Below are positions 1 through 27,916 of a DNA stretch of 27,916 nt, piece by piece (the first letter of the stretch is position 1; every line of letters starts with the position of its first letter). Both the position numbers and the translations under genes were made by a program. Under the pieces are notes generated by a model. The model was not told where the DNA came from. It saw nothing but the letters and a program-made list of their open reading frames with translations, and ran no database searches. Source of the stretch: a virus; IMG/VR virus record IMGVR_UViG_3300009481_003737, positions 1-27,916 of that record. The stretch is one strand, 5' to 3'.

Positions 1-1
1 G

Positions 2-235
2 CAGCAGTTGCGCGAGGTTCGGCTGCGGAAGCTGGTGGAGCTGGCGAGGCGTGCGCATTCGGTCGAGGCTGACAACCTGCACCGTTGGAAGCGTATGGCC
101 CAGGGGCAGACGGAGTCCTGGTTGGACGATCAGCACGGCGAGAGCGGTCAGACGAGGCGCTGGTGGTTGGTGAGCGCGGCCCGTCAGGAGTTGGACGCGA
201 TGGGCACGCTGCGCTTTGCGGAGGGTTTGGTCTGA
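2..235 (+). CDS. Hypothetical protein, 5' end outside window
   Basis: The reading frame is open from base 2; a TTG at 8 could start a 75-residue protein, but the gene more likely begins upstream of the window. The visible part is rich in Arg, Glu and Trp and looks helical (LRKLVELARRAH, then RRWWLVSAARQELDAM). No family is recognised. Its TGA stop shares one base with the ATG of the next gene, so the two are probably translated from one message. It is the first of a run of very small, tightly packed phage genes on this strand. Confidence 0.6.
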   Translation, partial: QQLREVRLRKLVELARRAHSVEADNLHRWKRMAQGQTESWLDDQHGESGQTRRWWLVSAARQELDAMGTLRFAEGLV

Positions 236-483
236 TGGCTGATCGAGACGAGCGGGAGGCTGACCTGGCGAAGCTGCAGGCCTGGGAGAAGCGTCAGGGT
301 CTGAGCAAGACGTACTTGGGGGACGGTGCCTACGTGGACATGGGCAGCTACCACGGTGAGATCGTGCTGACGACGGAGGACGGCGAGCGGGAGTTGAACC
401 GTGTGGTGCTGGGCGTGAACGAGTGGCGGGTTCTTCAGCGTTGGGCGATGGACCGTGGTTTCAGCGGGGCGGTGAGCTCGTGA
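235..483 (+). CDS. Small hypothetical phage protein (82 aa)
   Basis: The start is the ATG inside TGATG, coupled to the previous stop; a longer upstream extension in this frame only shadows the previous gene. The protein begins MADRDEREADLAKLQ, has a charged N-terminal helix, then a probable beta segment with alternating Val/Leu/Glu (GEIVLTTEDGERELNRVVLG), and ends in a helix with Trp. No catalytic motif or membrane segment is seen and no family is recognised. It sits in an operon of small accessory genes. Confidence 0.7.
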   Translation: MADRDEREADLAKLQAWEKRQGLSKTYLGDGAYVDMGSYHGEIVLTTEDGERELNRVVLGVNEWRVLQRWAMDRGFSGAVSS

Positions 484-791
484 GCGACCAAGAGAAGGGC
501 CGTGACATGCTCAGTGTGTTGCTCAAGGCATTGGAGTCTGGCCTCGACCCCGAGGTTCTCGAGGAGATGAACCAGCCGACGAAGCAGAGCGACGTGGTTC
601 TGCGTGGGATGGCCGAGGTAATGGCCGGCCTGGTCTACGCTTCGGGCACGCCCCCAAAGAGCCAGGAGATGCTGGCATCGTTCGCGTTCAGGCTGCTGCA
701 GACTGGGGCGAATACAGAGGCTCAGTGCTGGCGTGAGGCGGCGAGGACCGAGGAGCTGGCAGCGAGAGAGAAGGCCTCCCGTGACAACTGA
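480..791 (+). CDS. Small hypothetical helical protein (103 aa)
   Basis: The GTG at 480 overlaps the preceding stop as GTGA, the usual coupling in this cluster, and is preferred to a start at 423 that would lie within the previous gene. The protein starts VSDQEKGRDMLSVLLKALE and appears all-helical: an acidic N-terminal helix, a central Ala/Met-rich helix (GMAEVMAGLVYASG), and a basic C-terminal Ala/Glu/Arg helix. No known domain is recognised. The last 11 bases overlap the next gene. Confidence 0.7.
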   Translation: MSDQEKGRDMLSVLLKALESGLDPEVLEEMNQPTKQSDVVLRGMAEVMAGLVYASGTPPKSQEMLASFAFRLLQTGANTEAQCWREAARTEELAAREKASRDN

Positions 792-1023
792 GCAGCGAGG
801 CTGGCCGGCGGACACGCCGCTCCCGGACCCTGTGGCTCAGAGCATCCCGCGGCGGAGCTACGGAGCGAAGCTGAAGGACCTGGCGCGTCAGGTTGAAGAG
901 CAGGGCGACCAGTTGAACGCCTTGTCGAAGGCTCTGTGCATCCAGACGGCGGTGGTGAAGATCGAGTGCTGGGTGGTGGGGGCGTTCTGCTCGGCGTTGA
1001 TCTGCTGGGCGGCCTTCGGATGA
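781..1023 (+). CDS. Coiled-coil plus C-terminal TM protein, XhlA/holin-like layout (80 aa)
   Basis: The GTG at 781 lies just before the previous stop and gives 80 residues. Residues 1-27 are Pro/Arg-rich, about 28-52 form a short amphipathic coiled coil (LKDLARQVEEQGDQLNALSK), and 61-80 are one hydrophobic membrane span rich in Cys, Trp and Ala. A short coiled coil followed by a single C-terminal membrane helix is the architecture of XhlA-type haemolysin/holin accessory proteins. That family link is inference from topology, not from sequence identity. The next gene also encodes a single-span membrane peptide, so the pair may act together at the inner membrane. No endolysin is adjacent, which weakens a lysis role. 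Confidence 0.6.
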   Translation: MTTEQRGWPADTPLPDPVAQSIPRRSYGAKLKDLARQVEEQGDQLNALSKALCIQTAVVKIECWVVGAFCSALICWAAFG

Positions 1024-1145
1024 GCGAGCGCTGGGACGACTTCTGCCTGTGGGTGTATGCACGCCCTTTCTACGCCGCCTGGCTGTGCCTCTCTTGGGGC
1101 GTTGGTGGCTACGCGACACGACTGATTGTGGAGAGTTTGACATGA
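1020..1145 (+). CDS. Small membrane peptide (41 aa)
   Basis: The ATG at 1020 overlaps the previous TGA by four bases (ATGA). The product begins MSERWDDFCLWVYARPFY and has one probable membrane span at about residues 15-32 (YAAWLCLSWGVGGYA). An acidic N-terminus and Arg flanking the span leave the orientation uncertain. It follows a gene with a C-terminal membrane span, so a paired membrane function is possible. No family is recognised. The coupling overlaps at both ends support it as a real gene despite its size. Confidence 0.6.
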   Translation: MSERWDDFCLWVYARPFYAAWLCLSWGVGGYATRLIVESLT

Positions 1146-1705
1146 CCGATCCGCTAAACGATGGCCCTGACTGTCACGCGAGGATCAAGCAGCAGGACGC
1201 TGAGATTCGGCACCTTCAGGACGACTTGGACGCGAAGCTCACCCTGATCGGGATGCGTGAGAAGCGCATTTTCGACGTTGAACTGGAGCTCAGGAAATAC
1301 AAGAAGTCTGTGAAGCACCAGGCCAAGACGATCCGTGCTCAGGACCAAGAGCAGCTGCGTTTGCAGAGCGAGATCTCCGATCTGGAGCGCAAGATCTCCA
1401 TGAACGCGGTGACCGAGTCCGATGAACTCCATGCGGGACGGGCCCTGACCCTCCTGGCGTCGTTGGCACAGGCCCTGCGCGCCGGCTGGAACGTCAACCT
1501 GGAGCACTTCTTGCCAGCCTCTGGCGCCACGGACGCACGGTTCGCGGCATGCACCAAGCGGCACAATCCTGGGAAGTTCGGTGAGGGCCCTGTATGCAGC
1601 ATGGAGGTCAGTGAGCGCGTGCCTGAAACGGGCAGTCCAGCTGTGGACGCACGCGAGGGGCTGATGCTGGTGCTGGACAGGTTCCTTCGGGGAGCCAAGG
1701 CATGA
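1142..1705 (+). CDS. Coiled-coil protein of unknown function (187 aa)
   Basis: The ATG at 1142 overlaps the preceding stop (ATGA) and excludes an upstream extension in the same frame. Residues about 12-88 form a long charged coiled coil with regular Leu/Ile spacing (IKQQDAEIRHLQDDLDAKL and onward). The C-terminal half contains a Leu/Ala-rich helix, two Cys and His/Arg residues, and ends in a short amphipathic helix (LMLVLDRFLRGAKA). No enzyme motif is visible. The coiled coil suggests oligomerisation. It is coupled by ATGA to the zinc-knuckle gene downstream. Confidence 0.7.
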   Translation: MTDPLNDGPDCHARIKQQDAEIRHLQDDLDAKLTLIGMREKRIFDVELELRKYKKSVKHQAKTIRAQDQEQLRLQSEISDLERKISMNAVTESDELHAGRALTLLASLAQALRAGWNVNLEHFLPASGATDARFAACTKRHNPGKFGEGPVCSMEVSERVPETGSPAVDAREGLMLVLDRFLRGAKA

Positions 1706-1893
1706 ACATCCGCTGCATGTTGGGTTTTCACGCCTGGGGCCCCTGGTCTCGAGCCGCTGGTTTCATCGAGTACCGCTGGTGCGATCGCTGCGGCAAGTGC
1801 AAGTCGCGGGACGTGGTGATCCCTCTGGACGGCAGGCAGCCTGAGCACCCCGCGGACGCGGCAGTGCGCAAGGCGTGGGAGGAGCAGTCATGA
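1702..1893 (+). CDS. Zinc-knuckle-like small protein (63 aa)
   Basis: The start overlaps the previous stop (ATGA). Cys5 and His10 in a Cys-Met-Leu-Gly-Phe-His arrangement, followed by Cys27, Cys30 and Cys33 (CDRCGKC), form a likely single zinc-binding site. Small phage and prophage proteins with this C...GxHxW...CxxCG pattern are common, and their function is generally unknown. The C-terminal third is a charged helix. It could bind nucleic acid or a host protein, but nothing in the sequence decides this. It overlaps the next tiny gene by four bases. Confidence 0.7.
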   Translation: MNIRCMLGFHAWGPWSRAAGFIEYRWCDRCGKCKSRDVVIPLDGRQPEHPADAAVRKAWEEQS

Positions 1894-1988
1894 AAAACCG
1901 CAGATCGTTCTTGAAGCTGCTGGGCATGCTGCCCTTCGTGGCCAAGCCCCTGGCTGATGTTCCGTCCGATCCCCTGTCACTGGAGTAA
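1890..1988 (+). CDS. Orphan Tat-like signal peptide (32 aa)
   Basis: A 32-residue ORF starts at an ATG that overlaps the upstream stop (ATGA) and has a strong Shine-Dalgarno (GGAGGAG, about six bases upstream). The peptide begins MKNRRSFLKLLGMLPF. Residues N3-R4-R5-S6-F7-L8-K9 match the twin-arginine motif (S/T)RRxFLK except for the first position. A moderately hydrophobic stretch (LLGMLPFVA), a Lys in the c-region and a possible P-L-A cleavage site before Asp23 follow. Only about ten residues remain after the predicted cleavage. It is either a translated free Tat leader, a remnant of a lost exported protein, or a short membrane peptide that resembles one. Confidence 0.6.
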   Translation: MKNRRSFLKLLGMLPFVAKPLADVPSDPLSLE

Positions 1989-1991
1989 CGC

Positions 1992-2339
1992 ATGACCATC
2001 GACGAGCTGAAGCAGGCGCTGTGGGACCGAGGCGTGGTGCTGAATATGAAGGCCGTGCCCGACCCTTACTCGGGCGTTCCTGAGTCAACCCTGGAGGTCT
2101 ACATCGACGGCAGGATGGCTCATGACGATGTTGGCTTCGGGAGCCTCTTCGACAATGAGAAGCGGGGCCTTCTGCTCTCCCTAGCTCGCCAGAAGACGAT
2201 GCGCCTGGAGCCCAAGGGAGACGTCCTGGAATGGATGCTGGAGACGCTGGAGGAGCACATGAGCCCTGACGCTGTGTTCAGCGAGCAGACGCTGGAGGAG
2301 TGGGCCTCTGGCCATGGCTGGGAGGAGTCGGATGCCTGA
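1992..2339 (+). CDS. Hypothetical protein (115 aa)
   Basis: The ATG at 1992 lies four bases after the previous stop, with a GGAG eight bases upstream. The protein starts MTIDELKQALWDRGVVLNM, then shows a beta-hairpin-like region (STLEVYIDGRMAHDD), followed by charged helices rich in Glu and Leu. No motif or membrane segment is recognised. Its acidic C-terminal tail (EEWASGHGWEESDA) overlaps the start of the next gene by eight bases. It belongs to the same operon of small genes. Confidence 0.7.
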   Translation: MTIDELKQALWDRGVVLNMKAVPDPYSGVPESTLEVYIDGRMAHDDVGFGSLFDNEKRGLLLSLARQKTMRLEPKGDVLEWMLETLEEHMSPDAVFSEQTLEEWASGHGWEESDA

Positions 2340-2511
2340 GAAACGAGAGGTTACCCGCATCGAGATCATCGAGGCGCAGAGCCGCAAGCTGGCACGGCTG
2401 CACCGCTGGCTGCTGCTGATCCAGAGGGCACCGGAGGGCACCACTACCAAGGAGATCCAGACCATGGTTCGCAAGGCCGTCTTGGGCGAGGAGCCTCCGC
2501 TGTCATGGTGA
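2332..2511 (+). CDS. Small helical hypothetical protein (59 aa)
   Basis: The ATG at 2332 is preceded by GGAGGAG within the end of the upstream gene, a strong ribosome site. The protein starts MPEKREVTRIEIIEAQSRK and is mostly basic helix, with a Trp/Leu-rich segment (LHRWLLLIQRAPEG) and a short C-terminal helix. The size and basic charge would fit a DNA-binding or regulatory role, but no fold can be assigned. It overlaps the following gene by seven bases. Confidence 0.65.
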   Translation: MPEKREVTRIEIIEAQSRKLARLHRWLLLIQRAPEGTTTKEIQTMVRKAVLGEEPPLSW

Positions 2512-2912
2512 ACATCACGAGACTGCGCCACCTACGCGACCTACTGATGCGCGAGGCTCCGTGCCCAGGAACGCATCTCCCAGCGGGCAACGATGAGTTC
2601 GTCATGATCCCCATCCCCCTGCGGGACATCGTGACATTCATGGGCGATCTTGAGGACGCCATCACGGCGGAGCAGGAAGCACGCTCGCAGCATTCTATGA
2701 ACAGAGCGAGCGGCATCACGTTGACGATCCGCGCTCACGATGCCGCGGAACTGCGAACCTACTTAGCTGACATGTGCCCGCTTGGAGAACACTATCACTC
2801 AAACGGAGTTATAAAACGCCATGAACGACACGCAACAGACCACGCAAGTCATGCCCCTGCTCGCCAAGGAGACCCGCGCTCTTCCTGTGAGGCTGACGAC
2901 GAAGGAGGTTGA
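2505..2912 (+). CDS. Hypothetical protein (135 aa) with long 3' overlap
   Basis: The ATG at 2505 overlaps the previous stop region. The first ~105 residues look like a real protein: helical (ITRLRHLRDLLMREA), then a hydrophobic beta stretch (DEFVMIPIPLRDIVTFM) and a central helix. The last ~31 residues (from about RHERHATDHASHA) run in the shadow of the next gene, an overlap of 92 bases, and have the odd His/Arg/Ser composition typical of out-of-frame reading. Either a true long overlap exists or a stop was lost. No function is recognised. Confidence 0.6.
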   Translation: MVNITRLRHLRDLLMREAPCPGTHLPAGNDEFVMIPIPLRDIVTFMGDLEDAITAEQEARSQHSMNRASGITLTIRAHDAAELRTYLADMCPLGEHYHSNGVIKRHERHATDHASHAPARQGDPRSSCEADDEGG

Positions 2913-3204
2913 GGTTCAGTCGCGCCGGATGGCCGAGCTACTGGGTGAGATCACCGAGGAGGAGAGCGCCATCAAGGCAGCGAAGGCCGCATCCAAGGGC
3001 AAGCTCGAGGGCATGCACGAGGAGGTCCAGCGGTTGCGCGGCAACGTGATGCTGCGTGAGGAGACGCGCCAGGTGGAGTGCGAGCTGCGAGCCGACACCG
3101 TGGCCGGCCTGGCACGGTGCTTCCGCAATGACGACGGGAGCGAGACCGCCAATCGCCCGTTGACCGTCGAGGAGAAGCAGCTCAAGCTGGAGGGCCTCTC
3201 GTAA
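2821..3204 (+). CDS. Coiled-coil phage protein (127 aa)
   Basis: The ATG at 2821 is preceded by GGAG about twelve bases upstream, in a locally AT-richer stretch. After an unstructured N-terminus the protein has LPVRLTTKEVEVQSRRMAEL and a long Lys/Glu/Ala helix. It continues with a segment reading REETRQVECEL, and ends in a Leu-rich tail. A helix preceding a (V/E)xVxCE strand is a layout seen in small uncharacterised phage proteins, but no function follows from it. Its 5' end overlaps the previous gene by 92 bases, and its codon use there is normal for this genome, so this start is favoured. Confidence 0.75.
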   Translation: MNDTQQTTQVMPLLAKETRALPVRLTTKEVEVQSRRMAELLGEITEEESAIKAAKAASKGKLEGMHEEVQRLRGNVMLREETRQVECELRADTVAGLARCFRNDDGSETANRPLTVEEKQLKLEGLS

Positions 3205-3214
3205 GGAGTCTTGC

Positions 3215-3532
3215 ATGAGAATGCTGCTGATTGCCCTGCTGATGTTGTGCGTGAGTTGCGCCAGCGTCGAGCAGTACCGTGCGCTTGCGGACACGTTCGA
3301 CGTGTTCCAGGCCGAGACCTACGCGATGAACGAGGAGCTCTCGGATGCCTTTGACGAGGCGGCTCGTGATCTACGCGAGCAAGCCGACGCGCAAGAGGCT
3401 CTCCAGGAAGGCCTCAAAGACCTGGGCGGCAGCGCCATGACCCTTGGAGATGGCGGTCTCTTGGGCGCTGCTTTGCTCGCGCTGCGGCAGATCCACCGGA
3501 TGCGAAAACCGCCCCCGGACCTGAACCCCTAG
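3215..3532 (+). CDS. Small lipoprotein, candidate unimolecular spanin (105 aa)
   Basis: The ATG at 3215 has an excellent Shine-Dalgarno (AAGGAG, spacing about seven). The N-terminus MRMLLIALLMLCVSCAS is a lipoprotein signal peptide with a lipobox-like C-V-S-Cys15 (Cys instead of Leu at -3) and Ala at +2, which favours outer-membrane sorting. The mature part has a coiled coil (about 35-68) and then a Gly/Leu/Ala segment (GGLLGAALLAL, about 79-89) followed by a basic, Pro-rich tail. A lipoylated N-terminus plus a C-terminal hydrophobic segment is the layout of u-spanins such as T1 gp11. The hydrophobic segment is short, so this is a tentative reading. The stop overlaps that of the minus-strand gene in CTAG. 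Confidence 0.7.
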   Translation: MRMLLIALLMLCVSCASVEQYRALADTFDVFQAETYAMNEELSDAFDEAARDLREQADAQEALQEGLKDLGGSAMTLGDGGLLGAALLALRQIHRMRKPPPDLNP

Positions 3533-3744
3533 TCGGGCACAGCCCGCCACCGCTTGTTCCGAACGATCAGCTCTCGTATGCGCTTTCGAGTCGCCTGCGA
3601 GAGCTGCTCTTCTTTCTGGATGAACTTGAGCAGGTCGCACAGCTCGTCGTTCTGCTCCCCAGTCTTGATCCAGCACTTGGTGATGTAGTTCACCAGCGAC
3701 TCGCGCACGTCGCTCATCTTGTGTGGTTTCTTGCATCCAGCCAT
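3529..3744 (-). CDS. Lone minus-strand small helical protein (71 aa)
   Basis: This is the only convincing minus-strand gene. It starts at the ATG complementary to 3742-3744, or possibly at an internal ATG nine residues later (MSDVRESLVNYITKCW). The product is basic and helical with two Cys and an Arg/Lys-rich C-terminus (ATRKRIRELIVRNKRW). No helix-turn-helix can be called with confidence. Its stop overlaps the stop of the lipoprotein gene in a shared CTAG, and it is divergent from the next gene across about 53 bases. Its isolated orientation suggests separate expression, for example a regulator or early/moron gene, but this is inference. Confidence 0.65.
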   Translation of the reverse strand: MAGCKKPHKMSDVRESLVNYITKCWIKTGEQNDELCDLLKFIQKEEQLSQATRKRIRELIVRNKRWRAVPD

Positions 3745-3797
3745 GGCCGGAAGCTACCCAGTTGCAGGTGGTGATTCAATCTGCTTCACTTTGCTGC
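3745..3797. promoter_or_regulatory. Divergent intergenic region, possible promoters
   Basis: Fifty-three bases separate two divergent genes, so at least one promoter is expected here. On the minus strand TTGAAT and TAGCTT are spaced 17 bases apart. On the plus strand TTGCAG and TTCACT are also 17 apart. Both are weak matches to sigma-70 boxes and would give nearly leaderless messages. A small palindrome GATTCAATC (3772-3780) lies in the middle and could be an operator. Neither flanking start codon has a clear Shine-Dalgarno, which fits leaderless transcripts but does not prove them. Confidence 0.3.
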
Positions 3798-4493
3798 ATG
3801 GAACAAAAAGACGAGCAGGTCCCCGTGCCGAAAGGCCCCGTTCCCGCGAACATCATCACGCCCGCGGAATCCATCGCAGACTCAATGGCTCGCATCGCGT
3901 CCGCACTTGAGCGTAGCGTTCCCGACGAGGTGGCTGTCGGCTACACCGGCAACTTCCTGATCGGGCCGCACAGCACGCTCGAGAAGATCAAAGAGCACGG
4001 CGACAACCCGGCTGCGAAGTTGCCCGACACGCTTGACGCTCTGTGCAAGGCGCTGACCGCGCTCTTGCCGGCGATCTCCTCGCACAAGCGCCACCTGTCA
4101 GGCGTAGGCCTGGTCGATCTCATCAGCGACATCAAGGACCGGCTCACGCTGATCGCCCAGTCGCTCGACACTGCGGCAGCGCCGGCAGCCCCTCAACCTC
4201 CGCTGGATCTCTCGGGGGCTCAGGTGCCCCAGCAGCCGATGCCTCCCCAGCAGCCGCAGTCGCCGTTCCCGCCAGTGAATCCGTCGCCGCAGATGCCCAT
4301 GGGTGGGCAGACTCGCGTCGCCCATCCCGCCGAAATCCAGCCGCACGTTGCTATCGACTACGCCAACGACCCGAGTCGGGTCGACGCAGCGTGGACCGAA
4401 GGCCGCTCAATGGGCCCGGTGCTGGTCTACAACCTGGCGCACCCCGACAACGCGGGCATCGCCGAGCAGTTGGGCCAGATGAGAGGCGAGTAG
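3798..4493 (+). CDS. Pro/Gln-rich hypothetical protein (231 aa)
   Basis: The ATG at 3798 is favoured over a GTG at 3723 because the latter would overlap the minus-strand gene. Residues 1-130 are mixed, with helices (ESIADSMARIASALERS; LDALCKALTALLPAI; VDLISDIKDRLTLIAQSLD). Residues about 133-185 are a low-complexity Pro/Gln/Ala linker (PQQPMPPQQPQSPFPP). The last ~50 residues return to ordered sequence (VAIDYANDPSRVDAAW...). The two-part layout with a flexible hinge suggests a multidomain interaction protein. No enzyme motif is seen. Codon use is typical of the window. A one-base gap separates it from the next gene. Confidence 0.75.
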   Translation: MEQKDEQVPVPKGPVPANIITPAESIADSMARIASALERSVPDEVAVGYTGNFLIGPHSTLEKIKEHGDNPAAKLPDTLDALCKALTALLPAISSHKRHLSGVGLVDLISDIKDRLTLIAQSLDTAAAPAAPQPPLDLSGAQVPQQPMPPQQPQSPFPPVNPSPQMPMGGQTRVAHPAEIQPHVAIDYANDPSRVDAAWTEGRSMGPVLVYNLAHPDNAGIAEQLGQMRGE

Positions 4494-4494
4494 A

Positions 4495-4656
4495 GTGAAC
4501 CCAAGGATTCAGGCCACGGTGCGCCCGGCCCTCAAAAAGTGGCTGATGCGGGTCGCCAAACGGAACCACATGAGCCACTCCCAGGCCCTCAAGGAGCTCG
4601 TCGAGGAAGCCAAGGCCAAGGGCTGGGCGCCGTCGAGGAGCCGGCGTGGCGAGTGA
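4495..4656 (+). CDS. Ribbon-helix-helix-like DNA-binding protein (53 aa)
   Basis: A GTG at 4495, one base after the previous stop, opens a 53-residue ORF. The order strand-helix-helix is visible: NPRIQATVRPALKKWLMRVA, then a turn at about residues 24-28 (RNHMS) and a second helix SQALKELVEEAKAKG, followed by a basic tail SRSRRGE. Short proteins with this alternating strand, then two helices with a Ser/His N-cap on the second, are typical ribbon-helix-helix (Arc/MetJ/CopG-like) DNA-binding dimers. The assignment is by pattern only. It is coupled by GTGA to a winged-helix-like gene and lies about 640 bases upstream of a phased 11-bp repeat array, a possible target. Confidence 0.65.
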   Translation: MNPRIQATVRPALKKWLMRVAKRNHMSHSQALKELVEEAKAKGWAPSRSRRGE

Positions 4657-5027
4657 GCACCTGGGGGCGGTTTGAGGACGGCTGGCAGTCCAGCGTCGAC
4701 ATCGTGGGGCTGTCGCACAGCGCACGCTGTCTCCTCGCGCAGCTATGGCCCATGGCCGTGGCGAAGGTCTCGGACGCGACGCTGCCCCTCAACGGGGAGG
4801 ACGATGCGAGGCTTGAGGCCAAGTATTTAGAGCCCACGTTCCTTGCCGGTCGGTGCGGGATGACGGCAGAGCAGGTCGGTGAGTTCATGATCGAGCTGAT
4901 CGAGGCCGGACGGGTTCTGTCACCAGTCGGCGACGGCCACTGGACCATCGTTGGGGTCTGGAAGATGAACCGCGTGGCCGTGAAGGACCGGGTCTACCGG
5001 GCCAATAAAGCGAAGAGGGCCAAGTGA
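4653..5027 (+). CDS. Winged-helix-like protein, possible replication or regulatory factor (124 aa)
   Basis: The GTG at 4653 overlaps the previous stop (GTGA); longer starts fall inside the upstream gene. The protein opens STWGRFEDGWQSSVDIVGLS. It has a helix (SARCLLAQLWPMAVAKV), an acidic loop, a helix-turn-helix-like stretch (CGMTAEQVGEFMIELIEAG) and a beta wing (RVLSPVGDGHWTIVGVWK), then a basic C-terminal tail. This is the layout of the winged-helix N-terminal domains of phage replisome organisers and related DNA-binding proteins. Here only the DNA-binding part is present. It is coupled to the next gene by another GTGA. Confidence 0.65.
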   Translation: MSTWGRFEDGWQSSVDIVGLSHSARCLLAQLWPMAVAKVSDATLPLNGEDDARLEAKYLEPTFLAGRCGMTAEQVGEFMIELIEAGRVLSPVGDGHWTIVGVWKMNRVAVKDRVYRANKAKRAK

Positions 5028-5272
5028 GCAAGCTGCACCGAGTCGAGCTCGTCGGCGGGAAGCACGACGGGACGGTGATCGAGATTCCTGAGCTCCGCGA
5101 GAAGCTCATGATCCCCCTGGACCGGACGGACGGCGAGCTGCTCAAGAAGGGCGGTTTCACCAGTGCGCCGAGCGACCACATGCGCCTTGTCACCTACCTG
5201 CACGACGGCTCCACGCCGGACCTGCACATCCGCTACACAGTCGACTGGCTTCAGCGGAACTGGAGCGCCTGA
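5024..5272 (+). CDS. Small hypothetical protein (82 aa)
   Basis: It starts at GTG 5024 within GTGA. The protein begins VSKLHRVELVGGKHDGTVIE, and reads as a small beta-rich domain: short strands around Val/Ile-rich segments, a Gly-rich turn and a final HIRYTVDWLQRNW strand/helix. The VELVGGxxDG start is a pattern I associate with small uncharacterised phage proteins, without a known role. It is the last gene before the 430-base repeat region, so it closes the RHH/winged-helix operon. Confidence 0.65.
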   Translation: MSKLHRVELVGGKHDGTVIEIPELREKLMIPLDRTDGELLKKGGFTSAPSDHMRLVTYLHDGSTPDLHIRYTVDWLQRNWSA

Positions 5273-5290
5273 GCACGCACTTTTCGCCCG

Positions 5291-5389
5291 TCGCGATCGA
5301 ATCGCGATCGAATCGCGATCGAATCGCGGGGGGGTCGCGGACCAGTCGCGGGGGGTGCGCGGAGGACTCGCGGGGGGTGCGCGGAGGTC
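5291..5389 (+). repeat. Phased 11-bp repeat array A (9 units)
   Basis: Ninety-nine bases divide exactly into nine 11-bp units, each starting (T/G)CGCG. Units 1-3 are identical (TCGCGATCGAA). Units 4-9 keep the CGCG core but have G-rich tails (for example TCGCGGGGGGT followed by GCGCGGAGGAC), so units 6-7 and 8-9 form two near-identical 22-bp repeats. The period equals roughly one helical turn, which places the cores on one face of the DNA. No convincing gene overlaps it. Candidate roles are a packaging recognition site, an iteron-like origin, or an operator for the RHH protein encoded upstream. Confidence 0.85.
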
Positions 5390-5496
5390 GCTCTGCCGCT
5401 CGGCCAGCCGGCTGAAATCCTGCTGATCGACGCTCGCCGTCCTTGAGCTCGTGTGCTCGAAACCCTCCATAGCGTGCCGAAAACAGCCTTCAAGGC

Positions 5497-5551
5497 CGCG
5501 ATTCCAACGCGATTCGATCGCGATTCGTCCGCGATTCGATCGCGATTCCAA
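5497..5551 (-). repeat. Inverted phased 11-bp repeat array B (5 units)
   Basis: Five contiguous 11-bp units, CGCGATTCCAA, CGCGATTCGAT, CGCGATTCGTC, CGCGATTCGAT and CGCGATTCCAA, followed by CGCG. The set is symmetrical (outer pair, inner pair, centre). Read on the minus strand they contain the same ATCGAATCGCG element as array A, so A and B are inverted relative to each other across about 107 bases. The two arrays could pair as an imperfect stem of some 45 bp in single-stranded DNA or RNA, or both could be bound by one oligomeric protein that loops the DNA. Confidence 0.85.
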
Positions 5552-5560
5552 CGCGACGCT

Positions 5561-5585
5561 ACGTTACGAGACGGGACGAGACGCC
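5561..5585 (+). repeat. Five ACGNN 5-bp tandem repeats
   Basis: Five successive pentamers (ACGTT, ACGAG, ACGGG, ACGAG, ACGCC) follow array B directly. The 5-bp period is about half of 11, so every second unit again falls on roughly one DNA face. It may be a diverged extension of the same repeat system. It is short, and could also be chance in GC-rich DNA. Confidence 0.5.
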
Positions 5586-5646
5586 CCTCCGGGCGGCTCG
5601 GGCTCGGCCCGACTCGTCGGAGGGGGGTGGAGGGGGGAGGGGTCGG
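5584..5646 (+). promoter_or_regulatory. Nested GC-rich hairpin and G-tract upstream of packaging genes
   Basis: CCCCTCCG at 5584-5591 pairs with CGGAGGGG at 5618-5625. Inside it, TCGGGC and GCCCGA form a second stem with a TCG loop (5598-5612). The right arm continues into runs of six, six and four G (5622-5642), enough for a G-quadruplex or slipped structure. No T-run follows, so it is not a standard intrinsic terminator. It lies about 55-115 bases before the GTG of the next gene. Between it and that gene only a TTGACG box (5647) and a Shine-Dalgarno are seen. Confidence 0.45.
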
Positions 5647-5700
5647 TTGACGAAATGAGCGCCAGGGAGGAACCTGTGGAGAACCCAGGAGGATCACCCC

Positions 5701-6219
5701 GTGGCCGAAAAGCAAACTGCTGCTGAGAAGAAAGCTGCTGAGAAGGCCAAGGCTGAAGCTGAAGCACTGGCAGCTGCTGAGGAGGCCAAGGCTGAACAGC
5801 TCAAGCTGGACACTGCCTACAACGAGGGCTACGAGCTCGGACTGATCGGGCTGACCTGCCAGGTGCCAGACGGCATGGGCGAGGAGATGGCCGATCGTTT
5901 CCAGCTGGGCCACGGCTTCGGCCTCGAGCAGCGTGGCCAGGCGCTGGATGCCAACGCTCCAGTGGCGAGGGCATCGAACCCTGTGCACGTCTGCTCCCCC
6001 TCGGACGAACAGGTGAAGGCGGGCGACATGACGCCCTTCCAGCGACGTGAGCAGGCCCTGGACCATGCAGCCGGGCGAGACCGTCGCAAGGCAGCAGCCC
6101 CCCTTCCGCGCAACGTGGCAGCCGTGTACGACGAGGACGGCAATCTCCTGCCGACGCGAGAGCAGACTCGCCGGGCTGCCATGAAGGCTGCTGCTGCTGA
6201 GGCTGCTGCTGAGGCCTGA
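5701..6219 (+). CDS. Ala/Lys/Glu-rich protein with RMF-like motif (172 aa)
   Basis: The GTG at 5701 has an AGGAGG site nine bases upstream. Residues 1-37 form a highly charged Ala/Lys/Glu helix. Residues about 39-79 contain a pattern like ribosome modulation factor and related phage modules: GY-x2-G-x2-G at 43-50, Pro56, then F67, G70, G72 and G74 in place of the usual W-x2-G-W. The rest is disordered, with an Ala/Glu C-terminus encoded by GCTGCTGAG repeats. It is the first gene after the repeat region and sits two genes upstream of terL. It could be a packaging or DNA-binding accessory protein, or the small terminase; the RMF-like motif suggests but does not show nucleic acid binding. Confidence 0.7.
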   Translation: MAEKQTAAEKKAAEKAKAEAEALAAAEEAKAEQLKLDTAYNEGYELGLIGLTCQVPDGMGEEMADRFQLGHGFGLEQRGQALDANAPVARASNPVHVCSPSDEQVKAGDMTPFQRREQALDHAAGRDRRKAAAPLPRNVAAVYDEDGNLLPTREQTRRAAMKAAAAEAAAEA

Positions 6220-6221
6220 CG

Positions 6222-6761
6222 GTGGGGCTGAGCGAGGAGGAGCTGCGGAAGCTCCACGGCGGCGCAGCTCCCATCTCGGTGCCAAAGCCTGAACCGGCGA
6301 AGAAGGCCGGTCAGAAGCTCATCAAGAAGCCGGCGCCCCGGACGCCACCGAAGGGGACTCGCATCCCCAAGGTGCCGAAGGCGATCCAGGAGCAGCTGGA
6401 TGTCTTCGAGTTGTGGATCGCCAAAGCCTTGGACCGGAGCGAGCTCGACCCCGGGCAGGGCGCCGTCATGCGGATGCTGCTGGCCCAGGTGCCGGGTCTC
6501 AAGCCAGAGAAGCGGGTCGCCACGTTCAAGGAGCTGGCCAGGATCCGCGGGCTCTACAGCGCGAAGTCGAAGGTCATGGACCAACGGCCTCCGAGCGAGC
6601 TCTCCACCCTCGAGCTGATCCAGGTGATCGGCCACGGCCTGGGCCTCGTTGACTGGCAGGGTGTGACTCCGTCGCAGCTCCCCGACCCGACGCCGGCTGA
6701 CTACTCGGCTGTTTCTGTGCCTACCGAGGGGATGCTCGACGATGACAGCCGCGTCATCTGA
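6222..6761 (+). CDS. Putative small terminase subunit (179 aa)
   Basis: It starts at GTG 6222, two bases after the previous stop, and overlaps terL by 20 bases. The N-terminus is a Pro/Lys-rich linker (about 15-50). Residues about 55-135 are helical (IQEQLDVFELWIAKALD; AVMRMLLAQVPGL; VATFKELARIRGLYSAK; TLELIQVIGHGLGLVDW). The C-terminus is acidic and disordered. The position directly before the large terminase, the size and the helical core fit a small terminase subunit that recognises the packaging site and forms a ring. No diagnostic helix-turn-helix is visible, and the upstream gene is a competing candidate. Confidence 0.5.
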   Translation: MGLSEEELRKLHGGAAPISVPKPEPAKKAGQKLIKKPAPRTPPKGTRIPKVPKAIQEQLDVFELWIAKALDRSELDPGQGAVMRMLLAQVPGLKPEKRVATFKELARIRGLYSAKSKVMDQRPPSELSTLELIQVIGHGLGLVDWQGVTPSQLPDPTPADYSAVSVPTEGMLDDDSRVI

Positions 6762-8454
6762 GGCCGCCTACCTCCGGGCCTGTCTGGAGGAGCTCTACCA
6801 CCGGGTCATCGTCGATCCGCCGATGTTCCTGACCTGGTCGCCACATAAAAAACAGGCCCTTTTTTTACTTTCGCAGGCTCAACAGAAAATCAGCATCGGT
6901 GCGAACCGGACGGGAAAGACCGAGGTGCTCGTGTACGAGGGCGCCGAGAGGCTGGCTGGCTGGTCTCCCTCGCTCACTCGCTACCACGGCAAGCTGGTGG
7001 TCTACCCGGATCAGCGCACCTGGATCGTCAGCGAGGATCTGGACGTGTCGAAGGACACGGTGCAAGCGAAGCTCGAGACGTTGCTCGACCCGAGCATGGC
7101 AGTGCGCTCCAGCCGCGGGCTTGATGATTGCTGGAAGAAGGGCGACCTGACGTGGACGAACCCGACCACCGGCAACTACCTGAAGTTCAAGAGCGTCGAC
7201 CAGGGCAGGGCTAGCTTCCAAGGCCGCTCGATGACTTGGATCGGGTTCGACGAAGAGCCGAAGGACGAGACGGTCTACGACGAGAGCTACGCCCGCATCC
7301 TGGACTGTGGCGGGCAGATCGCCTTCGCCTTCACGGCGGTCGACGGCAGCCGTTGGTTGCACACGCTCATCATGGGCGAGACGGAGGACGTGTTCTCTGT
7401 GTCGATGGGAGCGATCGACAATCCGCACCTGCCGGACGACTACATCAAGAAGGCCGAGAGGCGCTGGAAGCCTGGCAGCGACGATCACCGCATTCGGATC
7501 ATGGGCGAGTACATCCTCCGGTTCGGCAACCCCTACTTCGACCGTCAGCAGCTCGACTGGTTCGCTGACTATCACACGGTCGACTACGACGACCCGGACG
7601 CGCTGGTGAGCGATCTTGGCAGGATCAAGGCCGGAAAGACCTACTGGTCTGGGAAGGTGACCTGGAGCAACGCGGGCAAGCCGAAGTTCACGTTCCTGCA
7701 CAACGGGGCGCTGAAGATGTTCCGAGTGGCCCGCCAGGGGCGCCGCTACATCGTGAGTTCGGACTCGGCCAGCGGTGAGATCGACGGCGACTTCCTCTGC
7801 GCCCAGGTGATCGACACGCATTCTCTCGAGCAGGTGGCCGTCTGGCGCGGGAGGATTGACCCGGGGACGTTCGGCAGGATCCTGGCGGTTCTGGCCAGCT
7901 ACTACAACGCGGCGATGATCGTGCCCGAGACCAACTTTCACGGGACGGCCACGCTCTACGTTCTGCAGCAGGAGTGCCAGTACGGGAACATCTACACCCG
8001 CCAGCAGGTCGACAAGCGGGCCAACCAGAAGACCACCGCGTCGTCGGTCGAGGGGCCTCAGAGCGTCATGCGAGTGGGCTGGTACACCGACCGGAAGACC
8101 AAAGAGCAGATGATGGGCTGGCTCAAGAACCTGGTTGGCACCCAGGATCTCGTCATTCACTGCCCCCAGACTCTGTCCGAGATGAGGGCCTACGGCTACC
8201 TCCGAGACGACACCTCGAGATTCGGCCTCGGGGCCATCTCAGGACACGATGACACTGTCGACGCGCTGGCTATCGCCCTGCAAGGCGTGGCCCAGGCCGG
8301 CGTGAACCCGAAGTCTGTCGTCGACATCGAAGAGGACATTGGAGAGCAGCTGGTGGCCCTTCAGGAGCAGATAGAGGACGGCGGCGTCTCTGATTGGCTT
8401 GACGAAGGGTGGGGCTCTGCCGAGGATGACAGTGATCCGTTTGACCCCTTCTGA
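6742..8454 (+). CDS. terL: Terminase large subunit, ATPase plus nuclease
   Basis: This is the motor that pumps and cuts concatemeric phage DNA into the prohead. The ATPase shows an adenine-binding SPHKKQ motif (33-38), Walker A GANRTGKT (53-60), Walker B WIGFDEEP (166-173) and a probable coupling motif AFTAVDG (196-202). The RNase H-like nuclease has its acidic residues at SSDSASG (Asp341), VPETN (Glu396) and GHDDTVDALA (Asp503/Asp504). At 570 residues it is somewhat longer than P22 gp2 (499). Start ATG 6742 overlaps the preceding gene by 20 bases. Codons 35-50 form an unusual AT-rich island with a T-run, in contrast with the GC-rich third positions around it. Confidence 0.95.
   Translation: MTAASSEAAYLRACLEELYHRVIVDPPMFLTWSPHKKQALFLLSQAQQKISIGANRTGKTEVLVYEGAERLAGWSPSLTRYHGKLVVYPDQRTWIVSEDLDVSKDTVQAKLETLLDPSMAVRSSRGLDDCWKKGDLTWTNPTTGNYLKFKSVDQGRASFQGRSMTWIGFDEEPKDETVYDESYARILDCGGQIAFAFTAVDGSRWLHTLIMGETEDVFSVSMGAIDNPHLPDDYIKKAERRWKPGSDDHRIRIMGEYILRFGNPYFDRQQLDWFADYHTVDYDDPDALVSDLGRIKAGKTYWSGKVTWSNAGKPKFTFLHNGALKMFRVARQGRRYIVSSDSASGEIDGDFLCAQVIDTHSLEQVAVWRGRIDPGTFGRILAVLASYYNAAMIVPETNFHGTATLYVLQQECQYGNIYTRQQVDKRANQKTTASSVEGPQSVMRVGWYTDRKTKEQMMGWLKNLVGTQDLVIHCPQTLSEMRAYGYLRDDTSRFGLGAISGHDDTVDALAIALQGVAQAGVNPKSVVDIEEDIGEQLVALQEQIEDGGVSDWLDEGWGSAEDDSDPFDPF
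6861..6867 (+). other. Slippery heptamer T-TTT-TTA within terL
   Basis: In the terL frame the codons read CTT TTT TTA, so T TTT TTA is a classical X-XXY-YYZ slippery site in correct phase. It lies in an AT-rich island that also has a run of six A (6847-6852) and uses CAT, CTT, TTT and TTA codons that are rare here. A -1 shift would read about 85 more codons and stop near 7123, removing both the ATPase and nuclease domains. No downstream pseudoknot was identified. Confidence 0.3.
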
Positions 8455-8462
8455 GGTTCAAG

Positions 8463-8630
8463 ATGAAGAAGACCAGCGCACGTTCAGGCAGCAAAGGCGA
8501 GGTTGGCTCGAAGCCGAAGGTGAAGTTCGGCAGCTCTGGCTGCGGTCGCCTGGAGAGCAAGACCCTCGGCACGGCGAAGCCCGGCTTCGGCAAGGTCAAG
8601 GCCATGGAACAGAAGAACATGCAGCACTAG
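8463..8630 (+). CDS. Tiny basic Lys/Gly-rich protein (55 aa)
   Basis: The ATG at 8463 is preceded by GAGG six bases upstream, at the end of terL. The protein begins MKKTSARSGSKGEVGSKPK and is dominated by Lys, Gly and Ser, with a single Cys, so it is probably unstructured until bound to a partner. The rest is KFGSSGCGRLESKTLGTAKPG and a Met/Gln tail. A similar tiny basic protein lies just before the portal gene. Both sit among head genes, so an internal DNA-binding, head-decoration or assembly role is possible. No family is recognised. Confidence 0.65.
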   Translation: MKKTSARSGSKGEVGSKPKVKFGSSGCGRLESKTLGTAKPGFGKVKAMEQKNMQH

Positions 8631-8657
8631 GCCTTCGCGCCTGACTCGGGTTCAGCC

Positions 8658-10382
8658 ATGCACAACTACGTTCCTCGGCAAGCCAACTTCACGAACACGC
8701 TCGATGCTCAGGTCATCGCTGGAGGTCGCTGCCGACTGGACGCGATCACCGTCCAGCACCTGGGCATCGACGCGGGCGCCTTCGAGATCATCAACATCCG
8801 GGCCCCCGGTGGTGGTGACGTGCTCTGGAGTTTCGCTTGGCCAGCAGGCGAGACAGACATCGTTCAGATCCCGATCACCCTGCCCCTCGGCGGGCTGGTG
8901 TGCCCCAACGGGTTTGAGCTCCAGGTCGAGGGCGGCAACGCGAACGCGAACGTGAAGGGCTCGATCCAGTACGGCGTGGCTCGCAAGGATCTCGATCTGG
9001 TCATGGTCGACACCTGGACGCTGACTCAGGTGGGAGAGTTTGCCAGCCCGAGCTCTCCGATCACTCACCCGATGATCGGCCTTGAGACCCGGGCGAACCC
9101 GCCTGCATCTGGACCGCTCACACTGGCCACCGACACGGATGACATCGTTGCCATCATTCCACCTGGCTACGACGACGCGGGCGGCAAGGGTGTTCCTATC
9201 GTGGTCGGCTACCACGGCCATGGCCTCACGGCAGGCGCCCAGGACCCGTTCAATCTGAGCATCCTCCCTGACGTTTGCCGGGAGGTCGGCGCGATCTTCC
9301 TCTCGGTGACGGGCTATGACGGCCTCACCTGGCCGTCGTCGATTTGGTCCACGACAGGCGGCGGCGGAATGCTGCATGTCGACGCTGCCATCCAGTGGGC
9401 TCTGGATCGTTTCAACGTCGACCCCGATCGGATCTTCATGTCCGGGTACAGCGGTGGAGGGTGTCACGCGCTGACCTACGCGGCCACGCACCGAGATCCC
9501 GCTGGCATCATGATCGCCGGCGTGATCCCGTGCGCAGGCCTGCCCGACGTCGTTCAGCGCTACCATGCGCTCTCAGGCCCATCGGACGAGACCGACAAGG
9601 CGGACAAGGCGAGCATGGAGTTCGCCAGCAACATGAACGGTGGCTACGTCACAGCTGCAGAGCAGCACCGTTTTCAGCGAGTGAGCTCTCTCTACATCGA
9701 CGAGGCAACCTACGTTGCTGGGTCAGGCGGCGGAACCTATCAAGGCGCGAAAAGCCAAGGACTGAGCCTTGAGGGAACGGCTGTCTGGCAGTTCTACGAC
9801 ACACAGGACACCACGACCGTTGGTTTGCCCAACCAGAACGACCAGCTGTACGACATGCTCGTTGCAGCCGGCCACACGGACATTCAGCGCACAAAGACGT
9901 CAGACGCTGTCAATCCGCACGACTGGGACCTGCTGATCCCCAAGAAGCAGGAGCTCATCCAGTGGATCCGCACCCGTCGGGTGAACCGCTATCCATCGAA
10001 CTTCAAAACGTGCACGCCCGAGGGTTTGCAGGTGGCGAGCTTCGCTGAGATCACAGCTCCGACGAGCTCATTCGCCAGGCAGAGAACCGCGACGTCTCCC
10101 GGCGTCATGGCGATCACGCTTTCAGAGCTGAACAACCTGAACCAGATCCGCTGGGACTTCGAGAAGACAGCCTTCTCGCATCTCTCTGGAGGCGTCGGTG
10201 ACCCACTCTCGGTCACGGTGCCGAACAACTCGGCCACGCTGCAGGTGACCAACCTGTCCTGGACGCCAACCGTCGTGACGGGGGCCGACGCCTTTACTAT
10301 CAACCCCGCTGGAATCCCAGCGACACTTCACCCAGCGGTTGAGTTCACGAAGGCCCTGGCGGGAACGGTGACCATCGAATGA
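8658..10382 (+). CDS. Virion-type alpha/beta-hydrolase (esterase) with N-terminal anchor domain (574 aa)
   Basis: Residues 1-110 form a beta-rich domain with GGRCRLDAIT (22-31) and GLVCPNGFEL (79-88); the same features recur in the next gene. Residues about 155-445 are an alpha/beta-hydrolase of the PHB-depolymerase/feruloyl-esterase type: an oxyanion-region VVGYHGHG (182-189) and a nucleophile elbow DPDRIFMSGYSGGG with Ser265. A probable acid (Asp381 or Asp384) and His421 in NPHDWDLL complete the set. The last ~130 residues are another beta-rich domain. No signal peptide is seen, so it probably acts as part of the virion, de-esterifying a host surface polymer. Substrate is not predictable. 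The gene lies between terL and portal, an unusual place for a receptor enzyme. Confidence 0.8.
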   Translation: MHNYVPRQANFTNTLDAQVIAGGRCRLDAITVQHLGIDAGAFEIINIRAPGGGDVLWSFAWPAGETDIVQIPITLPLGGLVCPNGFELQVEGGNANANVKGSIQYGVARKDLDLVMVDTWTLTQVGEFASPSSPITHPMIGLETRANPPASGPLTLATDTDDIVAIIPPGYDDAGGKGVPIVVGYHGHGLTAGAQDPFNLSILPDVCREVGAIFLSVTGYDGLTWPSSIWSTTGGGGMLHVDAAIQWALDRFNVDPDRIFMSGYSGGGCHALTYAATHRDPAGIMIAGVIPCAGLPDVVQRYHALSGPSDETDKADKASMEFASNMNGGYVTAAEQHRFQRVSSLYIDEATYVAGSGGGTYQGAKSQGLSLEGTAVWQFYDTQDTTTVGLPNQNDQLYDMLVAAGHTDIQRTKTSDAVNPHDWDLLIPKKQELIQWIRTRRVNRYPSNFKTCTPEGLQVASFAEITAPTSSFARQRTATSPGVMAITLSELNNLNQIRWDFEKTAFSHLSGGVGDPLSVTVPNNSATLQVTNLSWTPTVVTGADAFTINPAGIPATLHPAVEFTKALAGTVTIE

Positions 10383-10753
10383 CTGTCAGCGTGAGCGGCT
10401 ACAAGCCCCCCAACGTCGAGCGGATGACCCACTACTACGCCGCGTTCAACACGATCAACGTGGCGCCCACTCTGATCGGCAAGGCCTGTCGCCTCTGGGA
10501 CATCACCGCACTCATCTCTGGCAACGCTGGCGCTCTCGTCATCAAGTTCGAGGATGGCGTCGAGCCATTCACGGAACGCTACCGCTTCGAGGTCAATCAG
10601 CTCGACGTGGCGACCGATATGTATGCTCGCTACGACAATGCACGAGGCCTGTTCTTCCCCAACGGTATTCGCATCACCCCTGGTGGACTCGGCCCAATCG
10701 TCTTGACGAAGCACGTCATCAACATCTCGGCTGAAATCCTTGGAAACGCTTGA
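10379..10753 (+). CDS. Stand-alone copy of the esterase anchor domain (124 aa)
   Basis: ATGA overlap with the esterase gene sets the start at 10379. The protein is beta-rich: GKACRLWDITALISGNAGAL (34-53), a variable middle, then GLFFPNGIRIT (90-100) and a final IVLTKHVINISAEI strand. The GxxCRLxxIT and PNG(I/F) positions and their spacing match the N-terminal domain of the preceding esterase, so the two are probably paralogous. Such ~100-residue beta domains are frequent in phage structural clusters, where they may sit on the capsid or on fibres. A decoration or adaptor protein is the best inference. Confidence 0.75.
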   Translation: MTVSVSGYKPPNVERMTHYYAAFNTINVAPTLIGKACRLWDITALISGNAGALVIKFEDGVEPFTERYRFEVNQLDVATDMYARYDNARGLFFPNGIRITPGGLGPIVLTKHVINISAEILGNA

Positions 10754-11242
10754 ATGAGTGATTCTGCTGTTCTCCTTGTCGTGCTGGTGTCATGTCTTTT
10801 GCCCCTGGCGACCATTGCTGGATCTATCGTCTTCATCGCCCGCCACAGCGAGAAGGTCCGATCCCGCATGCTCGTCCAGGAGAGAATGTGGCTCGAGGCC
10901 ATCGACCGAGAGCGCGAGTCGTCAAGGACTGACCTGGAGGCGACGTCCGTGTTCATGCAGGGCGCCCTGGACCGGGTCCGCCAGGACTACGACGAGTCGC
11001 TGGCGCACTACAACGGCTTCATCGAGAGGTTGCTTCAGCAGGCCGACATGCAGGGGGCGGTGGCTGGTGGCCCGGCGACCATGGTTCAGCCCGACGGACC
11101 CGTCGACGAGTACGACGACGAGCCAGGCGTGGGACTCATTCCTCCGGGACCGGCCTTACCACCTTTCGTTCCCGACACTCGTCAGGGTGTCGGCGACCAA
11201 GCCTTTGGGATGTCGCAAAGCCAGAACGGAGAAGCAACATGA
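10754..11242 (+). CDS. Membrane-anchored coiled-coil protein (162 aa)
   Basis: The ATG follows the previous stop directly. The N-terminus has one strong membrane span (about 5-29, VLLVVLVSCLLPLATIAGSI) and is followed by a charged coiled coil (about 32-95). The C-terminus (about 100-162) is an acidic, Pro/Gly-rich disordered tail. The topology resembles an inner-membrane spanin (Rz) but the tail is unusual, and no Rz1-type partner is convincing. It may instead be a morphogenesis or ejection protein. It overlaps the next gene by four bases (ATGA). Confidence 0.65.
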   Translation: MSDSAVLLVVLVSCLLPLATIAGSIVFIARHSEKVRSRMLVQERMWLEAIDRERESSRTDLEATSVFMQGALDRVRQDYDESLAHYNGFIERLLQQADMQGAVAGGPATMVQPDGPVDEYDDEPGVGLIPPGPALPPFVPDTRQGVGDQAFGMSQSQNGEAT

Positions 11243-11439
11243 GCGCGAAGCACGGCAAGGTTGACCTCAGCAAGATCGGCAAGAGTGACAGCCCGACGAT
11301 GGGTGGCGGCATCGGCTGCAACGACCCGACCGCGGCGGCCCGCAAAGCAGGAAAGCGAGCGATTGCCCGCGTCAGCCCTCCCGGCCCTGACAAGAGCGTC
11401 CACCGGCGCAAGGTCCCTGGCGACGGCAAAGGGGGCTAG
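11239..11439 (+). CDS. Small basic protein upstream of portal (66 aa)
   Basis: It begins MSAKHGKVDLSKIGKSDSP and is rich in Lys, Gly, Arg and Pro, with one Cys and a Gly-rich stretch (MGGGIGC), ending KVPGDGKGG. It appears disordered. It is coupled to both neighbours: ATGA with the upstream gene, and the stop abuts the portal ATG, with GGGGG acting as the portal ribosome site. It is similar in style, though not clearly in sequence, to the basic protein after terL. A head-assembly or DNA-binding role is only a guess. Confidence 0.7.
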   Translation: MSAKHGKVDLSKIGKSDSPTMGGGIGCNDPTAAARKAGKRAIARVSPPGPDKSVHRRKVPGDGKGG

Positions 11440-13635
11440 ATGCCCGTTGTAGGCAGAGCTCCCCCGCGGACGCTGCCCAGGCCGACGACGAAGGTCTGGA
11501 GGCAGGGCGACCGTCCACAGCTCGACCCTGTCACGCGCTCGGGGCTGTCGTGGGTCAAGGAGATCCAGGACGTTTCCGGCGGTTGGCTCTACGAGCTCAG
11601 GCGCCAGTGGGCGATCAACAAGGCCGTGCGCATCGGGCAGCAGTACGCTCGTTTCGACGGCGGCCAGGCCCGCACAGGAGCTGCCAGGAAGAACAGCAAG
11701 AACCGGGTGCGGTTGTCGGTCAACGTCATCCACCCGGTGGTTCAGACGTTCATCGCCCTGCTGCTCAAGACCAAGCCGGCGCTTTACGTCATGCCTGCCA
11801 CGGGCGACATCGACGACCGCGACCGGGCCAAGGTGGCCGAGAAGATCCTCGATCACGAGTGGCGTGCAAACGGCATGGACAGTCAGCTGGTGGCGCTGGC
11901 TGGTTGGCTATTCGAGACGGGGGCAGCCTTCACCGAGACCTGGTGGGATCCAACGTCTGGAGGAATCCAGGAGGCCAAAGACGAGCAGGGAAACCCGCTC
12001 TACGACCCTGACTCCGGCAAGCTGCTCGTCGACAAGAACGGCAAGCCTCTTCGCTACGCTCTCGGGCGCACGCGCATAGCCACGGTCCCACCGTTCCAGA
12101 TCACCGCTGACCTGAACGCGATGACATGGGATGAGATCAACTGGGTCAACCGCGGGCGCATGATGCCCCTGTCTGAGATCCGCAGGCGCTGGTGGTGGGG
12201 CCAGTTCGTGAACCCGGAGCCGTTCGACGTCAACAACAGCGTCGAGTCCCAGTTCAACCGCCTCACGGCTGCCAACAGCTCGGGCGACTTCGGCACGCTT
12301 CAGGGTCGAAGCGAGTGGGCGCGAGTGAACACCTGCTACGTCCGGCCTGGCCAGCGCGTCGGTGATCGGATCTACGAGGACGGCGCTCTCATCATCGAGT
12401 GCCAGGGCATGGGGCACATCGAGCGCATCCCGTTCGAGGATGCCCCGGGCTACGACCCGCAGGTCGACTGGAACCCGTTCACCATGTTCCGGTGCTACGA
12501 GGTTGGTCGCTTCTGGCCGATGGGTGTCATCGACAACGTCTGGCCGATCAACAAGGAGATCAACCGGCTCGAGTCGGGGATCATGGAGTGGGTCGGCACA
12601 TCGGTCTACCCGAAGTGGCTGCTCCCGAGCGGCTGCGGCGTGACGGACAAACAGCTCACTCGAGAGGCTGGCGAGAAGGTCCGTTACAATCAGACGGCTG
12701 GCCCGCCGAAGATGGTCGATATGCCGCCGCTCCCAGCGACGGTCATGCAGATGCTGCAGCACATGCACGAGAACGTCGACACCGTGAGCTCGCAGCACGG
12801 ACCGTCTCGTGGTCAGGCCCCCAGCAACATCAAGTCAGGCATCGGCCTGTCCTTGCTCCAGGAGCAGGACGCCACCGACATGGGGCCGATCACCACACTC
12901 TTTGAGGGTTCCTTGGCCCAGCTCGGCAGGCAGATCCTTCTCCGAGACAGCCAGTTCTGGAAGGAAGACAGGCTCGTCCGCGTGATGGGCAAGAACCGCC
13001 AGATCGAGGTGTTCCGTTTCTCTAGTGCGGATCTTGGTGGAAATGTCGACGTTCACGTCGAGGCAGGCAGCGGGCTCCCCAAGAGCAAGGCGGCGCAACA
13101 GAGCTACGCGAAGGTGCTTGTCGAGCTGGGCCTTTACTCGCCGATGATCCCCGACCAGCGGCGCAAGTTGCTGCAGATCATGGAAACGGGCGACGTCGGA
13201 GAAGTGTTCGACACGTCGAAGGACCGTCGCCGTGCGCAGTTCGAGAACGACCTGATGGTGAAGGGGCTCGTCATGCCCCAGCCGGCCTGGTACGAGGACG
13301 GCGATGCCCACCTTCAGGAGCACATCGACTTCATGAAGGGCGATATCTACGAGAAGGCCAAGGCGGAAAACCCGCAGGTCGAGGCCTTCTTCCAGATGCA
13401 CCTGATGATGACCTTCCAGAACATGAGCCAGCTCGGCGGGCAATCAGCAATGCCAGGCCTCGGCGGCTCGATGGCCGGTCCAGGAGACGCCATGGGCACC
13501 CCAACAGGGCCTCCGCAGGCGGCAGGATTCGACAATGGACCGTCGGACGGGAGCCTCCCAGGCATGAAGATGACCCAGTCCCAGGACGACAATCGGGCCC
13601 AGACCGCTGGTAGCGGCCCGCTCGCCGGTGCGTGA
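11440..13635 (+). CDS. Portal protein (731 aa)
   Basis: This forms the dodecameric ring at the unique capsid vertex through which DNA enters and leaves. The length (731) is close to the P22 portal (725). Supporting features include an N-terminal helix and strand region ending in LSVNVIHPVVQTFIALLL (91-108), the KILDHEWRANGMDSQ helix, Trp/Tyr-rich wing sequences, a PINKEINRLESGIMEW helix (368-383) and long C-terminal helices. The last ~60 residues are Gly/Met/Gln-rich and disordered. The position between terL and scaffold/coat supports the call. A start at ATG 11440 has a good G-rich ribosome site. A siphovirus-type portal would be shorter, so the size argues for a podovirus. Confidence 0.85.
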   Translation: MPVVGRAPPRTLPRPTTKVWRQGDRPQLDPVTRSGLSWVKEIQDVSGGWLYELRRQWAINKAVRIGQQYARFDGGQARTGAARKNSKNRVRLSVNVIHPVVQTFIALLLKTKPALYVMPATGDIDDRDRAKVAEKILDHEWRANGMDSQLVALAGWLFETGAAFTETWWDPTSGGIQEAKDEQGNPLYDPDSGKLLVDKNGKPLRYALGRTRIATVPPFQITADLNAMTWDEINWVNRGRMMPLSEIRRRWWWGQFVNPEPFDVNNSVESQFNRLTAANSSGDFGTLQGRSEWARVNTCYVRPGQRVGDRIYEDGALIIECQGMGHIERIPFEDAPGYDPQVDWNPFTMFRCYEVGRFWPMGVIDNVWPINKEINRLESGIMEWVGTSVYPKWLLPSGCGVTDKQLTREAGEKVRYNQTAGPPKMVDMPPLPATVMQMLQHMHENVDTVSSQHGPSRGQAPSNIKSGIGLSLLQEQDATDMGPITTLFEGSLAQLGRQILLRDSQFWKEDRLVRVMGKNRQIEVFRFSSADLGGNVDVHVEAGSGLPKSKAAQQSYAKVLVELGLYSPMIPDQRRKLLQIMETGDVGEVFDTSKDRRRAQFENDLMVKGLVMPQPAWYEDGDAHLQEHIDFMKGDIYEKAKAENPQVEAFFQMHLMMTFQNMSQLGGQSAMPGLGGSMAGPGDAMGTPTGPPQAAGFDNGPSDGSLPGMKMTQSQDDNRAQTAGSGPLAGA

Positions 13636-13681
13636 CAAGATGCGCGGCGATTCCATAGCCTAGAAGCCCCAGGAGCGAATC

Positions 13682-14824
13682 ATGCCCATGCCGATGCAAA
13701 AACACGTCACTGAGGGCGCCCCAGTCCGCCAGCCCCTTCAGCAGTCGATGGCTCCCGATCCCAATGCCCTGGAGGCCCAGGGTGGGCGCGTCCAGCCGAC
13801 GCATGAGCCCCCCGCCAACCCGAACACCCTCGGCGGGGCCAGCAGCCCAGCAGCCCAGGCCGCTATCCGTGACCTGGAGAATCCGAGGGGGATCTCCGAG
13901 CGGCGCATCGCCGAGGCCCGCGCACGCGCCCTGGCAGCCCCTCCGAGCCAGCCGCAGGAGCTCCAGCAGCCCGCTGCCCCCCAGGCGCCCGCTCCGCAAC
14001 CGACCTTTCAGCAGCACCAACCAGTACCCGCGCAACCGCAGATGGCTGCACAAGCCCCTCTGCCGAGCGTAGGCCCCGCCGTGGTCCAAGACCCGGCTGT
14101 CTCCCAGGCGCAGTTCATGGCCGGCCTGCAGACCGTGCACGAGACCCATCAACGCAGCATGGACGCGATGATGCATCGGCACGGCCAGGCTATGGCCGAC
14201 GTCTTGGCGAGGCAGCCCGTCGTTCCGCAGGAGCCACCCCAGCCCATCGAAATGCCCGATCCGCAGGTGGATCCGGGTGGGTACACCGACATGAAGTTGC
14301 AAGGGATCGAGCAGACGCTCGGCCAGCTGCAACGCTCCGTCGGTGCCCAGACCATGCAGAACAAGATGGAGCTGGCCAAGGCGAAGGTCCGAGCTCGACT
14401 CGAATCCTTCGAGGCCCCTGGAGATTTGCGCCCCTTCGCAGGACGGCCCGCGATCGCGGAAGCCTACGAGTACCGGGTCATGAACGACCTGGTCTCCGGC
14501 AACGGTCTGGGCAGTCTGAACGAAGACGCAATGATCGACGAGTCTGTGCAACGGTACGGCGGATCGGTCGCTCAGGAGGTTGGCAGCTACACCGTGCCAG
14601 CTCCCGCGGCCCCCGTCGCTTCTGATCCGGGGGCTCAGGCCGCCGCTCAGATCGCCGTCAACCAGAGCGTCAGTCACGCTCCTACGCCGATGGCCCCTGC
14701 TGTTTCGGAACAGCTCCAGCAGCCCGTTCCGTTCCAGTACAACCACGGCGATTTCGAGCAGCGCCAGTCGCGTGCTCGCCAAGACCTCGAGAGACTCGCA
14801 GCCGAGTTGGGATCCGATTACTAG
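13682..14824 (+). CDS. Scaffolding/capsid assembly protein (380 aa)
   Basis: It lies between portal and major capsid genes, the usual place for a scaffold. The ATG at 13682 has an AGGAGC site nearby. Residues 1-140 are low-complexity Pro/Gln/Ala (for example PQAPAPQPTFQQHQPVPAQP), residues about 145-260 contain helices (MAGLQTVHETHQRSMDAMMH; MELAKAKVRARLESFE), and the C-terminus is a charged helix (FEQRQSRARQDLERLAAEL) like the coat-binding helix of P22-type scaffolds. The function is inferred from position and composition. It would be released or degraded as the head matures. Confidence 0.75.
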   Translation: MPMPMQKHVTEGAPVRQPLQQSMAPDPNALEAQGGRVQPTHEPPANPNTLGGASSPAAQAAIRDLENPRGISERRIAEARARALAAPPSQPQELQQPAAPQAPAPQPTFQQHQPVPAQPQMAAQAPLPSVGPAVVQDPAVSQAQFMAGLQTVHETHQRSMDAMMHRHGQAMADVLARQPVVPQEPPQPIEMPDPQVDPGGYTDMKLQGIEQTLGQLQRSVGAQTMQNKMELAKAKVRARLESFEAPGDLRPFAGRPAIAEAYEYRVMNDLVSGNGLGSLNEDAMIDESVQRYGGSVAQEVGSYTVPAPAAPVASDPGAQAAAQIAVNQSVSHAPTPMAPAVSEQLQQPVPFQYNHGDFEQRQSRARQDLERLAAELGSDY

Positions 14825-14851
14825 CGGATTTTCCAACCGAGGTAGTGAACG

Positions 14852-16213
14852 ATGGCTGCGTCAACTCTTGACGTCTACGATGCTTTTCTCAAGGACTGGT
14901 ATCTGAGCGAGTGGGTTGACCAGCTCACGAGCATGACCACGACCTGGCGCTTGCTGCGCCGCAAGCTGACCAAGTGGGCCGGCAAGCAGATGGTCATCCC
15001 GATCCGCAAGGGCCGCAACTGGGGTGTCGGAGCGATCCCGACCTCTGCCAGCGGGTCGATGGCCACGCTCAACGTGGCTGGCCACCAGAGCGTCGATCGC
15101 GTGCTCGTCGACGGCAAGCTCGTCACCGGCGCGTTGCAGATCGCGCAGGACACGATCGACAAATCGAAGGTCGACCGCGGCGCGTTCTTCGAGGACCTGG
15201 ACTTCGAGATGCGTGGACTGGTGGACGACGTGGCCGACTACGTCGACAACGTCTCCCACCTGGCTGGCAACGGAGCCCTGGCCACGATCACCCAGGTCAC
15301 GAGTGGCACCCAGCTCACGGTCGACAACCACCAGCCCTTCTTCGACAACATGCGGATCGAGTGCTGGTCTTCGACGGGCGCTGGCACGACTGACTTCACG
15401 GCCAGTGGTGACGCTGCTGTTGAGGCCAACCTGCCTTCTGGTGGGCTCGTTCAGGTCATCTCTGCGGTCCAGCGCAACGTGGACGGCAGCGGCGTACTGA
15501 CGATGGTAGCCACGGCTGGAGCGGCGATCGGTTCCAATCTGGCTCGGGCCGGCTCTCGGAACACGGGAGCTGACACTGGCTACGAGCCCATGGGTCTTCC
15601 CGGCCTGATCTCGAACGCCAACCCGCCCCTCGATTCCACCTTCCAGGGCATCACGCGGACGGGCAACAACTGGTGGCAGTCTCTTGAGACCGATGCCACG
15701 AACTCGACGTTCAGCGAGGATCTTCTGCAGCAGCAGATCGACTACACCCACGACACGAGCCGTGGTGACATCGACTACCTGATGACGCAGCGGATCACGC
15801 GGCGGAAGATGTTCACGATCCTGAACCCGACGGCTGCTCTGTCTCGGTTCTCCGACACCAATGTCATCACCCCTGGCTTCCTGGGCGGCAAGGTCGAGGA
15901 CAAGCACCCCGAGGGCAGCGACTTCCTGTTCTTCGACGGTCGCATCCCGATCATCGTGGATCGCTTCTGCAAGCTCGAGATCGACAACATCACCGTCAAC
16001 GGCCCCTACCACTTCGGAACGATCTACGGCCTGGACATGGACACGCTCTACGTGGCGCTCATCACCGACTTCACCTGGTGGGCACCCGAAGGTCGCATCC
16101 TGCACCGCTCAGACAGCCGGGCCTTTGGTGTCCTGGCCGACCTGTACCTCTACGGTCAGATCGTCTGTGACGCTCCCAACAAGAACTTCCAGCTGAAGAT
16201 CGACCTGAACTGA
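14852..16213 (+). CDS. Major capsid protein (453 aa)
   Basis: The protein starts MAASTLDVYDAFLKDWYLSE. It has HK97-type layout: an N-terminal helix, a basic beta/E-loop-like stretch (QMVIPIRKGRNWGVGAIP), a long acidic spine helix (FEDLDFEMRGLVDDVADYVD, about 111-130) and a beta-rich central part. The C-terminal part begins around LMTQRITRRKMFTILNP and ends FGVLADLYLYGQIVCDAP. Length is close to the P22 coat (430). A GAGGT ribosome site precedes the ATG by nine bases, and a GC-rich hairpin follows the stop. The order scaffold, coat, adaptor supports the call. The coat fold itself cannot be proven by eye. Confidence 0.85.
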   Translation: MAASTLDVYDAFLKDWYLSEWVDQLTSMTTTWRLLRRKLTKWAGKQMVIPIRKGRNWGVGAIPTSASGSMATLNVAGHQSVDRVLVDGKLVTGALQIAQDTIDKSKVDRGAFFEDLDFEMRGLVDDVADYVDNVSHLAGNGALATITQVTSGTQLTVDNHQPFFDNMRIECWSSTGAGTTDFTASGDAAVEANLPSGGLVQVISAVQRNVDGSGVLTMVATAGAAIGSNLARAGSRNTGADTGYEPMGLPGLISNANPPLDSTFQGITRTGNNWWQSLETDATNSTFSEDLLQQQIDYTHDTSRGDIDYLMTQRITRRKMFTILNPTAALSRFSDTNVITPGFLGGKVEDKHPEGSDFLFFDGRIPIIVDRFCKLEIDNITVNGPYHFGTIYGLDMDTLYVALITDFTWWAPEGRILHRSDSRAFGVLADLYLYGQIVCDAPNKNFQLKIDLN

Positions 16214-16238
16214 TCCGAACTTCTCCCATCTGAGAGCC

Positions 16239-16272
16239 GCGGGGGTCGAGGGGGCGACCCTTCGATCCCCGC
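16239..16272 (+). terminator. GC-rich hairpin after the capsid gene
   Basis: GCGGGGGTCGA (16239-16249) pairs with TCGATCCCCGC (16262-16272), an 11-bp stem with one G-U pair, around a G/C-rich 12-base loop. It sits 25 bases after the capsid stop and seven bases before the next ATG. No run of T follows, so it is a weak or partial terminator, or it stabilises the 3' end of an abundant capsid message. The next gene has no clear Shine-Dalgarno and may have reduced expression. Confidence 0.5.
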
Positions 16273-16278
16273 TTCCAT

Positions 16279-16794
16279 ATGCGACTCAAGACACCAGCGA
16301 AGTACCACCAGCACCCAGGGCTGCAAGCTGACCTGACGGCCTACGACCCGAACCTGTGGCTGGTGTTCCTGCCCACGACGGGGAAAGACCCACACGGACG
16401 CTGGGCGGTCTTGTGGGAGGGGCCCGGCTATGTTCCGACCCACATGCGCCTTCGGGGTCTCGAGGGCTGCTGCGGGAAGATGACCCGCTTCCAGATCGCC
16501 AAGATGATCTGGGACGGCAAGGGCAACTACCTGGACCCGAGCGATCACCGTGGGCTCATCATGGACGCTGTGAAGCTGAACGACAGCAAGAACGTCGGCG
16601 GTGTAGCACAGCGCTGCACTGACATCGAAGAGCGCGAGCAGAAGGCGAAGGAAGACCTCCGCGCCGAGCACCGTGAGCGCAACCGAGACCTGGCCTACCA
16701 GGTGGCCGACACCGTGGGCACGAACAAGACCATCGGTGGCTACGGCAAGAACGCCATGAAGCACAGCTACGCTGACCGAGCCAAGGGTGACTGA
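16279..16794 (+). CDS. Hypothetical structural-region protein (171 aa)
   Basis: The ATG at 16279 has no visible ribosome site, because the hairpin occupies the leader. The N-terminal half is beta-rich with conserved-looking Trp/Phe (LTAYDPNLWLVFLPTTGKDP; GRWAVLWEGPGYVP), and includes paired Cys (GCCGKM). The C-terminal half is a charged helix (about 112-150) ending GYGKNAMKHSYADRAKGD. The pattern of an N-terminal beta domain and a C-terminal helix is common in phage head genes, but no function is recognised. It could be a minor head protein or assembly factor. Confidence 0.7.
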   Translation: MRLKTPAKYHQHPGLQADLTAYDPNLWLVFLPTTGKDPHGRWAVLWEGPGYVPTHMRLRGLEGCCGKMTRFQIAKMIWDGKGNYLDPSDHRGLIMDAVKLNDSKNVGGVAQRCTDIEEREQKAKEDLRAEHRERNRDLAYQVADTVGTNKTIGGYGKNAMKHSYADRAKGD

Positions 16795-16797
16795 TCC

Positions 16798-17637
16798 ATG
16801 GCCGCCTACGAAGAGCTGACGACGCTGGACGTTCTGAGGTGGCTGAGGCAGAAGTCGAGAACGACGTCTCCGACGGCGGGGCACAACGACCCCAGCTGGT
16901 CCGCTGGCAACGAGGGTTCTTGGTCAGACGCGATCCTCGTGGACTACATGAACGAGAGCATCCGTCACGTTGCGACGCTGCTGATGGAGACCGGGCATCA
17001 CGAGTATTTCCGCAAGGTCCGAGTCAACCTGACGCCTGCTGCTGGCTTGCTCGTGGTGCTTGAGGACGATCTGGTCAACTTCGACTTCGGTGTCTTCCGT
17101 CTCGGCTGGGTCCAGTGGTCGGGGCAGAGCGCACCAAACTACGTGGGCCCGATCCGCGAGAGGACTGACAGCCGCATGATCCAGGGGCAGCAGGTGAAGG
17201 CTCTGCAGCCAGACCTCGAGAGCCAAGGTGGGGCAAACTTCGCTCACCCAGAGGTTGAGTTCTCCGCTGCCTTCGAGGAGGACCCGATCTCCAAGAAGAT
17301 GGCCCTGACGCTGCGCTTCAGGAACTACCCCGTGGGAGATGCCCCGACCGTCGACTACAGCCACTACTCGTTTCCCAGCCAGTTGGATCGGACTCTGGCG
17401 AGCCCGGCGACAGAGCAGGTCGGTCTCCCGCCGATGGTCTGGAACGTCTTCAAGCTCTACACGCTGATGACGATGTTCGAGGATGAGGACAACGACCGCA
17501 TGACGCACTACGCGGCTCGCTATCAGGAGGCCGCTGGAATCCTTCGCAACGCGGCTGTCATGAACTACGACAAGCCAGCCGGCGCGATCGAGGCCAGTCT
17601 GATCCGCGCTGAGCGCATGTCTGGGAGGATGGGCTGA
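16798..17637 (+). CDS. Head-tail adaptor-like protein, copy 1 (279 aa)
   Basis: The protein starts MAAYEELTTLDVLRWLRQKS. It shows the helical adaptor layout of the P22 gp4/T7 gp11 type: a first helix (DVLRWLRQKS), a loop, a second helix (SDAILVDYMNESIRHVATLL, about 43-62), METGHHEYF (63-71), then a beta-rich middle. A C-terminal helical region is present (WNVFKLYTLMTMFEDEDNDR; ARYQEAAGILR). The gene follows the coat region and precedes the hub, as expected. The next gene has the same layout and shared residues, indicating a duplication. It is probably a 12-fold ring below the portal. The family is inferred by pattern. Confidence 0.7.
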   Translation: MAAYEELTTLDVLRWLRQKSRTTSPTAGHNDPSWSAGNEGSWSDAILVDYMNESIRHVATLLMETGHHEYFRKVRVNLTPAAGLLVVLEDDLVNFDFGVFRLGWVQWSGQSAPNYVGPIRERTDSRMIQGQQVKALQPDLESQGGANFAHPEVEFSAAFEEDPISKKMALTLRFRNYPVGDAPTVDYSHYSFPSQLDRTLASPATEQVGLPPMVWNVFKLYTLMTMFEDEDNDRMTHYAARYQEAAGILRNAAVMNYDKPAGAIEASLIRAERMSGRMG

Positions 17638-18479
17638 TGGCACTCCCCGTTCCGCAGGTGATCGGGAACACGCTCCGCTACCTCTACTCCCATTCGGTGG
17701 GCAGGAACAAGCAGTCGGGTGAGTTCAAGAGACAGCACTACCTGTCCTGGATCAGCGAGGGCATTCACGTTACAGCCCGCGAGCTGATGGAGCTGGGCCA
17801 CCACTTCACGATCACGACTTGGCCGTTCGATCTCGTGGCTGGCCAGAGCATCTACGCACTCCGCACCGGCGTTGCCGCACAGCAAGCCGGCGCCACGCTG
17901 AGCAAGGACACGCTGAAGGACTGGGAGAACTTTGGTCGGCCTGCCGCTCTCTACGTCCGTGACCAGGCCGACAACGAGTGGGTTCCCGTCCGCCTGGTGG
18001 ACGCCGTGACTGCCGTCGACGAGGGTCTGAGCGACACGTCGAGCTCGTGGATGCCGCAGGCCACCCTCGAGATGCAGTCCCAGACGGTCGACGGGGCGAC
18101 ATGGGAGGGCGAGCCGATTCTCCGCTTCCCAGACCCGCCAACGCACAGCGTGACGCTGGGGGCGAAACTTCTGTTTCACTTCCTGCCGAGCGAGCTGGAT
18201 CCAGAAACTCTGAACACCTTCGCTCCAGCGCTTCCATCGTTCGCCTTCCGCTTCATGAGGGTTGTCGCCGAGCAGCAGATGTACAAGGCCTTCGGCGACA
18301 TCGACGCGCTGAAGATTCTGATGCACCCGCAAATGGGCGAGTACCACATGGAGCGCCAGCGGTTGATCGAGAACGCGGACAAGCCCCTCTCCGATGATCC
18401 GGTCTACGTTGACGCTGGTGGCTACTGGAGCGACCGCGACTGGCTTGGTTGGGGCATGCTCTCTGGATGGGGTTCCTGA
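17637..18479 (+). CDS. Head-tail adaptor-like protein, copy 2 (280 aa)
   Basis: The start overlaps the previous stop by one base (TGATG). It matches copy 1 in several places: NTLRYLYSHS (11-20) against DVLRWLRQKS, WISEGIHVTARELMELGHHF (38-57) against YMNESIRHVATLLMETGHHE, and LPSFAFRFMRVVAEQQMYKAF near the C-terminus. Both have a beta-rich middle, and the length is the same. It is therefore a diverged tandem paralogue, perhaps one forming a second ring of the neck. The C-terminal 40 residues, with Trp/Gly-rich sequence (YWSDRDWLGWGMLSGWGS), differ from copy 1. It overlaps the next gene by one base. Confidence 0.7.
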   Translation: MALPVPQVIGNTLRYLYSHSVGRNKQSGEFKRQHYLSWISEGIHVTARELMELGHHFTITTWPFDLVAGQSIYALRTGVAAQQAGATLSKDTLKDWENFGRPAALYVRDQADNEWVPVRLVDAVTAVDEGLSDTSSSWMPQATLEMQSQTVDGATWEGEPILRFPDPPTHSVTLGAKLLFHFLPSELDPETLNTFAPALPSFAFRFMRVVAEQQMYKAFGDIDALKILMHPQMGEYHMERQRLIENADKPLSDDPVYVDAGGYWSDRDWLGWGMLSGWGS

Positions 18480-18868
18480 TGCCTTCCGCCTCAAGCGTTC
18501 TGACCTACACCACCGTTGCGATGAAGTGCCACCACCAGAAGGACTACGACCTTCTGACGATCCCAGGCACGAAGGACTACGAGCAGATGCGCCTGATCGG
18601 CAACTTCTTTGTCCGCAACCCGGACGCAGTCGCCAGGACTCTCGTCATCCAACAGGGCAACGGCTTCGGGGGCTTCGACACGATGCTCGAGCTCGACATC
18701 GCGGCCAGCTCTTCATCCGAATACACGATGTTCGCCAACCCTCCGACGGCTCTACTCGGGGGCGTGATGCGAGCCATCGTGTCCCCGGTTCCTCTGGCCG
18801 CTCACAACTTCGAGACGACCTTCATGATGATCCCTGGTGAGTTCCTGCTGACCTGGAGCGTTGCGTGA
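18479..18868 (+). CDS. Beta-rich tail/neck protein (129 aa)
   Basis: The start ATG at 18479 overlaps the preceding TGA. Repeated short strands alternate with loops: SVLTYTTVAMKC, QMRLIGNFFVRNP, ARTLVIQQGNGFGGFDTMLEL, then TALLGGVMRAIVSP and a final EFLLTWSV. The content is consistent with a small beta-sandwich or barrel structural protein. It lies between adaptors and hub, so a neck or spike connector is plausible. No clear family is recognised. It overlaps the hub gene by four bases (GTGA). Confidence 0.7.
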   Translation: MPSASSVLTYTTVAMKCHHQKDYDLLTIPGTKDYEQMRLIGNFFVRNPDAVARTLVIQQGNGFGGFDTMLELDIAASSSSEYTMFANPPTALLGGVMRAIVSPVPLAAHNFETTFMMIPGEFLLTWSVA

Positions 18869-21800
18869 GGAACCGTTCACCAATCACTCGCTTCGGCGGC
18901 ATGAACAGCGCCAACGATCCTGAGCAGATCGAGGATGGGCGTGCCCAGTCGGCTCGCAACGTCACGCTCGGGAAGCAGACGCTGCGTGGTCGTCGTGGCC
19001 ACAAGAAGGCGCACGAGGTTCCGGTGTGGGGCCGGTCGCTGTCCCTCGACGGGCTGAAGACTGGCATCGTCGGCAGCCGTCTGCCCGAAGGAACGCACGT
19101 CCACTGGGACGATGCTGACGGCGCTGACAAGACCCGCCTGACGTTCCAGATCAGGACTCAACCCGTCGACCTGGACAGCATCGGCGAGAGCGAGATCCCG
19201 TACAGCCTGGACTACAACGGCGATCACGAAATGCCCGACGAGACGCTGGTCTCGACGATCTACCAGCGCCACACGTTGCCGATGGGCTACGAGAGTCTCG
19301 ACCCGCTCCTGTGGAAGCCCAACGGATCCAACCGCTACGACACGACGGTCGGCAAGAAGTACCCGTGGTTGCCGGGCATCGACACGCTGACGATCGCAGA
19401 GGCCGACAACGTGCGCCCGAAGTTCGCGTGCATCTGGGGGACCGGGCCTCTACGCGAGTTCCCTCTGTGGCAGCGCGACCAGTCCCAGAAGAGAGCTGTT
19501 GACGGAGGCCTTCTCGCCACGTCTTCGACCTTCGGCAAGCCCGCGCCGGCCATGGACAGCGACAACGTCGACGTGGGCGACTTCGATGCTGGAGACCTCT
19601 ACCTCTTCTGGGTCTACTCGCCGATCACGGCCAGCTGGTATCTGATGTTCCTGTGGGAGTACAGCGACCCCGGGGAGACTGGCGTTCCGCACGTCCAGGG
19701 CATGAACCGCTACTACGCCTTCTCTGGGTGGGGCGCGAACACGGACAACATCGCGGCCATGCCCGTGGACCCGACCGTGCCTCACACGATCACCTGCACC
19801 TTCATGCGCCGTTACGAGGACACGGCCTCGAGCGACATGCAGATCTTGGTCGACGATCCGTTCGACGGGAATCCAGCCACTGCCACTGACACCTACGGCT
19901 ACGTCCTGCAGGAGCCTCTCCCTGGAGGCGGTCCTGCTGTTGGACCAGCGAACGCTGGCTCGGCCCCCACCTTCGGTGTGAAGGAGCTCTTCGGCGACGG
20001 TGGCGTTCGCAACGGATGGCGGGGCCGCACGATGTATCTCGGCGGTCTGCCCAAGATGTCGAACCAGCGCGGCGCTTGGGGCTACGGAGTGGGCCGCTCG
20101 TCGACGCCAGGTGGGATGACCGGGATCACCTGCCCTTACCCTGGCCGTCTGTCAGAGCTGCGGCTCTACTGCGGCGCCTTGGACACCGTGGGGGCGAACC
20201 GGGATTGGGCCACCACGTCGATGCTCATGCCCTTCGACAGCAGGACGATCAAGAGGCATGCGGCTGGCGCTGCCTGGGACTACGGCACTGATCCAACGGT
20301 CGTGAAATACACCGGGTGCATCAACATCTGGAGGCTGCTCGAGGAATCGGGCGACGTCTTCGACCCGCTCTACACGTTTGCCGGCTCAAGCGCTGACGAC
20401 AGCTTCTGGTCTGGTGGCAAGCCGGCTGGTCTGCTGCAGGACTTCCATCCGTTCGAGCCGATCAGCAATGGTGCCCTGGTCGCCCCGCCCACACTCCTGG
20501 GGTCCGATGGCGGAATGCGATTCAACGGTGGCTCGCCGGCCTTCTCGATGCAGGGAGCTCTGTTCCGGCATGCCCGTGGCGAATCTGTAGGGAGCGCCGG
20601 CGACGTCCCAGCAACGGGGACCATGCGCTCTCCCAACCAGTTCGGCTGGGGCCTGACCTACAAGGTCCACACGGCGCCTTGCCTCGAGCCCTCTTCGGCG
20701 GCGGGGCCCTCGGGCGACATCCCCTACCCGAAGCTGACAGAGCCCGGCCAGGGGGAGGTTCACACGCTCCTGCAGCTCATGGCCCCTGTGCGCCAGGGCA
20801 AGGATGACGACACCGTTCTGGACGGCGTTACGATCACGACTGACGACCTGGGCCAGACAGAGGGCCGCACGGTTGGCTTCGATCACCCGAGCACCGTGGC
20901 TGAGGGCACCGCCGCGACGGATCACCCGCCAGGCCGCAAGGCCCTGGAGTGCGGCAGGGTGGACCTGGTCTGTCACTACGTCGACATCGACGGCCTGGGG
21001 ACCATGAAGCGCCGCTACGTCATGCGGGCGGACTTCGGCTACGGCGCTACCAACGACGACTTCACTGACTTCGCTGACCCAGAGGAAGCAGCGCAGCAGC
21101 TTGGCAACGAGAGGATGTTCAGATCCTCGATCGACATCGCCGCTCCAGGAGCCAACGAGCAGCCAGACGTCGGGGACAACTACTTCCACACCAACTTCTC
21201 CTCCGACCGTGACGACCGCTACTGCTACGTCACGCTGGCGAACGCCGGTGGGGCTGCCTATGAGAACCCCGACGACATCGAAGGCCGGGTCTTCGCTGTG
21301 TACGCCGGCTACAGCTCTAACCCAGAGTCGTCACCAGCGTCGAAGGTTGTCGGAAACCAGGTGCTGAGGGTCTGGGATATCACCGTGCCGGCTGCGGCCT
21401 TCGAGGTGACTCCGACAGGAGCAAACGAGCACCGCAAGATTGCTGAGGTGGGGATGTCCTTCGGGATCACGAGCCTCTTCGGCACGGACAAGTACCTGCT
21501 CTCCTTGGGCGGCAAGATCGAGCCGGGTGATTCCCAGTGGTGGGTCGGCGAAGGTGCCGGAGTTGACGACAGGTTTCACTTTCCCGGGCAGAACGGAGAC
21601 ACGTATCCGAAGGGTTGCTGGGCGATCTCAAACACACCAGACCAGAAGGGAGATCGGCGTTCCATCGGCTGCAGTGCTGGAATGATCTTCAATGGAGCCA
21701 AGGGGCAGGTCGACTTCGCCAGTGTGTTCCACGACAACCTCAACGTCACCACGGCCCGCGAGTTCTTCTATGCGATCTCCAAGGAGACGACGCTGTGGGG

Positions 21801-24672
21801 TGGGCATGTGCCCGAGGCTGCCAGGGCCTTCGTTGACGACGAACTAAAGGCGGCGTGGATCTGCGATGTGGACGGCGGGCCAATCGTCATCGACGACGCC
21901 GGTGGTCTTCACCTGGGTCTAGACGATCTGATCTCTGCGGTTGCGCCGAGTGGCACCGAGTACCAGTGGGTCAATCTCGAGGGCGGTGGCAGCTCGAAGA
22001 CCTTCGACCACGACTACACCTACAACCGCGGCACACGATCTTCGATGTTCCCGTCCGCGCTGATCCCTGTCCGCAACGTGAACACTGGTCGATACGACAC
22101 GCTCTACACGGAAGAGTTTTCGGACACCGTGGTCGTTGCTGCACTTGGCGCGAGTGAGCTCCCCAACGTGGACCCCAGCAAAGAGACGCTGCTTGCATGC
22201 CTTGGACATCTCCGAGCGTCTAAGAAGACCGACATCCTCGTCGTCAGTAAGACCGCGGTGCTGAGGTACGACGACGCAGGTGCTGGATCACTCACTAGAG
22301 TCGGACCACTTCCCCAGCACTTCTCTGACCAGCACGTTGTCTCGAGGGATGTGAGCGCTGAGCGGACGGTGCTGACCAACGGCGCAGCGAACCCCGTAAT
22401 CCTCGGTGCTGACTCCCGGCCACGGCAGACGGAGTTCCTGAACCCGCCGATCTACGGCGTGCCAGTGATCTGGGCCAGGACGTGGACGCTGGCAGAGAAC
22501 AACGCCGGTGAGGTGCCCGATGCGTCAGAGTGGCCGTTCGTCTTCAAGGTGGCCTACGAGACGGTCTACCCTTCGAGTCGGTCGGTGATCGGCATCGAGC
22601 GCGTCGAGGCGAGCACGGGCCTTCGCTGGACCGGCGAGATGCCCAGCCTCATCAACGACCCGGTCGGGCAGTCTGGCTGGGGATTCACCATCGAGGGCCT
22701 GGCGCGGACGCCGCCGACGGACATCGTCAACTGGCGCTTCTTCTTCACCTACTGGAGCGAGCGCCTGCAGGTCGAGTCGTTCCCTGGACGGGTGTTCACC
22801 TGGGCCAACGCTCTGCCCTTCCGCCCACCAGTGGCTGGGTCGACTGACCTCGGCGCCAACAGTGTCTTCACCCCTGTCCCCGACAACCGCTACACCGGCC
22901 TGCCGGCGAACCACGGGCTGGTCTTGGTCATGCGCGGGCAGACGCCCCTGAACGCGACCGAGATCCTTCCTGACACGGCTGGCGTCTCGGGCACGCCGAA
23001 GACCTACAACCTCCGCATCCGCAACGTGCCCCTGTCCCCCGACCCGGACGTAAGTCATCTGCGGGTCTACCGCACCACGGCCAACGGAGACGTGTTCTTC
23101 CTCGAGCAAGAGATCGCCATGGTGGGCGGCGCTGGCTCGAAGGACGATCGGATCACTGTCACGGTTGGCACCAAGGCCGACTACGAGCTCTCCGTTCCGT
23201 TCGTCTCCGGCGTGGCCAGCAGGGTGCCGGTCGGCGCGAAGTTCACATGCGCATTCCAGGGCAGGGTGTTCTACGCAGGATTCCCCGACCGACCCTATCG
23301 GATCATGTTCAGCTACGTCGATCAGCCTGGGGCCGTTCCATTCTTCTACTTTGTCGATCTCGTCTCTGGTGGCAGCGGTCCGATTACTGGGCTGTACGCG
23401 GACGACAACAGGGTTTGGGCTCACAAGGAGACGGGAGTCTACGTCGGCATCGTGCGTGACTTCGACATCTACGGTCTCGAGCAGGCCAGCGCCGGGTTGC
23501 CCGTCTCGTTCGACATGCTCAAGCAGAGCGTGGGGATGGCTGGCGACCGCTGCATTGCGACGATCCCCGAGAGAGGGACTGTCTTTGCTGGCGACAGCTC
23601 CGTCTGGCTGCAGCAGGGCACCCAGTTCGTGCGGGCCTCCGTGCCCATCGACGGTGAGACTGCTGACGACCTGGTGGAGACAACGGACCCCGCGCCCCTC
23701 GCTGAACAGCGGCTGCTCTACCCGTTCGCCTGGGACAGCACGCGCCGGGACAGGTGGATCGCCATCTGGAACGAGCACAACCGCCAGGTGCTCTTCTTCG
23801 GTGGCCCCGGAGACCCCGTGTGGGTGCTCCACCCCGATCTCATGGAGTGGTCGTTCTACACAGGCTGGGACTTCGACGATGTGACTGTGGTCAACAGGAT
23901 CGGCAGCGCAGCGCTCGAGATGTTCGGTGTCAGGGACAGCCGTCTCTGGTTGATCGACAGCGGCTACAGCGATGGCCTCGACTACAGCAGCGAGGACCTC
24001 GACGGGGAGGCCTTGGTCAGCGGAGCAACCGACCTATCCACTGGCACGATCTCGGTGGTCAACAGCACGACCGACATCAAGCTGAGTCTCCTAACGGCAT
24101 CGTTGCCAGCTGCCTACGCGGCGATCCTCAACCCGACGTCCATCCAGAAGGTCGAGGGTGACCTGCTCCGCAGCACGGTGATCCGCATCTCTGGCTCTGG
24201 CGTGTCAGCTCAGTCGAAGATCGACTACGCCTTCGATGACGCCGGCAACGTGCGGGTGTTCCTGGAGACGCCGATCGCAGGCATGGTTGCTGGGATGACC
24301 TTCTGGCTGGGCGACATCCCAACCCACTGGGTGTCCAACTTCATCCAGCCCTCCGACGGCCTGCTGACGGCTGAAGGCCAGCGTCTTGAAGTGCGCCGCA
24401 AGGATCTGAAGGTGACGCTCGATGGGGCTGAGCACCGGGCTTCACCCAGCTTCTACTGGCGCTTCCGTGAGACATGGCCCGAGCTCGCTGACCTGCTCTT
24501 CAAGTTCTCCTCCCCCACCCAGCGGAGGTTGCACATGACCAACGTGCGCGGGCGCGGCCACGGGTTTGTCGTCGCTGTCTCGTCCGAGGGCGCCTACGCG
24601 CCGCTCGAGCTCACGAGTGGGTCGATTCTCTCGAACGTCCTGGGTGACATGGGCCGGGTGGACGGTGGCTAG
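18865..24672 (+). CDS. Giant tail hub protein with lectin-like insertion (1935 aa)
   Basis: Starts at GTG in GTGA. The N-terminus, [19 protein letters not shown] (9-27) followed by ARNVTL and LRGRRG, is typical of short-tail hub proteins such as P22 gp10 or T7 gp12-type tubular proteins. From about 1100, repeated hub blades appear ([65 protein letters not shown]), ending with [11 protein letters not shown] and [19 protein letters not shown]. Between ~70 and ~1050 lies a large insertion. Within about 240-440 there is a LamG/concanavalin-like pattern ([13 protein letters not shown], then [13 protein letters not shown]). Known hubs of this class are a few hundred to about 800 residues, so this is unusually large. 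The insertion may bind a host surface carbohydrate. Confidence 0.75.
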
Positions 24673-25771
24673 GCAGAACCAGATTGCTCGTATCCCTGGC
24701 CGTCTGGCCGGCACCGAGCTGCAGGGACTGCAATCTGCAGCGATGGCCTTGATGGGCAAGAAGGACCGGGAATCGCCTCCGATGAAAGGCCCCGAGTGGG
24801 AGCTCTTCGAGGCCCATCGGCGAGACATCGACGGTCTGGCCAACATCCTGGCCAACCTGATCGGGCTGGTGCCGAACAACAAGCGCCCTGGAGTGCCTGG
24901 CAAGCACGGCCCGGAGGGCGCGGATGGCGAGCAGGGCATCCAGGGCGACAAGGGCGACAAGGGCGACCCCGGCCCTCCTGGCCCCCCAGGGCCGCCGGGC
25001 ACGTGCACTTGCACTGGCATCGCTCTCGACGGTTTCGAGATCCTGGCCGGCCAGACAGGCAACTTCGCTTCACAGTCCGTGCCCACTCAGGAGCCCGACA
25101 GCTTCTGGCACCCCGAGCACTACGCCGAGCTCCGCGGCTGGACCCTTCCCCGGTGGCGCTCGAGCGAGGCTGATGAGCTGCCCCCTCGTTCATGGCCCGG
25201 GCGGCTCCACGTCAGGGTCAACAAGGATCTGGTGCACCCGCGGGCGTGGCTCGGCGACTCAACGGGCACTTTCCGTGTGTCTACGGGGCGGTTTGCCCGG
25301 GAGCCATCGGCTGGGGCGCCAGCAACGGGGCCGGCCATGGAGGACGGCGTTCGCTACCTGGACACGTCGCTCGACAAGCCGGTGGACATGGTGCAAGAGT
25401 CAGGTGGGGTGCGCTCCACCAGCACTCGCACCGTTCTCTACGCGAGGGCCGGCACCGTTGGTATCGGCGTGCCACTCGGCATCGGCGGGGTCGCCAGGAC
25501 CCACGGTGGGTACAACTGCCCCGAGGACTGCTCACTGCACACCATCACGGCGATTCGAGCAGGCGGAACGTCAGGGGCCACCTACAACATCGTCGAGTCA
25601 GACGGCACCGTAGAGGTGATTCGGGGCAGCTTCGCGTTCACCACCACGGCGACAGAGGCGAAGTGGACGGGAAACATCCTCTTCAACAAGGGAGTGCGGG
25701 TCAGCGTGAAGACCACGGCGGCCAGCAACATCCACAGCCAGGTCGCCCTGCACTTCAAGGACAGGGTCTAG
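24665..25771 (+). CDS. Collagen-like tail fibre protein (368 aa)
   Basis: GTG 24665 overlaps the hub gene by eight bases. Residues 42-70 form an amphipathic helix, likely a trimer seed. Residues 76-111 are twelve uninterrupted Gly-X-Y triplets ([12 protein letters not shown] ... GPP GPP GPP), a collagen-like triple helix. Cys114 and Cys116 (GTCTCTG) follow directly and could lock the trimer by disulfides. The C-terminal ~250 residues are beta-rich (for example [31 protein letters not shown]). Phages commonly use such collagen-like segments as flexible or rigid spacers in fibres. It is likely a receptor-binding fibre attached to the hub. The C-terminal domain family is unknown. Confidence 0.8.
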
Positions 25772-25776
25772 TCAGA

Positions 25777-25830
25777 ATGGGCCGAAAGAGCGAACCTGAA
25801 GCACCTGAAGAACCTGGAGCGGCGACATGA
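25777..25830 (+). CDS. 17-residue micro-ORF, possible coupler
   Basis: An ORF from ATG 25777 encodes MGRKSEPEAPEEPGAAT and ends in a TGA overlapping the next ATG (ATGA). Charged and Pro-rich, it looks like a leader rather than a folded protein. The fit between two coupled genes and the GGAGCGG site near its end suggest it may carry ribosomes to the next start. It could equally be untranslated spacer. It was kept because the overlap pattern is that used by real genes here. Confidence 0.35.
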   Translation: MGRKSEPEAPEEPGAAT

Positions 25831-26669
25831 GCGACTCATACCAGTACCAAGACACCCAGTACGCTCCATACTACTACCCGAGCGCAGGGGCTCTGAGCAC
25901 GTCCGGTGAAGGGTTCCAAAACCTCCAGTATGCAAACGGACTGGGTTGGGGATCGAAGGCCGGCCAAGAGTGGCAGGGCTTCCAGGACAGCGGCTTCCTG
26001 CAGAAGCTCCAGCAACAGCAGGGAGGGCAGCAAAACTACCTGCAGCAGCTCCAGGGCTCCGCCCCCTACCAGCAGCTCATGCAGAACGGCAGCCAGTCCT
26101 TCCAGGACTACTACTCGCCGATCCAGGGGCAGGTCGACCAGCTCTACGCAGGCCCGCTCGCGCAGGCTCAGAAGGTCGCGCAGAGCGCCAACCCCAGCGG
26201 CATGCCCATCGGCAGCTACGAAAACTACTACGCGGCGGCGGCCAACCCGATCCAGGGCCAGATGTCGAACATGCGTCAGCAGATGCAGCAGGGCGCTCGA
26301 GCAGGCGGCAACCGCAGCGGCATGGGCATGCTCTCGTCCTACGCTCCTGGCGTGGCAGCAGCGGGTCAGCTGGGCACTGCCGGCGCGAACGCGGCGAACA
26401 TGGCGACCCGTGACGAGCAGCAGCGCGGCATGGCCAACGCCAACTTGAAGCAGCAGGCCCTGAACACCTGGACCGGCGCGTCTGGTCAGAAGGCACAGGG
26501 CCTGAACCAGCAGCTCGGCCAGTACCAGGGCCAGCAGAACATGGCTCTCGCGTCAGCGATGTCCGCGGTGATGAAGATGCTCGGCCTGCAGCAGCAGAAC
26601 CAGAACCAGTACGGATTCCAATTCGGCCCGAACGGCATGCAGTTCAACATGAGCGGGTACGCCGCATGA
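25827..26669 (+). CDS. Gln/Tyr/Gly-rich low-complexity protein, possible ejection protein (280 aa)
   Basis: The ATG at 25827 has a GGAG site. The protein is strongly enriched in Gln, Tyr, Gly, Ala, Asn and Met, with stretches such as LQKLQQQQGGQQNYLQQL and QNQNQYGFQFGPNG. Central helices lie at about 95-160 (GQVDQLYAGPLAQAQKVAQS; NPIQGQMSNMRQQMQQGARA), followed by Gly/Ala-rich sequence. Such Gln/Ala-rich proteins downstream of the hub occur among pilot or ejection proteins of podoviruses (P22 gp7/gp16/gp20). The N-terminal 50 residues contain an unusual run of Tyr. No enzyme motif is seen. Overlaps the next gene by four bases (ATGA). Confidence 0.65.
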   Translation: MSDSYQYQDTQYAPYYYPSAGALSTSGEGFQNLQYANGLGWGSKAGQEWQGFQDSGFLQKLQQQQGGQQNYLQQLQGSAPYQQLMQNGSQSFQDYYSPIQGQVDQLYAGPLAQAQKVAQSANPSGMPIGSYENYYAAAANPIQGQMSNMRQQMQQGARAGGNRSGMGMLSSYAPGVAAAGQLGTAGANAANMATRDEQQRGMANANLKQQALNTWTGASGQKAQGLNQQLGQYQGQQNMALASAMSAVMKMLGLQQQNQNQYGFQFGPNGMQFNMSGYAA

Positions 26670-27916
26670 TCGATCCACAGCAGACGATCGAGGACGAAGC
26701 CCTTCTCTCCCCAGAGTGGCAGGACCGGCTCATGGTGAAGCGTGCCATGGAGATGGGCCCGCGCCAGCCCCCAGGACCGATGGGTCCCGGTGAGCAGCGG
26801 CAGCCGACATCTCCTGAGCTCCTCAATCAGATGCCTCAGCAGAAGCCCGTCCAGCAGGGCGCTGGGCATGCTCCCGGCCAGTGGCTCGAGAACGGAAACT
26901 TCCAGGCTGACAGCGGCGGTATCACCCACCACCAACCCCTCCGTCCGACGCTCTCTCTCGACCAGGTGGCTTCTCGAGGTGGGGCCGACGCGGGCCGCTA
27001 CGACATCGTCGGTGAAGGCGAGCAGACCACAGGGCCCCTGGCCGGTCGAACGACCGAAGACCCCATGGCCATCGGTGACGCCGTGACCATGCTGAACACG
27101 GGCTACGCCAGCCCTCGGATGCACGGGCGCATGGAGAACCGCTACGCGATGGCTGACAAGCGTGGCGGCATACGAGTGATGCACGGCAAGGGCGACGAGT
27201 TTGGTCGGGCCCAGAAGTTCTCTCACCAGGCCGCACTGCTCGACTTGAACAAGGGCTACCGGCAGGCCTTGAGCAGCGGCGACCTGGGGCAAGCAAACGC
27301 CATGGCCGAGCGCCTCTACGCCTCCGGCGTGGAGCCACAGGCCATTCGCCAGATCCAGGCCGAGATGTCCGGGCAGCAAGCGCAACAGGCGGGCATGGCC
27401 GGCGTGGGAGTGCCTGACCCACAGCAGGCCAGCGTGCTGACCCGCAAGGCCAGCGAAGTGATCCAGCAGCAGGACTGGCAGCAGCTCTACGGCGTTGCCA
27501 ATGAGATGCAGGCCATGGGCATGGAGGAACAGGCCAAACAGCTCGTCCACATTGCCGACACCTACGAGTCGCGGAATCCCGTCCCCGACCAGCCCGAGCT
27601 GCCCGGCACCCCGCCGATGGTCGAGGGTGAGGGCGGCGTGATGACGGACCCGAACGTGTGGCTCCAGGACTTCGAGGCGACCGGGAACCAGGAGTCCTTG
27701 CAGCGCTACCTCCGTGCGATGGAGGGCAAGCTCGACGATCCGCAGGACACGGCGAAGGGTTACCTGGATCTCGTCGAGGACCAGAAGAAGGGCGCCCGGG
27801 ACGCGGTGCCAGATCCGGTCGAGGATCTCTCGTACCGAGAGGCTGCTGGCTCTGCTTGGCGGGCAAAAGACTGGAACGAGCTCGGCGCCATCGGAGCGGA
27901 GAACGACAACGCCGCC
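26666..27916 (+). CDS. Putative ejection/internal virion protein, cut at window end
   Basis: The ATG at 26666 (ATGA overlap) opens a frame that runs to the last base without a stop: 417 codons are visible. The N-terminal third is Pro/Gln-rich and disordered. Residues about 150-400 are mostly helical (AAGSAWRAKDWNELGAIG near the end; EVIQQQDWQQLYGVANEMQ; KAKQLVHIADTYES-like segments are Gln/Ala/Met-rich). A repeated helical element, a helix of about 20 residues followed by a Gln/Gly hinge, is present. Together with the previous gene it suggests internal virion proteins ejected with DNA. No lysozyme or transglycosylase motif is visible in this part; one could lie beyond the window. Confidence 0.65.
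   Translation, partial: MIDPQQTIEDEALLSPEWQDRLMVKRAMEMGPRQPPGPMGPGEQRQPTSPELLNQMPQQKPVQQGAGHAPGQWLENGNFQADSGGITHHQPLRPTLSLDQVASRGGADAGRYDIVGEGEQTTGPLAGRTTEDPMAIGDAVTMLNTGYASPRMHGRMENRYAMADKRGGIRVMHGKGDEFGRAQKFSHQAALLDLNKGYRQALSSGDLGQANAMAERLYASGVEPQAIRQIQAEMSGQQAQQAGMAGVGVPDPQQASVLTRKASEVIQQQDWQQLYGVANEMQAMGMEEQAKQLVHIADTYESRNPVPDQPELPGTPPMVEGEGGVMTDPNVWLQDFEATGNQESLQRYLRAMEGKLDDPQDTAKGYLDLVEDQKKGARDAVPDPVEDLSYREAAGSAWRAKDWNELGAIGAENDNAA

Follow-up and report, generated by a model that had tools for sequence, protein, structure and literature searches.

The lambda-type origin carries its iterons within the O initiator gene (PMC7466680), and the RepA_N-type iterons of PLE and of staphylococcal plasmids are bound by the DNA-binding domain of the initiator (PMC7145576); these two are the nearest descriptions found for the element analysed here. 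For the RepA-type mycobacteriophages no repeats were identified in the regions examined, and repA itself or the DNA upstream of it was suggested as the place of the origin (PMC7157519). In plasmid R1, the parC site is formed by two repeat clusters with a promoter in the middle, and ParR requires its 11-bp repeats (PMC5016525, PMC9426499). A literature search, with subscription papers largely outside its reach, turned up no account of phage initiators with arrays phased at 10-11 bp, which is weak evidence for novelty. In the present study we analysed the window, an IMG/VR virus fragment of 27,916 bases without defined ends, and we propose that a pair of inverted 11-bp repeat arrays in it is an iteron-type loading site for the phage replication initiator, a reading to which we give a probability of about 45%.

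The late genes of the window are podovirus-like, with terL at 6742-8454 (plus strand; phrog_2, E 3e-17), portal at 11440-13635 (phrog_156) and capsid at 14852-16213. In the head-gene region the middle of the protein encoded at 8658-10382 weakly matches alpha/beta hydrolases, and a probable tail fibre protein (24566-25771) contains a collagen-like repeat (Pfam PF01391). Both arrays are located in 5273-5700, the sole long stretch near terL that is free of genes; its 428 bp are without a plausible gene, as the first-pass annotation had described. The left array (5291-5389, plus strand) is formed by nine 11-bp units with CGCG at 5292, 5303, 5314, 5325, 5336, 5347, 5358, 5369 and 5380, in the exact register claimed for it earlier. 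In the right array (5497-5556, minus strand, pointing toward the left one) CGCG occurs at 5497, 5508, 5519, 5530, 5541 and 5552; its inversion had been recognised correctly, but it had been credited with five units ending at 5551, and the sixth core moves its end to approximately 5556. All 15 cores are thus placed at steps of exactly 11 bp. The spacer of 107 bases reported previously holds between the unit limits used at that time (5390-5496), the gap from the last left core to the first right core being 113 bp (5384-5496).

The units combine a constant TCGCG core with three variable bases 3' of it, in agreement with the conserved core and varying tails noted before. When reading begins at the T of TCGCG, the left array consists of TCGCGATCGAA three times, followed by TCGCGGGGGGG, TCGCGGACCAG, TCGCGGGGGGT, GCGCGGAGGAC, TCGCGGGGGGT and GCGCGGAGGTC; seven of the nine units have the core TCGCG and two GCGCG. 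The first three are perfect copies, and the last six form a diverged, G-rich half with a 22-bp alternation. On the minus strand the right units, of the form GAATCGCG plus the three variable bases, are TCGCGTTGGAA, TCGCGATCGAA, TCGCGGACGAA, TCGCGATCGAA and TCGCGTTGGAA, and then TCGCGGCC, so that the variable tails stand in the symmetric order TTG-ATC-GAC-ATC-TTG. The inverted relation of the arrays is evident from the comparison of 5291-5340 with 5496-5545, which are 88% complementary over 50 nt. A pattern of four CGCG at 11-bp spacing has nine matches in the window, every one inside the two arrays, and none in 100 dinucleotide shuffles of the window. The arrays and their phasing are far beyond chance; the pair is a real, ordered element, and it is probably bound by protein. 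These data support the earlier description of a phased, protein-bound element whose two arrays face each other across a spacer.

Two further features follow the right array on the plus strand. Six 5-bp units ACGNN in direct reading (5555-5584), with a period-5 peak, abut the array and may represent an accessory repeat. A GC-rich hairpin with G-runs occupies 5581-5650 (arms 5581-5591 and 5618-5628); it is not a standard terminator since it has no T-run. The G-runs after this strong hairpin, which belongs to the packaging-gene leader, could form a quadruplex.

The window is isolated in the collections. Protein scans of IMG/VR with TerL, capsid, portal, a portal alignment and the large tail protein returned portals 21-29% identical at best, and comparison of portal and capsid places the nearest named relatives at 22-27% identity. 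Among named phages, the array-flanking genes and the array DNA gave nothing useful as queries, and the exact pattern GAATCGCGNNN repeated three times has no match in IMG/VR besides the window. With no close relative at hand, the class was therefore sought by pattern. Four consecutive TCGCG-N6 units are present in at least 120 viral contigs. Among the matches listed, these arrays lie mostly within an ORF, often just 3' of a domain ending like NWxKHQKIDRPxKPR, and the array-bearing ORFs tested, taken from different groups, all (10/10) match initiation, O-like, DnaD-like loader, replisome-organizer or primosomal PHROGs. A single BLAST-linked ORF cluster takes in 92 of the 120 loci listed; it was built by single linkage with the families checked for a sample of members, so that its edges may hold other proteins. 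When distinct arrays are counted after a length filter, 68 of the 98 among the matches listed are inside ORFs of this initiator cluster, versus 11.3 expected from random positions in the same loci. Steps of 11 bp are out of phase with the reading frame, and the repeat therefore cannot stem from the encoded protein. Several other arrays lie within or next to further replication genes (L037, L068, L082, L118, L130, L132 and L133).

The paired layout is also recurrent at the initiator loci. Among the matches listed, two or three arrays occur at 29 of the 92 initiator loci versus 1 of the 28 others, a proportion that does not reflect many independent events because the cluster shares ancestry. The gaps between paired arrays at these loci are mostly 110-187 bp, with a few of 31-53, and the gap of the window (107-113 bp) falls at the lower edge of this range. 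Array orientation at initiators is often undefined because many units are near-palindromic (TCGCGA), and the inversion is clearer in the window than in most of these loci. Arrays of 11-bp (sometimes 10-bp) steps, often paired 110-187 bp apart, are statistically tied to initiator genes elsewhere.

As a control we used TGCGC, a shuffled TCGCG of equal composition, which gave 103 matches, many of them plain tandem repeats. Distinct TGCGC arrays lie inside initiator-cluster ORFs in 20 of 82 cases, versus 2.1 expected, and TCGCG is much more strongly initiator-bound than TGCGC (Fisher p ~1e-9). That the shuffled core is also present in initiators weakens the idea of TCGCG as a special core, and thus helical phasing is the general property while the core varies. 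Short GAATCGCGCAA runs at 11 bp were also seen at L135, L138, L140, L150 and L155, which are candidate-phyla bacteria (Paceibacterota, Falkowbacteria, Moraniibacteriota and Uhrbacteria).

The initiator genes of six named phages, picked by protein similarity only and not by the presence of an array, were then compared. The query was the initiator of an array-bearing contig, so that the choice of phages is independent of the array but not of the protein family. Redi gp61 contains two TCGCG arrays with an 11-bp step, one of 3 and one of 4 units, approximately 160 bp apart, and Fishburne gp61 arrays of 2 and 3 units at 11 bp. In Lamberg gp62, from a Gordonia phage, TCGCG arrays of 3 and 4 units run at 10 bp (L266 1671-1691 and 1883-1913), which suggests selection on the helical face and not on an exact unit length. 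The initiator gene of SoilAssassin has TGCGC three times at 11 bp, that of Powerball GCGAA three times at 11 bp, and that of Che8 no array. An 8-bp tandem GGGGAACA in 4-5 copies lies directly after the 11-bp array at the initiator loci L264 (1905-1960) and L265-L269.

This survey bears on the possibility that the arrays arose by minisatellite-like tandem-repeat expansion, including an inverted copy, and have no function. Plain 11-bp tandem runs of GAATCGCGNNN do exist in unrelated bacterial contigs, often without a meaningful ORF, and the many plain tandem runs obtained with the shuffled core point in the same direction. Against this, the unit tails of the window differ while core and exact spacing are kept, a second, inverted array has the same core, and the layout is like that found in initiators. 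We thus regard a functionless repeat as unlikely.

Under the loading-site reading, the inverted 11-bp arrays would be iterons on which a phage-encoded DNA-binding protein of initiator type loads cooperatively. Each TCGCG core would hold one protein unit, and since consecutive cores are one turn apart, all units would stand on the same face of the helix, with the two arrays facing each other across the spacer. For every step after protein binding at the arrays we infer that the filled complex would mark the replication start by recruiting a helicase loader or the helicase. By analogy, the intergenic arrays of the window would do the same job as the arrays in initiators. Counting against this reading, the window arrays are intergenic and not within an initiator gene, and arrays are also carried by the head modules of podoviruses (L113, L125 and L093). 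The iteron-like origin, previously offered as an alternative, now has the most support among the readings.

Of the proteins encoded in the window, a 124-aa putative winged-helix protein (4653-5027, plus strand) would be the best candidate for binding the arrays. The model, of low confidence (mean pLDDT 60.6), shows helices and then a two-strand wing. In the structure comparison the best rows are mostly winged-helix regulators with Z ~4, and a Foldseek search with the model gave no significant match. The protein aligns collinearly with array-bearing initiators over 85 columns, at a non-significant 24% identity, a likeness that would suggest a relationship to them. The alignment stops where the array starts in the initiators; in the window, an 82-aa ORF with no assigned function (5024-5272, plus strand) intervenes. 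An alternative candidate binder is the 53-aa small helical protein encoded at 4495-4656 (plus strand), which has weak CopG/Arc-like matches. Profile searches of the 27.9-kb fragment with phrog_2149, phrog_1408 and DnaB returned no match for an initiator, helicase or loader.

The DNA around the arrays was also analysed for properties of an origin. No AT-rich unwinding element was found: no 40- or 80-bp segment at the arrays is unusually unstable, the spacer is not AT-rich (40-bp segments of at most 47% AT) and few parts of the window are as stable as the left array. Initiator arrays elsewhere have only moderate AT flanking (median at the 76th percentile), and the window stands at the 72nd. GC skew, which the first-pass annotation had put forward as a guide to an origin, marks none across the window and has no turning point at 5.3 kb. 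Folding of the leader RNA is better than that of shuffles (z -5.3). An RNA element was considered and discarded, since the excess folding follows from the inverted arrays, the same sequence folded as DNA gives the same result and there is no Rfam match.

The main rival to the loading site is an operator or organising site of the packaging and head operon, in which the protein encoded at 4653-5027 or at 4495-4656 would fill the arrays, loop the spacer and control transcription from 5701 on. The position of the arrays in a long untranslated leader, between early small genes and the terminase and head genes, is consistent with such a role. The rival owes its rank to three podoviral loci with TCGCG arrays in the portal, scaffold and capsid region: L113 and L125, which share the portal family phrog_156 with the window, and L093, which has a scaffold family in common with L113. 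At L113 (3461-3520) approximately five units like CGCGATTCGAA, identical to the consensus unit of the window, are found near the start of the scaffold gene. On the other hand, arrays in head modules are a small minority of the class, and a search with a sigma-70 pattern only located no promoter-like site. Operators seldom have 15 sites. We consider an operator possible, if rather improbable.

The location of the arrays had previously led to a terminase recognition or packaging site as the leading idea, that is, a pac/cos-type packaging initiation site bound by the small terminase. The arrays do immediately precede a candidate small-terminase gene and terL: the first downstream gene encodes a 172-aa protein with no family match (5701-6219, plus strand), and the next a 179-aa protein with a weak terminase-small-subunit match (6222-6761, plus strand; phrog_5334, E 0.02). 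Moreover, a short TCGCG array lies 330 bp upstream of a terS-terL pair at L021, and the array of L035 adjoins a T7-like terL. These are, however, the only terminase-adjacent cases among the 120 comparable arrays listed, most of which are in initiators. The relatives do not favour packaging either. Among those with finished genomes and physically defined ends, exact terminal repeats were found in Shocker (484 bp), Adat (1551 bp) and Jasmine (1330 bp), whose left ends are upstream of terL by 6.8, 4.6 and 4.7 kb, respectively. By analogy with them one would not expect a recognition site immediately before terL, although these relatives are very distant. In the relatives' loci L004-L014, among them Shocker and Adat, no period-11 array was found; their portals are only 22-30% identical and several of the contigs are short. 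The packaging idea therefore loses its leading place, and we judge it quite unlikely. In the Arthrobacter phages Adat and Jasmine an Lsr2-like gene (L008 377-934 and L261 3255-3812; L263 373-927 and L262 3767-4321) is present twice because it lies inside the long terminal repeats.

A further alternative is a parC-type, centromere-like partition site, bound by a ribbon-helix-helix ParR and keeping a plasmid-like prophage. It draws on the two repeat clusters around a promoter in R1 and the need of ParR for 11-bp repeats (PMC5016525, PMC9426499), and on the weak CopG/Arc matches of the nearby small protein at 4495-4656. Nevertheless, the single-sequence model of this protein has two helices and no strand, and it is not clearly ribbon-helix-helix; parC repeats are described as direct and those of the window are inverted; and an AAA_31 search of the fragment, in which the positive controls matched, detected no ParA-type ATPase. 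A ParM search of the fragment also returned nothing, although its control gave no match either. A partition site seems to us very improbable. Initiator loading is thus the most likely reading, followed by the operator, the functionless repeat, the packaging site and the partition site.

A broader and more tentative proposal, which we hold to be doubtful, is that several winged-helix families of phage initiators share one origin format, consisting of paired arrays with one site per turn, at 11 or 10 bp, and an initiator-specific core, and that in this podovirus the format has moved outside the gene to the early/late boundary as a portable, sequence-recognisable origin. If this were true, the origins of many uncultured phages could be found through helically phased arrays, and each array would reveal the DNA-binding specificity of its initiator. 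The phased arrays in the initiator genes of Redi and Fishburne are directly testable origin candidates in mycobacteriophages, and the window itself offers a specific, testable 270-bp element at an early/late gene boundary.

In comparison with the known systems, the window resembles R1 parC/ParMRC in that a spacer separates two clusters of 11-bp repeats, but the parC repeats are direct and no ParA-type ATPase was detected in the window. With the RepA_N iterons it would share repeats bound by the DNA-binding domain of an initiator (PMC7145576), as we propose for the window; those iterons, however, are semi-palindromic around an A-tract, whereas the units of the window are CGCG-cored and have no A-tract. 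As in the lambda origin, there would be tandem initiator sites, and in the comparison set the initiator gene itself contains the arrays, just as O does in lambda; the arrays of the window differ in their units of 11 bp, shorter than the lambda iterons, in being two and inverted, and in their intergenic position without an adjoining AT-rich region. In Mycobacterium phage Redi gp61 and its relatives (phrog_2149 type) the arrays are coding DNA in the initiator and are followed by the 8-bp tandem GGGGAACA, neither of which applies to the window, but they have in common with it two TCGCG arrays in exact 11-bp steps.
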